Positions 1-64,000 of a stretch of 64,000 nt of DNA are shown here, in pieces (position 1 is the stretch's first letter; each line of letters begins with the position of its first letter). Source of the stretch: Flavicella marina (GTDB lineage: Bacteria; Bacteroidota; Bacteroidia; Flavobacteriales; Flavobacteriaceae). The notes beneath the pieces were generated by a model, which was given only the letters and a program-made list of their open reading frames with translations, was not told where the DNA came from and made no database searches. The position numbers and the translations under genes were made by a program. The stretch covers positions 248,001-312,000 of the forward strand of contig NZ_VYVA01000004.1 of the NCBI RefSeq assembly GCF_009193215.1, written 5' to 3'.

Positions 1-2449
1 GAATCATCAATAAACTCCTACCAAATACTGTAGGTACTGATTTGTTTTTAAACGAATCTAATTTTCTAGTATCTCCGCAATCCGTTCCTAAAAACCTATA
101 ACGTCCTTGTATTTCAAATGAAACCTCATCTTCAACATGTTTGACCTCATGACCATTTTTATCTATCAATTGCGCTACAATATGAGCTACATCTGTATTA
201 TTAGATTTCAATTGACTTTTATCAACAGTTAATCTAATTGCTACAGGTTTCTTCACGCTAGTCAACTTTATCGAAGCTTTTTTATGCCCCTTTTTTCCTT
301 TCGCTTCAAGTTTTCCCTTCTTATAATCTACAGCCCATTTATAGGTATAATCTTGTTGATTTTTCAAATATTTTTTACCCAATGATTTACCGTTTTGGTA
401 GAGTTCCACTTCTTCACAATTTGAGTATACCTCTACAATCGTTCTTACACCTTCTTTGTAGTTCCAATACGGGTTTACTTCTTGCCATTCTCGAGGAGCC
501 AACTTCCAATAATCTTTTTTCTTCTCAACCACTTCTCCATTTGTAGCTAATTTATAGATTGATTTTTGTTCGGTTTGTGTATACATACTGATGACAGCTA
601 AATCATTTCTCCACAATGATTTGAACATATAAAATGACCCTCTCGGAAAACCCGCGATATCTAATGGACCATGAGGTGTAACCTTCTGTGGCCAAAAATC
701 CGCCCTGCATTCACCCATATAATCTACTCCGGTCCATAAAAAAAGTCCAGCTATAAAATCATGCTCCATCACAGCTTTCCATTCATAATAGCGAGGAACG
801 TTTTCTGTTCCCATCATGCATTTATCAGGATAAGTTTCTTTGAAATATTTATATTTATGAGGTTTGTAACTAAAACCTACTACATCTAAGACATCTGTAT
901 AGCCAGTTTCAAAACTAGAAGTAGGTAAAATACAATTGGCTGTGACAACTCTGGTTGTATCCATTGCTCTCGTCCAATCTGCCAATTTTTTAGCAGTTTC
1001 TCCTATATTGAAAGTTTGCTCAGGAAATTGTTCCCAAAAAGCTCTTACCTGCTTTGGACTGTGCGGTGGAATCTTTGTTCTCCACAATGTCCAATCCATT
1101 TTATCATCCTTATTAGTTTCTTTAAATATTCCGGTTGCTCCACGATTTCCAGGATACGTCCATTCTATTTCATTACCAATACTCCACTGAAAAATGCAAG
1201 GATGATTTCTACTACTTTTCATTGTGTTTTTTAGATCTTTCTCAGCCCATAATTGAAAATGTTCTGAATGCCCTCTCGTAATATAATCCACTTCTTTATC
1301 GTGCATATTATATCTTTTGTCTTTTGGTAAATCCCATTCATCATAAAATTCGTTTTGCACTAAAAATCCAAGTTCATCGCATAAATCTAAAAATTCATCA
1401 GAAGCAGGATTGTGTGAGGTTCTTATTGCATTGCACCCACCTTCTTTAAGTTTCAACAATCTTCGTTTCCAAACATCTTTAGGCACGGCAGCTCCAACCA
1501 CTCCAGCATCATGATGCAAACAAACTCCTTTTATTTTCATGTTTTCCCCATTAAAGAAAAAGCCCTTATCCTTGTCAAAACGAAAAGTTCTAATACCAAA
1601 GCGCGTTAGTCTTGGAGCTTTATCAATTCCCTCAAAATATGTTTTTACGGTATACAAAGTGGGATTGTCAATTTTCCATAATTTTGGTTTTGACACGACA
1701 AAGCTTTGGAATATTTTACGAGTTGTTTTCCCAGATAACAGAACTTTATTTCTTTCTGTTGCGACAATTTCCCCTCCATCATCAATTATTTCAGAAATCA
1801 CAACAGCTTCTTTATCATGTTCGTAGTCATTTTTAAGCTCTAACTCAATTTTAACTTGAGCTTCTTTTTTACTAACTTTAGGGGTAGTTACAAACGTTCC
1901 CCATGCCGGAATATGCAATTTATCTGAAATCAACAATTGAACGTTTCTATATATCCCTGAACCTGTATACCATCTAGAATCTGCATACCTACTATGATCC
2001 ACCCTAACCGAAATTCTATTGACCTCTCCTTTTGGTTTCAAGTAATTTGTTAAATCATAAAATATAGGAGCATATCCGAAGGGATGATTTCCAATTCGAT
2101 AACCATTCAGCCAAAACTCCGCATTGTTGTAAACACCATCAAAAATAATATAACACTTTTCATTACTGGTAATTGGTGTTCTGAAATTCTTTGAATACCA
2201 ACCAATTCCACCAGGCGTAAATGCGGTTGCTCCTTCTAATTCTTGAGAAAAACCTAGTTCAATCGTCCAATCATGTGGAAGATCCAATTTCCTCCAATGA
2301 GAAATGTCGTAGGTTGTCAATGCATAATTTTTGGAATCGGAAAGCGTAAAAAACCAATCATCATTAAAACTCAATAGTTGATTCTTTTGTCCTTGACTTA
2401 TCAACGTTGCAAAAACTAGAAATAAGGTAAATAATTGGGTTCTTCTCAT
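1..2449 (-). CDS. Glycoside hydrolase family 2 beta-galactosidase-like enzyme (3' end cut by window edge)
   Basis: Secreted or periplasmic glycosidase that would cleave a beta-linked sugar (galactoside or related) from a polysaccharide fragment. I read at least 816 codons on the minus strand from the ATG at 2449; the C-terminus lies beyond base 1. The N-terminus (MRRTQLFTLFLVFATLISQG) is a signal peptide. A GH2 sugar-binding domain follows, then the TIM barrel with the acid/base motif SIGNEIEW (Glu about 427) and the nucleophile motif MGTENVP (Glu about 549). After the barrel, the sequence around residues 600-720 resembles DUF4982 and an Ig-like domain. Neighbours are an AraC regulator and a sulfatase, so the substrate may be a sulfated algal glycan (inference). 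Exact specificity cannot be read from sequence. Confidence 0.9.
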   Translation of the reverse strand, partial: MRRTQLFTLFLVFATLISQGQKNQLLSFNDDWFFTLSDSKNYALTTYDISHWRKLDLPHDWTIELGFSQELEGATAFTPGGIGWYSKNFRTPITSNEKCYIIFDGVYNNAEFWLNGYRIGNHPFGYAPIFYDLTNYLKPKGEVNRISVRVDHSRYADSRWYTGSGIYRNVQLLISDKLHIPAWGTFVTTPKVSKKEAQVKIELELKNDYEHDKEAVVISEIIDDGGEIVATERNKVLLSGKTTRKIFQSFVVSKPKLWKIDNPTLYTVKTYFEGIDKAPRLTRFGIRTFRFDKDKGFFFNGENMKIKGVCLHHDAGVVGAAVPKDVWKRRLLKLKEGGCNAIRTSHNPASDEFLDLCDELGFLVQNEFYDEWDLPKDKRYNMHDKEVDYITRGHSEHFQLWAEKDLKNTMKSSRNHPCIFQWSIGNEIEWTYPGNRGATGIFKETNKDDKMDWTLWRTKIPPHSPKQVRAFWEQFPEQTFNIGETAKKLADWTRAMDTTRVVTANCILPTSSFETGYTDVLDVVGFSYKPHKYKYFKETYPDKCMMGTENVPRYYEWKAVMEHDFIAGLFLWTGVDYMGECRADFWPQKVTPHGPLDIAGFPRGSFYMFKSLWRNDLAVISMYTQTEQKSIYKLATNGEVVEKKKDYWKLAPREWQEVNPYWNYKEGVRTIVEVYSNCEEVELYQNGKSLGKKYLKNQQDYTYKWAVDYKKGKLEAKGKKGHKKASIKLTSVKKPVAIRLTVDKSQLKSNNTDVAHIVAQLIDKNGHEVKHVEDEVSFEIQGRYRFLGTDCGDTRKLDSFKNKSVPTVFGRSLLMI

Positions 2450-2622
2450 ATCATAATATTTTTAGTAAACTGTGTTTTTTTGTTTCAACAACAAATGAAT
2501 TACAAAGATTAGCATTCAAAAAGACTCATACATAAAGTATATTCACATAAATATGAACTATTATGTTGTTAGCTTCATTAGTTATAACTAACTATTAGTT
2601 CCTACAAAAAATGAAAACGACT

Positions 2623-3474
2623 TCAAGTCAAATATTGATCATTCGAATGAATTTTTCGATACTTATAAGGTGTCACATTCTGAACTTTTTTAAACTGTTT
2701 GTAAAAAAAAGATAAGGATTCGTAACCACAAGAATAACCTATTTCTGAAACAGTTTTATCTGTTTCAACCAACATTCGAGTAGCCATATTAATTCTATAT
2801 TCATTCAAATACGTAAAAAAGGGTCTCCCCATTAGTTTACTATAAAACCTAGAAAAAGATTGCTCAGACATCCCTACAACATTGGCTATTTGCAATAAAC
2901 TAATTCTCTCTTGAAAATGTTTTTCGACATAATTGTGAATCTTAACAATTCTATTTTGTTCGTTCACAACTGTTAGATCGTCAAAACTATTCTGAGACAA
3001 AGAGCTACCTTTTTCTTTTGATAGAAAAATCAATACTTTGAGAAGTCGTACGTATTTTTCTTGCTTATCAAGTGATAAGATTTCCATCAAATCTTGTTTC
3101 AATTTTCTTGCTGTGCTTTTAGAAAATAAAATTCCCTTATTTGCTTTCTTCAACAAATCAAACACTTTAGTTAACTCAGGTCTTTGCGCAAATGCGTCAC
3201 TACTCCACTGAATAACGATTGATTCACACAAATCTTCATCACTATGTGTATTCCTCCAAAAGTGAGGAAGATTACCTCCTAGTAAAACGAGTTCCCCTTG
3301 CTCGTAATCTCCAACAAAATCACCAATAAACTTTGTTCCCTTACTTTGTACAATATAAATTAATTCCAACTCTGGATGCACATGCCAAGGAGTAACAAAG
3401 TCCGTGGCAACATATTTAAAAGCCTTTATTGAAGACTCTCCATCTGTATTTATATTTTCTAGAATTGGTTTCAA
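2623..3474 (-). CDS. AraC family transcriptional regulator
   Basis: Cytoplasmic DNA-binding regulator. An N-terminal cupin-like sensor (HVHPELELIYI near residues 30-40) probably binds a sugar, and a C-terminal double helix-turn-helix carries GMSEQSFSRFYSKLMG and IGYSCGYESLSFFYKQF, the AraC signature. No ATG exists near the N-terminus. I chose the TTG at 3474, which gives the family-like start MKPILEN and lies 8 nt after the sulfatase stop; an upstream TTG at 3498 would overlap the sulfatase by 16 nt and add 8 residues. Close spacing suggests co-transcription with the sulfatase. It likely controls the flanking sulfatase and GH2 genes (inference). Confidence 0.88.
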   Translation of the reverse strand: MKPILENINTDGESSIKAFKYVATDFVTPWHVHPELELIYIVQSKGTKFIGDFVGDYEQGELVLLGGNLPHFWRNTHSDEDLCESIVIQWSSDAFAQRPELTKVFDLLKKANKGILFSKSTARKLKQDLMEILSLDKQEKYVRLLKVLIFLSKEKGSSLSQNSFDDLTVVNEQNRIVKIHNYVEKHFQERISLLQIANVVGMSEQSFSRFYSKLMGRPFFTYLNEYRINMATRMLVETDKTVSEIGYSCGYESLSFFYKQFKKVQNVTPYKYRKIHSNDQYLT

Positions 3475-3482
3475 AAAAAATT

Positions 3483-5096
3483 CTATTTTCCTTGCCAACC
3501 CGACTTTTCCATTCGTTCTAACAATTTGGCGACCAACTCGGGATTATTCTCTGCAATGTTTGTTGTTTCATTCGGATCTTCTTGATGATCATATACTTCA
3601 ACAAACAAAGGTTTCTCTTCTGGTTTTCTTCTGTCTTTCCATACCACGGTTCTATAACGATCTGTACGCATCGCATACCCCATTACAAACTGTTCAAAGG
3701 TTTCTCTATTCCATTTATCTCCCATTTGAGCAGCAATTCGATCTTCAATTTTAACAATTAATGGAGCATAGAATGCAGTTCTAAAAGGAGGCGTAAAAGG
3801 ACGAGCAGCCCACTCTCTTAATGCTGGTGTCGGAAAAATGCTAAAGGCATCTTCCTTCCATTTTTTTGAAGGTTTTTTCAATAATGGTACTAAACTAGTT
3901 CCTTCTAAATGATTAGGTTTCTCTAAATCCGCCAAATCACACAACGTTGGAAATAAATCTACCAATTCAACCAAAGCATCTGATTTCTGACCTTTAACTT
4001 TATTTGAAACCTCAGGAGCAACTATAATAAAAGGAACTTTCGTCGCCACTTCATAATTCGTCGCCTTTCCCCAGTAGCCCATTTCACCAAGATTAAATCC
4101 ATGATCCGACCATAAGACGATAATGGTATTCTCATATGCGCCTGATTCTTTCAATGCCTGAATCATGTTTCCTATCTGTGCATCAATGTAGCTAGTACAT
4201 GCATAATAGCCATGTCTTAATTTTTTTTGTAAAGCTTCTGAAAACGGTGCTGTTTTCGGCATATCTGCTGCAACACGGACTTCCATTGACTCAGACAAGC
4301 CCATAGCAGCACCATTTATAGGAGCTTTTGTATGTGTTGCAAGTGGAATTGCATCTCTATCGTACATGTCCCAATACTTTTTAGGAGCAATCCAATCTAA
4401 ATGTGGTTTTTTAAACCCTAAACCTAAAAACCAAGGTTTTTCATTTTCAACCAATTCATGTAACGTAGCAATTGCTGCTTTTGTATTATAACCATCTTCA
4501 TAAGTATCGTCAGGTACGTCTGCACATTCGGTTACGGGTCCTTTCGCCAACCAGTTTTCTCTAATAACCTTAGCACCGTATCTTTCTTCTAGAGCTTTTT
4601 TATTTTTTATGTACAATTCTTGACTTTCTTTCAAAACATATCCTCCTTTTGTTTCAGGGGCATTTGCACTTCGTTTAGGTTTCAACGCTTTTCTAGACCA
4701 TGACATTTCATCATCTGTATACTTACCGTGAAAAACTTTACCTGCATATACAGTTTCGTACCCATTTTCTCTAAAGTGCTGTGGGATTGTTTTTATGCTA
4801 GGAACATTTGCCCTAAAATCTTGGAATAAATCTGTAACATTAATTGATTCTGGTCTCGCTCCGGTCATAATACTAGCTCTAGATGGACCACAAATGGCTT
4901 GCTGACAATAAGCTCTGGTAAATAAAACTCCACTTTGAGCAAGCTTATCAATATTTGGTGATTTTACAATCTCAGATCCATAACAACCTAATTCAGTTTT
5001 CAAATCATCTACTGCTAGAAACAATATATTTTTCTGTTGTTGCGAATGCGCAACCATTGTAAAACCGATAGCTAGTAAAATAAGTAATTTCTTCAT
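3483..5096 (-). CDS. Secreted sulfatase, iduronate-2-sulfatase-like (S1 family)
   Basis: Formylglycine-dependent sulfatase that would remove sulfate from a glycan in the periplasm. Residues 1-18 form a signal peptide (MKKLLILLAIGFTMVAHS). The metal-binding pair is Asp30-Asp31 (AVDDLKTELGCYG). The active-site motif CGPSR places the Cys to be converted to formylglycine at residue 69 (C-x-P-S-R). A later WSDHGFNLGEMGYWGK block supplies further metal and sulfate ligands. Length 537 aa fits the S1_7-like group. A maturation enzyme for formylglycine must be elsewhere. Last gene codons abut the AraC gene, and a GH2 enzyme follows, giving a small sulfated-polysaccharide cluster. A -7 box (TATTTTTG on the minus strand, 5120-5127) lies 24 nt upstream of the start. 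Confidence 0.93.
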   Translation of the reverse strand: MKKLLILLAIGFTMVAHSQQQKNILFLAVDDLKTELGCYGSEIVKSPNIDKLAQSGVLFTRAYCQQAICGPSRASIMTGARPESINVTDLFQDFRANVPSIKTIPQHFRENGYETVYAGKVFHGKYTDDEMSWSRKALKPKRSANAPETKGGYVLKESQELYIKNKKALEERYGAKVIRENWLAKGPVTECADVPDDTYEDGYNTKAAIATLHELVENEKPWFLGLGFKKPHLDWIAPKKYWDMYDRDAIPLATHTKAPINGAAMGLSESMEVRVAADMPKTAPFSEALQKKLRHGYYACTSYIDAQIGNMIQALKESGAYENTIIVLWSDHGFNLGEMGYWGKATNYEVATKVPFIIVAPEVSNKVKGQKSDALVELVDLFPTLCDLADLEKPNHLEGTSLVPLLKKPSKKWKEDAFSIFPTPALREWAARPFTPPFRTAFYAPLIVKIEDRIAAQMGDKWNRETFEQFVMGYAMRTDRYRTVVWKDRRKPEEKPLFVEVYDHQEDPNETTNIAENNPELVAKLLERMEKSGWQGK

Positions 5097-5293
5097 GAAA
5101 CATTTTTTAATTTGTTAAACAAAAATAAGAAGTCTAGTTTCTTTTGATTGGAATATATTACCAAATACAACTACTATATTACCTGTTTTATACCCTAATT
5201 CTACCCAATTATTTCAATAATTGTAGATTGATTTTAAAGTAACCTTGACAAACTAAAGCATTGTTTGTATTTTTACTACAAACCTATTTATCT

Positions 5294-5944
5294 ATGAAAA
5301 ATCTAATTGCCTCTGTTTTAATGTTAGGAACTCTTAGCATTTTTGCTCAAAACGACACCACTGCTACAACTATTGAAGTGCCAGACAATCAAAACAACAC
5401 ACAAAATGAGCAAGTTGAAGCACCGCCAAAACAGACTACCGCTAAAGATGAAAATGATAAAAAGGCGGCTGTTCCTTTTCTAAAAAAAATATATGTAGGT
5501 GGAACATTTGGTGCAACATTCGGAAATTATACATCCATAACCGTAGCTCCCACAATAGGCTATAGATTAAAACCTTCTTTATATACTGGGCTTAAGGTAT
5601 ACTATACTTATTCTACACAAAAAATTCAAGGTCAAAAATACGACTACCACAATTATGGGTTTGGTACATTTTTACGTTGGTTCGCATTTAGTGACTTGTA
5701 TGTACATATTGCCCCAGAAATCTATAGTTACGAATATTTAAGTTTAGATAACAATGCCAATGTAACCTCTACTACCGAGTGGGTGCCTTATTTATGGGCA
5801 GGTGCCGGTATTAGAAAAAGAACAAGCAAACGTTCATGGGTATCTGTGCACGTGCTGTTCGATTTGTTAAACGATAAAAATTCTCCGTTTGAACAATGGG
5901 AACCAAATGTGGTAATTGGAGCTGGTACAAGCTTTGGTAGATAA
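5294..5944 (+). CDS. Outer-membrane beta-barrel protein of unknown function
   Basis: About 216 aa from the ATG at 5294. The longer frame from 5261 would place a second hydrophobic stretch before a complete signal peptide, so I prefer MKNLIASVLMLGTLSIFAQ as the start. After a low-complexity Thr/Gln/Glu-rich linker (residues 20-55), the rest has alternating aromatic and polar residues with repeated Tyr-rich strands and Gly turns (YVGGTFGATFG, YTYSTQKIQG). It ends in a strand plus GAGTSFGR, as in small 8-strand barrels of the OmpA/PorT-like class. No catalytic motif was seen. It stands alone on the plus strand between two minus-strand clusters. Confidence 0.75.
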   Translation: MKNLIASVLMLGTLSIFAQNDTTATTIEVPDNQNNTQNEQVEAPPKQTTAKDENDKKAAVPFLKKIYVGGTFGATFGNYTSITVAPTIGYRLKPSLYTGLKVYYTYSTQKIQGQKYDYHNYGFGTFLRWFAFSDLYVHIAPEIYSYEYLSLDNNANVTSTTEWVPYLWAGAGIRKRTSKRSWVSVHVLFDLLNDKNSPFEQWEPNVVIGAGTSFGR

Positions 5945-5988
5945 ACTTAGCGCATTAATCTAACTAGGTTAAATCGTCAAAATGATCC

Positions 5989-6255
5989 TTACAGCGTTGT
6001 TTTTCCAATTGCACAACTAACAAATGATTTAACTTTTGTAGTCGTTGCGTTGGCATCTCCCTCTTTTGGGTACCCGGCTTTTAATAACATTTCTTCTACT
6101 GAGACAATGGTGTTATCATTGCTATATTGAAAAGTAATGGTACTTTCTTCTATATTGATGTTAATATCTGAAACATCTGCATGCGCAATCTTTTTACGAA
6201 TGGTATTGGCACACCCATTACATTTTAAGTTTTGAACTATAATTTTTGCTTTCAT
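5989..6255 (-). CDS. Heavy-metal-associated (HMA) domain protein
   Basis: Small soluble 88-aa protein of the ferredoxin-like HMA fold that binds soft metal ions such as Cu(I) through two cysteines. The motif is NLKCNGCANTIRKKI, with Cys12 and Cys15. The ATG follows the TAA of the upstream persulfide dioxygenase gene with no intervening base (TAAATG), so translation is likely coupled. A third Cys near the C-terminus (FVSCAIG) is outside the usual site. Association with a persulfide/thiosulfate enzyme suggests a role in thiol, sulfide or metal stress (inference). Confidence 0.85.
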   Translation of the reverse strand: MKAKIIVQNLKCNGCANTIRKKIAHADVSDININIEESTITFQYSNDNTIVSVEEMLLKAGYPKEGDANATTTKVKSFVSCAIGKTTL

Positions 6256-7662
6256 TTATTTAAGTGCTGAAGGGCAAACAAATGCCGTAGTTTTAATAGC
6301 TGTTTTTTGTATTGCTGCAAAGCCTCCTTTTACATCAATAAAGTTATGAATACCTCTTTGTTTCAATATTGAAGCCGCGATCATACTTCTATAACCACCT
6401 GCACAATGCAAATAAAAAGTTTCAACTTCTGGAAATTCTTTTAAAAATGAATTCAAATTACTCAAAGGTGTATTTTTAGCGTTTTCAATTCGCTCAGATG
6501 CAAATTCAGTTTCTTTACGTACATCAAATATTTTTGATTCCGAAGCTACTTCTGAAAATTTAACAGCATCTATACCTTCTACTTTTTCTACTTCTTTCGA
6601 TGCATTTTCCCAAGCTTTCATTCCTCCTTTCAAAACACCCAAGGTATAATCAAAACCTACTCGTGATAAACGTGTAATAGCTTCTTCTTCTTTCCCTTCT
6701 GGAGCTACTAATAGTAGTGGTTGTTTTACATCACCAATTAAGGCACCAACCCAAGGTGCAAAACCACCATTTAATCCGATGAAAATAGAATTCGGTATAT
6801 GGCTGTTTGCAAATTCATCTTGCGTTCTAACATCCAAAATCAAGGCATGACTATTTTCAGCAATCTCCTGAAACTCATCAGGTGTCAATTCATGTGTCCC
6901 TTTTTCAATAACTTCAGAAATATCTGCATACCCTTCTTTATTCATTTGAACATTCAATGGAAAATAAACTGGAGGAGCCTGTAACCCAGTAGTCACTTCT
7001 TTTACGAACTCTTCTTTTGTCATATCCGACCTCAAGGCATAGTTAGTTGCTTTTTGATCACCGAGTAAACCAACAGTTTCTTTACTCATATTTTTTCCAC
7101 AAGCAGACCCTGCACCATGACCCGGATACACCAAGACAGAATCTGGCAAGGTCATAATTTTATTTCTCAAACTATCGTATAATGTTTCAGCTAACAATTC
7201 TTTTGTCATACCCGAGGATTTTTGAGCTAAGTCTGGCCTTCCTACATCACCCAAAAACAGCGTATCTCCAGTAAAAATCGCATGTTCTTTTTTAGCTTCA
7301 TCGAAAAGTAAGAAAGTACTACTTTCCATTGTATGTCCTGGAGTGTGTAAAACCTTTATGACAATATTACCCAATGTAAATTCTTGACCATCTCTTGCAA
7401 TTACTGCATCGAAATTAGTTTCGGCATTTGGTCCATAAATAATTCTAGCTCCAGTTTTATTTGCCAAAGTAACGTGCCCACTAACGAAATCAGCATGAAA
7501 ATGAGTCTCGAAAATATATTTAATTTTCGCACCATGAGTCGTTGCCTTATCCATATATGGATGTACTTCTCGTAGTGGGTCAATAATTGCCACCTCTCCA
7601 TTACTCTCGATATAATATGCTCCTTGTGCAAGGCACCCCGTATAAATCTGTTCAATTTTCAT
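6256..7662 (-). CDS. CstB-like persulfide dioxygenase fused to two rhodanese domains
   Basis: Probable non-heme iron persulfide dioxygenase-sulfurtransferase that turns glutathione- or other persulfides into sulfite or thiosulfate. Residues 1-235 are a metallo-beta-lactamase fold with THFHADFVSGH, TPGHT, FTGDTLFLGDVGRPD and YPGHG. A first rhodanese-like domain (about 255-355) has LLVAPEGKEE where the active Cys should be, so it is degenerate. The second (about 365-465) has the catalytic loop HCAGGYRS with Cys420. This order, dioxygenase, pseudo-rhodanese, rhodanese, matches the known architecture of staphylococcal CstB. I prefer the ATG at 7662 (MKIEQIYTG); an ATG at 7671 is only about 8 nt from the predicted transcription start. 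A Crp/Fnr-like palindrome lies upstream. Confidence 0.9.
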   Translation of the reverse strand: MKIEQIYTGCLAQGAYYIESNGEVAIIDPLREVHPYMDKATTHGAKIKYIFETHFHADFVSGHVTLANKTGARIIYGPNAETNFDAVIARDGQEFTLGNIVIKVLHTPGHTMESSTFLLFDEAKKEHAIFTGDTLFLGDVGRPDLAQKSSGMTKELLAETLYDSLRNKIMTLPDSVLVYPGHGAGSACGKNMSKETVGLLGDQKATNYALRSDMTKEEFVKEVTTGLQAPPVYFPLNVQMNKEGYADISEVIEKGTHELTPDEFQEIAENSHALILDVRTQDEFANSHIPNSIFIGLNGGFAPWVGALIGDVKQPLLLVAPEGKEEEAITRLSRVGFDYTLGVLKGGMKAWENASKEVEKVEGIDAVKFSEVASESKIFDVRKETEFASERIENAKNTPLSNLNSFLKEFPEVETFYLHCAGGYRSMIAASILKQRGIHNFIDVKGGFAAIQKTAIKTTAFVCPSALK

Positions 7663-7682
7663 TTGTGTCATTTTTTATACTA

Positions 7683-7690
7683 CAAAGTTA
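7683..7690 (-). promoter_or_regulatory. -7 promoter box of the persulfide dioxygenase operon
   Basis: The minus strand reads TAACTTTG, a perfect match to the Bacteroidota TANNTTTG box. Transcription would start near 7678-7679, giving a leader of about 17 nt to the ATG at 7662. No clear TTG -33 box is present at the right distance, consistent with a promoter that needs an activator. Confidence 0.65.
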
Positions 7691-7711
7691 CAATTCAAAA
7701 TTCTTGTAACT

Positions 7712-7727
7712 TGTAACCTTTGTTACA
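7712..7727. promoter_or_regulatory. Crp/Fnr-like operator (perfect inverted repeat)
   Basis: TGTAAC-CTTT-GTTACA is a perfect 6-bp inverted repeat with a 4-bp spacer; a further TTGTAAC half-site lies next to it at 7704-7710. Its centre (7719.5) is about 41 bp upstream of the predicted start of the dioxygenase transcript, the class II activator position of Crp/Fnr regulators. The binding protein is not in this window, so the assignment is inference. Confidence 0.6.
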
Positions 7728-7743
7728 CTTGTTGTTTTAAAAC

Positions 7744-7893
7744 AAAAAATCCCAGTTAAATTAATAACTGGGATTATTACATTAAATGTTTCTATTTTTC
7801 TATGCATCAAAGGAACCTAACAACCTTTGAAGCAATCATCAAAGAAACAGAAACAATTTAAAAACTAACCAACCTAACTTTATTTCTTATGAT
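7744..7893 (-). ncRNA. Predicted small RNA, unit A of a tandem array
   Basis: Minus-strand RNA of about 150 nt predicted between the promoter at 7898-7926 and an intrinsic terminator at 7744-7775. The terminator stem is AATCCCAGTTA/TAACTGGGATT with loop TTAATT followed by six U. An upstream hairpin has a perfect 7-bp stem TCAAAGG/CCTTTGA closing the loop UUGUUAGGUU (7814-7823). A second copy of GUUAGGUU lies near the 5' end (about 7873-7880). The body differs from units B and C, but the hairpin loop and promoter are the same. No reading frame is conserved with the other units. Confidence 0.68.
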
Positions 7894-7897
7894 ACTT

Positions 7898-7926
7898 CAA
7901 AGATACTCCTAACCTCTCTTCACAAA
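7898..7926 (-). promoter_or_regulatory. Promoter of small RNA unit A
   Basis: On the minus strand TTTG (7923-7926), 17-nt spacer, TATCTTTG (7898-7905): a full match to the flavobacterial consensus. Copies 302 and 604 bp away keep both boxes. Confidence 0.75.
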
Positions 7927-7939
7927 TGCGCAAACTAAG

Positions 7940-7987
7940 TGAAACGTCTTTTTTGATAGGTGAAACGACTTATGAGATAATTGAAAC
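7940..7987 (-). promoter_or_regulatory. Phased GTTTCA repeats upstream of unit A
   Basis: GTTTCA (TGAAAC on the plus strand) starts at 7940, 7961 and 7982, that is, every 21 bp, two helical turns. The repeats sit just upstream of the -33 box, with the nearest centred about 50 bp before the predicted start. This looks like a row of activator sites on one DNA face (inference). Confidence 0.55.
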
Positions 7988-8032
7988 AAATTATAAGAAA
8001 AAACAAGCTCTTTCTACCTAACTTTTAGGCAT

Positions 8033-8195
8033 AAAAAAAATCCTGGAACCTAACAACCAGGATTTTTTTACTTTAAAATTCTTTCTGAAAATTCTATGAA
8101 AAACAAGAACCTAACAACTTCTTTTTCAATTCTCAAACAATCAGTGAACCTTAAATACTAAACCAATCTAAATATGAAAATTATTATTTTTCTAT
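8033..8195 (-). ncRNA. Predicted small RNA, unit B of a tandem array
   Basis: Minus-strand RNA of about 163 nt. Hairpin 1 has stem GAAAAAGAAG/CTTGTTTTTC (one mismatch) closing the loop UUGUUAGGUU (8108-8117). The terminator hairpin (8033-8069) has stem ATCCTGG/CCAGGAT, extended by A-U pairs, and closes the same loop (8047-8056) before a run of eight U. The same decamer is thus displayed twice in one RNA. Unit C is nearly identical. The plus-strand open frame across this unit is not conserved in the other copies. Confidence 0.72.
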
Positions 8196-8199
8196 ACCC

Positions 8200-8228
8200 C
8201 AAAGATATTTCTAACTTCTCTTCACAAA
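8200..8228 (-). promoter_or_regulatory. Promoter of small RNA unit B
   Basis: Minus strand TTTG (8225-8228), 17-nt spacer, TATCTTTG (8200-8207). Spacer bases differ from copies 1 and 3, yet both boxes and their distance are kept. Confidence 0.75.
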
Positions 8229-8241
8229 TCTATAAACTAAG

Positions 8242-8289
8242 TGAAACGTCTTTTTTGATAGGTGAAACGACTTATGAGATAATTGAAAC
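8242..8289 (-). promoter_or_regulatory. Phased GTTTCA repeats upstream of unit B
   Basis: GTTTCA elements (TGAAAC on plus) start at 8242, 8263 and 8284, again exactly 21 bp apart, in the same position relative to the promoter as in unit A. Confidence 0.55.
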
Positions 8290-8334
8290 AAATTATAAGA
8301 AAAAACAAGCTCTTTCTACTTCACTTTTAGGCAT

Positions 8335-8497
8335 AAAAAAAATCCTGGAACCTAACAACCAGGATTTTTTCACTTTAAAATTCTTTCTGAAAACTCTATG
8401 AAAAACAAGAACCTAACAACTTCTTTTTCAATCCTCAAACAATCAGTGAATCTTAAATACTAAACCAATCTAAATATGAAAATTATTATTTTTCTAT
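8335..8497 (-). ncRNA. Predicted small RNA, unit C of a tandem array
   Basis: Near-duplicate of unit B, about 163 nt on the minus strand. Hairpin 1 loop UUGUUAGGUU lies at 8410-8419 and the terminator loop at 8349-8358. The terminator (8335-8370) ends in eight U. The few base differences from unit B fall outside the loops and terminator stem. Confidence 0.72.
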
Positions 8498-8501
8498 ACC
8501 C

Positions 8502-8530
8502 CAAAGATACTCCTAACCTCTCTTCACAAA
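8502..8530 (-). promoter_or_regulatory. Promoter of small RNA unit C
   Basis: Minus strand TTTG (8527-8530), 17-nt spacer, TATCTTTG (8502-8509); identical to the unit A promoter. Confidence 0.75.
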
Positions 8531-8543
8531 TGCGCAAACTAAG

Positions 8544-8600
8544 TGAAACGTCTTTTTTGATGCGTGAAACGACATTTTTAACATCCGAAGCGATTGAAAC
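8544..8600 (-). promoter_or_regulatory. GTTTCA repeats upstream of unit C, third site displaced
   Basis: GTTTCA elements (TGAAAC on plus) start at 8544, 8565 and 8595. The first two keep the 21-bp step; the third is 30 bp on, with a degenerate copy (CGAAGC) at the expected 8586. Confidence 0.45.
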
Positions 8601-8603
8601 AAA

Positions 8604-8791
8604 AAATCTCTAAAAAAGAGAAAAGACCTAACAAAAATTTGCTCGGCCTTTTCGGTCTCAGGGTAGTTTAGATTGTTGTAATAGTACGATCTAACAGCAT
8701 AATAAAACACCTTCTCTAAACCATACTAATCCTGAAAAAAATCAACTAATATTAACTTACAAAAATGACCTCAACTAAAAATCAGATTTGT
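8604..8791 (-). ncRNA. Possible diverged fourth small RNA (unit D)
   Basis: Weak candidate. On the minus strand a hairpin AAAAGGCC/GGTCTTTT (8621-8652) contains UUUGUUAG at the 3' side of its loop and is followed by U-runs (8612-8617 and 8601-8606), like a terminator. A one-mismatch -7 box TATCTTTA lies at 8796-8803 and a GTTTCA element at 8859-8864. No -33 box was found. Confidence 0.3.
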
Positions 8792-8880
8792 ATTTTAAAG
8801 ATACAATAGTCTGTAACTGATCTTTCGGATTCTAATATGAAGTGGATAAAAAACCTGATGAAACACCCTTTTGGCAAGGC

Positions 8881-8914
8881 AAAAAAAATCCACTCAATGA
8901 AGTGGATTTTTTTT
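8881..8914. terminator. Intrinsic terminator of trmH
   Basis: Stem ATCCACT/AGTGGAT, loop CAATGA, flanked by A7 and T8, so it can work on both strands. It overlaps the trmH stop codon and separates trmH from the small RNA array. Confidence 0.8.
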
Positions 8915-9581
8915 AATTTGTTTCTTCGTAACGTTTCATTACACTGTCGATACTTTTAATAGACTTCTTGAGCCAATTCAAGTAGATTTCTTCACTTTCT
9001 TTTTCAGACAATTCCCAATCTACGCCACTTTTTCTCATCCTAGTTGAAACATCTTGCAATACAATAGCAGCAGCGACTGATACATTCAAACTCTCGGTAA
9101 AACCATACATAGGTACTTTTAAATGACCGTCTGCTTGTTCCAACATCATTTTAGAAACACCTTCTTTTTCAACACCAAATACAAAAGCAGATTTTTTTGT
9201 AACATCAAAATCACCAACAAATCTAGAAGTTTCATGTGGTGTTGTAGCAATGATTTGATAGCCCTGTGCCCGAACAGCATCTATACAAGCTTGTGTATTG
9301 TGTTCTTGTTGGTTGTACCTATGAAATGTCAACCATTTTTGTGAACCTTTACCTACTTGATTCGAAACATAGGTTTTGTACTTATTTTCTATAATATGCA
9401 TGTCTTGAATTCCGAAAACCTCGCAACTTCTAGTAATAGCACTTGTATTGTGTTTTTGGTACAAATCTTCCAAAATTACAGAAAAGTGACGCGTTCTATT
9501 TTTCAACACTTCCTGAAAAATTTCTTTGCGTTCTTCTGTAACTAAATCCTCTAAAAAAGCAGTTAATTTCTTAACATCCAT
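8913..9581 (-). CDS. trmH: tRNA (guanosine(18)-2'-O)-methyltransferase, SpoU family
   Basis: S-adenosylmethionine-dependent 2'-O-methylation of G18 in the tRNA D-loop. The 222-aa protein has the three knotted-methyltransferase (SPOUT) motifs: NTSAITRSCEVFGIQDMH (residues 45-62), FGVEKEGVSKMM (about 133-144) and PMYGFTESLNVSVAAAI (about 156-172). N-terminal residues 1-40 and a C-terminal extension with SEKESEEIYLNWLKKSI match TrmH length. rRNA-modifying relatives of the SpoU family share these motifs, so the substrate is likely but not proven. Six nt separate it from the upstream DUF6495 gene stop, suggesting one transcript. Confidence 0.87.
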   Translation of the reverse strand: MDVKKLTAFLEDLVTEERKEIFQEVLKNRTRHFSVILEDLYQKHNTSAITRSCEVFGIQDMHIIENKYKTYVSNQVGKGSQKWLTFHRYNQQEHNTQACIDAVRAQGYQIIATTPHETSRFVGDFDVTKKSAFVFGVEKEGVSKMMLEQADGHLKVPMYGFTESLNVSVAAAIVLQDVSTRMRKSGVDWELSEKESEEIYLNWLKKSIKSIDSVMKRYEETN

Positions 9582-9587
9582 TCGAAC

Positions 9588-10061
9588 TTATTTTTTTATT
9601 ATTTGAGCAATTGATTTGTATAAATGTCCTTTAGTCATAATCCCTCCTTTTTCAACCAAATCAAACAATTCTTCATTTCGTTCTTTGGTATAATTTTTAT
9701 GCGCGTAGAAATACTCTAAACTTGTATCACCTGCATTTTTGCTCAACCATTCAATGCCTTCTTTTTTCAAAAAATTTATAGAAGAATTTGTTGTTTTCAC
9801 CATAATACGTTCTATTAATGTAGACTGACATTTAAATAAATTGATACTCGTTTGCGAATAATGCTCAATAAATTCTGTTTTGGTCAACACATCATCCCAA
9901 ACAACATCGCTAAATATATTCAATTCTTCTTCAGCAACTTCTGGCTTTTCTATTTTAATGGTATCCCATTCTTTTACGTCAATTTTTTGAGACGCTAAAA
10001 ACCTTGCAAACTCCTCATGTAGTTCTTCAAATTGTTCTTTGGTTAGTTGTCTATATTTCAT
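9588..10061 (-). CDS. Conserved flavobacterial protein, DUF6495-like
   Basis: 157-aa soluble protein with no signal peptide or membrane segment. The N-terminus (MKYRQLTKEQFEELHEEFAR) resembles the flavobacterial DUF6495 family as I recall it. The body is acidic and helical; the C-terminus (IMTKGHLYKSIAQIIKK) is basic. Two ATG codons are adjacent (10064 and 10061); I chose the second. It sits between a racemase-like gene and trmH on the same strand, with 20 nt and 6 nt gaps. Function unknown. Confidence 0.75.
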   Translation of the reverse strand: MKYRQLTKEQFEELHEEFARFLASQKIDVKEWDTIKIEKPEVAEEELNIFSDVVWDDVLTKTEFIEHYSQTSINLFKCQSTLIERIMVKTTNSSINFLKKEGIEWLSKNAGDTSLEYFYAHKNYTKERNEELFDLVEKGGIMTKGHLYKSIAQIIKK

Positions 10062-10081
10062 CATTCTTATTTATTAACGTC

Positions 10082-10702
10082 TTATTTCAGTTGTTTTAAA
10101 ATTGTTTTTACTCCATAAGCGGGACTTGTGTAAATTTCTTTACTATACCCCTTAGCTTTTTCTATAGCACCCTCCATTGATGCTTGTGCTAAAAACACTA
10201 CGTCCACGGCATCTTGTTTTTCCAATAAACATTTTGCTATTTCCGATTCATATCGTTCAAAATCATTCTGCAGGTAATAGGTCCAAGCAGAAGAACAATC
10301 TATAGGGATAATCTCTATTGATTTACCCTGAGATTTAGCTGCTTCAGATAGTAAAACCGTACTTGCTAATTTGGTTGAATTCGCTGTGAATGCCAATCCG
10401 ATTTTTTTATAATTCTCCGATAAATAATTTGCAATGGGTCTATCGATTCGATGTACATTTTGTGTTGCGTCACAGGCAGTTCCTAAAGTTGAACATGTGC
10501 AAATAACCAACATTGGATCTGTTTTTTCAATCTTATTAATTTGATCTACAAATTTTATTTGATTGACTTCACCCATTTCTATCGCTTCAGCAAGTAAGGA
10601 CTCATTTACAAAATGCTGTATCTCAATATCAGAATTGAATTCTCTAACTAGGTTTTCGAATTTCGGAATGTGAATTTTAGAAGTATGTAGAAATGCTATC
10701 AT
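10082..10702 (-). CDS. Asp/Glu racemase-superfamily-like protein
   Basis: 206-aa cytoplasmic protein. ICTCSTLGTACD around Cys70 resembles the first catalytic-cysteine loop of aspartate/glutamate/hydantoin racemases (C-N/S-T), and IPIDCSSAW near Cys136 could provide the second. A Thr-Ala-Asn segment (FTANSTKLASTV) lies between them, as in that fold. The substrate is unknown, and the family includes members without racemase activity. It heads the three-gene run ending with trmH. Confidence 0.6.
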   Translation of the reverse strand: MIAFLHTSKIHIPKFENLVREFNSDIEIQHFVNESLLAEAIEMGEVNQIKFVDQINKIEKTDPMLVICTCSTLGTACDATQNVHRIDRPIANYLSENYKKIGLAFTANSTKLASTVLLSEAAKSQGKSIEIIPIDCSSAWTYYLQNDFERYESEIAKCLLEKQDAVDVVFLAQASMEGAIEKAKGYSKEIYTSPAYGVKTILKQLK

Positions 10703-10720
10703 AACTATGTCAATATAAAT

Positions 10721-10755
10721 AAAAAATCCACTAGCTCAATGAGTAGTGGATTTTT
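10721..10755. terminator. Intrinsic terminator after rplI
   Basis: Stem ATCCACTA/TAGTGGAT with loop GCTCAATGAG, flanked by A6 and T5. It closes the rpsF-rpsR-rplI operon on the minus strand. Confidence 0.75.
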
Positions 10756-10773
10756 ATATGATGTAATGTAAAA

Positions 10774-11220
10774 TTACTCAGCGATGATATCGAAAGTAAA
10801 CTCAGCAATAACAGTTCTGTGCAATCTTGCAACAGCATTGTATTTACCAGTTCTTTTGATCAATCCACCAGTTACTTTGATGAATTTTTTATCGATCTCA
10901 ACACCTGCTTTAGAAATTGCCTCAGCAACATCTATATTAGAAACAGAACCAAATAATTTAGTTCCCTCACCAACTTTAGCAGCAATTTTAATTTCTAATC
11001 CTTTGATAGCTTCTGCTACTTTCGCAGCTTCTTCTACAACTTTAGCCTCTTTAAAAGCACGTTGCTTTAAGTTTTCAGCTAATACTTTTTTAGCAGATCC
11101 TGTTGCTAAAACTGCATGTCCTTGAGGAATCAAAAAGTTTCTTCCGTATCCGTTTTTCACAGTTACGATATCATCTTTAAATCCTAAGTTTTCTACGTCT
11201 TGTTTTAATATAACTTCCAT
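10774..11220 (-). CDS. rplI: 50S ribosomal protein L9
   Basis: Component of the large ribosomal subunit that binds 23S rRNA. The 148-aa length and the N-terminal signature EVILKQDVENLGFKDDIVTV followed by GYGRNFLIPQG are typical. The C-terminal domain has the LFGSVSNIDVAEAI segment. Last gene of the rpsF-rpsR-rplI operon, 15 nt after rpsR. Confidence 0.98.
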   Translation of the reverse strand: MEVILKQDVENLGFKDDIVTVKNGYGRNFLIPQGHAVLATGSAKKVLAENLKQRAFKEAKVVEEAAKVAEAIKGLEIKIAAKVGEGTKLFGSVSNIDVAEAISKAGVEIDKKFIKVTGGLIKRTGKYNAVARLHRTVIAEFTFDIIAE

Positions 11221-11235
11221 GTCGTATCTACTATA

Positions 11236-11532
11236 TTATTTTAATAAATCTCCAACATAAGGCATTAAAGCCAAGTGACGAGCTCTTTTGATAGCTACAG
11301 AAACTTTACGTTGGTACTTTAAAGATGTTCCAGTCAAACGACGAGGTAAAATTTTACCTTGCTCATTTACTAAATACATTAAATAATCTGCATCTTTATA
11401 GTCAATGTACTTAATTCCATTTTTCTTAAATCTACAGTATTTAGATTCTTTTTTAGTATCGATATCTAATGGAGTAAGGTATCTTACATCACCTTGTTTA
11501 CCTCCTTTTGCTTGTTGATCAATTGACGCCAT
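11236..11532 (-). CDS. rpsR: 30S ribosomal protein S18
   Basis: Small-subunit protein of 98 aa. [20 protein letters not shown] and [16 protein letters not shown] are the S18 core; the C-terminus [16 protein letters not shown] is typical for Bacteroidota. Middle gene of the operon, 5 nt after rpsF. Confidence 0.98.
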
Positions 11533-11537
11533 AATTC

Positions 11538-11879
11538 TTATTTTTTAGCAGATTTAACACGTTCTCTTCTTTTCTCAGCCCAAGCAGCAGCGTGTTTGTC
11601 TAACTTTACAGTTAAGTAACGCATAACGCTATCATCTCTTCTGAATTCTAATTCAAAAGCAGCTAAGTTAGCTCCTTCTAAGTTAAACTCAAATAAGTGA
11701 TAAAACCCACTTTTTTTCTTTTGAATTGGGTAAGCTAATTTCTTAAGCCCCCAGTCTTCTTTGTGAATCATCTTGGCACCTTTAGAAACAAGATAGTCCT
11801 CAAACTTCTGTACTGTTTCCTTTACCTGAACATCAGATAAAACGGGATTCAAAATGAAAACAGTTTCGTAATGATTCAT
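11538..11879 (-). CDS. rpsF: 30S ribosomal protein S6
   Basis: Small-subunit protein of 113 aa that pairs with S18 on 16S r[22 protein letters not shown] at the N-terminus and [20 protein letters not shown] identify S6. First gene of the operon, with its own promoter at 11912-11941. Confidence 0.98.
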
Positions 11880-11911
11880 AATTAATTAATTTAATATTAT
11901 TTTTAAGGCTG

Positions 11912-11941
11912 CAAATATAGTGAAGTTTCTTTAGTTAACAA
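11912..11941 (-). promoter_or_regulatory. Promoter of rpsF-rpsR-rplI
   Basis: Minus strand TTG (11939-11941), 19-nt spacer, TATATTTG (11912-11919), matching the flavobacterial consensus. The leader to the rpsF ATG is about 28 nt. Confidence 0.75.
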
Positions 11942-12039
11942 TACCCAAATACAAGTTTTTATTTCCCAATTCACCAAAGGACAAATCTCATAGAAATCAG
12001 TGCGTTACCCAAAAGGTCGGGCTTTCACTACTCGCTTTT

Positions 12040-12172
12040 TATAACATGGTCACTTCGACAGGCTCAGAGAACAGATTATAAAAGAGCTCAAACACAACGT
12101 TCAATCCCTAACGCAAAAAGAACTCCCTATAAAACCAATGGACACTGAGCTTGCCGAAGTGACCATGCTATA
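12040..12172. repeat. MITE-like element with 28-bp imperfect inverted repeats
   Basis: The left arm 12040-12067 and right arm 12145-12172 are inverted copies matching at 25 of 28 positions; the core is CACTTCGACAGGCTCAG. The 77-bp interior has no coding frame. Both ends read TATA. A related core occurs between thrA and thrB. The right end stops 18 bp before the pepT -7 box. The interval 11942-12039 holds nothing that I recognise. Confidence 0.7.
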
Positions 12173-12189
12173 AATCACCAATGATTCCT

Positions 12190-12197
12190 TATTTTTG
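12190..12197 (+). promoter_or_regulatory. -7 promoter box of pepT
   Basis: TATTTTTG fits TANNTTTG and lies 21 nt before the pepT ATG. Its TTG could be mistaken for a start codon in frame with pepT. No good -33 box. Confidence 0.55.
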
Positions 12198-12218
12198 ACA
12201 AAAATTAAATTCCATCAC

Positions 12219-13445
12219 ATGCAAGCGATATTAGACCGTTTTATAAAATACATAAAAATAGATACGCAATCAGATCCTAACAATCCTGAATTCCCGAGTA
12301 CTAAAAAACAATGGAATTTAGCAAAATTATTAGTTGAAGAATTGAATTCTATTGGCATGACTGATGTTACACTTGACAAAAACTGTTACATCATGGCTAC
12401 ACTGCCTAGCAATATCGAACACACGGTACCAACCATCGGTTTCGTGGCGCATATAGATACGAGCCCTGATTTTTCAAGCACAAACATCAATCCTCAAATC
12501 CATGAAAATTACGACGGAAAAGACATTGTACTCAACAAAGAACAAAACATTATTCTTTCTCCTGATTATTTTGAAGATCTGTTATTGTACAAAGGTCAAA
12601 CACTGATCACGACAGATGGTACTACTCTACTGGGTGCCGACGACAAAGCAGGAGTCACGGAAATTGTTTCTGCGATGGAATACCTTATCAAACATCCAGA
12701 GATCAAGCATGGAAACATAAGAATTTGTTTCACTCCAGATGAAGAAGTCGGAAAAGGCGCTCATTTATTTGATGTAGAAAAGTTCGGAGCAGATTGGGCA
12801 TACACCATGGATGGTAGTGAAATCGGAGAATTAGAATATGAAAATTTTAACGCAGCGAGCGCCAAAATAACAATACACGGTAAAATTGTACATCCAGGAT
12901 ATGCCAAAGATAAAATGGTAAATGCAATTACACTCGGCAACGAATTCGCATCAAGACTTCCACAAAACGAAGTACCTGAAAAAACGACTGGTTACGAAGG
13001 ATTTTTCCATCTTCATACATTCAATGGCTCTATAGAAAAAACAGTTTTAGAATATATTATTCGAGATCATGACAACGATTTGTTCGAAAACAGAAAAGCA
13101 TTGATACGTAATATTGCAAAAGAAATGAATACAGAAAACGATTCAGCAACTATCGATATTGAAGTAAAGGATCAGTATTTCAATATGAAAGAAAAAATAG
13201 AACCCGTAATGCATATAGTCACTATTGCAAAAAACGCCATGGAACAAGCAGGCATTAAACCAATTATAAAAGCCATTCGAGGCGGAACAGATGGTTCACA
13301 GTTGTCTTATAAGGGATTGCCTTGCCCTAACATTTTTGCAGGTGGACATAATTTTCATGGCAAATATGAATATGTACCTGTAGAATCTATGCTCAAAGCA
13401 ACCGAAGTAATTGTAAATATTGCACAAATAGTAGCTCAGCGATAA
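12219..13445 (+). CDS. pepT: Peptidase T (aminotripeptidase)
   Basis: Zinc-dependent M20B exopeptidase that releases the N-terminal residue of tripeptides in the cytoplasm. From the ATG at 12219 it is 408 aa, the same length as E. coli PepT. The metal ligands are visible: HID (His78, Asp80), LLGADDKAG (Asp), TPDEEVGKGA (Glu-Glu), MDGSEIGE (Asp) and AGGHNFHGKYEYV (His). An upstream in-frame TTG at 12195 belongs to the promoter box and is not used. Single gene; lysA follows 153 nt later. Confidence 0.96.
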   Translation: MQAILDRFIKYIKIDTQSDPNNPEFPSTKKQWNLAKLLVEELNSIGMTDVTLDKNCYIMATLPSNIEHTVPTIGFVAHIDTSPDFSSTNINPQIHENYDGKDIVLNKEQNIILSPDYFEDLLLYKGQTLITTDGTTLLGADDKAGVTEIVSAMEYLIKHPEIKHGNIRICFTPDEEVGKGAHLFDVEKFGADWAYTMDGSEIGELEYENFNAASAKITIHGKIVHPGYAKDKMVNAITLGNEFASRLPQNEVPEKTTGYEGFFHLHTFNGSIEKTVLEYIIRDHDNDLFENRKALIRNIAKEMNTENDSATIDIEVKDQYFNMKEKIEPVMHIVTIAKNAMEQAGIKPIIKAIRGGTDGSQLSYKGLPCPNIFAGGHNFHGKYEYVPVESMLKATEVIVNIAQIVAQR

Positions 13446-13598
13446 ATTTAACACATCAATCTGCGAATACAAATTAAGACTCAAAAAATCACTTGTTTAA
13501 ATTTCAACATTCTGTGTTATTTTGATAAAATCAGCTAAAAACACGTTATATTTTAAAGAATAGTTGAATCTTTGCATAAGAATTACAATTATATAAAA

Positions 13599-14804
13599 AT
13601 GGAAAATCAACACCTTTTATCTTTAGTCGAAAAATATGGAGCACCTCTTTATATTTACGATGCAAACAAAATTGAATCACAGTATAACCGCATGATGAAT
13701 GCATTTTCTGGGGTAAAAAATGTAAAGATAAATTATGCGATAAAATCAAATACAAATATCAATGTATTAAAAATATTAAATCGTTTGAACTCAGGTACAG
13801 ACTGCGTTTCTATTCAAGAAGTAAAATTATGTATCCATGCAGGTTTTGATGTCAAAAATATTTCTTACACGCCTAACGGAGTTTCGTATGAAGAAATCGT
13901 AGAAGCAAAAAATTTGGGTGTAAAAATTACTTTGGACAACTTATACAGCTTAGAAAAATTTGGTAAAGATTTTCCAAACTATCCTGTTGCAATTAGAATG
14001 AACCCACATGTGATGGCAGGTGGAAATGCGAAAATTTCTGTAGGTCATATCGATTCTAAATTCGGAATCTCGGTATCTCAAATAGATACTATTTTAGAAG
14101 TAGTTTCTAGAACCGGAATGACAATCAACGGAGTGCATATGCATACTGGATCTGATATTTCAAATTTAGAAGCTTTTGTAGAAGCAACAGAAGTTTTATT
14201 AGGAATCGCCAAAAGATTTGATACCATTGAGTTTGTAGATCTAGGTAGTGGATTCAAAGTACCATACAAACCAGGTGACAACGAAACAGATTTAGAGCAA
14301 TTGGGTGTATTACTAGGTACTAGTTTTAATGCATTCTGCGAAGCATATGGAAAAGAATTGACTTTGATTTTTGAACCTGGTAAATTCTTAGTGAGTGAGG
14401 CTGGTAAATTCTTGGCTACAGTAAACGTAATCAAAGAAACACCAAACATTACTTTTGCAGGTATTGACAGTGGATTAAACCATTTGATTCGCCCGATGAT
14501 GTATGATGCATACCAACATATTACAAATATTTCTAACCCTGAAGGTGAAGAAGAAGAGTACTCTGTTGTAGGTTACATCTGTGAAACTGACACCTTTGGT
14601 GCAAAAAGAAACTTAGGCAAAGTTACAGAAGGTGATGTTTTGTGTATTCACAATGCTGGAGCTTATTGTTTTTCTATGGCTTCAAATTACAACTCTCGTT
14701 TTAGACCTGCTGAAGTAATGGTTTACAACGGACAAGATTATTTGATACGTCAAAGAGAAACGATGGAAGACATCCTTAAAAATCAAATAGAAGTTGCTTT
14801 TTAA
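13599..14804 (+). CDS. lysA: Diaminopimelate decarboxylase
   Basis: PLP enzyme for the last step of lysine synthesis, meso-diaminopimelate to L-lysine and CO2. From the ATG at 13599 the protein is 401 aa. The PLP lysine is in NYAIKSN (Lys49). Other family marks are HMHTGSDI, DLGSGFKVPY, EPGKFLVSEAG (phosphate and dimer contacts) and ICETDTFG (substrate and active-site Cys from the partner subunit). An upstream in-frame start would add nine atypical residues. It is separated from thrA by a strong terminator, yet both serve the aspartate family. Confidence 0.95.
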   Translation: MENQHLLSLVEKYGAPLYIYDANKIESQYNRMMNAFSGVKNVKINYAIKSNTNINVLKILNRLNSGTDCVSIQEVKLCIHAGFDVKNISYTPNGVSYEEIVEAKNLGVKITLDNLYSLEKFGKDFPNYPVAIRMNPHVMAGGNAKISVGHIDSKFGISVSQIDTILEVVSRTGMTINGVHMHTGSDISNLEAFVEATEVLLGIAKRFDTIEFVDLGSGFKVPYKPGDNETDLEQLGVLLGTSFNAFCEAYGKELTLIFEPGKFLVSEAGKFLATVNVIKETPNITFAGIDSGLNHLIRPMMYDAYQHITNISNPEGEEEEYSVVGYICETDTFGAKRNLGKVTEGDVLCIHNAGAYCFSMASNYNSRFRPAEVMVYNGQDYLIRQRETMEDILKNQIEVAF

Positions 14805-14828
14805 TAGCCGATTCTATATAAAAAACAC

Positions 14829-14863
14829 AAGCGACTAAAATCGAATTTTTAGTCGCTTTTTTT
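14829..14863 (+). terminator. Intrinsic terminator of lysA
   Basis: Twelve-bp stem AAGCGACTAAAA/TTTTAGTCGCTT followed by T7. Strong. Confidence 0.88.
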
Positions 14864-14988
14864 ATTTATACACTTGTTTTTACTAGAATTTCAAACGCAA
14901 ACTTTCCATTTGTATTTTATTCTTTAGAAAAGGATATAATTATGTACATATTTTTCAAGTATAAAAGTGCATTTTTAATAGATTTATT

Positions 14989-14996
14989 TATATTTG
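14989..14996 (+). promoter_or_regulatory. -7 promoter box of the threonine operon
   Basis: TATATTTG matches TANNTTTG. Transcription would start about 15000-15003, that is, at or next to the ATG of the leader peptide, so the leader may be translated without a 5' UTR. Confidence 0.6.
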
Positions 14997-15000
14997 CATC

Positions 15001-15102
15001 ATGATTTTTTCAAAAGAAAACATACTTACTACAAACACTCCTAATACGTTAGGAAATATTTCTACATTTTCTACTAGAAATACGATTACCCTTTGGGGTT
15101 AA
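15001..15102 (+). CDS. Threonine operon leader peptide (attenuator)
   Basis: Thirty-three-codon frame directly behind the promoter and upstream of thrA. It encodes eight Thr and four Ile, including the run LTTNTPNT and the end NTITLWG. Thr and Ile are the two amino acids sensed by the classic enterobacterial thr leader, so ribosome stalling on this peptide probably controls thrABC. Downstream hairpins are GTCTA/TAGAC (15131-15146) and an AT-rich GAAATAC/GTATTTC stem (15165-15196) with only a weak T-tract. No typical terminator is visible, so the read-out mechanism is uncertain. The rest of 15103-15259 has no other gene. Confidence 0.68.
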   Translation: MIFSKENILTTNTPNTLGNISTFSTRNTITLWG

Positions 15103-15259
15103 TTCATCATTACATATCAATAAATCCTGCGTCTATATCGTTAGACTCACGTGTTAGCACAGGTGAAATACTTAATGAAACTATTCATCGTATTTCTTTC
15201 AAAATCAATGCAAATTCAAATACTCTTTCTATTTTTGAGGGAGTTAAAAAAAATAAAAA

Positions 15260-17710
15260 ATGAAAGTTTTAAAATTCGGAGGAACTTCGGTAGCAAATGC
15301 AGAAAACATATCAAAAGTAATCAACATCCTTAAAGATAGTGCTCAAAAAGATAAACTAGTTGTAGTTGTTTCAGCACTAGGAGGAACTACAGATACTTTG
15401 TTAGAAGCAGGAGATTTTGCTCAGAACGGAAACAACGCTTACAAAGTTAGTTTCGAAACGATCGAAAAAAGACATATTGAGGCAGTTCGTGAATTGATTC
15501 CTATTGACAAACAATCTGGTGTCTTAGGAGGATTGAAAAAAATCTTAAACGAATTAGAAAGTACCTTAGAAGGCGTTTCATTATTAAAAGAGCTATCAAA
15601 TAGAACACACGACAAGTTGGTTAGCTTCGGAGAACGTTTATCTTCTTATATAGTTATAAATGCACTTCAAGTAGAGGTTGAAAATGCCGAACTAAAAGAC
15701 AGTAGAGAGTTAATCATTACAAACGACGATTTTACTCAAGCTATCGTAGACATTGATACAACAAATAAAAACATAGAAGTTTTCTTTAACAAAAACAATG
15801 CTCAAATTGTTGTTATGCCAGGTTTTGTTGCTGCAAATAAAGCAGGAGACACAACTACGCTAGGTCGTGGAGGATCAGATTACACTGCTGCCATTGTTGC
15901 ATCTGCTTTGAATGCATCTATTTTAGAAATTTGGACGGACGTGAGCGGAATGTTCACTGCGAATCCTAAAATTGTAAAAGGAGCTTTCCCCATAGAAAAT
16001 ATTTCATACCAAGAAGCAATGGAATTGTCTCATTTCGGAGCCAAGGTTTTGTACCCACCAACAGTACAACCAGTTTTAAAGAAAGAAATTCCTATGGTAA
16101 TCAAAAATACTTTTGATGCGACAGCTCCTGGAACTTATATCTCTAAAAACAACAATGTTAGTAAAACTTTGATCAAAGGAATCAGCCATATCAATGAAGT
16201 AAGTTTGATTACTCTTGAAGGAAATGGAATGATTGGTATTCCTGGTTTTTCAAAACGTTTATTTGAAACACTATCTCAAGAAAAAATTAATGTTACGTTA
16301 ATTACGCAAGCTTCATCTGAACATTCGATTTGTATCGGAATCAATGATGCAGATGCTGAAAAAGCGAAATTAGTGATTGACGAAGCTTTTGCATACGAAA
16401 TCGCGTTGGGTAAAGTAGAGCCTTTATTGGTTGAAAGCGGATTGGCAATTATTGCTTTGGTTGGTGACAATATGAAAAACCATCAAGGTATTAGTGGACG
16501 TATGTTTAGCACACTAGGAAAAAACAATGTAAACATCAGAGCAATTGCTCAAGGTGCGTCTGAAAAAAATATTTCAACGGTAATTTCAAGTAAAAACATC
16601 CAAAAAGCATTGAATTCTTTACACAATGAATTTTTTGAAAACCAAATAAAACATTTAAACTTATATGTTGTAGGTGTAGGTAATGTTGGTGGTAAGTTAA
16701 TTGAACAAATTGCTGCTCAAGAATCATACTTGTTAGAGAAATTACAATTAAAAATAAATGTAATTGCCCTTTCTAACTCAAAGAAAATGTTATTCAAGCA
16801 AGAAGGTATTGATCTTTCTGATTGGAAAAACGATTTGTTAGAAAATGGAGTTTCGTTAGACATGGAGCAATTCAAAGCGAACGTGGTAGAATTCAACTTA
16901 GCCAATAGTATTTTTGTTGACAACACAGCAAACTACGACATTGCTCAATTATATGCAGGGTACCTAAAAGAAAGTATCGCAATTGTTACTTGTAATAAAA
17001 TTGCTGCTTCTTCTGATTACGAAATTTACTCAGAATTAAAATCTTTATCTCGCGAATACAACGCTCCTTACCTATTCGAAACAAATGTAGGTGCTGGATT
17101 ACCGATCATTAACACATTGAACAACTTGGTTCAATCAGGTGATGTCATTAAAAAAATCCAAGCGGTAGCCTCTGGTTCCCTTAATTTTATTTTCAACTCT
17201 TTTGTGGGTGATGCTGACTTTGCAAAAATTGTTGATGAAGCTGGAGAACTTGGATTTACCGAACCAGATCCAAGAATTGATTTAAGTGGTGTTGATGTAG
17301 CTCGTAAGATTTTAATTTTAGCTCGTGAGAGTGGTACGAAAATGAATCTAGAAGATATCGAAAACATATCTTTCTTGCCTAAATCTAGTCTTGAAGCAGA
17401 TTCTATTGCCGACTTTAAAAAGACATTGATTGCAGAAAAAGCGCACTTCGAAGCAATCAAAGAAAAGGCTGCAGCAAATAATGCAGAATTAAAATATGTA
17501 GCTGAATTTGTAGATGGAAAAGCAAATGTTTCTTTACAAGAAGTAGACAACAAACATCCTTTCTCTAACTTACAAGGTAGCGACAATATCGTGTTGTTCT
17601 TTACTGAAAGATACCCAGAATTCCCTCTTATAGTAAAAGGTGCTGGTGCAGGAGCCGACGTTACTGCATCGGGAATATTTGCAGATATCATTAGAATTGG
17701 AAGAGGATAA
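15260..17710 (+). CDS. thrA: Bifunctional aspartate kinase / homoserine dehydrogenase
   Basis: Carries out the first and third steps from aspartate to threonine and methionine. Residues 1-290 are aspartate kinase (KFGGTSVANA; GRGGSDYTAAI). Two ACT-type regulatory segments follow (about 300-460; LEGNGMIGIPG and LVGDNMKNHQGI), where threonine probably inhibits. The C-terminal half is homoserine dehydrogenase: Rossmann motif VVGVGNVGGK (about 472-481), VTCNKIAASSD, FETNVGAGLPI and ASGSLNFIFN. Length 816 aa compares with 820 in E. coli. First gene of thrA-thrB-thrC; expression is likely set by the leader peptide upstream. Confidence 0.97.
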   Translation: MKVLKFGGTSVANAENISKVINILKDSAQKDKLVVVVSALGGTTDTLLEAGDFAQNGNNAYKVSFETIEKRHIEAVRELIPIDKQSGVLGGLKKILNELESTLEGVSLLKELSNRTHDKLVSFGERLSSYIVINALQVEVENAELKDSRELIITNDDFTQAIVDIDTTNKNIEVFFNKNNAQIVVMPGFVAANKAGDTTTLGRGGSDYTAAIVASALNASILEIWTDVSGMFTANPKIVKGAFPIENISYQEAMELSHFGAKVLYPPTVQPVLKKEIPMVIKNTFDATAPGTYISKNNNVSKTLIKGISHINEVSLITLEGNGMIGIPGFSKRLFETLSQEKINVTLITQASSEHSICIGINDADAEKAKLVIDEAFAYEIALGKVEPLLVESGLAIIALVGDNMKNHQGISGRMFSTLGKNNVNIRAIAQGASEKNISTVISSKNIQKALNSLHNEFFENQIKHLNLYVVGVGNVGGKLIEQIAAQESYLLEKLQLKINVIALSNSKKMLFKQEGIDLSDWKNDLLENGVSLDMEQFKANVVEFNLANSIFVDNTANYDIAQLYAGYLKESIAIVTCNKIAASSDYEIYSELKSLSREYNAPYLFETNVGAGLPIINTLNNLVQSGDVIKKIQAVASGSLNFIFNSFVGDADFAKIVDEAGELGFTEPDPRIDLSGVDVARKILILARESGTKMNLEDIENISFLPKSSLEADSIADFKKTLIAEKAHFEAIKEKAAANNAELKYVAEFVDGKANVSLQEVDNKHPFSNLQGSDNIVLFFTERYPEFPLIVKGAGAGADVTASGIFADIIRIGRG

Positions 17711-17727
17711 AAAAGAAATTCTTTTGA

Positions 17728-17748
17728 ACCCTGAGCATGTCGAAGGGT
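17728..17748. repeat. Short palindromic repeat between thrA and thrB
   Basis: ACCCTGAGCATGTCGAAGGG plus T has ACCCT/AGGGT ends and shares the CTGAGC-nn-GnCGAAG core with the inverted repeat at 12040-12172. It lies in the 65-nt thrA-thrB gap and would be transcribed as a small hairpin. Confidence 0.6.
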
Positions 17749-17775
17749 ACAACAAGAATATAAAGTTGATTAATT

Positions 17776-18699
17776 ATGGAAGAAATTAAATTATTCTGTA
17801 CAGCAACGATTGCAAACGTTTCTTGTGGTTTTGATGTATTAGGACTTGCATTAGACAATGTTGGTGATGAAATGATCATCAGAAAAGTAGCAAAAAAAGG
17901 AGTTACGATTACAAAAATTGTCGGTCAAGACTTGCCGCTTGAAACACATAAAAATGTTGCTGGAGTAGCCGCCTTATCGATGCTTTCTAAAGTAGATACA
18001 GAATTTGGTTTTGAAATTGAAATCTATAAAAACATCAAACCAGGAAGTGGTATCGGATCAAGTGCTGCAAGTAGTTCTGGAGCTGTATTTGGTATCAACG
18101 AACTATTAGGTCGTCCTTTTTCAAATCACGATTTAATAGAGTTCGCCATGCAAGGTGAGCGCCTAGCGAGTGGTGTTGCGCATGCCGACAATGTTGCCCC
18201 TGCCCTTTTAGGTGGCTTTACTTTGGTTAAAACTACTGAACCCTTAGAAGTTTTAAAAATTCATACTCCTAGCGAATTGTATGCAACGGTAATTCATCCT
18301 CAAATAGAAGTGAAAACATCTGACGCAAGAGAAATATTAAGAGGATCTGTTCCTTTAAAAACTGCCATCAAACAATGGGGTAATGTAGGTGCTTTAATTA
18401 GCGGCTTATATACAGAAGACTACGAATTAATCGGTAGATCTTTGGAAGACCACATCGTAGAACCGATTCGCTCTATTTTGATTCCGGCTTTCGATGCTGT
18501 AAAACAAGATAGCATCAAAGCAGGTGCTTTAGGTGCAGGTATTTCTGGTTCAGGACCTTCTATTTACGCACTTAGCAAAGGAGAAGAAACAGCCAAAAAA
18601 GTAGCTGATGCAATGAAAAAAGTGTACGAAAATGTGGGTATCGATTATGATGTACATATTTCAAAAATCAACACAGAAGGAATAAAAGTTATTCAATAG
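17776..18699 (+). CDS. thrB: Homoserine kinase
   Basis: GHMP-family kinase making O-phosphohomoserine from homoserine and ATP. The ATP-binding motif KPGSGIGSSAASSSGAVFG is at about residues 90-108, and the C-terminal GHMP motif GAGISGSGPSIYAL at about 255-268. Length 307 aa is usual. Second gene of the operon; thrC follows 76 nt later. Confidence 0.97.
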   Translation: MEEIKLFCTATIANVSCGFDVLGLALDNVGDEMIIRKVAKKGVTITKIVGQDLPLETHKNVAGVAALSMLSKVDTEFGFEIEIYKNIKPGSGIGSSAASSSGAVFGINELLGRPFSNHDLIEFAMQGERLASGVAHADNVAPALLGGFTLVKTTEPLEVLKIHTPSELYATVIHPQIEVKTSDAREILRGSVPLKTAIKQWGNVGALISGLYTEDYELIGRSLEDHIVEPIRSILIPAFDAVKQDSIKAGALGAGISGSGPSIYALSKGEETAKKVADAMKKVYENVGIDYDVHISKINTEGIKVIQ

Positions 18700-18775
18700 A
18701 ATTCGAAAAACTAAGCATCCAAATAATTACAAACAATCGCTCCTAATAAATTGAGGAGAAAGAAATATACATACT

Positions 18776-20074
18776 ATGAACTATTTTAGTTTGAACAAAA
18801 AAGCCGCTAATACAACATTTGAAAACGCTGTCGTTAAAGGACTCGCTCCTGACAAAGGGCTTTATTTTCCAGAAAGCATCACTCCGCTATCAAAAGAGTT
18901 TATTGATAATATTGAAAACTACAGCAACAACGAAATTGCCTTCGAAGCAATCAAACAATTCGTTGGTGATGAAATTCCTGAAAAAGAATTAAAAAGAATT
19001 ATTGAAGAAACATTATGTTTCGACTTTCCAGTAGTTCCTGTTGATGAAAACATCTCTTCTTTAGAGCTATATCATGGCCCTACAATGGCATTTAAAGATG
19101 TTGGTGCACGTTTTATGGCTCGTTGTTTAGGCTATTTCAATAGTCAATCTAAAACGCCTGAAGATGTAACCGTTTTGGTAGCTACTTCTGGTGACACAGG
19201 TGGTGCCGTTGCAAGCGGATTTTTAGGTGTTGATGGAGTTGATGTTGTTATTTTATATCCAAGTGGAAAAGTCTCTGATATTCAAGAAAAACAACTGACT
19301 ACGCTCGGACAAAACATCAAAGCTTTAGAAGTAAACGGAACTTTTGACGATTGTCAAGCAATGGTTAAAAAAGCATTTTTAGATAGTGATCTTACGGATT
19401 ACATGAAACTTACCTCTGCAAATTCAATAAACATTGCACGTTGGTTACCGCAAATGTTTTACTTTTTCTTCGCTTACAAGCAATTAAAAGACAAATCGAA
19501 AAAATTAGTATTCTCTGTACCTAGTGGAAATTTTGGTAACATTTGTGCAGGAATGATGGCTCAAAAATTAGGATTACCGATAGAACATTTCATCACCGGA
19601 ACGAATGTAAACAAAGTTGTACCTGATTATTTGGCAACTGGTACATACGAACCAAAACCATCTATTCAAACAATTTCTAATGCCATGGATGTCGGGGCAC
19701 CGAGTAACTTTATCAGAATAGAAGAAATTCATAACAATAATCTTGAAGCATTAAGAGCAAATCTATCGGGTTATAGTTATACAGACGAAGAAACAACTGC
19801 TGCAATGGGTCATTTATTGAAAAGTTGTAATTATGTAGCTGAGCCTCATGGTGCTATTGGATATTTAGCTTTAAAAAATTATTTAAAAACGAATACCGAT
19901 ACCCAAGGGATTTTCTTAGAAACTGCACATCCTGTAAAATTCTTAGATGTCTTATATCCGGGTGTTGCTGAAAATATAGAAATTCCTACTCAAATTCAAG
20001 CTGTGATAAATCTTGAAAAAGAGGCTACTGAAATTTCTGAATACGAAGAACTAAAATCTTTCTTAAAAGCCTAG
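18776..20074 (+). CDS. thrC: Threonine synthase
   Basis: PLP enzyme turning O-phosphohomoserine into threonine. The PLP lysine lies in GPTMAFKDVGARF (about Lys107), with ATSGDTGGAVASGF as phosphate cup and VPSGNFGNICAGMMA as a conserved block. Length 432 aa and the N-terminus FENAVVKGLAPDKGLYFPE match the fungal/E. coli-like class. One of the few genes here with a purine-rich stretch before the start (TTGAGGAGAAAG, 23-34 nt upstream), probably too far to be a true Shine-Dalgarno site. Confidence 0.97.
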   Translation: MNYFSLNKKAANTTFENAVVKGLAPDKGLYFPESITPLSKEFIDNIENYSNNEIAFEAIKQFVGDEIPEKELKRIIEETLCFDFPVVPVDENISSLELYHGPTMAFKDVGARFMARCLGYFNSQSKTPEDVTVLVATSGDTGGAVASGFLGVDGVDVVILYPSGKVSDIQEKQLTTLGQNIKALEVNGTFDDCQAMVKKAFLDSDLTDYMKLTSANSINIARWLPQMFYFFFAYKQLKDKSKKLVFSVPSGNFGNICAGMMAQKLGLPIEHFITGTNVNKVVPDYLATGTYEPKPSIQTISNAMDVGAPSNFIRIEEIHNNNLEALRANLSGYSYTDEETTAAMGHLLKSCNYVAEPHGAIGYLALKNYLKTNTDTQGIFLETAHPVKFLDVLYPGVAENIEIPTQIQAVINLEKEATEISEYEELKSFLKA

Positions 20075-20158
20075 TTTACAAATCAAACATTAAGTCAAAT
20101 AATATTTCATACGAATTTTTGTTTGGCTATTTTGTAATTTACTTTGATATTAAAAAAC

Positions 20159-21241
20159 ATGAAAAACATTCAACTACACAATGTTCACGAAGCTCTAGGA
20201 GCAAAAATACTTCCTTTTGCTGGGTACAACATGCCTATTCAATATGAAGGTGTAACTATTGAACACGCAACTGTAAGAAACGGTGTGGGTGTATTTGACG
20301 TTTCTCATATGGGAGAATTTTTGGTAGACGGACCTGCTGCTCTCAGTTTGATTCAGAAAATAACATCAAACGATGCTTCAAAATTACAAATTGGCGATGC
20401 ACAATACAGCTGTCTACCAAATGATATTGGTGGGATTGTAGATGATTTATTGGTTTACAAGATAAAAGAAGAAACCTACTTATTGGTTGTCAATGCCTCA
20501 AACATTGACAAAGACTGGGATTGGATCAACAAACACAATACAGAAGGAGCTACATTAAGAAATCTTTCTGACGATTATTCTTTACTCGCCATCCAAGGTC
20601 CTAAATCTGTAGAAGCAATGCAAAGTTTGACTTCAGTAGATTTGAAGAGTATTCCTTTTTATAAATTTAAAGTCGGTGACTTTGCAGGAATCGAGCATGT
20701 GATTATTTCAGCTACCGGATATACAGGTTCTGGTGGATTTGAAATTTATTGTAAAAATTCAGAGGTTGAACAGATTTGGAACAAAGTTTTTGAAGCTGGA
20801 GCCGAGTTCAACATCAAACCTATTGGTTTAGCCGCAAGAGATACATTGCGTCTAGAAATGGGCTATTGTTTGTATGGTAACGATATCAACGATAACACAT
20901 CTCCTATTGAAGCAGGATTAGGATGGATTACTAAGTTTAACAACTCATTCATTAATTCAGAGAATTTAAAAATTCAAAAAGCAAATGGTGTTTCTAAAAA
21001 ACTAGTTGGTTTTGAATTAGTAGACAAAGGAGTTCCTAGAAAAGATTATGAAATCGTTGATCAAGAAGGAAACCCAATCGGAATTGTGACTTCTGGAACC
21101 ATGGGGCCATCCGTAAAAAAAGGTATTGGTATGGGTTATGTTTCGACTGAATTTTCTACCGTGGATAGTGAAATTTATATTCAAGTACGTAAAAAACAAC
21201 TGAAAGCTACGATTGTTAAATTGCCTTTCTACAAAGGATAA
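20159..21241 (+). CDS. gcvT: Glycine cleavage system T protein (aminomethyltransferase)
   Basis: Transfers the aminomethyl carbon from lipoyl-H protein to tetrahydrofolate, releasing ammonia. The 360-aa protein starts [20 protein letters not shown], and has [28 protein letters not shown] and [20 protein letters not shown], all GcvT signatures. The ATG at 20159 is preferred over an in-frame TTG 15 nt upstream. The other glycine-cleavage genes are not in this window. A WYL regulator starts 10 nt downstream. Confidence 0.96.
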
Positions 21242-21251
21242 AACTTTTTTT

Positions 21252-21941
21252 ATGGAAGAAAAACCAAGATTAGCGCGTCTGACTTCCATAATTACGCAAT
21301 TACAATCTCGTAAAATTACTACTGCCACAAGTTTGGCTCAAAAGTACCAGGTAAGTGTTCGAACCATTTATAGAGATATTAGAACACTTGAAAAATCTGG
21401 GATTCCTATTTTCACAGAAGAAGGTAAAGGATACGCTTTGATGGAAGGTTACAAACTTCCTCCAGTCATGTTTTCTGAAGAAGAAGCCAATGCACTAATT
21501 ACTGCAGAACAACTGATTCTAAAAAACAAAGATGCCTCCTTATCGAAGCATTACAGTGAAGCCATTTTAAAAATAAAATCCACACTTAGAACTAGCCAAA
21601 AAGAGAAGTCAGAATTACTTTCAAATAGAGTGTATTTTAATGCCAACGAGCAACACAGAAAAACGAGTAACTATCTTATGTTACTTCAAACTGCAATCAC
21701 AAATTTTGAACTTCTTGATATTGCCTACACTTCTCTAAAAGGAATTTCTTCTAACAGAAAAATAGAACCTTTTGCCTTATATAGCACTCAAGAAAACTGG
21801 CTCCTTATTGCTTTTTGCAGATTGCGGAATGAATTTAGAATGTTTCGTATCGACTGTATTCAAAAAATTTCACAGACTCAGGAATATTTTGAATCACACA
21901 ACATGACTTTAGAAGAATTCTATAAAAATCATTATTCATAA
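21252..21941 (+). CDS. YafY/WYL-domain transcriptional regulator
   Basis: 229-aa regulator. Residues 1-65 are a DeoR-like winged HTH (TTATSLAQKYQVSVRTIYRD), and about 130-215 a WYL-type ligand-binding domain (FALYSTQENWLLIAFCRLRNEFRMFRI pattern). The start is the ATG at 21252; the frame is open upstream into gcvT but has no better start. The next gene is a GyrI-like effector-binding protein, a frequent partner of this regulator type in flavobacteria (from memory). Ligand unknown. Confidence 0.88.
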   Translation: MEEKPRLARLTSIITQLQSRKITTATSLAQKYQVSVRTIYRDIRTLEKSGIPIFTEEGKGYALMEGYKLPPVMFSEEEANALITAEQLILKNKDASLSKHYSEAILKIKSTLRTSQKEKSELLSNRVYFNANEQHRKTSNYLMLLQTAITNFELLDIAYTSLKGISSNRKIEPFALYSTQENWLLIAFCRLRNEFRMFRIDCIQKISQTQEYFESHNMTLEEFYKNHYS

Positions 21942-22008
21942 ACTACCCCTGACACACCTCTGTCATTACACTCCTTTATTTTTGAATTCAAATATAAAAA
22001 TCTAACAA

Positions 22009-22467
22009 ATGAATTCACTCACGAAAGAAACACTTACGATTGTAGGTATCAGCACAAGAACATCTAACGCCCCAGGAAATGCAGAAAATGACATACCAAA
22101 GTTATGGCATGAGTTTATGGAAAATCAATCTATTAAATCGATTCCAAACAAAACAAACGATACGATGTATGCTTTGTATACAGATTATGAATCTGATCAC
22201 ACAGGTGCATACACCGTTTTGTTGGGTTATGAAGTAGATAGCTTAGATCAAATACCTGAAGCCTATACAGTCAAGATTGTTCCTAAAACAAAGTATCAAA
22301 AATTCACGGCGAAAGGTGATCTAACCAAAGACGCGGTAATCAATGCCTGGAAAGAGATTTGGAGTAAGGACTTGAAAAGAACTTATACCACAGATATTGA
22401 AGTATACGGTGAAAAGGCGATGAACCCAAAAAATGGAGAAGCCGACATTTATATTGCAGTCGAATAA
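22009..22467 (+). CDS. GyrI-like / AraC effector-binding domain protein
   Basis: 152-aa stand-alone small-molecule-binding domain of the GyrI/Cass2 superfamily. IVGISTRTSN at the N-terminus, IPKLWHEFM, YALYTDYESDHTGAYTVLLG and the C-terminal DIEVYGE and ADIYIAVE are the usual conserved blocks. There is no DNA-binding domain. It follows the WYL regulator gene by 67 nt. CTAACAA stands right before the ATG, matching seven bases of the small RNA loop described at 7744-8497 (possible coincidence). Confidence 0.82.
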   Translation: MNSLTKETLTIVGISTRTSNAPGNAENDIPKLWHEFMENQSIKSIPNKTNDTMYALYTDYESDHTGAYTVLLGYEVDSLDQIPEAYTVKIVPKTKYQKFTAKGDLTKDAVINAWKEIWSKDLKRTYTTDIEVYGEKAMNPKNGEADIYIAVE

Positions 22468-22472
22468 TATTT

Positions 22473-22508
22473 AAATCTGCGTAGTCTCGAAACTACGCAG
22501 ATTTTTTT
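22473..22508. terminator. Bidirectional terminator
   Basis: Stem AATCTGCGTAGT/ACTACGCAGATT, loop CTCGAA, with T7 on the plus side. It serves the GyrI-like gene and overlaps the end of the convergent membrane-protein gene. Confidence 0.85.
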
Positions 22509-22759
22509 ATTTTATATGTATATAGCCACATCAAAGTAAAAGTTGGAACAAAATCTATTGGTAAAGCTTCTTCAATAAAAGAAATGACACCAGCCACTTT
22601 TCCATCTGTACCTTTGTACATTTTCACCATGATATACAATGATAATGGAGCCCAAACAACATCAAAAAACTCGCCCGCTCCAGGAATTAGATACGATCCC
22701 ATTCCGATTATATCACAAATAATTCCGATTATCAATTTATTCGTTTTATGAAATTTCAT
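22493..22759 (-). CDS. Small membrane protein of unknown function
   Basis: 88 aa from the ATG at 22759 (MKFHKTNKLIIGIICDIIG). Two or three hydrophobic segments (IIGIICDIIGMGSYLIPGAG, VVWAPLSLYIMVKMY and FVPTFTLMWLYTYKI) suggest an inner-membrane protein. The gene start overlaps the last codons of the amine oxidase gene by 14 nt, so the two are probably co-translated. I do not recognise a named family. Confidence 0.7.
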   Translation of the reverse strand: MKFHKTNKLIIGIICDIIGMGSYLIPGAGEFFDVVWAPLSLYIMVKMYKGTDGKVAGVISFIEEALPIDFVPTFTLMWLYTYKIKKSA

Positions 22760-23795
22760 TTGAAAGAATCTTAAATGCATTGATACCACTTCTTACTGCT
22801 CCCTCTAAATATCCTCCAAAAAAATCAGAGGTTTCAGTACCTGAAAACAATAGTTTTGATTCGAAAAATAATTTCTGAAAAATTGGATTGCCATATTGAG
22901 GACTTAAATAATAAGATTTCAATTGCGCTACAGAGGTAAACATATCTTGCGACCAATCTTTTTCTTGGTATCTAATATAATTACGAATCTCTTTCCCAAA
23001 ATATTTCTCTAAGAAATTAATTATTTTTATTTTCCTCAACTCTGGTGACAATTCTCTCAAACTTTCATTTACAAAGCCTTTTAGTACAAATATATCTGAT
23101 GCAAAGTTCGTATGATCATATAGTTCAACTAACGGACTTGCTTGCCCAATAATTGTACCTGACAAACCTTTTTCTCTCCAAAATGGAGTTTTGAATTGAA
23201 TCCCAACCTTTATCGCATTACTCATCCATGTGTGTGTACCTTTCATAACTTCAATCAAACGATCCGGAAGATTAGGTACATATGTAACCTCTGAAGCCAA
23301 CAATGGCGGAAGCGTACATACTACTTTTTCCCCCTTTAGTTTCAGGTTTTTGGTTTCCAAAAGAACGGAATCACCTTGATCATGCATAGCTACTACTTCT
23401 TCATTGAGCACTATTTTTTCCTTGACTTTGTTATACAAACCATCAAGCAACGCTTTCGTCCCTCCTACTATTCGTTTTGACGAAGGCTGAGAGGTATCCA
23501 TTTCAAAATAATGGGCAGGTGACATCGAACTGTACACCAAAACACTTTTCCCTTTAGAATACTGTTCAAACGTATGTACATTTAACTCTTGAAGTAACTG
23601 AAGCAATTCGGTGTGAGAGTTTTGTAACCATGTTGCTCCTAAATCGATATGATTGTTGGTGAAAATTCTTCCTCCAACCCTCGATCTTGACTCTAAAACA
23701 ATAAAATCTTCTTCACCGTTTTGAAGTAATTTATAAGCTGTTACCAATCCTGACAAACCAGCACCAACTATAATGTATTTGTATTTTTTCACCAT
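22746..23795 (-). CDS. FAD-dependent amine oxidase
   Basis: 349-aa flavoprotein of the monoamine-oxidase/phytoene-desaturase superfamily. The N-terminus carries the dinucleotide-binding motif VGAGLSGLVTAYKLL and VLESRSRVGGRIF; the C-terminus FSGTETSDFFGGYLEGAVRSG is the second FAD-binding block. Shorter than typical eukaryotic MAO, within the bacterial range. The substrate is not evident. Followed by the overlapping small membrane protein. Confidence 0.88.
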   Translation of the reverse strand: MVKKYKYIIVGAGLSGLVTAYKLLQNGEEDFIVLESRSRVGGRIFTNNHIDLGATWLQNSHTELLQLLQELNVHTFEQYSKGKSVLVYSSMSPAHYFEMDTSQPSSKRIVGGTKALLDGLYNKVKEKIVLNEEVVAMHDQGDSVLLETKNLKLKGEKVVCTLPPLLASEVTYVPNLPDRLIEVMKGTHTWMSNAIKVGIQFKTPFWREKGLSGTIIGQASPLVELYDHTNFASDIFVLKGFVNESLRELSPELRKIKIINFLEKYFGKEIRNYIRYQEKDWSQDMFTSVAQLKSYYLSPQYGNPIFQKLFFESKLLFSGTETSDFFGGYLEGAVRSGINAFKILSNEIS

Positions 23796-23809
23796 TTTAT
23801 CTAAGATAC

Positions 23810-23843
23810 AAAAAGCCCGTTTATTGGATAAACAGGCTTTTTT
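23810..23843. terminator. Terminator of the DEAD-box helicase gene
   Basis: Stem AAAAAGCC-GTTTA/TAAAC-GGCTTTTTT with one mismatch, loop TTGGA. Located between the helicase stop and the amine oxidase start on the minus strand. Confidence 0.8.
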
Positions 23844-23859
23844 ATAGTCGTATTTAAAC

Positions 23860-24978
23860 TTAGAAACTAACTTGTTGTGCTCTAATATCTAAATCTCTTT
23901 CAATTTCTCTTAATCTACCTAATTCCGTTGCTGTAACCAAAGCCAATGAAATTCCTTTTTTTCCCGCTCTAGCCGTTCTTCCACTTCTATGAGTATAATA
24001 CTCTAATTGTTCAGGTAGTTGGTAATGAATTACAAATGCCAAATCTTTTACATCTATTCCTCGAGCTGCAACATCTGTAGCAACCAAAATTTGTCGACTT
24101 TCATTTTTAAACGCTCTCATCACTTTATCACGATCACGCTGTCCCATATCACCTTCTAACCCACCTACAGAAAATTCATCCTCTTTTAAATATTCTGTCA
24201 GATTTTGTACTCCTGCTTTCGTCTTGCAAAAAATAATCCCTCTACCGTTTGGATTTTGCTCTAAAAACGATACAAGGTTGTCATATTTTTCTTTACCATT
24301 AACAACGGCATATTGGTGTGTAATATTCTTGTTAACTAAGGTATCTACATCTACACTCACTCTATGCGCATTCGGAGACATATAGGTGTTTATAATTCTC
24401 TGAATACCCTCTGGCATCGTTGCAGAAAACAACCATGTATTTCTAGTACCATTGGTATAGTTTAATATACGATTCAAATCTTGCTTGAATCCCATACTTA
24501 ACATTTCATCAGCTTCATCCAATACAATGGTGTTAATTTTTGTCAAATCTAAAGCTCCACGTTCTATCAAATCTACCAACCTACCTGGAGTAGCAACAAT
24601 GAAATGTGTTGGTCTTTTCAAACGTTCTATTTGAACATCTATTTTTACACCTCCATACAACTCTTCAGAAAATATCTTTGTAGTTGCATATTTCGTAAAT
24701 CGAAATAATTGCTTATTTATTTGTTGTACCAACTCTCTTGTAGGTGACAAAATCAATGCTTGAATTTCGTTTTTTGTTGGATCAATATTTTGCAAAATCG
24801 GCAAGCCAAATGCTGCTGTTTTTCCTGTACCTGTTTGTGCCAATCCGATAAAATCAGTTTTTTGTTTTAGCAGTAATGGTATCGCTTTTATTTGGATATC
24901 GGTAGGAGTAATAATAGTGTTCTCTTTTAATGCCTTCTGAAAATCTTTAGCAACTCCTAAACTTGAAAATGTAGTCAA
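23860..24978 (-). CDS. DEAD-box ATP-dependent RNA helicase
   Basis: Unwinds RNA duplexes, probably in ribosome assembly or RNA turnover. Motifs in order: Q motif ending ITPTDIQ, AQTGTGKTAAF, PTRELVQQ, TPGRL, DEADEM, SATMP, GIIFCKTK, ATDVAARGID and HRSGRTARAG. Length 372 aa with no long tail. No ATG is usable: the Phe of the Q motif is residue 4, and an in-frame TAA lies 12 nt upstream, so the start must be the TTG at 24978. A TATCTTTG -7 box lies about 20 nt upstream (24999-25006). Confidence 0.94.
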   Translation of the reverse strand: MTTFSSLGVAKDFQKALKENTIITPTDIQIKAIPLLLKQKTDFIGLAQTGTGKTAAFGLPILQNIDPTKNEIQALILSPTRELVQQINKQLFRFTKYATTKIFSEELYGGVKIDVQIERLKRPTHFIVATPGRLVDLIERGALDLTKINTIVLDEADEMLSMGFKQDLNRILNYTNGTRNTWLFSATMPEGIQRIINTYMSPNAHRVSVDVDTLVNKNITHQYAVVNGKEKYDNLVSFLEQNPNGRGIIFCKTKAGVQNLTEYLKEDEFSVGGLEGDMGQRDRDKVMRAFKNESRQILVATDVAARGIDVKDLAFVIHYQLPEQLEYYTHRSGRTARAGKKGISLALVTATELGRLREIERDLDIRAQQVSF

Positions 24979-25073
24979 AATAATATATTTTTAGACTGCA
25001 AAGATAGTTTTAATTAAAGGTTTATGATAGAATTCATAAAAAAATAATCTGAGGCTTGACTATATATACAGCT

Positions 25074-25595
25074 ATGAAAATAATTGATTTAAGTTTGCCT
25101 ATTTATTCAGGAATGCCTGTTTACCCTGGAGATCCAGAATGCTTTATCGAACCTGTTTTTACTCTTGAAAAAGATAATTGGAACATGCATCGACTGCACA
25201 TAAACACGCATGATGGAACACATGTAAATACACCTAGTCATTGTTTTAAAAATGGAAAAACCATTAGTGACTACCAGGTAGACGAATTCCAGGGTGATTG
25301 TATCTTGTTTGAAAAACTATCGGATATTTCACATGAAAAAGGTGTACTATTCCAAGAAAAAATCACACAAACTATATTAGCTAAACTCATTCAGAGACGG
25401 CCAAAATATATTGGAACAAGTATAACTATTGACGAAAACATTGAACGTTTGTTGCTTCAAAACGATTTTTTAGTCTATGAGAATCTTTACAACCTAGAAC
25501 AACTACCCAAAACTTTTTACTTTTCAGGAGTCCCATTACATATTAAAAACGGAGATGGAAGTCCTGTTCGTGCCTATGCTATTATTAACACATAA
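25074..25595 (+). CDS. Cyclase-family metal-dependent hydrolase (kynurenine formamidase-like)
   Basis: 174-aa protein of the cyclase superfamily (kynurenine formamidase, isatin hydrolase). The metal-binding motif HDGTHVNTPSHCF (H-x-G-T-H-x-x-x-P-x-H) is at about residues 45-57, and DLSLPIYSGMPVYPGDP at the N-terminus is the typical family opening. The usual Asp of HxGTHxDxP is Asn here. It is shorter than most (about 200-220 aa). Alone on the plus strand; substrate unknown. Confidence 0.8.
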   Translation: MKIIDLSLPIYSGMPVYPGDPECFIEPVFTLEKDNWNMHRLHINTHDGTHVNTPSHCFKNGKTISDYQVDEFQGDCILFEKLSDISHEKGVLFQEKITQTILAKLIQRRPKYIGTSITIDENIERLLLQNDFLVYENLYNLEQLPKTFYFSGVPLHIKNGDGSPVRAYAIINT

Positions 25596-25622
25596 AAAAA
25601 GCCGCAATAATTGCGGCTTTTT
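25594..25622. terminator. Bidirectional terminator
   Basis: GCCGCAA/TTGCGGC stem with AAA/T tracts on both sides, between the convergent cyclase and folE genes. Confidence 0.88.
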
Positions 25623-25640
25623 ATTATTTTAAAAATATGA

Positions 25641-26327
25641 TTATACGTTTGTTTCTAACTTGATATAATCTAACAATTCTCTTCGTACTTCTTTCTTTTT
25701 GAATGCACCACCATACTCTGCTGTTACCGTACTACTTTCGATATCTTGAATTCCTCTTGAATTAACGCATAAATGTTTCGCATCAATTACACAAGCAACA
25801 TCATCTGTACCTAAAGCTTCTTGCAACGCTTGCACAACTTGCATTGTCAAACGCTCTTGCACTTGAGGTCTTTTCGCAAAATGCTCAACGATACGATTCA
25901 TCTTAGACAAACCAATTACTTTACCTTTTGAAATATAAGCTACATGAGCCCTACCGATAATAGGCAATAAATGGTGCTCACATGTTGAATAAACAACTAT
26001 ATTTTTTTCAACCAACATTTCTCCATACTTATAGGTATTTTCAAAAGTTGACAACTCTGGTTTATTTGCTGGATTTAACCCTGCAAACAACTCATTTACA
26101 AAAGCTTTAGCTACTCTCTTTGGAGTTCCTTGTAAGCTATCATCTGTCAAATCCATACCTAAAGTAATTAAGATGTCTTTTACTTTATCTTGAATTATTG
26201 AGATTTTTTCTGAATCAGATAGTTCAAATGCATCTTCACGCAATGGTGTTTGCGCAGATGTTGCAATATGATTTTCTCCTATCTCATCAATATTATCGAT
26301 ACTCATTCCGTTTTTACCTTCAAACAT
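25641..26327 (-). CDS. folE: GTP cyclohydrolase I
   Basis: Zinc enzyme that makes dihydroneopterin triphosphate from GTP, the first step of folate and pterin synthesis. Signatures are VVYSTCEHHLLPIIGRAHVAY, VIGLSKMNRIVEHFAKRPQVQERL and AKHLCVNSRGI; zinc ligands are the Cys and His of CEHH and the later Cys. Length 228 aa with an extended N-terminus. It has its own promoter inside the end of hisS (26345-26372). Confidence 0.97.
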   Translation of the reverse strand: MFEGKNGMSIDNIDEIGENHIATSAQTPLREDAFELSDSEKISIIQDKVKDILITLGMDLTDDSLQGTPKRVAKAFVNELFAGLNPANKPELSTFENTYKYGEMLVEKNIVVYSTCEHHLLPIIGRAHVAYISKGKVIGLSKMNRIVEHFAKRPQVQERLTMQVVQALQEALGTDDVACVIDAKHLCVNSRGIQDIESSTVTAEYGGAFKKKEVRRELLDYIKLETNV

Positions 26328-26344
26328 TGTTCTTAATTATTTTG

Positions 26345-26372
26345 CAAATTTACGAATTAATCACCACTTCAA
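26345..26372 (-). promoter_or_regulatory. Promoter of folE overlapping the hisS stop codon
   Basis: Minus strand TTG (26370-26372), 17-nt spacer, TAAATTTG (26345-26352). The first three bases of the -7 box are the TAA stop of hisS. Confidence 0.7.
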
Positions 26373-27726
26373 GTAATTCTTGTAAACTACATTCATGTTG
26401 TTCTCCGCTTTGCATATTCTTTACTGTATATGTATTTGCTTCTATTTCTTTTGAACCTACCAAAATCACATATGGAATACCTCTTTTATTGGCATAGTTC
26501 ATTTGTTTTTTCATTTTCGCTGCGTCAGGATACAATTCTGATTTTATTCCTTTTGCACGTAATTCTTTTATTGCTTTGGTCGCATATAAAGCTTCCTCAT
26601 CACCAAAATTGATAAACACCACTTCAGGTCTAGGTTGTTCGAACTTATCGAACAAATTCAATTCTTCTAAAACCAAATAAATTCGATCCAATCCAAATGA
26701 AATACCGACACCACTCATGTTTTTCAAACCAAAAATACCCGTTAGATCGTCGTAACGACCACCTCCTCCGATCGAACCCATTTTTACACCTTCTGGAGCC
26801 GCTACTTCAAAAATGGCACCTGTGTAATAATTTAGTCCTCTTGCCAACGTTACATCAACATCTAATTTGGCAGATGACAACCCTAAAGTATCTATTTTCT
26901 CTACAATGAAACGCAATTCTTGCACACCTTGCAAACCTTCTTCAGATCCTGCTAGCATTTCTTGCAATTGTTCTAGCTTCTCTGAACTTGAACCATCAAA
27001 AGAAAACAAAGGAGCTACTTTTTCAATAGCTGCTTCAGAAATCCCTTTTGAAATCATCTCGTTTGTGACACCTTCTGCTCCAATTTTATCTAGCTTATCT
27101 AAGGCAACTGTAAAATCAATTAACTTGTCTTTTGCTCCAATAATTTCAGCGATACCTGCCAAAATCTTTCTATTATTCATTTTGATAGTCGTTCCTGCAA
27201 GACCTAACTTACTAAAAACGGTGTCATACAATTGAATAAACTCAACTTCTTGCCATAACGACTTACTCCCAACTACATCTGCATCACATTGATAAAATTC
27301 TCTAAAACGACCTTTTTGAGGACGATCGGCTCTCCATACAGGCTGAATTTGAAATCTTTTAAAAGGCAATTCTAAATCGTTTTGGTGCTGCACAACATAC
27401 CTTGCAAAAGGCACTGTTAAATCGTAACGCAAGGCTTTTTCAGAAATCTGAGTCGTAACTTTAGTGCTTTGCTTTTCTGCTAACAAAGTAGCATCTGCTT
27501 TTTTTAAATAATCACCAGAATTTAAAATTTTAAATATCAGACGGTCTCCTTCTTCACCATATTTCCCCATCAGTGTTGATGAATTTTCAAATGAAGGAGT
27601 TTCAATTGGTTGAAAACCGAATGTCTGAAATACTTGTTTTATGGTACTAAAAATATAGTCGCGTTTTGCAACTTCAACAGGAGAAAAATCTCTAGTTCCT
27701 TTTGGAATACTTGGTTTTTGTGCCAT
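26350..27726 (-). CDS. hisS: Histidyl-tRNA synthetase
   Basis: Class II aminoacyl-tRNA synthetase, 458 aa. Motif 1-like [13 protein letters not shown]; motif 2 [23 protein letters not shown]; the His-specific block [14 protein letters not shown]; motif 3 [13 protein letters not shown]; and a C-terminal anticodon-binding domain ([13 protein letters not shown] to ILVGSKEIE). The start is an ATG at 27726. Confidence 0.97.
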
Positions 27727-27838
27727 CTTAAAAAAATAAGCTGCAAATATCCGAAAAAATCAGATGTAATACACCAAATAACACATGAAAATTTTGAGAG
27801 TTTATCTTTCTAAACTCTATATTATTTCAAAAGAAAAA

Positions 27839-27864
27839 CCCGATAAAACAAAAGACTTATCGGG
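27839..27864 (-). terminator. Terminator of the pnt operon
   Basis: CCCGATAA/TTATCGGG stem with a 10-nt loop; the minus strand continues with T5, at the end of pntB. Confidence 0.78.
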
Positions 27865-27889
27865 ATCTAAAAAGTTTTGTATTTTTCTA

Positions 27890-29284
27890 TTACATTCCTT
27901 TCAACTCAGCGACTAAATCTGTCAAAGCATCTTTAGCATCACCGAACAACATAGATGTTTTAGAATTGTAAAATAATTCGTTTTCAATTCCAGCATATCC
28001 AGCTTTCATACTACGTTTATTTACTACAATATGTTTTGCGTTTTCTACATCTAAAATAGGCATTCCATAAATCGGACTCGACGGATCATTATGAGCCGCT
28101 GGATTCACCACATCATTGGCACCAACTACCAATACAACATCTGCATTGTTAAATTGTGGATTGATATCATCCATCTCTGCCAACAAACTATACTCAACAT
28201 TAGATTCTGCCAATAATACATTCATATGACCTGGCATACGACCTGCTACTGGGTGAATGGCATACTTCACATTCACTCCTTTACCTGTCAATAACTCTTC
28301 TAATTCGTGAATAACATGCTGCGCCTGTGCTACTGCCAAACCATATCCCGGAACAATAATTACGTTTTGAGCATAATTCATCATAATCGCAGTATCACTG
28401 GAAGTTGTTTTCTTAATCGTACCCAATGTTTTATTCACTCCTTCTTCTCCTACAGCTGTTGCTCCGAAAGAGCCAAAAATAACTGAACCTAAAGTTCTAT
28501 TCATCGCTTTACACATAGCAACTGTAAGAATTATACCTGCAGAACCCACTAAGATACCTCCTACTAGCATTACCATGTTATCGTATAAAATACCTGTAAT
28601 AGCAGCAGCAATTCCTGTCAAAGAGTTCAATAACGAAATCACAACTGGCATATCTGCTCCACCGATTGGCAATACAAATAAAACACCATATAAAAGACCA
28701 CTTGCTAATAACCCATACAATAATATTTGATTGTCATTACCGGTTACAACAAAATAAGCTGAGAATGCAACAATCCCAATAATCACTAGGTTGTTGATGA
28801 TATTATATTGAGGAATTTTAACAACACTCTTCAATGATCCATTTAATTTTCCCCAAGCGACCAAACTTCCAGAAAACGTAATGGCGCCAATTGCAATTGC
28901 CGATAATATTGTTGAAACAATCGTTGCTTCTGTTCCTGCTATGTTATCATTTCCAATAAACTCAACAACTCCGATCAAAGCAGCACTAGCTCCTCCAAAA
29001 CCATTGAACAACGATACCAATTCAGGCATTTTTGTCATCTCAACCTTCATGGCAATCAACCAACCTAAAACAGCTCCAACTGCGATTGCAACTCCGATCA
29101 ACACATAAATAATTGTTGGCACTTCAATATCATTGATAAAAATTGTTCCAACAATTGCCAATCCCATACCAATTGCTGCAATTAAATTTCCACTTTTTGC
29201 AGTTTCTGGATGTCCTAACTTTTTCAAACCGACGATAAACGTAACCGTCGCGATTAAATATATTATACTTAATAAAACACTCAT
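27890..29284 (-). CDS. pntB: NAD(P) transhydrogenase subunit beta
   Basis: Membrane subunit that couples proton entry to hydride transfer from NADH to NADP+. The N-terminal half has eight to nine transmembrane helices; the C-terminal domain III binds NADP(H) (IIVPGYGLAVAQAQH, VAGRMPGHMNVLLAE, VLVVGANDVVNP, VNKRSMKAGYAGIENELF). Length 464 aa is normal. Last of three genes; a strong terminator follows. Confidence 0.97.
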   Translation of the reverse strand: MSVLLSIIYLIATVTFIVGLKKLGHPETAKSGNLIAAIGMGLAIVGTIFINDIEVPTIIYVLIGVAIAVGAVLGWLIAMKVEMTKMPELVSLFNGFGGASAALIGVVEFIGNDNIAGTEATIVSTILSAIAIGAITFSGSLVAWGKLNGSLKSVVKIPQYNIINNLVIIGIVAFSAYFVVTGNDNQILLYGLLASGLLYGVLFVLPIGGADMPVVISLLNSLTGIAAAITGILYDNMVMLVGGILVGSAGIILTVAMCKAMNRTLGSVIFGSFGATAVGEEGVNKTLGTIKKTTSSDTAIMMNYAQNVIIVPGYGLAVAQAQHVIHELEELLTGKGVNVKYAIHPVAGRMPGHMNVLLAESNVEYSLLAEMDDINPQFNNADVVLVVGANDVVNPAAHNDPSSPIYGMPILDVENAKHIVVNKRSMKAGYAGIENELFYNSKTSMLFGDAKDALTDLVAELKGM

Positions 29285-29332
29285 ATTTCTATTTTTTTAT
29301 GATACTTATTACTAAAACCTTAGCTGTATCTT

Positions 29333-29641
29333 TTATTTTTTCTTCTTAAACATTTCTAACATTCTATCGGTAACGGCAAAACCACCAACTACGTTTAGTA
29401 CACCAAGTACCACTGCGACAAAGCCTAATGCAAGCGCAACATAATCTTCAGGATCTGAATGTAACATCACCAAAATTGCTCCGACAATCACCACCCCACT
29501 CAATGCATTCGCACCAGACATCAAAGGTGTGTGCAAAACTGCAGGTATACTTTTTATCACTTCGATTCCAACAAAAGTTGCTAAAATTAATATGTAAGTA
29601 ATTTGTAAATTATTGCTAATAAATTCTATCAATTCGTTCAT
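29333..29641 (-). CDS. pntAB: NAD(P) transhydrogenase alpha subunit, membrane part
   Basis: 102 aa with three transmembrane helices; equals the C-terminal third of E. coli PntA. FVGIEVIKSIPAVLHTPLMSGANALSG is quoted here only in part, as SIPAVLHTPLMSGANA, the conserved family segment. Lies 10 nt after pntAA and 48 nt before pntB; the split alpha subunit is common in Bacteroidota. Confidence 0.95.
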   Translation of the reverse strand: MNELIEFISNNLQITYILILATFVGIEVIKSIPAVLHTPLMSGANALSGVVIVGAILVMLHSDPEDYVALALGFVAVVLGVLNVVGGFAVTDRMLEMFKKKK

Positions 29642-29651
29642 AATGTAAATT

Positions 29652-30752
29652 TTATTTTTTTCTAATAGTTCCGTCTTGCACGATAAGAGTTTCGTCTGTA
29701 ATTTCTTCTTCTAAATCCCATTTAAATTGGTTTTCTTCAGTTAAATGGATCAAGAAATTATATATATTTTTCGCGAATAACTCACTGGCATTTGTTGAAA
29801 CACTTTCCGGGGCAATGGTTGTACCGATTACTTTCACACCATTTTTTACAATAGTCTTGTTCATTTCACTTACTTCACAGTTTCCACCTTGTGCAGCAGC
29901 CAAATCAACGATAACCGCACCGTTCTTCATTTGATTCACTTGTTCTTCTGTGATCAAGACCGGTGCTTTTCTACCAGGAATATTTGCTGTAGTAATCACC
30001 AAATCTGCTTGAAACAAAGATTTATCTACTGCTACTTTCTGTCTTTTAGCATAATCTTCAGATGCTTCTTTTGCATACCCTCCTTCAGATTCTTCACCTG
30101 AATTATCGACTGAAATAAATTTAGCCCCTAAAGACTCCGCTTGTTCTTTTGTTTCGGTACGTATGTCCGTTGCTTCAACAACAGCTCCTAAACGTTTTGC
30201 TGTAGCAATGGCTTGCAAACCTGCTACTCCTACTCCATATATTAAAACCTTTGAAGGAGTAATAGTACCAGCAGCCGTCATCATTAATGGAAATATTTTT
30301 GTCATTTCATAAGCTCCAAGAATTACTGCTTTGTAACCAGCTAGATTGCTTTGAGAACTTAGTACATCCATATCTTGTGCTCTGGAGATTCTTGGAATTG
30401 CATCCAAAGAAAATGCAGTTGCACCTTTTTCTGCAATAGCATTGATTAAATCTGGACTTGATTTGTGATACAATTGACTGATCAAAACTTGACCTTTATC
30501 AACCAGTTTTAAATCTTCTTCGTCAAAAGGGTTGATTTTGACCAAAACATCAGCATCTTTAAATACGACACCTCTTTTTTCTACCTTGACATCTACATCA
30601 CGATAGTCAGAATTTTTATACGAAGAGCTTTTCCCTGCATTTTCTTCAATGATAACATCAAATCCTATGGCTACTAACTGCTTTGCTATATTTGGAGAGA
30701 TTGCAACGCGTTTTTCACCTTTTTGTGTTTCCTTCAATATGCCTATTTTCAT
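29652..30752 (-). CDS. pntAA: NAD(P) transhydrogenase alpha subunit, NAD-binding part
   Basis: Cytosolic domain I of proton-translocating transhydrogenase, binding NAD(H). The N-terminus MKIGILKETQKGEKRVAISP, the Rossmann motif IYGVGVAGLQAIATAKRLGA and the block QADLVITTANIPGRKAPVLI are shared with alanine dehydrogenase relatives, but the pntAB-pntB context settles the call. 366 aa. First gene of the operon. Confidence 0.96.
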   Translation of the reverse strand: MKIGILKETQKGEKRVAISPNIAKQLVAIGFDVIIEENAGKSSSYKNSDYRDVDVKVEKRGVVFKDADVLVKINPFDEEDLKLVDKGQVLISQLYHKSSPDLINAIAEKGATAFSLDAIPRISRAQDMDVLSSQSNLAGYKAVILGAYEMTKIFPLMMTAAGTITPSKVLIYGVGVAGLQAIATAKRLGAVVEATDIRTETKEQAESLGAKFISVDNSGEESEGGYAKEASEDYAKRQKVAVDKSLFQADLVITTANIPGRKAPVLITEEQVNQMKNGAVIVDLAAAQGGNCEVSEMNKTIVKNGVKVIGTTIAPESVSTNASELFAKNIYNFLIHLTEENQFKWDLEEEITDETLIVQDGTIRKK

Positions 30753-31222
30753 ATTTTCTGGTAGTTTAGTTTTAATTAATATTTATGTTTAATTCAATGA
30801 TTTCCGAAATTGACCTTGCTGATTTTTTAAATTGGGTAATTTCGAGAGTAACATGGATAAAATCCATTTATTTTAAGTTGGCTAAGTTAGCTAAAATGAA
30901 AACACAGCAATAAGCGTGATTGATTTTTACGGAAACTTCAAAAACAATCAATTTTAGATATAAAAAACTCAAAAAACCATCAGATAACGGTAGATTCTTA
31001 GAAATATTTATAAAAGAATTGAAATATCAAAAAACCAAAATACAATCGATTGGCATAACTACATCGATTTCGAAAACTAGCAAATATTCCGAAATTCTCA
31101 AAACTTGAAAATTCTTGAAAAACTAGTTCAACAAAAAAATGTCATTTTTCAATGAAAAAATTAAAATTCTAGTATTAGATTATTCGATAGAAGTATCATT
31201 CATCGAATTGAGATTACCTTCT
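30753..31222. other. Intergenic stretch with no recognised feature
   Basis: About 470 AT-rich bases upstream of pntAA and downstream of yihY. I see a short palindrome ATGGATAAAATCCAT (30852-30866) and a near-repeat GGCTAAGTTAGCT (about 30880), but no gene, promoter box with both elements, or terminator that I can defend. Confidence 0.5.
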
Positions 31223-32116
31223 CTAAAGATCAACGTCTCTTGTTGTCTTTTTCAACTTTGTCATACTCGCATTGAGTTCAAAACCTAGCAACAGAATTAT
31301 TGAATTCAACCAAATGAACAACATCATAATCAAAAGTGTACCAATAGAGCCATACAATTCGTTGTATTTAGCGAATTTTTCAACATAAATTCCAAATCCG
31401 TAAAACGTAAAAATATACAGCAAAGTCGTTAAAATAGCTCCCGGAGAGAAAAACGAAGAATGTTTTCCTTCTTTCGTGCCAAAATAATACAACAGTGACA
31501 CTGTAGTAAAAATCATAAAAAGAAATATGAGGTACCTAATATTCTCTAACCATAAAAAATCACTGCTAATCCAATCTTTTTGAATCATTAAATCCAAACC
31601 AAATTTAAATGATATCGTTACAACTACAGTAAGAATTAACAACACAGACATCAACAAGGAGGTTCCTAATGAAACAACATAAGCTCTTACAGCACTTCTA
31701 ACTTCTGTAACATGATAAGAGTACTCAAAACCACCAAAAATTGCATTCACACCATTTGTCATCAAAAATATCGACACTAAAAAACCGAATGACAGCAAAC
31801 CTCCATATTTATTGGTAGCAATATCATTAAAAATAGGCACAACAGCTTCATAGGTTTTTGGAGGTACGGCTTCAGAGATCATCTCCATGAAACTCTCTTG
31901 AAAACCATCTACCGGGATATAAGGTATCAGTGTCAGCATAAAAAGCATGAAAGGAAAAATTGCCATAAAGAAACTATATGAAATTCCTCCAGCTCTAGAG
32001 GTCAATCCACCTCTAATGATTCCCAAGACATACATATGCAACAAATCGTACAAAGACATTCCTTCAAGTCCCGGAACTTTAATTCTCTTTCCTATATCGA
32101 AAATTTTTTCTAGCAT
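31223..32116 (-). CDS. YihY/BrkB family inner-membrane protein
   Basis: 297 aa from the ATG at 32116 (MLEKIFDIGKRIKVPGLEG). Six or so transmembrane helices; the segment RAGGISYSFFMAIFPFMLFML and later GSIGTLLIMMLFIWLNSIILLLG are the YihY/BrkB signatures. Formerly called ribonuclease BN; the transport or other role is unknown. Starts 20 nt after the nadC stop, likely co-transcribed. The C-terminal tail is charged and cytoplasmic. Confidence 0.9.
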   Translation of the reverse strand: MLEKIFDIGKRIKVPGLEGMSLYDLLHMYVLGIIRGGLTSRAGGISYSFFMAIFPFMLFMLTLIPYIPVDGFQESFMEMISEAVPPKTYEAVVPIFNDIATNKYGGLLSFGFLVSIFLMTNGVNAIFGGFEYSYHVTEVRSAVRAYVVSLGTSLLMSVLLILTVVVTISFKFGLDLMIQKDWISSDFLWLENIRYLIFLFMIFTTVSLLYYFGTKEGKHSSFFSPGAILTTLLYIFTFYGFGIYVEKFAKYNELYGSIGTLLIMMLFIWLNSIILLLGFELNASMTKLKKTTRDVDL

Positions 32117-32136
32117 ATTTTTTTTAGAATCTTGAC

Positions 32137-32994
32137 CTACATTGCTTTTAAACTTAAATCCATATTGTACACAGAATGTGTCAAAGCACCAGATGAAATA
32201 AAATCCACACCACATTCTGCATAAGAACGTAATGTCTCTTCATTGATACCTCCTGAAGACTCCGTTTGGCATTTTCCATTAATCATCATTACAGCTTTTC
32301 TTGTGTCTTCAAAAGTAAAGTTATCAATTAATATTCTGTGAATACCATCGGAGTTCAAAATTTCACGTATTTCCGTCAAATCACGCGCTTCTATAATAAT
32401 CTTCAAATCTTTGCCCGTTTCTTTTAAGTAGGCATGTGTTTTATCAATTGCTTTGGTAATTCCACCTGCAAAATCAATATGATTGTCTTTCAACATAATC
32501 ATATCATACAAGGCAAAACGATGGTTCACTCCACCTCCTATTTTTACTGCCCATTTTTCAAGAGCTCTAATACCAGGTGTAGTTTTACGTGTATCTAAAA
32601 TTTTTGTGTTTGTACCCGACAACAAATCAGTATATTTTTTGGTTTTTGTTGCGATCGCACTCATTCTTTGCATCACATTTAACACCAAACGTTCGGCTTT
32701 TAAAATGGCATGTGACGTTCCTTCCACTGTTAAAACAACATCTCCATACTTAACAACAGTGCCATCTTCAATCAATACGTTTACTTTGATCGAAGGTTCA
32801 ACATATTTAAAAACTCTTTCTGCGAATGCCACACCTGCAATAACACCTTCATCTTTTACCAATAACTGTGCTTTACCAGTAACTGAAGCAGGAATACAAG
32901 CTAAAGAACTATGATCTCCATCTCCAACATCTTCACGAATTGCGTTTTCAATTATTAATTCTAATTCTTTTTCAAATTGAGCTTCAGTAATCAT
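32137..32994 (-). CDS. nadC: Quinolinate phosphoribosyltransferase (carboxylating)
   Basis: Converts quinolinate and PRPP to nicotinate mononucleotide in NAD synthesis. REDVGDGDHSSLACIP, ERLVLNVMQRMSAIAT, DTRKTTPGIRALEKWA, HRFALYDMIMLKDNHI and the C-terminal ESSGGINEETLRSYAECGVD are the NadC blocks. Length 285 aa. Other nad genes are not in the window. Confidence 0.97.
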   Translation of the reverse strand: MITEAQFEKELELIIENAIREDVGDGDHSSLACIPASVTGKAQLLVKDEGVIAGVAFAERVFKYVEPSIKVNVLIEDGTVVKYGDVVLTVEGTSHAILKAERLVLNVMQRMSAIATKTKKYTDLLSGTNTKILDTRKTTPGIRALEKWAVKIGGGVNHRFALYDMIMLKDNHIDFAGGITKAIDKTHAYLKETGKDLKIIIEARDLTEIREILNSDGIHRILIDNFTFEDTRKAVMMINGKCQTESSGGINEETLRSYAECGVDFISSGALTHSVYNMDLSLKAM

Positions 32995-33113
32995 AGGTAT
33001 TAATTTAAGAGTAACAAAAGTACATTTTCTGTTTGAAGTCTGAAAAAGAATTACATGTCAAAATTCAAACTTTTATTCGAGTTATTTTAACTTCAAAATT
33101 TTGATTGATTTTC

Positions 33114-33121
33114 TATCTTTG
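33114..33121 (+). promoter_or_regulatory. -7 promoter box of rlmH
   Basis: TATCTTTG. Transcription would begin at about 33125-33127, so the ATG at 33126 is at or near the 5' end of the mRNA (near-leaderless). Confidence 0.6.
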
Positions 33122-33125
33122 TGGC

Positions 33126-33599
33126 ATGAAAATAAAACTTTTGGCCATCGGTAAAACAGATGATAAAAATCTGAATACTTTGATTACTACCTACCAAAAC
33201 CGTCTCAAACATTATGTAAAGTTTGATTTGGAAATTATTCCTGATATAAAAAATGTCAAAAATTTATCTGAAAGCCAACAGAAAGAAAAAGAAGGTGAAC
33301 TCATATTAAAAAAATTACAGCCTACCGATCAGTTGATTTTATTAGATGAAAAAGGAAAAGATTTTCGTTCATTAGAGTTTGCGAATTATTTGCAAAAAAA
33401 AATGAATTCTGGCATCAAACAGTTGGTTTTTGTTATTGGAGGTCCTTACGGTTTCTCTGAAGCAATTTATAAAAAATCTATGGGAAAAGTTTCTTTTTCG
33501 AAAATGACTTTTTCACATCAAATGATTCGATTGTTTGTTGTAGAGCAAGTTTATAGAGCTTTTACAATTTTAAAAAACGAGCCCTATCATCATGAATAA
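33126..33599 (+). CDS. rlmH: 23S rRNA (pseudouridine(1915)-N3)-methyltransferase
   Basis: SPOUT methyltransferase acting on the 70S ribosome. 157 aa from the ATG at 33126 (MKIKLLAIGKTDD); the upstream in-frame codons belong to the promoter region. The SAM-binding knot is FVIGGPYGFSEAIYKK, and the C-terminus MTFSHQMIRLFVVEQVYRAF with ILKNEPYHHE is strictly typical. Confidence 0.97.
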   Translation: MKIKLLAIGKTDDKNLNTLITTYQNRLKHYVKFDLEIIPDIKNVKNLSESQQKEKEGELILKKLQPTDQLILLDEKGKDFRSLEFANYLQKKMNSGIKQLVFVIGGPYGFSEAIYKKSMGKVSFSKMTFSHQMIRLFVVEQVYRAFTILKNEPYHHE

Positions 33600-33605
33600 A
33601 TAAAC

Positions 33606-34847
33606 CTATTGTTTTTTATTCTTCTCTTCTATCCACCTGGACATAAATTCTGTACTTCGCATGCTATGAAACAAAAGCATTGAACCGATAAAATTTGAAT
33701 TTCTATGCCTTTTTATGTCTTCTTGAATTACAGAAATATTTTTAAGCAACTCTTTTGAAAATTTCTCTTTAGAATAGCATTGTTCAATAATCTTGAAACC
33801 TTTTTGTTGAGCTTTATTCCAGTTCTCTTCGTCAGTATATAAATTTTCAGCAGCAGAGACGATAGTAACGATTTCGTTTTCTACAACTCCACACCAAGGT
33901 AAATTCTCATGCATCGCTTCTGCTCCAATTTCTGTGGTAACGCTCGGCAAACCATTTTGCATGGCATCTACAAATTTTCCCTTTAAACCTGCCCCAAATC
34001 GCAAGGGAGCTAATAAAACTCGTGCAGATTTTAAAACTTCTGAAGCGTCTTCTGCCCAGCCCTTAATGAAAAAATTTTCTGAAGGTTTGTGCAACTGCAT
34101 CGCCTTTTCAGGTGGATAAGATCCGTATATATGCATTTCCGCCTGAGGCAGCTTTTTTCTCAAAACGGGCCATATTTCTTGCTTTATGAACAAGACACTA
34201 TCCCAATTGGGCTCATGTCTAAAGCTACCAATTGTCACAAAATGAGCTCTCTCTTCAAATTCAGGCAAGTCACTTTTTTGATGCTCATCTATAGCTTCCA
34301 GTAAAAATGGAACATAGCATATTATAGATTTCGGCACATGAAAAAAACCGTGTAACAAATCCATTTCGTAGCTAGAAATCATCAAAGACAAATCACTTCG
34401 AAAAATACTAGCAACTTCTCTTTTTGCGATATCTGAATTTAAATCTTCTAGAGAAAATTTTCGCTGTTCTTTGGTTGCTAATTGTCTTGCTTTTCTAAGG
34501 CAATGCAAATCTTCTGTATCTAGAATCCTAATTGAATTAGGACTGTTTTTTTCAACACGCCAACCAAATTGTTCTTCAGTCATAAATCGATCGAAAAGGA
34601 CCACTTCTGGATCTAAATTATTTACATAATCATCAAAGCTAATATCGTTTAGTTCAATTTCCTTTATTGATACACCTAACTCTTCTAGTGGATATCTGTA
34701 TGTGCTTTCTGCAGTTGCCGTTGCAAATATAACAGCATAGCTCTCTTCAATGAATAGCTGAATCAACTGCATCATTCGGCTTCCAGCAGCCGAAGAATTT
34801 GGCTCTGGCCACACACTGCCAATTATGAGTACCTGTTTATGATTCAT
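33606..34847 (-). CDS. Glycosyltransferase family 4-like protein
   Basis: 413-aa GT-B fold transferase. The N-terminal domain begins VLIIGSVWPEPNSSAAGSR, and the C-terminal nucleotide-sugar site is LLAPLRFGAGLKGKFVDAMQ with the downstream Gly-Leu-Pro and Glu-Ala motif (GLPSVTTEIGAEAM). No membrane segment. The start overlaps the topB stop by 4 nt (ATGA), so it is translationally coupled to topB. Acceptor unknown, perhaps an envelope glycan. Confidence 0.85.
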   Translation of the reverse strand: MNHKQVLIIGSVWPEPNSSAAGSRMMQLIQLFIEESYAVIFATATAESTYRYPLEELGVSIKEIELNDISFDDYVNNLDPEVVLFDRFMTEEQFGWRVEKNSPNSIRILDTEDLHCLRKARQLATKEQRKFSLEDLNSDIAKREVASIFRSDLSLMISSYEMDLLHGFFHVPKSIICYVPFLLEAIDEHQKSDLPEFEERAHFVTIGSFRHEPNWDSVLFIKQEIWPVLRKKLPQAEMHIYGSYPPEKAMQLHKPSENFFIKGWAEDASEVLKSARVLLAPLRFGAGLKGKFVDAMQNGLPSVTTEIGAEAMHENLPWCGVVENEIVTIVSAAENLYTDEENWNKAQQKGFKIIEQCYSKEKFSKELLKNISVIQEDIKRHRNSNFIGSMLLFHSMRSTEFMSRWIEEKNKKQ

Positions 34848-37135
34848 ACGTTGGCTAACAATAACTTTTCTACTAGTTCTTTGGTGATTTGTTGATCTCC
34901 GGCATTGGTTCGAATTGCATCAAAAGGATAACGATAATCACAGCCATCTTTGTAACCAGAACAACCATACGAAGAACTTCCTTTGATAATTTCTCCTTTT
35001 TTACATTTAGGACAAATCAACGCGCCTGATTTCGTGTGAGTTTTTTGTTGTTCTTGCTGGAGTGTCAATTCAAATGCATCATCAAAAGCAACCGAACCAT
35101 TTATTTTTTTCCCTTCAATTTTAAAACCTTTTAAAACAACAGTAGCTCCTTTCGTCAATAATCTTTTTAATTGATTTTCAGAAATTTTCTTACCTGCGAA
35201 TTCAAAAGGCAGTCGAAATTTACAGCCCGATTTGTATGCTGAACATCCATATGCACTTGTTCCTTTTAACAGACTACCTTGTTTACATTTAGGACATTCT
35301 TTACCGATTAAACCAGCATTGGTACTTTTCTTTTTGGTGGCAACTACTTCCACCGGATCAGTCGAGAACCTTCGTACGTTTTTTTCCATTCGAACTTCAA
35401 CAACCAAGTCATCTACCATTTTTTTCATCTCATTGATAAACTGGCCTGCACTATAAGCACCTTCTTCAATTTCTTTCAATTTCTTCTCCCACTGACCTGT
35501 AAGCTCGGCAGATTTTAGCAATTCATTTTGTATGGTATCAATCAGCTGAATTCCCATTTGCGTGGGTAATATTTGCTTTTTATTTCGTTCAATATATTTT
35601 CTTCTAAAAAGAGTTTCAATAATATTTGCGCGTGTCGAAGGTCTACCAATTCCATTCGCTTTCATCAAGTCCCTCAATTCATCATTTTCAACTTGTTTTC
35701 CCGCAGTTTCCATAGCTCTCAACAAAGTTGCTTCAGTATAATTCTTTGGAGGTTTTGTCGTTTTTTCAAGAAACGAAGGACTGTGTTTTCCAGATTCACC
35801 TTTTTCAAAAGTAGGCATCAATACTTCATCTTTATTAGAAACTTTAGATTTCTCCGTTTTAAAGACATCGCGCCATCCTTCAGACAAAATTTCTTTTCCG
35901 GTTGCTTTAAAATTAATTTTTGCGGCTTCACCAATCACTGCCGTATTTGAAACTTCACATTCTGGATAAAAAACAGCAATAAATCTTTTTACAATAATGT
36001 CATATACATTTTGATCGTATTCACCCAATTGCGATTCAAACCCTGTCGGAATAATTGCATGGTGGTCAGTGACTTTTTTCGAATCGAAAACTTTTTTCGA
36101 TTTTTTTAGAGGACTACCTTTCAAAGGAGCTGTTAAGGCAGCATATTGCGTTAGTTTACCCAAAATACCCGGTACTTTAGGAAAAATATCATCAGGTAAA
36201 AATGTTGTATCAACTCTTGGATATGTAACCAGTTTTTGCTCGTATAATTTTTGAACAATTTTTAAAGTCTGTTCTGCCGTATAACCAAATTTCGTATTGC
36301 AATAAACCTGCAATCCTGTTAAGTCGAAGAGCTTGGGAGCGTATTCTTTTCCTTTCTTTTTGGTTACAGAACTAATTGTAAAATCCGCATCTTTTACTTT
36401 ATTCAAAGTTGCTTCACCATCTTCTTTCTTTAGAAACCTACCTTGTTCGTTGTTGAAAATAGTTCCTCTATACTCTGTTTGCAATTCCCAATATGGCTGT
36501 GGTTTAAAATACGTTATTTCTTTATAGCGGTTTACCAACATTGCCAAAGTCGGAGTCTGTACGCGACCAACAGACAACACTTGCTTTTGTGCACCATATC
36601 GTAAAGTATACAAGCGAGTTGCATTCATCCCTAACAACCAATCACCAATCGCCCGAGAACTACCTGCATAATACAACAAATCGTAATCTTCACCATTCTT
36701 TAAATTTTCAAAACCTTCTTTTATAGCTTCTGGAGTCAATGATGAAATCCATAATCTCTGCACTTCTCCGGTGTAATTCGCCTGTTTTATTACCCAACGC
36801 TGAATCAACTCCCCTTCTTGCCCTGCATCACCACAATTTATAACAACCGTAGCTTTGTCGAACAAGCTTTTTATGGTATTGAATTGTTTTTGTACTCCCT
36901 CATTTCCAACTAGTTTTATGTCGAATTTTTCTGGGAGCATCGGTAAAGTATTCAAGTCCCAACGTTTCCAATGCGGCTTATAATCATCCGGTGTAAACAA
37001 AGTACACAAGTGACCAAATGTCCAAGTTATCTGATAACCATTCCCTTCGAAATACCCGTCATGCTTTTGATTTGCGCCTAAAATAGCAGCAATTTCTCTT
37101 GCAACACTTGGTTTCTCAGCAATACACACCTTCAT
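34844..37135 (-). CDS. topB: DNA topoisomerase III
   Basis: Type IA topoisomerase, 763 aa, that decatenates single-strand-linked DNA. TOPRIM domain at residues 1-150 (IAEKPSVAREIA; NCGDAGQEGELIQRW); catalytic Tyr305 in LVTYPRVDT; YAGSSRAIGDWLLGMNATR and SVGRVQTPTLAMLV are signature blocks. Two C-terminal zinc-binding repeats begin CPKCKQGSLLKG and CPKCKKGEIIKG, each with later paired Cys (YGCSAYKSGC, YGCSGYKDGC). Confidence 0.96.
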   Translation of the reverse strand: MKVCIAEKPSVAREIAAILGANQKHDGYFEGNGYQITWTFGHLCTLFTPDDYKPHWKRWDLNTLPMLPEKFDIKLVGNEGVQKQFNTIKSLFDKATVVINCGDAGQEGELIQRWVIKQANYTGEVQRLWISSLTPEAIKEGFENLKNGEDYDLLYYAGSSRAIGDWLLGMNATRLYTLRYGAQKQVLSVGRVQTPTLAMLVNRYKEITYFKPQPYWELQTEYRGTIFNNEQGRFLKKEDGEATLNKVKDADFTISSVTKKKGKEYAPKLFDLTGLQVYCNTKFGYTAEQTLKIVQKLYEQKLVTYPRVDTTFLPDDIFPKVPGILGKLTQYAALTAPLKGSPLKKSKKVFDSKKVTDHHAIIPTGFESQLGEYDQNVYDIIVKRFIAVFYPECEVSNTAVIGEAAKINFKATGKEILSEGWRDVFKTEKSKVSNKDEVLMPTFEKGESGKHSPSFLEKTTKPPKNYTEATLLRAMETAGKQVENDELRDLMKANGIGRPSTRANIIETLFRRKYIERNKKQILPTQMGIQLIDTIQNELLKSAELTGQWEKKLKEIEEGAYSAGQFINEMKKMVDDLVVEVRMEKNVRRFSTDPVEVVATKKKSTNAGLIGKECPKCKQGSLLKGTSAYGCSAYKSGCKFRLPFEFAGKKISENQLKRLLTKGATVVLKGFKIEGKKINGSVAFDDAFELTLQQEQQKTHTKSGALICPKCKKGEIIKGSSSYGCSGYKDGCDYRYPFDAIRTNAGDQQITKELVEKLLLANV

Positions 37136-37289
37136 AAATAATTGGATTTATTTCTATTGGGAAAGTCACAAACTTACACAACTATTTTGAAATAGAAAAC
37201 TATTCATTTTTTCAAAAAATAAGAGCAGTAATAACGTAGTTTCTTTTAAAGTTTTTGATATTCTTAACGCGATTGAAAATTCTATAGCT

Positions 37290-37297
37290 TAATTTTG
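37290..37297 (+). promoter_or_regulatory. -7 promoter box of the secreted protein gene
   Basis: TAATTTTG fits TANNTTTG and lies 21 nt before the proposed GTG start. Its TTG would give a false longer frame. Confidence 0.5.
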
Positions 37298-37318
37298 TCT
37301 CTTGAAAACAATTGTCTT

Positions 37319-37993
37319 GTGAGAACATACCTTACATCATTATATTTAATGCTATTCTTTTTGGGTACGCAATATTGCGCATGGTCACAAATCGAATCTA
37401 TGCGTCCAGGAACAGGAGCAGATAACTCTGACTTCGTGATTCCCTCTATTCCAAACAGCCCGAATGCAACATTTGACTTTATCAATCCAGAAAATGAAGA
37501 AGAGAAATTTGAAAATGCTTTATTTCAACGTTTACAACAACAAATTGCTGCTGAAGAATTAAAAGCCTTAAACAGCAAAGGAATTGTAGATAAAGAAAAA
37601 TTTTACAAACAGCGAATGAAAGCTGAAATGGATGGTTTAACTGGTAAAATGCCCATTATAGATAAAGATCTAGGAGGTTTTAGTACCACGAGTAAAACTA
37701 TAACAATATTATGTAGAGATTTTTCTGCCCCAGACGGAGATGTAGTGGCTATTCTTTTAAATGAAGAAACCATCATTCGACATATTGAGCTTACCACTAG
37801 TTACCAACAATATACAATCCCGTTAAATGTTGGATTGAATACGGTTTCATTTTTAGCTCTAAATCAAGGGCAATCTGGTCCAAATACAGCTGCTTTTTCT
37901 GTATTTGACGAATCAGGAAACTTGTTATCATCAAATATGTGGAATCTAGCGACCGGTGCCAAAGCGTATTTAAGCATCGCGAGAGATCAATGA
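37319..37993 (+). CDS. Secreted protein of unknown function
   Basis: 224 aa. I chose the GTG at 37319: it gives MRTYLTSLYLMLFFLGTQ, a clear signal peptide ending near CAWSQ, and places the in-frame TTG at 37295 inside the promoter box. The mature part is acidic at first (ENEEEKFENALFQRLQQQ, coiled-coil-like), and the last 100 residues look like a beta-sandwich (DVVAILLNEETIIRHIEL). Family not recognised. Its TGA is followed immediately by the last codon of the convergent thioredoxin-like gene (TGA|CTA). Confidence 0.75.
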   Translation: MRTYLTSLYLMLFFLGTQYCAWSQIESMRPGTGADNSDFVIPSIPNSPNATFDFINPENEEEKFENALFQRLQQQIAAEELKALNSKGIVDKEKFYKQRMKAEMDGLTGKMPIIDKDLGGFSTTSKTITILCRDFSAPDGDVVAILLNEETIIRHIELTTSYQQYTIPLNVGLNTVSFLALNQGQSGPNTAAFSVFDESGNLLSSNMWNLATGAKAYLSIARDQ

Positions 37994-38542
37994 CTATTGA
38001 GCAATCAACTGATCAAATAGTTCAAATGAATCTTTGCTATCCCAAGCGGCAGCACCTGTTTTTGAAATTACAATATTCCCTCTTTTATCGATCACATACG
38101 TTGCTGGAATACTGTTTGTAGTATTTAACTGAATCGGAACTCTACTGCCAGAGTTGTATACAGGCAAATCATATCCATAATTTTCAAAAAAAGTGGCTAC
38201 TTTATTTTTATTCTCTTGTGTGACAAATAAAAAAACTACATCGTCTTTGTATTGATTGTACAAATTCTGTATCGCAGGCATTTCAGCACGACAAGGTGGA
38301 CACCATGTAGCCCAAAAATTGACAAACACTACTTTACCTTTAGCGCTAGAAAGTAATACATCTTGTGTATTGACTCCTCTTAATTGCCATTGGTAATTGT
38401 CCAATACTACGGACTCATCTGTTAGGGATGGTGATAATGCAATAGTGCGTAACAAAACTTCTTTAGAGGTTGGATGCAATACCAAGCCCATCGCAATTAC
38501 AAAAACTATATTACTCCAATGTTTTTTAATAAATTTCTTCAT
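37994..38542 (-). CDS. TlpA-like thiol-disulfide reductase, membrane-anchored
   Basis: 182 aa. Residues 8-24 form an N-terminal signal anchor (WSNIVFVIAMGLVLHP). The thioredoxin fold has VNFWATWCPPCRAEMPAI, with Cys81 and Cys84, and the cis-Pro loop near NSIPATYVID. Acts in the periplasm, perhaps in cytochrome c maturation or protein reduction. Single gene, stop-to-stop with its convergent neighbour. Confidence 0.92.
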   Translation of the reverse strand: MKKFIKKHWSNIVFVIAMGLVLHPTSKEVLLRTIALSPSLTDESVVLDNYQWQLRGVNTQDVLLSSAKGKVVFVNFWATWCPPCRAEMPAIQNLYNQYKDDVVFLFVTQENKNKVATFFENYGYDLPVYNSGSRVPIQLNTTNSIPATYVIDKRGNIVISKTGAAAWDSKDSFELFDQLIAQ

Positions 38543-38629
38543 TTCACAAAATTACATCCATTCAAGTGTGATTAGTGTAACATAGATTACATTACTTACA
38601 AAAAGTTCTTCATTAAAAATGGTAATTAG

Positions 38630-38637
38630 TAAATTTG
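38630..38637 (+). promoter_or_regulatory. -7 promoter box of the Nudix gene
   Basis: TAAATTTG, 24 nt before the ATG at 38662. It contains an in-frame TTG that is not the start. Confidence 0.5.
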
Positions 38638-38661
38638 AATATTCGATATTTTACAATCAAT

Positions 38662-39294
38662 ATGCAACATCTTAAATTTTTAAATTTAAAAACAGACATA
38701 CAAAACATAGCACTTGGAGGTTCGACAGCTCAGAATAAAATGGTACCTGATGAACGAAAAAAGAGTCTTTTAAAAACTCCTGTAACCAAAAAAACAAAAA
38801 AGGCAGCAGTTTTGGCACTTTTTTACCCCAACAGCCATGGAGAAACCTGCTTGGCTTTAACCTTAAGAGCGAAATACAAAGGCACGCACTCAGCTCAGGT
38901 TAGTTTGCCAGGAGGAAAAGTAGAACCTTCGGATAAAAACTTAAAAGAAACCGCGCTTCGAGAAACTTTTGAAGAAATTGGCATTGAACAACATAAAATT
39001 CATGTGCTACGAGAGATTACAAATGTATACATACCACCGAGTAATTTTTTAGTAACACCATTTATAGGTGTCATTGATTTCCATCCAAAATTTATTCCCA
39101 ATCCAGAGGTTGATAAATTGATTGAAGTACCTCTAAAAAACATTCTCGATGAGAAACTCGTTCTTATGGATGAGAAAAAAACCTTTTATGCCGAAAACAT
39201 AAAAATTCCATATTATAATTTTGAAAATCACATGGTTTGGGGAGCTACTGCCATGATAATCAGCGAGATTAAAGAACTACTAAAAAGACTTTGA
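38662..39294 (+). CDS. Nudix hydrolase, CoA pyrophosphatase-like
   Basis: 210 aa from the ATG at 38662 (MQHLKFLNLKTD). The Nudix box is split across GGKVEPSDKNLKETAL and RETFEEIGI (G-x5-E-x7-R-E-x-x-E-E-x-G). The preceding THSAQVSLPGG matches the CoA-pyrophosphatase (NudL/UPF0035) signature, so it probably hydrolyses CoA or its derivatives. An acyltransferase gene follows 51 nt downstream with its own -7 box. Confidence 0.87.
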   Translation: MQHLKFLNLKTDIQNIALGGSTAQNKMVPDERKKSLLKTPVTKKTKKAAVLALFYPNSHGETCLALTLRAKYKGTHSAQVSLPGGKVEPSDKNLKETALRETFEEIGIEQHKIHVLREITNVYIPPSNFLVTPFIGVIDFHPKFIPNPEVDKLIEVPLKNILDEKLVLMDEKKTFYAENIKIPYYNFENHMVWGATAMIISEIKELLKRL

Positions 39295-39311
39295 AAACCA
39301 TTTCTTTTTGG

Positions 39312-39319
39312 TAAATTTG
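39312..39319 (+). promoter_or_regulatory. -7 promoter box of the acyltransferase gene
   Basis: TAAATTTG, 26 nt before the ATG at 39346. Confidence 0.5.
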
Positions 39320-39345
39320 TTGCCACTAAAACTAAACACTTCTCG

Positions 39346-40155
39346 ATGAAACTCATTAAAAAAAATCCTTTTGGTCATATTTTATTTTTAAAAAAATGGC
39401 TCATTAGAATCGTTGGGGTTATCTCACATAGAAGATACAATAAGTTTAATAAATTACAGATAGAAGGCTCTGAAATCATAAGAGACTTGCCTGATTCCAA
39501 TGTGCTTTTTGTAGCCAATCATCAGACTTACTTTGCTGATGTTGCTGCCATGTATCATGTTTTTAATGCATCCTTAAAAGGTAGAGTCGACACTATCAAC
39601 AACATCGGATATATTTGGAAACCCAAATTGAATATGTATTATATCGCAGCTGCGGAAACAATGAAAGCTGGTTTCTTACCAAAAGTTTTTGCTTATATGG
39701 GTTCCGTTTCTATTCAAAGAACTTGGAGAAGCGAAGGTAAAGACATCAAGAGACAGGTGAAGATGTCTGATATTAGCAATATAGGTACTGCACTTAATGA
39801 TGGTTGGGTTATTACCTTTCCTCAAGGAACCACCAAACCTTTTAACCCGATTAGAAGAGGTACTGCACACATCATAAAAACCTACAAACCGATTGTAATA
39901 CCAATTGTTATTGATGGTTTTAGACGCTCATTTGACAAAAAGGGTCTTTTGATCAAAAAACGTGGTGTATTACAGAGCATGGTGATTAAAAAACCATTAG
40001 ATATTGATTACGAAAACGATTCTTTTGATGACATCGTAAAACAAATAGAATTTGCTATTGAGCAACATCCTTCTTTCCTGAAAGTACTCTCTTTAGAAGA
40101 ATACAAAAAACAAGAAGACGAACTCAATAAACAACGTGAATTTTGGCAATCTTAA
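39346..40155 (+). CDS. Lysophospholipid/1-acylglycerol-3-phosphate acyltransferase family protein
   Basis: 269-aa membrane-associated acyltransferase of the PlsC superfamily. The first catalytic block is VANHQTYFADVAAM (His59); Asp65 lies one residue further than the canonical H-x4-D spacing. The third block is TFPQGTTKPFNPIRRGTAHI, matching F-P-E-G-T with Gln for Glu. The C-terminal IVIPIVIDGFRRSF completes the fold. Substrate unknown; lipid acylation is likely, but the changed motifs leave room for a variant activity. Confidence 0.8.
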   Translation: MKLIKKNPFGHILFLKKWLIRIVGVISHRRYNKFNKLQIEGSEIIRDLPDSNVLFVANHQTYFADVAAMYHVFNASLKGRVDTINNIGYIWKPKLNMYYIAAAETMKAGFLPKVFAYMGSVSIQRTWRSEGKDIKRQVKMSDISNIGTALNDGWVITFPQGTTKPFNPIRRGTAHIIKTYKPIVIPIVIDGFRRSFDKKGLLIKKRGVLQSMVIKKPLDIDYENDSFDDIVKQIEFAIEQHPSFLKVLSLEEYKKQEDELNKQREFWQS

Positions 40156-40238
40156 TTTACTAAATCTTTGATCTTTTTTTGATATTTGATAGATGAAATC
40201 AATAGTTTTGTTTATTTTTATCGCAAAAAATTATCAAG

Positions 40239-41183
40239 ATGACCATCACACAACTTAAATACATTCTTGCCGTTGCAGAGCACAAGAATTTTACTGTAGC
40301 TTCTGAGCATTGTTTTGTTACACAGCCTACTCTTAGTATGCAAATACAAAAGCTCGAAGACGAATTAGATGTGGTAATTTTTAACCGTACAAAAAAACCA
40401 ATTACACTTACTGATATTGGTGAGAAAATTGTTTTTCAAGCAAAGACAATCGTAGAAGAAAGCAATCGAATTAACGACATTGTGGACCAACAAAAGGGCT
40501 ATATTGGAGGCGAGTTTAAAATTGCTATTATACCTACTATCATGCCCACCTTGTTACCGATGTTTTTAAAAACGTTTAACAAAAAGCACCCCAAAGTCAA
40601 CCTTCAAATAGAAGAACTAACAACTGAAGAGTGTATCAAAAAATTATCCGATGGATATATTGATGTTGCCATTGCTGCAACTCCACTTGAAAACCCAAAT
40701 ATAAAAGAACGCCCATTGTATTATGAACCGTTCATGGGATTCGTACCTGATTCTAACAAATTGGCTTCTAAAAAATTATTATCTGTAGATGAATTAGACT
40801 CAGATGATATTTTATTATTAAAAGATGGTCATTGTTTCAAAGAAAGCATTTTAAACATGTGTGGCTCGTTTGCTTCTCCAAATGCAAAGTCATTTCGTCT
40901 GGAAAGTGGAAGTTTCGATACATTGATCAAATTAGCCAAAGAAAATTTAGGGATGACATTATTACCATACCTACATAGTATGGATTTATCAGAACCTGAT
41001 AAAAAATTCTTGCGTGAATTTGAAAAACCCGTTCCGGCTAGAGAAGTGAGTTTGTTGTATCACAAATCTCAACTAAAGATGCATATGATAGAAGCTTTAA
41101 AAGATACTATTGATGGAATTGTTAGAGGTGCCATCTCTTTTAGCGATGTCAAAATTATCAGCCCACTTGCAAGTAAAAAATAA
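40239..41183 (+). CDS. oxyR: Hydrogen-peroxide-responsive LysR regulator OxyR
   Basis: LysR-type activator. The N-terminal HTH is YILAVAEHKNFTVASE; the C-terminal sensor has LLLKDGHCFKESILNMCGSF, placing cysteines at residues 199 and 208, the same numbers as the disulfide-forming pair of E. coli OxyR. This strongly supports peroxide sensing rather than a generic LysR role. 314 aa. No peroxidase gene lies next to it; a bidirectional terminator follows. Confidence 0.93.
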   Translation: MTITQLKYILAVAEHKNFTVASEHCFVTQPTLSMQIQKLEDELDVVIFNRTKKPITLTDIGEKIVFQAKTIVEESNRINDIVDQQKGYIGGEFKIAIIPTIMPTLLPMFLKTFNKKHPKVNLQIEELTTEECIKKLSDGYIDVAIAATPLENPNIKERPLYYEPFMGFVPDSNKLASKKLLSVDELDSDDILLLKDGHCFKESILNMCGSFASPNAKSFRLESGSFDTLIKLAKENLGMTLLPYLHSMDLSEPDKKFLREFEKPVPAREVSLLYHKSQLKMHMIEALKDTIDGIVRGAISFSDVKIISPLASKK

Positions 41184-41190
41184 CTGAAAT

Positions 41191-41224
41191 AAAAAAGACT
41201 ATAGAATAAACTATAGTCTTTTTT
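41191..41224. terminator. Bidirectional terminator after oxyR
   Basis: AAAAAAGACTATAG/CTATAGTCTTTTTT stem, loop AATAAA; between convergent genes. Confidence 0.88.
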
Positions 41225-41227
41225 ATT

Positions 41228-41422
41228 TTATGCTACCAACGATAAGCTTTGCCTTAACTCTGGTTTTCCATGCGTGTATTCATTTAACCAAATCTTAAGC
41301 TCTTCTACTTCGTAAGGCAACAATTTCTTCAACGCTTTTTCTAGTTCCTTCTGAAACAATTCAGCATTGAAGCTTACCTTTTGTAAAACTTCTTTTGTGT
41401 AATCAAATACTGCTCTTGCCAT
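41228..41422 (-). CDS. Small conserved protein of unknown function
   Basis: 64 aa from the ATG at 41422 (MARAVFDYTKEVLQKVSFN). Helical and charged, with no membrane segment; LKKLLPYEVEELKIWLNEY is the most conserved-looking part. A TATATTTG -7 box (41460-41467) gives it its own promoter. The codon pattern and its own promoter and terminator support a real gene. Confidence 0.65.
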   Translation of the reverse strand: MARAVFDYTKEVLQKVSFNAELFQKELEKALKKLLPYEVEELKIWLNEYTHGKPELRQSLSLVA

Positions 41423-41459
41423 CTTTATTTTTTTTGGGGTATTGTACTTTTTCAACACC

Positions 41460-41467
41460 CAAATATA
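41460..41467 (-). promoter_or_regulatory. -7 promoter box of the small gene at 41228-41422
   Basis: Minus strand TATATTTG, 38 nt before the ATG. Confidence 0.5.
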
Positions 41468-41470
41468 ATC

Positions 41471-41506
41471 AAAAAAAAAGCCAGAATAATTGTCTGACTT
41501 TTAATT
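41471..41506 (-). terminator. Terminator of the gene at 41531-41797
   Basis: Minus strand GTCAGA/TCTGGC stem (one G-U) followed by T9. Confidence 0.7.
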
Positions 41507-41530
41507 TTAACATATTGTTATTAACATTTG

Positions 41531-41797
41531 TTATAATGCATTGATTTTTTCTGCAAGTCCGTTCGAAACCGATATCAATTCCGCCTTAATAGCTGAAAAA
41601 TGTGCTTTTTTACTTTCAACATCTTTCACGTGAATTTTATCCATTAAACCATCAAAAGAAGCAATTGCTTCGTTGATAATCTCTTGTGCTTTTGAAGCAT
41701 CTGCATCTGGATTGTCAAATTCCCAAACATAACATGCTTCGATCAAATCACCTAAGATATTATGTATGTCTTTTTTTAAATTTTTAATTGCTGCCAT
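41531..41797 (-). CDS. Small conserved protein of unknown function
   Basis: 88-aa soluble, acidic, helical protein (MAAIKNLKKDIHNILGDLI). WEFDNPDADASKAQEIINEA looks like a conserved core. No catalytic motif, membrane segment or signal peptide. It lies between a HAD phosphatase gene and its own terminator. I believe it is widespread in flavobacteria but cannot name a family. Confidence 0.72.
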   Translation of the reverse strand: MAAIKNLKKDIHNILGDLIEACYVWEFDNPDADASKAQEIINEAIASFDGLMDKIHVKDVESKKAHFSAIKAELISVSNGLAEKINAL

Positions 41798-41862
41798 ATT
41801 GTATGTTTTTATTTAATGCGTAAAATTACGTCTTTTATCTCATATAGTTGTACAACGAACCG

Positions 41863-42567
41863 TTAAGGTATTATTTTTAAAAGTTCATGAATAGACTTAA
41901 AGGTTTTAAAAGAACCTTCTTTACAGTCTGAAGAAGCAACCTGTTCGTGTAACCAAGTGGTATGATAAGGAATATGAATAGCAGATGCACCGATAGAAAC
42001 CAACGGTAAAATATCAGACTTTAACGAGTTTCCAATCATTAAAAACTCCTCTGGTTTGATATCTAGATGTTTCACAATTTTCAAATAATCCGACTCCTTT
42101 TTATCACTCATTACTTCCACATGGTGAAAATAATTCAACAAGCCCGACTTTTCTAGTTTCCGTTCTTGATCTAACAAATCTCCTTTTGTCGCAACAATCA
42201 ACCTGTATTTTTTATGAAAAGTTTTGAGCACTTCTTCTACTCCATCTAACAACTCTATCGGTTTTTGCAACATGTCTTTTCCCAGAGCAACGATTTCTTC
42301 AATTACCGAAGCGGGTACATTTTTGTTAGAAATTTCAACAGCCAATTGAACCATCGATAAAATAAAGGCTTTTACACCGTATCCATATATTGGCAAATTA
42401 TCTATTTCTACTCTATACAATTCTTGCCCGATTTTATTTTCTGTTTCGTACGGAGACAACAAACGGGCTACCTCGTGTTCGGCTTCTCTAAAATAGGGTT
42501 CATTAACCCAAAGCGTATCGTCAGCATCAAAGGCAATAACTTTTATTTTATCAAAATCTATTTCCAT
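41863..42567 (-). CDS. HAD superfamily hydrolase
   Basis: 234-aa phosphatase-type protein. Motif I is IAFDADDTLWVNE (nucleophile Asp14 and acid Asp16 region), with a helical cap following; motif II VATKGD; and motif IV MIGNSLKSDILPL. Overlaps the end of kdsB by 10 nt, so the two are co-translated. Substrate unknown; its link to kdsB suggests, but does not prove, a role near sugar-phosphate or envelope metabolism. Confidence 0.88.
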   Translation of the reverse strand: MEIDFDKIKVIAFDADDTLWVNEPYFREAEHEVARLLSPYETENKIGQELYRVEIDNLPIYGYGVKAFILSMVQLAVEISNKNVPASVIEEIVALGKDMLQKPIELLDGVEEVLKTFHKKYRLIVATKGDLLDQERKLEKSGLLNYFHHVEVMSDKKESDYLKIVKHLDIKPEEFLMIGNSLKSDILPLVSIGASAIHIPYHTTWLHEQVASSDCKEGSFKTFKSIHELLKIIP

Positions 42568-43286
42568 AATTTATTTGCTGTAACTAAATCCTCTTCTGTA
42601 TCAATCCCGATCACTTTGAAAGGAGTTTCTACCATTTTTATTTTTTTACCATACTCTAAAAATCGAATTCCTTCTAACTTTTCTGTAGCCTCGTTTTGCT
42701 GCATTGGCATTTGAGTAAATGCCGTGAGCGCCGATTTACGAAAAGCATAGATACCTATATGCTTGTAATAAGTTGAGTTTATTTCTTTGTTTTGTGGGTA
42801 AGGAATTGGGGATCTAGAAAAATACATCACGCAATTTGAAGAATCCATCACTACCTTTACGTTGTTAGGGTTTTCAATTTCATCCCATGTATTCATAGGA
42901 TGTACCAAAGAGGCAAGGTCTATTTGTTTCTTTGGATCAGCTTTGAAAACGTCAATCAAATCCCTCAACGGCTCCATTCGTGTAAAAGGTTCGTCTCCTT
43001 GAACATTTACAACAATATCAACATCTAGGTTTTCGGCAGCTTCAGCAATTCTATCAGAACCTGTTTCGTGCTCTTTGAGACTTCTAAAAACCTTTCCTCC
43101 AGCAGCAGAGACTTCTTTCTCTATCACATCACTATCAGTCACCACATATACCTCATCAAAAAGTTTTGTTGCTTTTACAGCCTCATAAGTTCTTACTATT
43201 ACGGGTTTGCCTGCCAAATCTTTCAATAATTTCCCTGGAAACCTAGAAGCTCCATACCGAGCAGGAATCATAGCTATAACTTTCAT
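42558..43286 (-). CDS. kdsB: 3-deoxy-manno-octulosonate cytidylyltransferase
   Basis: Activates KDO as CMP-KDO for lipopolysaccharide synthesis. MIPARYGASRFPGKLLKDLAG at the N-terminus is the family opening; VTDSDVIEKEV, HETGSDRIAEAA, VVNVQGDEPF and IGIYAFRKSALTAF are further KdsB blocks. 242 aa. First gene of a two-gene unit with the HAD hydrolase. Confidence 0.97.
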   Translation of the reverse strand: MKVIAMIPARYGASRFPGKLLKDLAGKPVIVRTYEAVKATKLFDEVYVVTDSDVIEKEVSAAGGKVFRSLKEHETGSDRIAEAAENLDVDIVVNVQGDEPFTRMEPLRDLIDVFKADPKKQIDLASLVHPMNTWDEIENPNNVKVVMDSSNCVMYFSRSPIPYPQNKEINSTYYKHIGIYAFRKSALTAFTQMPMQQNEATEKLEGIRFLEYGKKIKMVETPFKVIGIDTEEDLVTANKLWK

Positions 43287-43544
43287 AAAAATATCTGTCT
43301 ACCTGAGTTAAATTAGTCTTTCTATATATTTTTCAAAGATAAAGAAAAGGGAAACACCTCAGTTAATTGTAATCGTAAATAAAGTAAGTATCTTTTTTTT
43401 TGTACTTTAGAGCAGTATGAAAAATTAAAAACCTAAAAATGGTTGTCTTCAAAAATTGTTATCATCATACTTTTAATTTCAAAATTAACAGGCATTTTGA
43501 CATGTCTGAATTTTCGTTTACAACCTTAACTTAACATTTATTTT

Positions 43545-44228
43545 ATGAAAAAATTAGTAGCAGAATTTATCGGAACTATGTGGCTTGTATTAGGAGGCTG
43601 TGGAAGTGCAGTTTTAGCAGCAGGCTATCCTGAATTAGGAATTGGTTTTGTAGGAGTATCGCTTGCATTTGGTTTAACCGTTGTAACCATGGCCTATGCC
43701 ATTGGACACATCTCAGGGTGTCATTTAAATCCAGCTGTTTCAATCGGTTTGTGGATGGGAGGTAGATTCGAAGCCAAAGAATTAGTCCCTTATATAATTT
43801 CACAAGTTTTAGGAGGAATTGCTGGTGCAGGAATTTTATACATCATTGCAAGCGGAAAAGCAGGATTCGAATTGAACGGGTTTGCTTCAAACGGGTACGG
43901 TGCACATTCACCAGATGGTTATGGTATGACAGCTGCATTAGTTACAGAAATTGCTATGACATTCATGTTTTTAATTGTAATTTTGGGTGCGACACACTCT
44001 AAAGCTCCAAAAGGGTTTGCTGGATTGGCGATTGGATTGGCTTTGACTTTGATACATTTAATAAGTATCCCTGTTACCAATACTTCTGTAAACCCTGCAA
44101 GAAGTACGAGTCAAGCGATCTTTAATGGTGGCTGGGCGATGGATCAGTTATGGCTGTTTTGGGTTGCTCCAATTATTGGTGCTATTTTGGCAGGAGTCGT
44201 TTATAAATATTTATCACCTGAAGAATAA
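43545..44228 (+). CDS. aqpZ: Aquaporin Z
   Basis: Six-helix water channel of the inner membrane, 227 aa. The two pore motifs are [11 protein letters not shown] and [32 protein letters not shown] is the first helix. The selectivity-filter pattern (Phe, His, Arg) fits a water channel rather than a glycerol facilitator. A DUF975 protein gene follows 17 nt later, probably co-transcribed. Confidence 0.96.
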
Positions 44229-44245
44229 CAACTAATCTAACAAAA

Positions 44246-44854
44246 ATGAACATCGACCTTACAGAGTTAATGAAATCTTCTAAAGACAGTTTAGAAGGGA
44301 AATGGGGACTTGCAATTGGTACCTTTTTAGTATTTATTTTAATTTCTACCGGATTACAACTATCCGCTGAAAAATATCCTATGTCTGGATTCATAACTTT
44401 ATTGATATCAGGACCATTCGGAGTTGGTTTATCTGGTTTCGCGTTAAAACTTTCAAGAAATGAAGAAGCTCGATTTGAAGATTCTTTCGCGGGTTTCTCT
44501 AATTTTCTGAATTCGTTTTTAGCATACCTCTTGATTTTAATCATCGTTGCTGGAGGAATCATTCTATTTATTATTCCTGGTATCATTGCAGCTATGGCTT
44601 TAAGTATGACCTATATTATCCTTTCTGAAGACCCAAATATATCTGCTTTAGACGCATTGAAAAAGAGCCATAAAATGATGGATGGCTACAAAATGAAATA
44701 TTTCTTTTTATCATTAAGATTCTTCGGGTTAGGACTTTTATGTATACTAACATTAGGTATAGGATTTTTTTGGCTGATGCCTTATATGTACGTTACCAAT
44801 GCCAAATTTTATGATCAAATCAAAGATGTACACACTATAGAAATCATTGATTAA
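44246..44854 (+). CDS. DUF975-like membrane protein
   Basis: 202-aa integral membrane protein with about four to five hydrophobic segments (ALAI-type start, LGIGFFWLMPYMYVTNAKFY at the C-terminus). ALDALKKSHKMMDGYKMKYF is the cytoplasmic loop typical of DUF975/GPDPase-membrane-domain proteins. Function unknown. The leader contains CTAACAA (44237-44243), a 7-nt match to the complement of the small RNA loop. Confidence 0.75.
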   Translation: MNIDLTELMKSSKDSLEGKWGLAIGTFLVFILISTGLQLSAEKYPMSGFITLLISGPFGVGLSGFALKLSRNEEARFEDSFAGFSNFLNSFLAYLLILIIVAGGIILFIIPGIIAAMALSMTYIILSEDPNISALDALKKSHKMMDGYKMKYFFLSLRFFGLGLLCILTLGIGFFWLMPYMYVTNAKFYDQIKDVHTIEIID

Positions 44855-44922
44855 CAAATTAACTAACGTTTATCTTTTGTTAAAAAAAGCATAGATAAGC
44901 TATGGGTAACAAATAAATTCAT

Positions 44923-44930
44923 TACATTTG
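44923..44930 (+). promoter_or_regulatory. -7 promoter box of a tiny gene
   Basis: TACATTTG, 7 nt before the ATG at 44938, implying an almost leaderless transcript. Confidence 0.5.
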
Positions 44931-44937
44931 AATCACG

Positions 44938-45084
44938 ATGAAAGAAATCTTTAACATAGCACAACTTCAACAAGTCGTTTTAACCGCATTAAAAGCAATT
45001 TTTAATATGGATAAAAAAACTATGTCTCCTATTTGTATTAAAGTAGAAAAACAAAAAAGCCCTTTCAATCGCTTCGATAGATAA
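44938..45084 (+). CDS. Possible 48-aa small protein
   Basis: ATG to TAA frame encoding MKEIFNIAQLQQVVLTALKA followed by IFNMDKKTMSPICIKVEKQK and SPFNRFDR. It is bracketed by a TACATTTG box and a strong terminator at 45107-45140, forming a compact single-gene unit of about 200 nt. The N-terminal half is amphipathic, the C-terminal half basic. No known family. It could instead be a small RNA with an incidental frame. Confidence 0.5.
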   Translation: MKEIFNIAQLQQVVLTALKAIFNMDKKTMSPICIKVEKQKSPFNRFDR

Positions 45085-45106
45085 TATATAATTTATACAA
45101 CAATAT

Positions 45107-45140
45107 AAAGGTGCTTTTTTAACGAAAAGCACCTTTTTTT
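45107..45140 (+). terminator. Terminator of the tiny gene unit
   Basis: AAAGGTGCTTTT/AAAAGCACCTTT stem, loop TTAACG, T7 tail. Confidence 0.85.
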
Positions 45141-45165
45141 ATTTCATTAATTTAAAACAACAAGT

Positions 45166-45279
45166 ATGAAAACAACAATTCAAAAAATCAAAATCACCAT
45201 GAAAAATTTTATTGCAACGGTATCCTTATTACCTAATTACACTGAATACAAATACCTAAAAATCTACAATTCAAATTGA
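45166..45279 (+). CDS. Possible 37-aa small protein upstream of a 122-aa gene
   Basis: Frame MKTTIQKIKITMKNFIATVS continuing LLPNYTEYKYLKIYNSN. It begins with the same MKTT opening (ATGAAAACAACA) as the gene 12 nt downstream, which suggests a partial duplication or a translated leader. Coding status is uncertain. Confidence 0.4.
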   Translation: MKTTIQKIKITMKNFIATVSLLPNYTEYKYLKIYNSN

Positions 45280-45291
45280 AAATAAAAAATT

Positions 45292-45660
45292 ATGAAAACA
45301 ACATTTGCAACTCAAAGAAATACCTATTCGTTTAACATTACTAAAAATGACGTAAACGAAAATAAAAAACTAACACCTTCTGTTCTTTATACAAAAATGC
45401 AAGCTATTGCAACCAATAGCTTGAAAGAATTAGAAGCTGACAAATCTATACATCAATATCTCTTTAAACTAAATATGCTAAAAAATGCATCGTTAAGAGA
45501 TAGACTGAAAATCACACATACAGTGCAAAAATACAACGACACTGAAATCGTGTTTTCTGTGCGTGTTTCAAAAGAAAACAGCAAGGAAAACCCTCTTATT
45601 TGTGATGCAATATTTGGATTCAAATTACTAGATAAAGTCGCATTACATAGTGCTTCTTAA
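45292..45660 (+). CDS. Hypothetical protein, possibly hotdog-fold
   Basis: 122 aa. SVLYTKMQAIATNSLKELEA followed by a strand-rich half (LKITHTVQKYNDTEIVFSVR) resembles acyl-thioesterase hotdog proteins, including a long central helix. No catalytic residue can be assigned with confidence. Ends before a strong terminator. Function unknown. Confidence 0.65.
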   Translation: MKTTFATQRNTYSFNITKNDVNENKKLTPSVLYTKMQAIATNSLKELEADKSIHQYLFKLNMLKNASLRDRLKITHTVQKYNDTEIVFSVRVSKENSKENPLICDAIFGFKLLDKVALHSAS

Positions 45661-45663
45661 TAT

Positions 45664-45692
45664 AAAAACCGATGTACAGTACATCGGTTTTT
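45664..45692. terminator. Terminator of the 122-aa gene
   Basis: AAAAACCGATG/CATCGGTTTTTT stem around TACAGTA. Confidence 0.82.
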
Positions 45693-45721
45693 TAATTTTT
45701 AACTGTTACTTTTGAATAGCC

Positions 45722-45729
45722 TATCTTTG
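45722..45729 (+). promoter_or_regulatory. -7 promoter box of the rhlE-like gene
   Basis: TATCTTTG, 16 nt before the ATG at 45746. Confidence 0.6.
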
Positions 45730-45745
45730 CAGCTTAATAAAACAT

Positions 45746-46996
45746 ATGACATTCAAAGATTTAGAGATCGTTGCTCCTATTCAAAAAGCATTAGACTCAA
45801 AAGGGTACACACACCCAACCCCCATTCAACAACAAGCTATCCCGTTATTATTAGAAGGACAAGACTTATTGGGTTGTGCGCAAACGGGAACTGGTAAAAC
45901 AGCTGCATTTGCTATTCCAATCATACAAAAGCTTTTCAATAGCTCAAATACAAAAAAACGCCCAAAACGCATAAAAGCTCTTGTGGTAACACCCACTAGA
46001 GAACTTGCCATTCAGATTGAAGAAAATTTTGAAGAATATTCTAAACATACCCACCTAAAAAACACTGTTATTTTTGGTGGTGTAAAACAAGGAACACAAG
46101 TAAATCGGTTAAAACAAGGTGTAGATATATTAATTGCTACTCCTGGCAGATTGTTAGATTTGATCAACCAAAATATTATCTCTCTTCGATATATAGAATA
46201 TTTCGTTTTAGATGAAGCAGATCAAATGTTAGACATGGGATTTATTCATGATATCAAACGAATCATAAAACTATTACCCGAAAAGCGACAATCCTTATTT
46301 TTTTCAGCCACGATGCCGCAAAACATCAAAGAATTGTCTGAAACCATATTAAACAATCATCAAACAATTACGATCCAACCTAAACAAGCTACTGCAGAAA
46401 AAGTTGGACAATCTGTTTATTTCGTCAAAAAAAGCGACAAAATAAATTTACTGATTGAATTATTACAAAAAGAACCTAAAGCGACCACCATTGTTTTTTC
46501 AAGAACCAAACACGGTGCGGATAAAGTGGTAAAAAAATTGATGAAAGCAAATATAAAAGCTGCTGCTATTCATGGGAATAAGTCACAAAATGCACGTCAA
46601 AGAGCTTTAGGAGCATTTAAAAAAGGAGAACTCAATGTTTTGATTGCAACAGATATTGCAGCCAGAGGCATTGACGTCTCTGATTTGGCATTCGTTATCA
46701 ATTTTGATTTGCCAAATATTCCTGAAACTTACGTACATCGGATAGGAAGAACTGGTAGAGCGAAAGCAAGTGGTGAAGCTATCTCATTCTGTGATATGGA
46801 AGAAAGAGCTTATTTAAGAGATATTGAAAAACTTATCAATCAAAAAGTACCGGTAATCTCTGATCACTCTTTTGTTGATGATTCTAAAGAAACCAACGAA
46901 AAGAAAAAACCTTCAAAACAAAAACAACAATTTAGAAGAAAAGGTAATGTAAATAAAGGCAAACCTAAGAGATCTTCAAATGGACCAAGAGGTTAA
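45746..46996 (+). CDS. DEAD-box RNA helicase, RhlE-like
   Basis: 416 aa. Q motif (THPTPIQQQAIP), AQTGTGKTAAF, PTRELAIQ, TPGRLLDL, DEADQMLDMGF, FFSATMP, TTIVFSRTKHG, ATDIAARGIDV and HRIGRTGRA, then a basic Lys/Arg-rich tail from about 380 (KKPSKQKQQFRRKG) likely to bind RNA. The cold-shock protein gene follows, consistent with low-temperature RNA remodelling. Confidence 0.94.
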   Translation: MTFKDLEIVAPIQKALDSKGYTHPTPIQQQAIPLLLEGQDLLGCAQTGTGKTAAFAIPIIQKLFNSSNTKKRPKRIKALVVTPTRELAIQIEENFEEYSKHTHLKNTVIFGGVKQGTQVNRLKQGVDILIATPGRLLDLINQNIISLRYIEYFVLDEADQMLDMGFIHDIKRIIKLLPEKRQSLFFSATMPQNIKELSETILNNHQTITIQPKQATAEKVGQSVYFVKKSDKINLLIELLQKEPKATTIVFSRTKHGADKVVKKLMKANIKAAAIHGNKSQNARQRALGAFKKGELNVLIATDIAARGIDVSDLAFVINFDLPNIPETYVHRIGRTGRAKASGEAISFCDMEERAYLRDIEKLINQKVPVISDHSFVDDSKETNEKKKPSKQKQQFRRKGNVNKGKPKRSSNGPRG

Positions 46997-47132
46997 CGAC
47001 AATCTTTTCCATTAAAATATTTGTAAAGTTTAAGTTAATCTATTAGCATTTTTACAATGTTTTAAATATTTATTAGTTTTTTTAGCAATATAATACTACA
47101 TTTATAGCAACTAAAATTAATTATTACAAAAA

Positions 47133-47324
47133 ATGAGCAAAGGAACAGTAAAATTCTTCAATGAAACTAAAGGTTTTGGTTTTATTACTGAAGAAGGATC
47201 AAACAACGAACATTTCGTTCACGTAACAGGTTTAATCGATGAAATCCGTGAGGGTGACGAAGTAGAATTTGAATTACAAGAAGGAAGAAAAGGTATGAAT
47301 GCAGTAAACGTAAAAGTTATCTAA
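47133..47324 (+). CDS. Cold-shock protein, CspA family
   Basis: 63-aa single-stranded nucleic-acid chaperone. RNP1 is KGFGFITEEG and RNP2 is EHFVHV (the usual FFHVS variant). The 136-nt gap upstream is AT-rich and may hold a long 5' UTR as in other csp genes. Follows the DEAD-box gene on the same strand. Confidence 0.95.
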   Translation: MSKGTVKFFNETKGFGFITEEGSNNEHFVHVTGLIDEIREGDEVEFELQEGRKGMNAVNVKVI

Positions 47325-47343
47325 GCACATATTTTAAAGTATT

Positions 47344-47376
47344 AAAAAAGCCTATCAAAATTTGATAGGCTTTTTT
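47344..47376. terminator. Bidirectional terminator after the cold-shock gene
   Basis: AAAAAAGCCTATCAAA/TTTGATAGGCTTTTTT, almost no loop; between convergent genes. Confidence 0.88.
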
Positions 47377-47388
47377 ATTGCTTTTGAC

Positions 47389-48987
47389 TTACAGCTTCTT
47401 AACACGCTTCAACGACAAATGATTGATAGGATTCATACCTAAACCACGCACATTTTTCTGAGTAAAACGAACAACCTCATCATAATACAATGGAATCACG
47501 GGGGCTGATGACATCAACAAACTATCCATTTTTTGATACAACTTCTGACGCTCTTTTTTATCTACAGTTTGAATAGAAGTTTCAAACAGTTTATTAAAAT
47601 CTTTATTTTTGTAATGGGTATAATTAGGGCCATTCGGAGAAAATTTATCGCTATGAAAAATAAACAAATAATTTTCTGCATCAGGGTAATCGGCGACCCA
47701 ACTCCCTCTAAAAACACTTAATTGACCATTCACTTTAGTTTGACGTAAAGTCGAAGGCGGCATCACATCTATCTCTATATTCAAACCTGTTTTTTCAACC
47801 TCTCTTTGAATGTATTTACACAAATCTAAATATTGACTATTCGTACTAATCGTAACTGAAGGTTCCCTAGCTCCTGTTTCTTCCATATACGACTTCACTA
47901 ATTCTTTTGCTATTTTCGGTTGATAATCATACCCTTTCATATTACAAAATGAAGGAAGTCCTTTAGGAATAAAACCATTGACTGCAGGAGTACCTATGCC
48001 ATTTCTTAAATACAGAATCATTTTTTCACGATCAAAAGCATAATTGAGCGCTTTTCTAATCTTTAGTGACTGCACTTCATCTTCCTCAGAGTCTAAATAA
48101 ACACCTAAATATTCTGTGTTCAAATACGGACCTCTCATCATATAAATTTTATTCTTGTAACGCTCCGTTAAACTTCCATCAGTCGTTAACAAATCATCTT
48201 TATAAGAAGCATCGATGCTATTTAAAAAGTCAAGATTACCTTGAACAAATTGTAAAAATTCACTTTGTTTATCAGATAAAAAACTAATCGCTACAGCTTC
48301 CATGTATGGCAAACGATTTCCTTCTTGATCTCTTTCGTGGTATTGCTGATTCTTTCTGAAAACCAATTTCGTATTTTCTACCCATAATTTAAACTGAAAC
48401 GGACCTGTACCTATCGGGTTTGATCTAAATTTATCTTTGAAAAAAAGTATTGCTTCCTCCGGCACAACTGCACAATATCGCATACTCATTAAACTTAAAA
48501 ATGGCGGAAAAGGTTCGTGTAACTCAACTTTAAAAGTGAAAGAATCCAACGCCCGATACTCTTTTACGTGTTCTAACACCCATTTTCCAGGTGAGGCAAC
48601 AGATGGATCTTTCAATCTGTTAAAACTATACACAAAATCTTCTGCAACAACTGTCCGCGTAGAATCTGAACCAAACAAGGGATGCTTATGAAATAACACA
48701 TCAGTTCTTAAATGAAAAATATACGTTTTACCTCCGTTTAAAACGTCCCAAGAACTTGCAATATCGGGCAGCACTTCTAAAGAATCATTGAGTTGAACCA
48801 AACCATTGAACAATTGATTTGTCGCCCATATAGTTCGTAAATCTTTTGCAAAAGCAGGATCTAATGTAGTTATATTGGATGCCTCGTTGTACCTAAAAAC
48901 TTTATTTAAATTGTTCTTTTTTTTATTCGTCGAGCAACCTACTACAAATAGCGTTATCGCAAAAACCGTAAGAAATCGCTTCATCAT
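47389..48987 (-). CDS. Peptide ABC transporter substrate-binding lipoprotein (SBP family 5)
   Basis: 533 aa from the ATG at 48987. The signal is a lipoprotein type: MMKRFLTVFAITLFVVGCST with lipobox VVGC. SBP_bac_5 features include NITTLDPAFAKDLRTIWATN, VAEDFVYSFNRLKDP, IRKALNYAFDREKMI and the C-terminal SAPVIPLYYDEVV. Binds peptides or related ligands at the outer face of a membrane. No permease or ATPase gene is adjacent. It starts 4 nt after the stop of the upstream monooxygenase-like gene. Confidence 0.9.
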   Translation of the reverse strand: MMKRFLTVFAITLFVVGCSTNKKKNNLNKVFRYNEASNITTLDPAFAKDLRTIWATNQLFNGLVQLNDSLEVLPDIASSWDVLNGGKTYIFHLRTDVLFHKHPLFGSDSTRTVVAEDFVYSFNRLKDPSVASPGKWVLEHVKEYRALDSFTFKVELHEPFPPFLSLMSMRYCAVVPEEAILFFKDKFRSNPIGTGPFQFKLWVENTKLVFRKNQQYHERDQEGNRLPYMEAVAISFLSDKQSEFLQFVQGNLDFLNSIDASYKDDLLTTDGSLTERYKNKIYMMRGPYLNTEYLGVYLDSEEDEVQSLKIRKALNYAFDREKMILYLRNGIGTPAVNGFIPKGLPSFCNMKGYDYQPKIAKELVKSYMEETGAREPSVTISTNSQYLDLCKYIQREVEKTGLNIEIDVMPPSTLRQTKVNGQLSVFRGSWVADYPDAENYLFIFHSDKFSPNGPNYTHYKNKDFNKLFETSIQTVDKKERQKLYQKMDSLLMSSAPVIPLYYDEVVRFTQKNVRGLGMNPINHLSLKRVKKL

Positions 48988-48991
48988 ATAT

Positions 48992-49309
48992 TTACAATCC
49001 AAAACCATAGTCTTTTTCAACTTTACATATTCTCACCTTAAAAGACTTGTACCACAAATCACGACCTTTATTTCTAGCCACTGAATGTTCCTCTTCCTCT
49101 TTCCATTTTTTTATAGCTTCTAAACTCTCCCAGTAAGATACGGTAATTCCTAACTCTTCACGAGCAGATTCAAACCCTAAAAATCCCTTTTGTTTGTTTA
49201 CCAGCACCTCCATTCTTGAAGCCATGTCGCCATAACCTTCAGTAGTATCAGTAAGTATACTTGTAAAAATCACAGCATAATAGGGTGTATTCAGCGTCTC
49301 AGCAATCAT
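48992..49309 (-). CDS. Antibiotic biosynthesis monooxygenase (ABM) domain protein
   Basis: 105-aa ferredoxin-like-fold protein of the ABM superfamily: YYAVIFTSILTDTTEGYGDM, QKGFLGFESAREELGITVSY and the ESLEAIKKWKEEEEH helix. Family members include small oxygenases, heme-degrading enzymes and proteins without known activity, so no specific reaction can be assigned. It precedes the lipoprotein gene by 4 nt. Confidence 0.83.
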   Translation of the reverse strand: MIAETLNTPYYAVIFTSILTDTTEGYGDMASRMEVLVNKQKGFLGFESAREELGITVSYWESLEAIKKWKEEEEHSVARNKGRDLWYKSFKVRICKVEKDYGFGL

Positions 49310-49384
49310 ATAATTCTATTGTTTTTTAATTTCTACATGCAAATATTTACTCTATAATCTTGCAAAAAAATTAAGTTTAAAGGC

Positions 49385-49409
49385 GTACTTTTGTACTCGC
49401 TAAAAGTAC
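49385..49409. promoter_or_regulatory. Inverted repeat over the mtaB promoter
   Basis: GTACTTTT (49385-49392) and AAAAGTAC (49402-49409) form an 8-bp perfect inverted repeat that includes the TACTTTTG -7 box (49386-49393) and ends 4 nt before the mtaB ATG. It could be an operator or a 5'-end hairpin. Confidence 0.45.
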
Positions 49410-49413
49410 AAGA

Positions 49414-50733
49414 ATGAATGCACAAAAAAAAGTAGCATTTTACACCTTAGGATGTAAATTAAATTTTTCTGAAACATCGACAATTGCAAGAAGTTTCCAG
49501 AACGAAGGATTTGATCGTGTCGAATTTGAAGAGAAGGCTGATATCTACGTGATTAACACTTGTTCAGTTACCGACAATGCTGATAAACGTTTCAAATCTA
49601 TCGTAAAAAATGCCTTGAAAAAAAACGAAGATGCTTTTTTAATCGCAATTGGTTGCTATGCTCAATTAAAACCTGAAGAACTGGCAAATGTAGAAGGAGT
49701 TGATTTGGTTTTAGGTGCTACTGAAAAATTTAAAGTGACAGATTATATCAATGATCTATCTAAAAACGACCTAGGTGAAGTACATTCTTGTGAAATTGGA
49801 GAAGCTGATTTTTATGTAGGCTCTTATTCTTTTGGTGATCGAACGAGAGCTTTTTTAAAAGTACAGGATGGATGTGATTATAAATGTACTTATTGTACGA
49901 TTCCTTTGGCAAGGGGAATTTCAAGAAGCGATACTTTAGAAAATGTATTAAAAAATGCTGAAGAAATTTCTAAAAAGAACATCAAAGAAATTGTACTAAC
50001 AGGTGTAAACATTGGAGACTACGGAAAAGGTGAATTCGGAAACAAAAAGCACGAACATACTTTTTACGAATTGGTGCAAGCATTGGATGAAGTTGATGGT
50101 ATTCACCGATTGAGAATTTCTTCTATTGAGCCGAATTTGTTAAAAGATGAAACTATCGATTTTGTTTCAAAATCTAAAACCTTCGTTCCTCATTTCCATA
50201 TTCCTCTGCAAAGCGGAAGTGATACTTTATTGAAATTGATGAAACGCAGGTACCTTAGACAGGTTTATACAGACCGAGTTACCAGCATCAAAGAAAAAAT
50301 GCCAAATGCTTGTATAGGAGTTGACGTAATTGTTGGATTCCCTGGAGAAACAGACGAACTTTTCTTGGAAACCTACAACTATCTAAATGAATTGAACATC
50401 TCGTATTTACATGTATTTACCTATTCAGAAAGACCCAACACTGAAGCAGAACACATGGAAGGTGTTGTACCTGCAAATGTTCGAAAAAAGCGAAGTAAGA
50501 TGCTACGCGGGTTGTCTGTAAAAAAGAGACGTGCCTTCTACGAGAGTCAACTTAACTCTGAACAAACTGTTTTGTTTGAGAGTGAAAACAAAGAAGGATA
50601 CATTCAAGGTTTTACCGAAAATTATGTCAAAGTAAAAACACCTTGGAACCCGAGTTTAGTCAATACAATTCACGCTGTAAAATTAACAGAAATTGATGAA
50701 GACGGACTCGTTAGGTTTGATTGGATGTCATAA
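49414..50733 (+). CDS. mtaB: tRNA N6-threonylcarbamoyladenosine(37) methylthiotransferase
   Basis: Radical-SAM enzyme adding a methylthio group to t6A37 of tRNA. N-terminal UPF0004 domain cysteines at 14, 50 and 81; radical-SAM cluster motif CDYKCTYC (154, 158, 161); C-terminal TRAM-like region from about 375. TLGCKLNFSE at the N-terminus separates MtaB from MiaB. 439 aa. Confidence 0.94.
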   Translation: MNAQKKVAFYTLGCKLNFSETSTIARSFQNEGFDRVEFEEKADIYVINTCSVTDNADKRFKSIVKNALKKNEDAFLIAIGCYAQLKPEELANVEGVDLVLGATEKFKVTDYINDLSKNDLGEVHSCEIGEADFYVGSYSFGDRTRAFLKVQDGCDYKCTYCTIPLARGISRSDTLENVLKNAEEISKKNIKEIVLTGVNIGDYGKGEFGNKKHEHTFYELVQALDEVDGIHRLRISSIEPNLLKDETIDFVSKSKTFVPHFHIPLQSGSDTLLKLMKRRYLRQVYTDRVTSIKEKMPNACIGVDVIVGFPGETDELFLETYNYLNELNISYLHVFTYSERPNTEAEHMEGVVPANVRKKRSKMLRGLSVKKRRAFYESQLNSEQTVLFESENKEGYIQGFTENYVKVKTPWNPSLVNTIHAVKLTEIDEDGLVRFDWMS

Positions 50734-50754
50734 TTTTTTCTGTAACTTACCAGA

Positions 50755-51408
50755 ATGAAAAAGCATGTTTATTTTGTTCCCGGTACCGCTGCCAATTCAA
50801 AAATATTTGAAAGGATCGCATTGCCGAAAGAACAATTCGAAATGCATTTTCTCGAATGGATTTCACCCATTTCAAAGAATGAAAATTTGGTCTCTTATGC
50901 CAAACGCTTTTCTGAACGAATCAGACATAAAAATCCAATTATAATAGGTGTTTCATTCGGTGGTGTACTCACACAAGAAATTAGCAAAATTTTACCCTGT
51001 GAAAAAGTTGTTATCATTTCAAGCATTCAAAACAAATACGAATTACCTGCTAGACTTAAATTAATTAAATTTTCTAAACTCTATCGATTAGCCCCGATAA
51101 AACTTATTGACCCTATAGAAAAATTAATTGCATTATTGTACGGAAAAAAAGCAAAAAATAGAATCGACGCATACAAAATGTACTTGTCTATTCGAGCCCC
51201 ATTATACTTGAAATGGGCAATACATGCTGTTCTAAATTGGGAACAAAAAATCTCTCTGCCGAATACGATCCATCTACATGGAACCAATGACAAAATATTC
51301 CCTATAGAAAATATACATCATTGCATCCCGATTCAAAAAGGATCTCATATCATGATTATCAACAAAGCGCATATAATCAATAAAATTTTATTAGAAAAAC
51401 TTCAATAA
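50755..51408 (+). CDS. Alpha/beta-hydrolase-like protein
   Basis: 217 aa. Nucleophile elbow GVSFGGVLTQEIS gives Ser about 67, HGTNDKIFPIENIHH supplies the Asp, and AHIINKI the probable His. VYFVPGTAANSKIFE matches the oxyanion region. Small size and a helical cap are consistent with an esterase or a related fold. Substrate unknown. Starts 21 nt after mtaB. Confidence 0.8.
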   Translation: MKKHVYFVPGTAANSKIFERIALPKEQFEMHFLEWISPISKNENLVSYAKRFSERIRHKNPIIIGVSFGGVLTQEISKILPCEKVVIISSIQNKYELPARLKLIKFSKLYRLAPIKLIDPIEKLIALLYGKKAKNRIDAYKMYLSIRAPLYLKWAIHAVLNWEQKISLPNTIHLHGTNDKIFPIENIHHCIPIQKGSHIMIINKAHIINKILLEKLQ

Positions 51409-51468
51409 TGGCTCGAAATTTGTAACTTTAAAAATAGTGACAATACCATTTTTTCAATTACTTACACC

Positions 51469-52359
51469 ATGACTACGTTTAATAAAATTCTTTTTGCCTT
51501 TTTACTGATTTGTACCACATCACTGCTGTTTATAAATAGTACCAATGAACCCGAAAAAAACACGAGTGATTCGTATCAGATAAAAGCCTTAAAAATTCCG
51601 AATAATATCGATTTCTGCGGAGAAAGAGTTCCACTAGAAAAAAAAGATATTCGAGAACGAATGGATAAAGAATTATTGGTCAATACATATTGGCAATCAA
51701 ATGCATTGTTGTTGATTAAAAGATCTCATAAATACTTCCCAATCATTGAGCCTATTCTAGAAAAACATGGTATCCCAAATGATTTTAAGTATTTGGCTGT
51801 TATTGAAAGTGGACTAGAAAACGTTACCTCTTCAGCAGGTGCGAAAGGTTTTTGGCAATTAATGCCGCATACTGCTAAAGAAAGAGGACTAGAAGTAAAT
51901 AGCAATGTTGATGAACGTTACCATATAGAAAAAGCTACGGAAGCTGCATGTATGTATCTAAAAAAATCAAAAGAACTATTTGGAAATTGGACCATGGCTG
52001 CAGCTGCTTACAATGCTGGAAATAGAGGAATTACTCGAAATTTAGAACAACAACAAGTGAATGATTATTACGACTTACTGTTAAGTTCAGAAACCCAGAG
52101 ATATGTACCTCGAATTATCGCTATTAAAGAAATTTTGAGCTACCCAGAACATTATGGTTTTGTTTTTGAAAAGGAAGATTTGTACCAATTGGAAAAAACA
52201 AAGTTGGTTCGCGTAGATACCGCAATTTCGAATATCGCTTTGTTTGCTAAAACTATGGACTGCAACTACAAAGAATTAAAACTGCACAACCCATGGTTGC
52301 GAGAGAATAAACTACACAATAAATCAAGAAAAGAATATTTAATCAAAATACCTCAATAA
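51469..52359 (+). CDS. Lytic murein transglycosylase, MltD-like
   Basis: 296-aa periplasmic muramidase that makes 1,6-anhydro ends in peptidoglycan. N-terminal hydrophobic signal or anchor (FLLICTTSLLFIN). SLT domain: AVIESGLENVTSSAGAKGF with catalytic Glu113, WQLMPHTAKERGL, then YLKKSKELFGNWTMAAAAYN. C-terminal about 60 residues look like a degenerate LysM-type tail. Followed by the split permease genes. Confidence 0.92.
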   Translation: MTTFNKILFAFLLICTTSLLFINSTNEPEKNTSDSYQIKALKIPNNIDFCGERVPLEKKDIRERMDKELLVNTYWQSNALLLIKRSHKYFPIIEPILEKHGIPNDFKYLAVIESGLENVTSSAGAKGFWQLMPHTAKERGLEVNSNVDERYHIEKATEAACMYLKKSKELFGNWTMAAAAYNAGNRGITRNLEQQQVNDYYDLLLSSETQRYVPRIIAIKEILSYPEHYGFVFEKEDLYQLEKTKLVRVDTAISNIALFAKTMDCNYKELKLHNPWLRENKLHNKSRKEYLIKIPQ

Positions 52360-52372
52360 GTAAAAAACATAC

Positions 52373-52744
52373 ATGACAGTAACAACAACCATCTTAATAC
52401 TCATCTTTATAGGGTTGTCGGCAGGTATAATTAGTGGACTTGTTGGAATTGGTGGTGGAATTATTATGGTTCCTTTATTCGTCTTCTTACTTGGTTATAC
52501 CCAACATAATGCTCAAGGTTTGAGTTTGGCAATTATGCTGCCACCTGTCACCTATTTTGCAGTCGCTAACTATCACAAAGCAGGTGAAGTCAATTGGAAG
52601 TATACAATAATTGTTGCCCTTTTCTTTACAGTAGGTGGTTTTCTAGGTTCAGAAATAGCTTTGAGTATTGACCAGGTCTCTCTTAAAAAAGTTTTTGGGG
52701 GAGTGATGTTTCTTGCAGGTATAAAAATGCTTTTTGGTAAATAA
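52373..52744 (+). CDS. TauE/SafE family half-permease 1
   Basis: 123 aa, four transmembrane helices. IISGLVGIGGGIIMVPLF and NAQGLSLAIMLPPVTYFAV are the TauE/SafE repeat signatures. Usual members contain two such repeats in one chain of about 250 aa; this one contains only one. Proposed role: export of sulfur-containing anions or other organic anions. A second half-gene starts 4 nt downstream. Confidence 0.9.
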   Translation: MTVTTTILILIFIGLSAGIISGLVGIGGGIIMVPLFVFLLGYTQHNAQGLSLAIMLPPVTYFAVANYHKAGEVNWKYTIIVALFFTVGGFLGSEIALSIDQVSLKKVFGGVMFLAGIKMLFGK

Positions 52745-52748
52745 ATCG

Positions 52749-53147
52749 ATGATGCTACAAACGAAATCTAAAAATACATCAGATTACAAACGTATTCTAA
52801 TTCTCATTGGAATTGGAATACTGGCTGGTATCATGAGTGGACTAGTTGGAGTTGGTGGTGGCATTGTCATGGTGCCATTATTTGTATATCTACTAAATTT
52901 CACCCAACACAACGCACAAGGATTAAGTTTGGCCGTAATGTTACCTCCAGTAACTTATTTTGCTGTGAGTAACTACAACCATAATGAACCTATCAATTGG
53001 TATTTTATGGCTGCCATCGCCATCTTGTTTTCGATAGGAGGTTTTATCGGTTCAAAAATTGCACTAAGGATAAACCAAAAGTCACTAAAAAAAATATTCG
53101 CTGTACTTCAACTTATTGTAGCAACAAAAATGATTTTCGATTTTTAA
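52749..53147 (+). CDS. TauE/SafE family half-permease 2
   Basis: 132 aa from the ATG at 52749 (MMLQTKSKNTSDYKRILIL). Carries the same single repeat (GLVGVGGGIVMVPLFVYL; NAQGLSLAVMLPPVTYFAV) as the preceding gene, with a short cytoplasmic N-terminus. The two probably form a heterodimer equal to one full-length permease. An upstream TTG in the same frame overlaps the first gene and was not used. Confidence 0.9.
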   Translation: MMLQTKSKNTSDYKRILILIGIGILAGIMSGLVGVGGGIVMVPLFVYLLNFTQHNAQGLSLAVMLPPVTYFAVSNYNHNEPINWYFMAAIAILFSIGGFIGSKIALRINQKSLKKIFAVLQLIVATKMIFDF

Positions 53148-53155
53148 GGCAATTA

Positions 53156-54094
53156 TCAAAATAAAGGACTACTTCTAATAACATTGTATTCTTCAATCAT
53201 ATCATTAATTATCGCTTCCGCTGATTCTACATTTTTTATCATCCCCGCTATTTGACCTATTTCTAACATCCCGTTTTTTAAATCACCCTCAAACATTCCT
53301 TTTTTCAATCTTCTTCTTCCAAGAAACTCTTTCAGTTCTTCTACGGAATGACTTTTTGCATAAGCAACCAATTCTTGATAAAACTCATTCTTAATCATTC
53401 GTACAGGAGCAATTTCTTTTAAAGTTAACATTGTCTCTCCTTCTCGCGTTTCTACAACTTTATTTTTAAAATTTTCATGTGCTGAAGATTCTATGCTAGC
53501 TGCAAAACGACTTCCAACTTGTACTCCATCAGCCCCCAAAACCATAGCAGCCAACATACCTCTTCCGGTAGCAATACCTCCTGCAGCAATAAGAGGTATT
53601 TTTATTTTACTTTGAATAAGTGGTATCAAAGTAAATGTCGTACTCTCTTCTCTCCCATTATGCCCTCCTGCCTCAAAACCTTCAGCAACGATAGCATCAA
53701 CACCTGCTTCTTCTGCCTTGAGCGCAAACTTTAAACTACTAACTACATGAACCACAATAATACCATGTTCTTTTAAACGCTTTGTATACAATTTGGGATT
53801 CCCTGCAGATGTAAAAACTATTTTTACATTTTCTTCAATGATAATATTGATCAACTCCTCGATATTAGGGTAAATCATTGGGATGTTTACACCAAAAGGT
53901 TTATTCGTTGCTTTTTTACATTTTTGCACATGCTCTCTAAACATGTCTGGATACATCGAACCTGAACCGATCAAACCTAATCCACCTGCATTGCTAACTG
54001 CAGCCGCCAATTTATATCCACTTACCCACACCATACCACCTTGAATGATAGGATATTTTATTTTAAATAATTCTGTTATTGTACTCTTTATCAT
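53156..54094 (-). CDS. Nitronate monooxygenase / FabK-like flavoprotein
   Basis: 312-aa FMN enzyme of the 2-nitropropane dioxygenase family. N-terminus KYPIIQGGMVWVSGYKLAAA, the FMN-phosphate block IPLIAAGGIATGRGML and GADGVQVGSRFAAS are typical; VAEGFEAGGHNGR has the His linked to nitronate oxidation. FabK enoyl-ACP reductases share all of these, so the exact reaction is uncertain. Confidence 0.87.
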   Translation of the reverse strand: MIKSTITELFKIKYPIIQGGMVWVSGYKLAAAVSNAGGLGLIGSGSMYPDMFREHVQKCKKATNKPFGVNIPMIYPNIEELINIIIEENVKIVFTSAGNPKLYTKRLKEHGIIVVHVVSSLKFALKAEEAGVDAIVAEGFEAGGHNGREESTTFTLIPLIQSKIKIPLIAAGGIATGRGMLAAMVLGADGVQVGSRFAASIESSAHENFKNKVVETREGETMLTLKEIAPVRMIKNEFYQELVAYAKSHSVEELKEFLGRRRLKKGMFEGDLKNGMLEIGQIAGMIKNVESAEAIINDMIEEYNVIRSSPLF

Positions 54095-54130
54095 TGCTAC
54101 AAAAATAAGAGATGATGTTAGAACTGTTAG

Positions 54131-55750
54131 CTATTTCTTCACTATTTTTACAAGCCTTTTTTCTCCATACAATTTAAACTCAACAAAGTAAATATTGGGA
54201 GTCAGCTCACTAATATCTATAGTTTGATCTGAAGGATGGTTCACAATCACCTTGATGGTCTTACCTAACACATTTCTTATTAGTATCGAGTCGTACACAA
54301 CAGGCGTTTCAGTTGAAATAATAAACTGACTATCAACTGGATTTGGAAACAGTTTGTTTTTTTTGGAAGAAGTATTGGAAACGGATAATGAATTATACAC
54401 TGATTGAAAATCAGGTACGCCATACCCTTTTTGGTCGGTAGGATTCTGAAATAAATCTCCAGAACTTACAATCAATTGTTTGATTTGCTCTGCTGTTTTA
54501 TTTGGAAAAGCTTCCCATAAACAAGCAGACATTCCTGCCATGATAGGAGAAGAAAACGAAGTTCCATTTGACAAAGCAATATTTCCTAAACTATTGATGA
54601 CATATACATTTCTTCCCTGTGCCAAAACTTCTGGTTTTACCCTCATATCAGCTGTAGGTCCAAAAGAACTAAAACTAGCAATTATTTCATTGGCATCTAC
54701 CGCACCAACGGTTAATACAGATGCCACATCAGCCGGAGCAGAAATAAATTTCCATGAGCTATTACCTTCATTACCTGCTGAAGTAACTAATAACATTCCC
54801 TTCGACCCTGCAACGCTAGCACCTCTTGAGATAAACGTAGTTGCACCATTCATATCAGCATAGGTATAATTGTAGGAACTATCGTCGAAAGTAGTATAAC
54901 CTAAAGAAGTATTAATAATATCAACTCCTAAACTATCTGCTTTTTCCGCAGCCTCTACCCATAAACTCTCTTCTAAAGTAGATTCTGAACTAGGATTTTC
55001 TGTTACAAACAAATAAAACTGTGCATCTGGTGCTGTCCCAACAAATTGATTTTCTAAAAAACCTGCTATTGTCGACAATACAGATAGCCCATGAGTACTT
55101 CCCGTATTTACATAAAAATTATTTGTACGATTCAAATAATCGAATCCACCCAAAATCTCACCATTATCCATATTGTTATCATGCAGCTTTGAAAATGCTG
55201 CAAATGACTCTACTCCCTTAAAACCTGCATCTAAAACTGCTATTTGTAATCCTTTTCCAGTATACCCAAGTTCATGCAAGAAATCTCCCTGTAGCATCTC
55301 AACTTGATTTTGGGTAACACCATAATCTATTGAAGTGTTTTCAACTGTTTTTTCTATTAAAAACTTATTCCTTTTTTTGAATTGCGCTTTGTTTAATGAT
55401 GTGTCACAAAACTCAACAAGACTCACAATATTTAACGATAAAAGTGCTTGAATATCAGATTCCGTTCCTTGAATATGTAGTGCATTGAGCCATTTAGATT
55501 TTGCCTTTACTACTATTCCTGAGGCAGCCGTAATTTGATTTATATAACTCGATTCAACAGGAACATCCTTACTGTCAATTGCAATTCCTTGTTTCACCCT
55601 TCTATCGATAGAGCGTTGCGACAACATTAAAATTGGGTTATTCAAAAAACTTGCCTCAGACGGTTTGTCTTTAAAATACACCCATGCATCTTCGGTTTGG
55701 GAAACGCCAAAATAACAACTGAATAAAAAGACATATACAAGAGACTTCAT
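54131..55750 (-). CDS. Subtilisin-like serine protease with type IX secretion signal
   Basis: 539 aa from the ATG at 55750 (signal peptide MKSLVYVFLFSCYFGVS). After a propeptide-like region (20-150), the S8 catalytic residues are Asp174 (AVLDAGFKG), His220 (GSTHGLSVLSTI) and Ser398 (NGTSFSSPIMAGM), with oxyanion Asn327 (SAGNEGN). The last 75 residues (LFPNPVDSQFI to VKIVKK) form a type A T9SS sorting domain, so the enzyme is exported and attached to or released from the surface. Likely degrades external protein. Confidence 0.92.
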   Translation of the reverse strand: MKSLVYVFLFSCYFGVSQTEDAWVYFKDKPSEASFLNNPILMLSQRSIDRRVKQGIAIDSKDVPVESSYINQITAASGIVVKAKSKWLNALHIQGTESDIQALLSLNIVSLVEFCDTSLNKAQFKKRNKFLIEKTVENTSIDYGVTQNQVEMLQGDFLHELGYTGKGLQIAVLDAGFKGVESFAAFSKLHDNNMDNGEILGGFDYLNRTNNFYVNTGSTHGLSVLSTIAGFLENQFVGTAPDAQFYLFVTENPSSESTLEESLWVEAAEKADSLGVDIINTSLGYTTFDDSSYNYTYADMNGATTFISRGASVAGSKGMLLVTSAGNEGNSSWKFISAPADVASVLTVGAVDANEIIASFSSFGPTADMRVKPEVLAQGRNVYVINSLGNIALSNGTSFSSPIMAGMSACLWEAFPNKTAEQIKQLIVSSGDLFQNPTDQKGYGVPDFQSVYNSLSVSNTSSKKNKLFPNPVDSQFIISTETPVVYDSILIRNVLGKTIKVIVNHPSDQTIDISELTPNIYFVEFKLYGEKRLVKIVKK

Positions 55751-55775
55751 CAACACAAAATACAATTTTATTGTG

Positions 55776-55813
55776 AAAAAAAAATACCCTTCGACTAGCT
55801 AAGGGTACTTTTA
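55776..55813 (-). terminator. Terminator of lon
   Basis: TACCCTT/AAGGGTA stem, loop CGACTAGCT, followed on the minus strand by a long T-run. The sequence resembles the CCCTTCGAC-nn-GCTCAGGG repeat family of this genome, changed at the 3' half. Confidence 0.78.
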
Positions 55814-55834
55814 ATATTATTATCAGATTGTTAC

Positions 55835-58291
55835 TTAAACCAACTTCTTGGCATTTTTTACCTTTTGTTTGGTCAATGCAATTTCAATAACATCTTTCAT
55901 TTCAGTAACATAATGAAACTTCAAACCTTTCAAATACGATTCTTTAATTTCATCTATATCTCTTTTGTTTTCAGCGCAAAGAATAATTTCTTTGATATTT
56001 GCTCTTTTCGCTGCAAGTATTTTTTCTTTGATACCTCCCACAGGTAAAACTTTACCTCTTAAAGTAATTTCTCCGGTCATTGCAAGATTTGATTTCACTT
56101 TCTTTTGCGTTAATACAGACACCAAAGAAGTCAACATCGTAATACCTGCACTTGGTCCATCTTTTGGTGTAGCACCTTCTGGTACATGGATATGGATTTT
56201 ATAATCATCCAGAACTTTTTGATCAATACCGAATTCCTCAAGATTTGCTTTGATATATTCAAGAGCAATCGTAGAAGATTCTTTCATTACTTTTCCAAGA
56301 TTTCCTGTTATCGAAAGCTCTCCTTTCCCTTTAGAAAGAATTGATTCGATGAACAAAATATCTCCTCCTACACTCGTCCATGCCAAACCGGTAACAACGC
56401 CAGCTACACTATTATTTTCGTATTTATCTCTTTCTAAACGAGAAGCTCCTAGAATGGTTTCTATATCCTCGTCTGAAAGTTTTACGTTGTATTCATCTTC
56501 CATTGCGATTGACTTTGCAGCATATCTCACAACTTTCGCAACTTGTTTCTCTAAAGTTCTTACTCCAGATTCTCTTGTGTAACCTGTTACAATTTTCTCT
56601 AACTGTGCTTTACCTACTTTTAAATGTTCCGTAGTTAAACCGTGTTCTTTTAATTGTTTTGGAAATAAGAATTTTTTGGCAATTTCCGTTTTCTCTTCAA
56701 TCGTATATCCTGAAACATTGATCAATTCCATTCGATCTCTTAGCGCCCATGGAACTTCACCAATGTTATTTGCAGTTGCGATAAACAAAACTTTTGATAA
56801 ATCGTATCCAACCTCTAAATAGTTATCGTAAAACTCTGTATTTTGCTCTGGATCTAACACTTCTAACATCGCCGCAGAAGGATCTCCGCTATGACTTGAA
56901 GCCAATTTATCAATTTCATCTAAAACAAAAACTGGATTTGAAGTTTTTGCTTTTTTCATATTCTGAATCAACCTACCTGGCATTGCACCTATATAAGTTT
57001 TTCTGTGACCTCTAATCTCAGATTCATCTCTCAAACCACCTAAAGACATACGAATATATTTTCTTCCCAATGCCTCAGCAACGGACTTCCCTAAAGAAGT
57101 TTTACCTACACCAGGAGGGCCATACAAACAAATAATTGGCGATTTCATATCACCTTTAAGTTTCAAGACAGCCAAATGCTCGATAATTCTTTCTTTTACT
57201 TTTTCCAATCCGAAATGATCTCTATTCAGAATTTTCTCAGCACGCTTTAAATCAAAATTATCTTTAGAATATTCATTCCAAGGCAACTCTAGCAACAACT
57301 CTAAATAATTTCTTTGGATAGAATATTCAGGCATTTGAGGGTTTATTCGTTGCAAACGAGAAACCTCTTTATCGAAACGTTCTTGCACTTCTTTGCTCCA
57401 CTTTTTGTCTTTCGCTTTGGCTTTTAACTCATTCAACTCTTCGTCATGCGAAACACCACCCAATTCTTCTTGAATTGTTTTTAATTGCTGTTGCAAATAA
57501 TATTCACGTTGTTGTTGATCCATATCAACACGTGTTTTAGATTGAATATCGTTACGCAAAGCCAAACGTTGCAATTCTTTATTCAACTCTTTTAAGGTAG
57601 TAATCGCACGTTCTTTTAAACTGCTCTTCTCTAATAAGTTTTGCTTTTTCTTCACACTTAAATTCATGTTCGAAGAAATAAAATTCACCAAAAAAGATTG
57701 ACTTTGAATATTTTTAATCGCAAAACCAGCTTCAGAAGGTAAATTCGGATTTTCTTTAATCACTTCAAGCGCAGACTCTGTTACAGAAGCCATAATTTCT
57801 TTAAATTCTTCTGTGTCTTCAATAAAACTATCCTCTAAAAAGTCTTGTGTCGTTGCTTTTAAATAAGGTTCTTCTTGAATCACTTCCTTAATTTGGAATC
57901 GTTTCTTACCTTGAATAATAACGGTTGTATTTCCATCAGGCATCTTCAATACACGCAATATTTGTGCAACTACTCCAACTTTATGAATGTCTTTTTCTGT
58001 AGGTGTTTCAATAGAATCATCAATTTGAGATACAACTCCCAATACCTTATCTCCTTTGTTAACATCTTTGATCAACTGAATCGACTGGTCTCTACCTGCT
58101 GTAATCGGAATTACAACTCCAGGAAAAAGCACAGTATTTCTCAAAGGAAGAATAGGCAATACTTCAGGGATTAACTCTTTGTTGATTTCTTCCTCATCTT
58201 CAGCCGTCATCAATGGAATCAATTCAGAATCTTCATCCAACATATTTTGTAAAGACAAACTGTCTATTTTTATTACTTTAGAATTACTCAT
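55835..58291 (-). CDS. lon: ATP-dependent protease Lon
   Basis: 818-aa cytoplasmic AAA+ protease. N-terminal LON substrate-binding domain ([20 protein letters not shown]); AAA+ Walker [17 protein letters not shown] and Walker [11 protein letters not shown]; protease domain with the Ser-Lys dyad in [11 protein letters not shown] and the later [13 protein letters not shown]. Its promoter region holds an inverted repeat (58305-58317). Confidence 0.97.
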
Positions 58292-58304
58292 AAGCGTATT
58301 TTAC

Positions 58305-58317
58305 TGTCAAACTGACA
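58305..58317. promoter_or_regulatory. Inverted repeat upstream of lon
   Basis: TGTCA-AAC-TGACA, a perfect 5-bp inverted repeat 14-26 nt upstream of the lon start. It could be a stress-regulator site; no partner protein is identified. Confidence 0.4.
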
Positions 58318-58460
58318 CTATATTTATATTCAAAAAAATCGCTCAACGAATCACATATTCGTTAAGTCCTTATAAAACAAAGGCTTTACTAAAAAGCAGT
58401 CTTATGTTACATTAAGTATTTCAATTCTCGTGCCAATTACAAAAGACCAATGCGCCCCTC

Positions 58461-59780
58461 CTAATCTAATTCATCTACTAACTGAAATTCAAAAAGCAAT
58501 TCTTCATCGTTTCGTTCTATTAACAAATCAACATTTTTATTTTTCTTTTCATAAAAATGCTCAATAATATCAGCATATGATTTTTCATGAACAGGAATTC
58601 CATCTATCTCAAGCAAAACATCTCCTTCTTTAAGTCCACCCAAATCGCCCGGAGATCCTTTGCGGACATTTGCGATAACATAAGATGGTTTCAATGCAAA
58701 ATAGTAACCCAATGAGATCGTTTGTCCATTTTCAAGTGTTGTGCGTCCGTTTTGTAAAAATTCAAGCACCATCACACTACCATTATAATTAATTTCTAAT
58801 CCACTCATGTTGTAATAAAACGCATCTCTATAATCAGAATTTTTTTTCAAATACATTTTTTGCAGTCTATAATCAAACCATACGGTAAAACGTTTCAGAA
58901 TTCCTGCACCGACAGTACCACTTCTTCCTTTGATTTTCTTTGCCCTTTCTGCTACATCTTCATTTAAAAATGAAACAATTGGATTACCGAAACTATAACC
59001 TCCAAATTCAAAATTTTCAATTCTTGACTTATCTCCATGCAAACTTCCTGTAAGACTTTCCCCTAAGAAATCAGTAAAATACTTTGGTGGCAAGGTTTGA
59101 AATTTACTCGCATCTTTGAACAACCATAGTGCATCTGTACCTCCGGTATCTATCAATAACTTCACTGGTACATCAGTGGAATCTGACTCATGAATTTGCA
59201 CTTTACCTTGCAGGTACGGTTTTTCGTTATGAAAAACCAAAGGCACTGATTTTACTTTATCTTCTTTGAACTTTTTTTTGTAAAAATAAGATCTATCATA
59301 CACGGTAAGTTTTTTAGATTTATAATCGATTTTGACAACATTATTTCTAAAAAAATCAGACCCAATCAAACCGTGAATGGCGATTCCTGTTTTTGCTGAA
59401 AAATTAAGTTTATCGTCTTTCAACAAGAAGAAATTTTTATTTTTCAACTCCATTCTTTTATAAGAAATTGTATTTCCGACAGACACAAAAGCGGGAATAG
59501 GATCACCGTAGCCAAAACCACGTAATTTGACTTCTTTCAAAGAATCGTTGATATGAAAGTTTTGATTTTCACCTAAGAAAATAATATTTCCTCTGACACC
59601 AGTATCTAAAATAAAATCACCTTGAACTCCATTTATTTCTAGTGGTAGAATAATTAAATTGTTTATAAACTTAAAATGAATATGTTGCCATCTCTTACCA
59701 GAGACCAGATTACTTTTTTGTTGAGCAATCAAAGAAAAAGCAAACAAGAAAAACCCAAAGTATAACAGTTTTGTTTTCAA
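58461..59780 (-). CDS. Retropepsin-like aspartyl protease with PDZ domain
   Basis: 439 aa, exported: signal peptide KLLYFGFFLFAFSLIAQQ. Two Asp-Thr-Gly motifs, GDFILDTGVRG (Asp59) and LLIDTGGTDALW, mark a duplicated retropepsin fold. The C-terminal PDZ domain (about 345-435) has GSPGDLGGLKEGDVLLEIDG. No ATG matches: the protein begins with TTG at 59780 (MKTKLL), which gives a perfect signal peptide. Role likely periplasmic proteolysis. Confidence 0.88.
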   Translation of the reverse strand: MKTKLLYFGFFLFAFSLIAQQKSNLVSGKRWQHIHFKFINNLIILPLEINGVQGDFILDTGVRGNIIFLGENQNFHINDSLKEVKLRGFGYGDPIPAFVSVGNTISYKRMELKNKNFFLLKDDKLNFSAKTGIAIHGLIGSDFFRNNVVKIDYKSKKLTVYDRSYFYKKKFKEDKVKSVPLVFHNEKPYLQGKVQIHESDSTDVPVKLLIDTGGTDALWLFKDASKFQTLPPKYFTDFLGESLTGSLHGDKSRIENFEFGGYSFGNPIVSFLNEDVAERAKKIKGRSGTVGAGILKRFTVWFDYRLQKMYLKKNSDYRDAFYYNMSGLEINYNGSVMVLEFLQNGRTTLENGQTISLGYYFALKPSYVIANVRKGSPGDLGGLKEGDVLLEIDGIPVHEKSYADIIEHFYEKKNKNVDLLIERNDEELLFEFQLVDELD

Positions 59781-59869
59781 TACAATTTCTATTTAAAACC
59801 AATTTACAAAAGATTTTAAGCATTAAGAAAAAACTAAGTCATTATTAAAGAAATTAACATTATATATAG

Positions 59870-59877
59870 TAAATTTG
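59870..59877 (+). promoter_or_regulatory. -7 promoter box of the aminotransferase operon
   Basis: TAAATTTG, 37 nt before the ATG at 59915. Confidence 0.55.
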
Positions 59878-59914
59878 TCGCTGTTTTATCAATATTATTT
59901 AACCATTAATAAAC

Positions 59915-61111
59915 ATGCCTGAAATATCTAAAAAAGGAATATTAACTCCAGAATCTCCAATAAGAAAATTGGTTCCGTATGCAGAAGCGGCTAAAAAAAA
60001 TGGAGTTCATATATACCATTTAAATATTGGGCAACCTGATATTAAAACACCTCAAGTTGCTTTGGATGCGGTTAAAAATAATAATGTAGAAATATTGAGT
60101 TATTCTACCTCTAACGGTTCTGAAGCATACCGTCAGAAGTTAGCTGACTATTACGACGACAATGAAATCGACATCAACAAAGATAATATCATTGTTACTA
60201 CAGGTGCCTCAGAAGCATTATTATTTACGATTGCATGTATCACAGACCCACATGATGAGATCATTATCCCTGAACCTTTTTATGCAAACTACAATAGTTT
60301 CGCCATTGCAGAAGGGGTAAATGTTGTGCCAATAACTTCTACCATAGAAGAAAATTTTGCCTTGCCTAAAATTTCAGATTTTGAAAAAGTCATTACTTCA
60401 AAAACCAAGGCTATTTTAATTTGTAACCCAGGAAATCCAACTGGTGTTGTTTATTCGAAACAAGACATTCATCAATTAAAGGAATTAGCTCTCAAATACG
60501 ATTTGTTTTTGATTGCAGATGAAGTATATCGAGAATTTGTTTATGACGGCAAAGAGCACTATTCTATTTTAAGTGAGTCAGGCATGGAACAACATGCTAT
60601 TATGATTGATTCAATCTCCAAAAGATACAGCATGTGTGGGGCAAGAATCGGTTGTATTGTTTCTAAAAACAAAGACTTTTTATTTACAATTATGAAAATG
60701 GCTCAGTCAAGATTGAGTCCACCTACCTATGCTCAAATTGCAGCGGAAGCCGCTTTAGACACTCCAAAAAAATATTTTACCGAAGTTGTTTCTGAATACA
60801 CCCAACGCAGAAATATATTGGTAGAAGCACTTCATAAAATTGATGGCGTAACGGTATTTACACCCCAAGGTGCATTTTACTGTATTGTACAATTACCTGT
60901 TGATGACACAGATATCTTTGCACAATGGATGCTTGAAAAATTTTCTGACAACAACGAAACGTTGATGGTAGCTCCTGCTAGTGGATTTTACACGACTGAA
61001 AATATTGGTAAAAAGCAAATAAGAATTGCTTATGTGTTAAACCAAAAAGATTTGATACGTTCGGTGGAAATTCTTAAACTAGCATTAGAAAAGTACCAAC
61101 AAGAAAACTAG
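59915..61111 (+). CDS. Pyridoxal-phosphate aminotransferase, class I/II
   Basis: 398-aa aspartate-aminotransferase-like enzyme. LNIGQPDIKTPQ at the N-terminus, CNPGNPTGVVYSKQDI and the PLP lysine motif DSISKRYSMCGARIGC (about Lys235) are the family marks; the C-terminal Arg in KKQIRIAYVLN binds the substrate carboxylate. Exact amino donor unknown; it may use aspartate or a branched or aromatic amino acid. First of three closely spaced genes with murB and a BaiN-like gene. Confidence 0.9.
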   Translation: MPEISKKGILTPESPIRKLVPYAEAAKKNGVHIYHLNIGQPDIKTPQVALDAVKNNNVEILSYSTSNGSEAYRQKLADYYDDNEIDINKDNIIVTTGASEALLFTIACITDPHDEIIIPEPFYANYNSFAIAEGVNVVPITSTIEENFALPKISDFEKVITSKTKAILICNPGNPTGVVYSKQDIHQLKELALKYDLFLIADEVYREFVYDGKEHYSILSESGMEQHAIMIDSISKRYSMCGARIGCIVSKNKDFLFTIMKMAQSRLSPPTYAQIAAEAALDTPKKYFTEVVSEYTQRRNILVEALHKIDGVTVFTPQGAFYCIVQLPVDDTDIFAQWMLEKFSDNNETLMVAPASGFYTTENIGKKQIRIAYVLNQKDLIRSVEILKLALEKYQQEN

Positions 61112-61118
61112 CACTTGC

Positions 61119-62126
61119 ATGCACCAACAAAAAAATATATCCCTAAAAGAGTTCAATACTTTTGGAATTGATGTAAAGGCAAAAAGCTATATATCGGTTA
61201 CATCGAAAGCTGAACTTGTAGAAGTTTTATCTAAAAACAAAGATGTATTTATTTTAAGTGGAGGAAGTAATTTATTGTTGACTAAAGACATTGATCAACT
61301 TGTCGTACATCTCAATACAAAAGGTATTCTTGAAGAAAACAAAACACCTTCTGAAACAATAGTAACGGTTCAAGCTGGTGAAAACTGGCATGACTTTGTT
61401 TTATGGTGCATTGGCAAGAATTACGGTGGTTTAGAAAATTTATCATTAATACCGGGAAATGTAGGAACCTGCCCTATCCAGAATATCGGAGCTTATGGTG
61501 TTGAAGTAAAAGATTGTATTAACTCTGTTGAAGCTATTGAAATTGCTACAGGGAAAACAAAACATTTTTCAACAGAAGAATGCGAATTTGGATACAGAAA
61601 CTCTGTTTTTAAAAACGAACTAAAAGGTAAATATGTTATTTGCTCGGTGAGTTTTATATTGAAATCTAAGGAGCATGAATTGAATTTCTCTTACGGGGCG
61701 ATTCAAAATGAATTGCATGCAAATGGGATCAAAGAACCTTCAATCAAAAACATCAGCGATGCTGTAATTTCGATTCGAAATTCTAAACTTCCAAATCCGA
61801 AAGAGATAGGAAATAGTGGTAGTTTTTTTAAAAACCCAATAATTTCTAAAAATCACTTTATCGAACTTCAAAAAAAGTTCCCGAATATTCCTTCGTACCC
61901 AGTTTCAGAAACTGAAATAAAAATTCCGGCCGGTTGGTTGATTGAACAAAGTGGCTTTAAAGGAAAACGAATTGGAAACACAGGTTCACATAAAAACCAA
62001 GCGTTGGTTTTGGTGAATTATGGCAATGCGACAGGCAAAGAAATATTTGAACTTGCACAAAAGATTCAAAAAACGATCAAAACTAATTTTGATATAGATC
62101 TTGAAATTGAGGTAAATGTAATCTGA
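61119..62126 (+). CDS. murB: UDP-N-acetylenolpyruvoylglucosamine reductase
   Basis: FAD enzyme making UDP-N-acetylmuramic acid for peptidoglycan. NTFGIDVKAKSYISVTSKAE at the start, LSGGSNLLLTKDI and LIPGNVGTCPIQNIGAYGVE bind FAD; GNSGSFFKNPII has the catalytic Ser, and LIEQSGFKGKRIGNTGSH with a late Glu completes the site. 335 aa, a longer MurB of type I. 7 nt after the aminotransferase. Confidence 0.96.
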   Translation: MHQQKNISLKEFNTFGIDVKAKSYISVTSKAELVEVLSKNKDVFILSGGSNLLLTKDIDQLVVHLNTKGILEENKTPSETIVTVQAGENWHDFVLWCIGKNYGGLENLSLIPGNVGTCPIQNIGAYGVEVKDCINSVEAIEIATGKTKHFSTEECEFGYRNSVFKNELKGKYVICSVSFILKSKEHELNFSYGAIQNELHANGIKEPSIKNISDAVISIRNSKLPNPKEIGNSGSFFKNPIISKNHFIELQKKFPNIPSYPVSETEIKIPAGWLIEQSGFKGKRIGNTGSHKNQALVLVNYGNATGKEIFELAQKIQKTIKTNFDIDLEIEVNVI

Positions 62127-62127
62127 C

Positions 62128-63315
62128 ATGTCAACTTCTATACAAAGAAAAAAAATTGTTATCGTCGGTGGTGGACCAGCAGGTATGATGGCTGCCTTAG
62201 AGCTAAGCAAGCATCATGAAGTACATTTGTTCGAGAAAGGAAAAACGCTCGGAAGAAAGTTTTTAGTCGCTGGTAAAGGAGGCTTTAATTTAAGTAATAG
62301 CAAACCTCTAACACCAAACTATTTCCCCCAAGGCTTATTCGATTCAATTTTACAAAAATTCAATGCTACCGATTTACAAACCTGGCTCGATAAACTTGGC
62401 ATACCTACTTATATTGGAACAAGTGGAAGGATCTTTCCTGAAAAAGGCATCAAACCTATCGAAGTCCTTAATGCTATAAAGACGAACTTGTTAAAAAACA
62501 ACACACAGCTTTATTTTGAACATGAGTTTGTTGATTTTGATACTACAACAATCACCTTCGAAACACCTCATCAAAGAAAAGAAGTTCCTTTTGACTATTG
62601 TGTTTTTGCACTAGGTGGAGCTTCGTGGTCGGTTACAGGATCTAAAGGTGACTGGAAAACTATCTTTGAAAACAAACATATCGAAACCAAAGAATTCGAA
62701 GCTTCAAATTGTGGTTTAGAAATCAATTTTTCAGACACAGAAATCTCAAAATTCATCGGATATCCATTAAAAAATATCGAAATCACCTGTAACGATAAAA
62801 AATATAAGGGTGAAGCAGTTATAAGTAATTATGGATTGGAAGGAAATGCCATATACCCAATATCTCGAGTTGTTAGAAATGAACTCAAGGAGCAAGAAGC
62901 ATTTATAGAAATAGACCTCAAACCGCATAATTCTGAAGACGACTTGATCAAAAAAACAACGGCGAACACCCAACCAAAAAATTACGGATACCTCTTTCAT
63001 TTAAACAAATGTCAGCTATCTATAATCAAAGCTTTTACTGACAAGGCAACCTATTTGGACTCAGAATTATTTGCGAAATCCTTAAAAAAAATTAAAATAC
63101 CTGTAAAAAGACTTAGACCGATTGAAGAGTCTATTTCAACAGTTGGAGGCATCTCTCTAGAAGCACTTAACTCTGATTTATCGCTAAAAAAAATCCCCAA
63201 CGTATATATCGCTGGGGAAATGTTTGATTGGGACACCATTACCGGTGGCTATTTATTGCAAGGATGTTTTGCTTCAGGTTTTTCCGTAGCAAAATCAATA
63301 ACAGAAAGAAATTAA
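62128..63315 (+). CDS. BaiN/HI0933-type NAD(P)/FAD-dependent flavoprotein
   Basis: 395-aa flavoprotein. IVIVGGGPAGMMAALELS is the N-terminal dinucleotide site; LGRKFLVAGKGGFNLSNS is the HI0933/BaiN signature; the C-terminus NVYIAGEMFDWDTITGGYLL and QGCFASGF binds FAD. Members include bile-acid and glycan reductases and many of unknown role. Starts 1 nt after murB; its TAA overlaps the convergent prohibitin stop by 3 nt. Confidence 0.88.
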   Translation: MSTSIQRKKIVIVGGGPAGMMAALELSKHHEVHLFEKGKTLGRKFLVAGKGGFNLSNSKPLTPNYFPQGLFDSILQKFNATDLQTWLDKLGIPTYIGTSGRIFPEKGIKPIEVLNAIKTNLLKNNTQLYFEHEFVDFDTTTITFETPHQRKEVPFDYCVFALGGASWSVTGSKGDWKTIFENKHIETKEFEASNCGLEINFSDTEISKFIGYPLKNIEITCNDKKYKGEAVISNYGLEGNAIYPISRVVRNELKEQEAFIEIDLKPHNSEDDLIKKTTANTQPKNYGYLFHLNKCQLSIIKAFTDKATYLDSELFAKSLKKIKIPVKRLRPIEESISTVGGISLEALNSDLSLKKIPNVYIAGEMFDWDTITGGYLLQGCFASGFSVAKSITERN

Positions 63316-64000
63316 TTATTCCCCAAAATAAGAGGCAGTCCATCTTTTCCTGCACCAACTACAATCACCTTAGAGTTTGGTGATTTTGCCAATTCTATGG
63401 TAGCTTGAATTCCCTTTTCTTTCAAAATATTCGTTGTCAAAGATTGATTCAAAATTCTGTTAGCCGCTGCTTTACCCTCTGCATCTATTCGTTGTCTTTC
63501 AGCTTCTTTTTGTGCTTTTTGAATGGTAAACTCATATTCCAAGAACTCTTGCTCTTGTTTTAATTTATTTTCAATTGCAGTTTTAATTGTTGGAGGTAAC
63601 GTAACATCTCTTACCAAAACTTCGTTTAATTGAACAAACTGGTCATCTAGAATAATTTTTGTTTCAGCAAAAATTTCTTCTTGAATTGCATCACGTTTAC
63701 TAGAATAAATTTGCTCAGGAGTATAACGTCCAACAACACTTCTGGCAGCAGAACGAATGGATGGCTTAATAACTCTATCTAAATAACTTTGACCTTTTTT
63801 CTGATGTAGCAATCCTAACTGATCTGTTTGGGGTTGATACCACGCACTCAATTCTAATAATATATCAAGACCATTTGAAGAAAGCACCTTCATTTTTTCA
63901 AGTAATTCTTGTTGACGAACTTCGTAAACAATTACCTTATTCCAAGGTGCCACTAAATGAAATCCTTCACCTAATGCTGGTTCATCAGTTACAACTCCTC
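63312..64000 (-). CDS. Prohibitin/SPFH-family membrane protein (5' end cut by window edge)
   Basis: Band-7/SPFH protein, read in frame to the right window edge. LGEGFHLVAPWNKVIVYEVR is the conserved SPFH core near the start of the visible part; RSVVGRYTPEQIYSSKRDAI and the coiled coil QEFLEYEFTIQKAQKEAERQ follow. The N-terminal transmembrane anchor is outside the window. A GTG at 63953 is not the start, because the frame stays open and similar upstream. Likely forms large rings that scaffold membrane proteases. Confidence 0.92.
   Translation of the reverse strand, partial: GVVTDEPALGEGFHLVAPWNKVIVYEVRQQELLEKMKVLSSNGLDILLELSAWYQPQTDQLGLLHQKKGQSYLDRVIKPSIRSAARSVVGRYTPEQIYSSKRDAIQEEIFAETKIILDDQFVQLNEVLVRDVTLPPTIKTAIENKLKQEQEFLEYEFTIQKAQKEAERQRIDAEGKAAANRILNQSLTTNILKEKGIQATIELAKSPNSKVIVVGAGKDGLPLILGNN

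Follow-up and report, generated by a model that had tools for sequence, protein, structure and literature searches.

The window, a 64-kb stretch of the Flavicella marina genome (G000 below; 3.16 Mb), contains a gap of 1.24 kb without a convincing gene (7672-8912), situated between a SpoU-type methylase gene and a metallo-beta-lactamase/rhodanese gene. A preliminary description of this locus had placed there three minus-strand promoters of the form TTTG-N17-TATCTTTG, exactly 302 bp apart, each followed 150-163 nt later by an intrinsic terminator, and both observations held on re-examination. The three promoter matches are separated by 302 and 302 bp (Table 1), and scanning both strands of the window for TTTG-N17-TAnnTTTG yielded no match beyond these three. 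When the region 7701-8950 was resampled with a first-order Markov model (n = 2000), the mean was 0.03 promoter matches, and three were reached in 0 of 2000 samples. The repeat families D1 and D2, found in a repeat search of the window, also have a spacing of 302 bp. With the +1 placed by setting the TAnnTTTG box at -12 to -5, after PMC9723704, the AT-rich predicted units u3, u2 and u1 measure 164, 164 and 150 nt, and each ends in a terminator hairpin with a T run. Of the three terminators, an automated scan detected u1's alone; the loop limit of the scan was 8 nt, and the loops of the u2 and u3 terminators are 10 nt long. Units u2 and u3 are identical at 285 of 300 positions; u1 is more distant. 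After the u1 terminator and before the metallo-beta-lactamase/rhodanese gene come a TAACTTTG box and a palindrome, TGTAAC-N4-GTTACA (7712-7727), which we take to be Crp/Fnr-like; in a second Flavicella genome (G004, locus L032), TGTAAC-N4-GTTACT precedes SulP and also the metallo-beta-lactamase/rhodanese gene.

The preliminary description had also seen no convincing protein gene in this stretch of about 1.2 kb, and we concur. The gap holds two ORFs of at least 50 aa, neither of them convincing; a 65-aa GTG frame (8513-8710, minus strand) crosses the u3 operator, and one of 75 aa (8174-8401, plus strand) is antisense to u2 and u3. A comparison with Rfam, suggested at that stage to find out whether the RNAs belong to the Flavo-1 family, returned no match at gathering score in the 64-kb window, which excludes Flavo-1 and the other Rfam 15 families. 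A permissive Rfam scan of 7600-9000, up to E 5, gave 20 matches, all far under gathering scores; GibS and BTnc231 were the only Bacteroides families among them, far below threshold.

Table 1. Features of the array, its flanks and the lipoprotein cluster (window coordinates unless a locus is named; transcripts and their ends are predicted)
Feature	Coordinates	Strand	Basis or remark
SpoU-type methylase gene	8913-9581	minus	upstream flank of array
u4 operator: GTTTCA (8864) and ACTTCA (8843), 21 bp apart	8838-8864	minus	
u4 promoter box TATCTTTA, at the u1-u3 distance from the last repeat (40 bp); TTTG -33 element missing	8796-8803	minus	
u4 divergent unit (putative transcript), terminator ~8653-8614	8614-8791	minus	aligns with G001 unit, L220:4038-4212
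u3 operator: GTTTCA at 8570 and 8549, weak repeat GCTTCG at 8591; 21-bp steps	8544-8591	minus	
u3 promoter TTTG-N17-TATCTTTG	8502-8530	minus	pattern match
u3 small RNA, ~164 nt, putative +1 to terminator end	8334-8497	minus	homologue in G004 (L032:3304-3474)
u3 first hairpin, loop UUGUUAGGUU at 8410-8419	8395-8433	minus	fold and covariation
u3 terminator hairpin, same loop UUGUUAGGUU at 8349-8358	8335-8371	minus	fold
u2 operator: GTTTCA x3 at 8289, 8268 and 8247; 21-bp steps	8242-8289	minus	
u2 promoter TTTG-N17-TATCTTTG	8200-8228	minus	pattern match
u2 small RNA, ~164 nt (predicted); loops at 8108-8117 and 8047-8056; terminator hairpin 8069-8033	8032-8195	minus	alignment and fold
u1 operator: GTTTCA x3 at 7987, 7966 and 7945; 21-bp steps	7940-7987	minus	
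u1 promoter TTTG-N17-TATCTTTG	7898-7926	minus	pattern match
u1 small RNA, ~150 nt (predicted); loop at 7814-7823; terminator hairpin 7778-7744 with different loop	7744-7893	minus	
Metallo-beta-lactamase/rhodanese gene	6256-7671	minus	downstream flank of array
Six paralogous lipoprotein genes	L031 (G000:C17) 5470-10858	minus	two identical over 247 aa

We compared the locus with five other Flavicella genomes (G001-G005) and found units in three of the six genomes examined, G000, G004 and G001. In G004, at least two units, uA and uB, stand at a contig edge and are followed by SulP and then by the same metallo-beta-lactamase/rhodanese gene; a G004 copy of the SpoU methylase was not found. Two unit types probably predate the split between G000 and G004, since u3-uA and u1-uB are the best-scoring cross-genome pairs (228 and 155, compared with 147 for u3-uB and 126 for u1-uA). 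At a DNA identity of about 77%, the promoter, the operator phasing, the loop and the compensated stems are still in place. The idea that duplication gave rise to a multicopy small RNA family gained support from these homologues in a second genome, with their compensatory stem changes, identical loop and lack of a kept frame; at least two homologous units have a promoter and a terminator of their own. That the family has been kept active, as was also proposed, is suggested by the fact that promoter, operator and hairpin are all conserved.

The preliminary description correctly recognised the feature and its class and lacked three elements: a degenerate fourth unit, u4 (8864-8614), the 21-bp repeats and the repeated loop. 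u4 resembles the single G001 unit (z 7.2; 0/300 shuffles score as well). Against the remaining units, shuffles scored as well as u4 in 22/300 (u3), 213/300 (u1), 1/300 (uA) and 3/300 (uB) cases, and as well as the G001 unit in 4/300 (u3), 23/300 (u1), 135/300 (uA) and 0/300 (uB). Since u4 and the G001 unit resemble the other units weakly or not at all, their membership rests on location and operator-promoter geometry. The G001 unit sits two genes on from the methylase, and in G001, G002, G003 and G005 (L120-L123) no more than about 60 bp separate the end of the SpoU methylase from another gene.

No unit was found outside the three Flavicella genomes by DNA search, pattern scan or covariance model. 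The DNA search of 40 relatives gave matches at E<=1 in 40/40; among the matches listed, those below 1e-6 were in G000 and G004 only and the next best was 5.5e-4, and at E<=0.001 two of the six Flavicella genomes had a match. A pattern scan for two loops and a T run, which misses units with one loop or a changed loop, covered 84,980 species and returned 81 stretches, 80 of them listed as loci; five loci had further matches, and the first match in each of the 80 was read. Among these first matches, only L114, identical to the G004 contig, has both loops on complementary stems before the T run. Very many of the other loci were TTAGG-rich repeats. The covariance-model check within the family, also suggested earlier, matched one of 397 genomes, the window's own, a weak negative with 7 candidates scored per genome; G004 is not among the genomes listed for it. 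In a further model search the strong matches were the five model-building sequences, and the next best (E 0.043 and 0.058) were taken as chance. In the best-ranked titles and abstracts of the open-access literature the RNA family is not described, and among the best 10 of 9,354 papers in one such ranking none names Flavicella. We regard the array as a new candidate family of a known kind, with a range that is narrow as far as these searches reach.

An alignment of the five units u1, u2 and u3 (G000) and uA and uB (G004) has 176 columns, 70 of which are invariant, and its longest invariant run is the 12-nt GTTGTTAGGTTC. This run folds as a 10-nt loop, UUGUUAGGUU, closed by a G-C pair, in a hairpin present in each RNA. 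The terminator bears the identical loop in u2, u3 and uA and a different loop in u1 and uB. The covariation test used these five sequences, two of them near-identical, with 500 shuffles and slid versions as control. In the loop-bearing stem, 87.5% of 40 cells were paired and 6/8 pairs had double-sided changes; the covariation score was 0.65 versus 0.245 in shuffles (reached in 0/500), and slid versions attained at most 0.438. One of five stem measures was unremarkable (7 further pair types versus 5.0; 56/500 shuffles). RNAalifold, unaided, recovered the same loop hairpin with compensated pairs inside, and the out-of-register terminators of u1 and uB made its overall covariation term unfavourable (+1.44). 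Compared with shuffles, whole-RNA folds were clearly stable for u1 (z -5.1) and modestly so for u3 (z -2.6) and uB (z -2.1), and the uA fold was not better than shuffles (z -1.3; 17/200). The loop hairpins of G004 were barely above shuffles (z -0.66 and -0.44), and the minimum-energy fold of uB does not contain the loop hairpin. The alignment and its covariation show a non-coding structure conserved across species, weaker in single folds. Homologues that keep a protein frame instead of the hairpins, named in the preliminary description as the finding that would speak against it, were not encountered: no small ORF is common to the five units. With one or two copies in each RNA and several genes that carry it, a fixed loop on a drifting stem is a natural contact site. 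Elsewhere in G000, a terminator-like hairpin (L242; G000:C7:921993-922020) has the stem AACCTAACAAA/TTTGTTAGGTT, in which the loop sequence forms a stem arm.

Upstream of each promoter we noted YTTCA repeats with a 21-bp period. The exact GTTTCA occurs three times in u1 and u2, u3 has two repeats and a weak one, u4 has two, and in each of the four window units 40 bp separate the start of the last repeat from the promoter box. Repeats with the same period were read by eye before G004 uB and the G001 unit; the region before G004 uA is cut off by the contig end. As outlined in PMC11347149, LytTR operators are 9-bp direct repeats 10-13 bp apart, those of RcoM1 and CoxC consist of three repeats, and direct repeats at a 19-22-bp period upstream of a promoter mark a LytTR regulon; the repeats of the array have this arrangement. 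The 21-bp direct-repeat sites are putative LytTR-type operators, and the sRNA family is probably LytTR-controlled. G000 encodes eight LytTR domains, none of them on contig C17 and the nearest about 100 kb from the array. The repeats near these eight genes included many weak operator-like ones and none that was outstanding, and none of the eight domains could be linked to the operator sites; a LytTR protein may be what acts at the array.

The same operator-promoter geometry also precedes lipoprotein genes in two Flavicella genomes, G000 and G004, and more weakly in a third, G001. The pattern used, YTTCA-N16-YTTCACTTAG-N29-TAnnTTT, was devised after seeing the G000 unit and C17 lipoprotein sites. 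Six sites in G000 match it exactly, one at each of the three units and one at each of three lipoprotein promoters, of which two are mutual copies. With up to three mismatches, matches versus reversed control were 16 vs 7 in G000, 13 vs 8 in G004, 12 vs 10 in G001, 10 vs 11 in G002, 2 vs 3 in G003 and 3 vs 6 in G005. Outside the sites from which the pattern was made, a site at G000 C17:120693 (3 mismatches) lies before a lipoprotein gene, and the syntenic cluster on G004 contig C111 has three sites before lipoprotein genes, with 2, 3 and 2 mismatches, the start codon of the gene after the last one being taken slightly inside the longest frame. Two 4-mismatch sites precede lipoprotein genes in G001 (C1:365k). 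Five loci scanned at up to 5 mismatches gave seven matches: the G001 unit with 3 mismatches, the two G001 lipoprotein sites with 4, and four more with 5. A site at C15:94676, one mismatch from the operator pattern and upstream of a RecQ-like helicase, was taken as chance. A search of 249 family genomes found the lipoprotein family in two, G000 and G001, and showed G002 to be without it; G004 has it by synteny. No Pfam match was obtained for the four lipoproteins scanned and no PDB match for a profile of nine, one of which is weakly like Mfa1 fimbriae (E 0.0041). The sequence GGGTATA directly follows the promoter box in u2 (8199-8193), in u3 (8501-8495) and in the duplicated C17 lipoprotein promoters at 122894 and 121637, hinting at a shared promoter origin or at a role of the first transcribed bases. 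Judged by this common geometry, the array and a set of surface lipoproteins appear to be under one control switch.

We then asked where the invariant loop might pair. Its complement, AACCTAACAA, occurs off the array at 18 sites in G000 and 16 in G004, compared with 34 and 36 for the reversed control; loop complements are not enriched genome-wide in either genome and are fewer than the control. Eight of these 34 off-array complements fall within -60 to +20 of an ORF start. The start-site background in a 400-kb sample was 4.0% for permuted decamers (108/2681) and 6.6% for two-mismatch decamers (43/654), and single permuted decamers ranged from 0 to 13.9% (at most 11/79). In this post hoc comparison, the nominal p of the excess was 5e-5 at a background of 4% and 0.0013 at 6.5%; with PspC homologues counted once and a terminator-hairpin site dropped, 6/32 remained (p 0.0015 at 4%, 0.016 at 6.5%). 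The G000 genes with a complement at the start include those for an alginate lyase (C7:589994), a GH30 enzyme (C7:701311) and PspC, and those of G004 encode a sigma-70-family factor, PspC and a protein with a sub-threshold pectate-lyase-like match. An exact loop complement is kept 49 nt before the PspC start in both genomes (L254, G000:C13:391507; L241, G004:C84:13774). The site falls within the last part of a short gene upstream and belongs to one of several identical stretches there; coding constraint may therefore account for its conservation. Duplex energies for 288 genes in 400 kb revealed no excess of strong partners (103/200 permuted loops were as good). Among the top 10, 20 and 30 partners, exported proteins were not clearly overrepresented (59/200, 25/200 and 25/200). 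As loop partners, 12 of 13 lipoprotein start regions were ordinary or poor, ranking 0.32 or worse and so in or near the weaker two thirds, and one ranked 0.08.

We propose that the locus is a LytTR-type-switched array of sibling sRNA genes, co-controlled with lipoproteins, whose invariant loop pairs with mRNAs in trans, a model that we hold to be moderately probable. The siblings would comprise three intact units and one divergent one. A regulator binding the 21-bp-spaced direct repeats, most likely of LytTR type, would turn on the array and, together with it, the Flavicella-specific surface lipoprotein cluster. Each 150-164-nt RNA would display the 10-nt loop on a hairpin, u2 and u3 doing so again on the terminator, and several gene copies would supply dose. 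The loop would be the active part, most likely pairing in trans with mRNAs near their start codons, so that translation is repressed.

It is also possible, if on the doubtful side, that the loop is the site of an RNA-binding protein and the array a CsrB/RsmZ-like sponge that frees protein-held mRNAs. A single 10-nt loop that recurs in all three sibling genes, each time on a stem of another sequence, would suit such a decoy, as would the weak or negative outcome of the antisense target tests. RNAs of the CsrB/RsmZ type carry many GGA-containing loops that bind CsrA/RsmA; the array RNAs carry UUGUUAGGUU at one or two sites each, far fewer than CsrB, and titration does not predict an excess of loop complements at start sites. 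Since the target tests were weak or negative, we prefer pairing only slightly over titration. An unlikely, more specific version has a LytTR-controlled decoy titrating an undescribed Bacteroidota RNA-binding protein that recognises UUAGGU, tied to the switch of a lineage-specific lipoprotein coat. If the decoy reading were true, the array would parallel CsrB/CsrA in function and yet consist of unrelated components.

Other explanations leave aside a trans-acting RNA altogether. All units are oriented towards the metallo-beta-lactamase/rhodanese gene, as 5' leaders or attenuators of a downstream gene would be; this is very improbable, given that another unit with its own promoter box comes after each of u2, u3 and u4, that the downstream gene is metallo-beta-lactamase/rhodanese in G000 and SulP in G004, that the nearest listed gene downstream of the G001 unit is convergent, and that the palindrome and the TAACTTTG box intervene between the u1 terminator and the gene. 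We likewise give very little credence to a decaying tandem repeat without function: the patchy occurrence within Flavicella and the missing -33 element of u4 fit decay, and the persistence of promoter, operator phasing, loop and compensated stems despite sequence divergence speaks against it. Small-protein genes are scarcely credible. Frames of 10-27 aa with ATG, TTG or GTG starts do cover the loop in 4/5 units, opening with TTG or GTG and running for 22-27 residues in u2, u3 and G004 uB and for 10 residues from an ATG in u1, but these frames vary in length, none is open in G004 uA, and the substitutions in the stem conform to base-pairing.

To our knowledge, few regulatory RNAs of Flavobacteriaceae have known roles. 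An array of sibling, base-pairing sRNA genes would offer in this family a defined promoter, a candidate operator, one invariant loop to mutate and a set of co-switched surface lipoproteins; its trigger and targets are therefore directly testable. What the present analysis adds to the preliminary description is the invariant loop with its covarying stems, a fourth unit, homologous units in two other genomes and the operator common with the lipoprotein cluster. The family has been called understudied (PMC9723704). According to the same paper, the Rfp sRNAs of Flavobacterium psychrophilum, also Flavobacteriaceae, have a similar length (median 176 nt) and the same TAnnTTTG consensus, and Rfp18, which we compared by description only, is predicted to pair with mRNAs via one stem-loop; a tandem array is not described in the cited part of that work. 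Flavo-1 of Rfam is, like our units, a structured RNA motif of Flavobacteriaceae, but has no match in the window.

Sibling sRNAs under one activating response regulator are represented by the csRNAs under CiaR in Streptococcus, two of which lie in tandem, and by Qrr under LuxO in Vibrio, as summarised in PMC4211561. Those RNAs belong to other phyla and, as far as Rfam tells, have other sequences, and the putative Flavicella operator is a 21-bp LytTR-type repeat. The LytTR operators of RcoM1 and CoxC, in the account given by PMC11347149, likewise consist of three direct repeats near the promoter, spaced by two helical turns, and that of RcoM1, TTCNNGCA, has a TTC core as in the array repeats; these systems are proteobacterial and CoxC is a repressor, whereas the Flavicella regulator is putative. 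Within the Bacteroidota, the FopS sRNAs of Bacteroides thetaiotaomicron are likewise multicopy and paralogous, have housekeeping-type promoters and act at mRNA starts, in the portrayal of PMC11697453. The FopS RNAs are described there as about 65-70 nt long, with a single-stranded 5' seed and a terminator, and their 14 copies are classed as intergenic, antisense or 3'-UTR-derived; the array RNAs, in contrast, are about 150-164 nt long, carry a seed-like loop on hairpins and are arranged in tandem. The Rfam search gave no match, and in length and layout the array RNAs depart from this description (PMC11697453). Beside FopS, the Flavicella array would suggest that multicopy sRNAs have arisen more than once in Bacteroidota.
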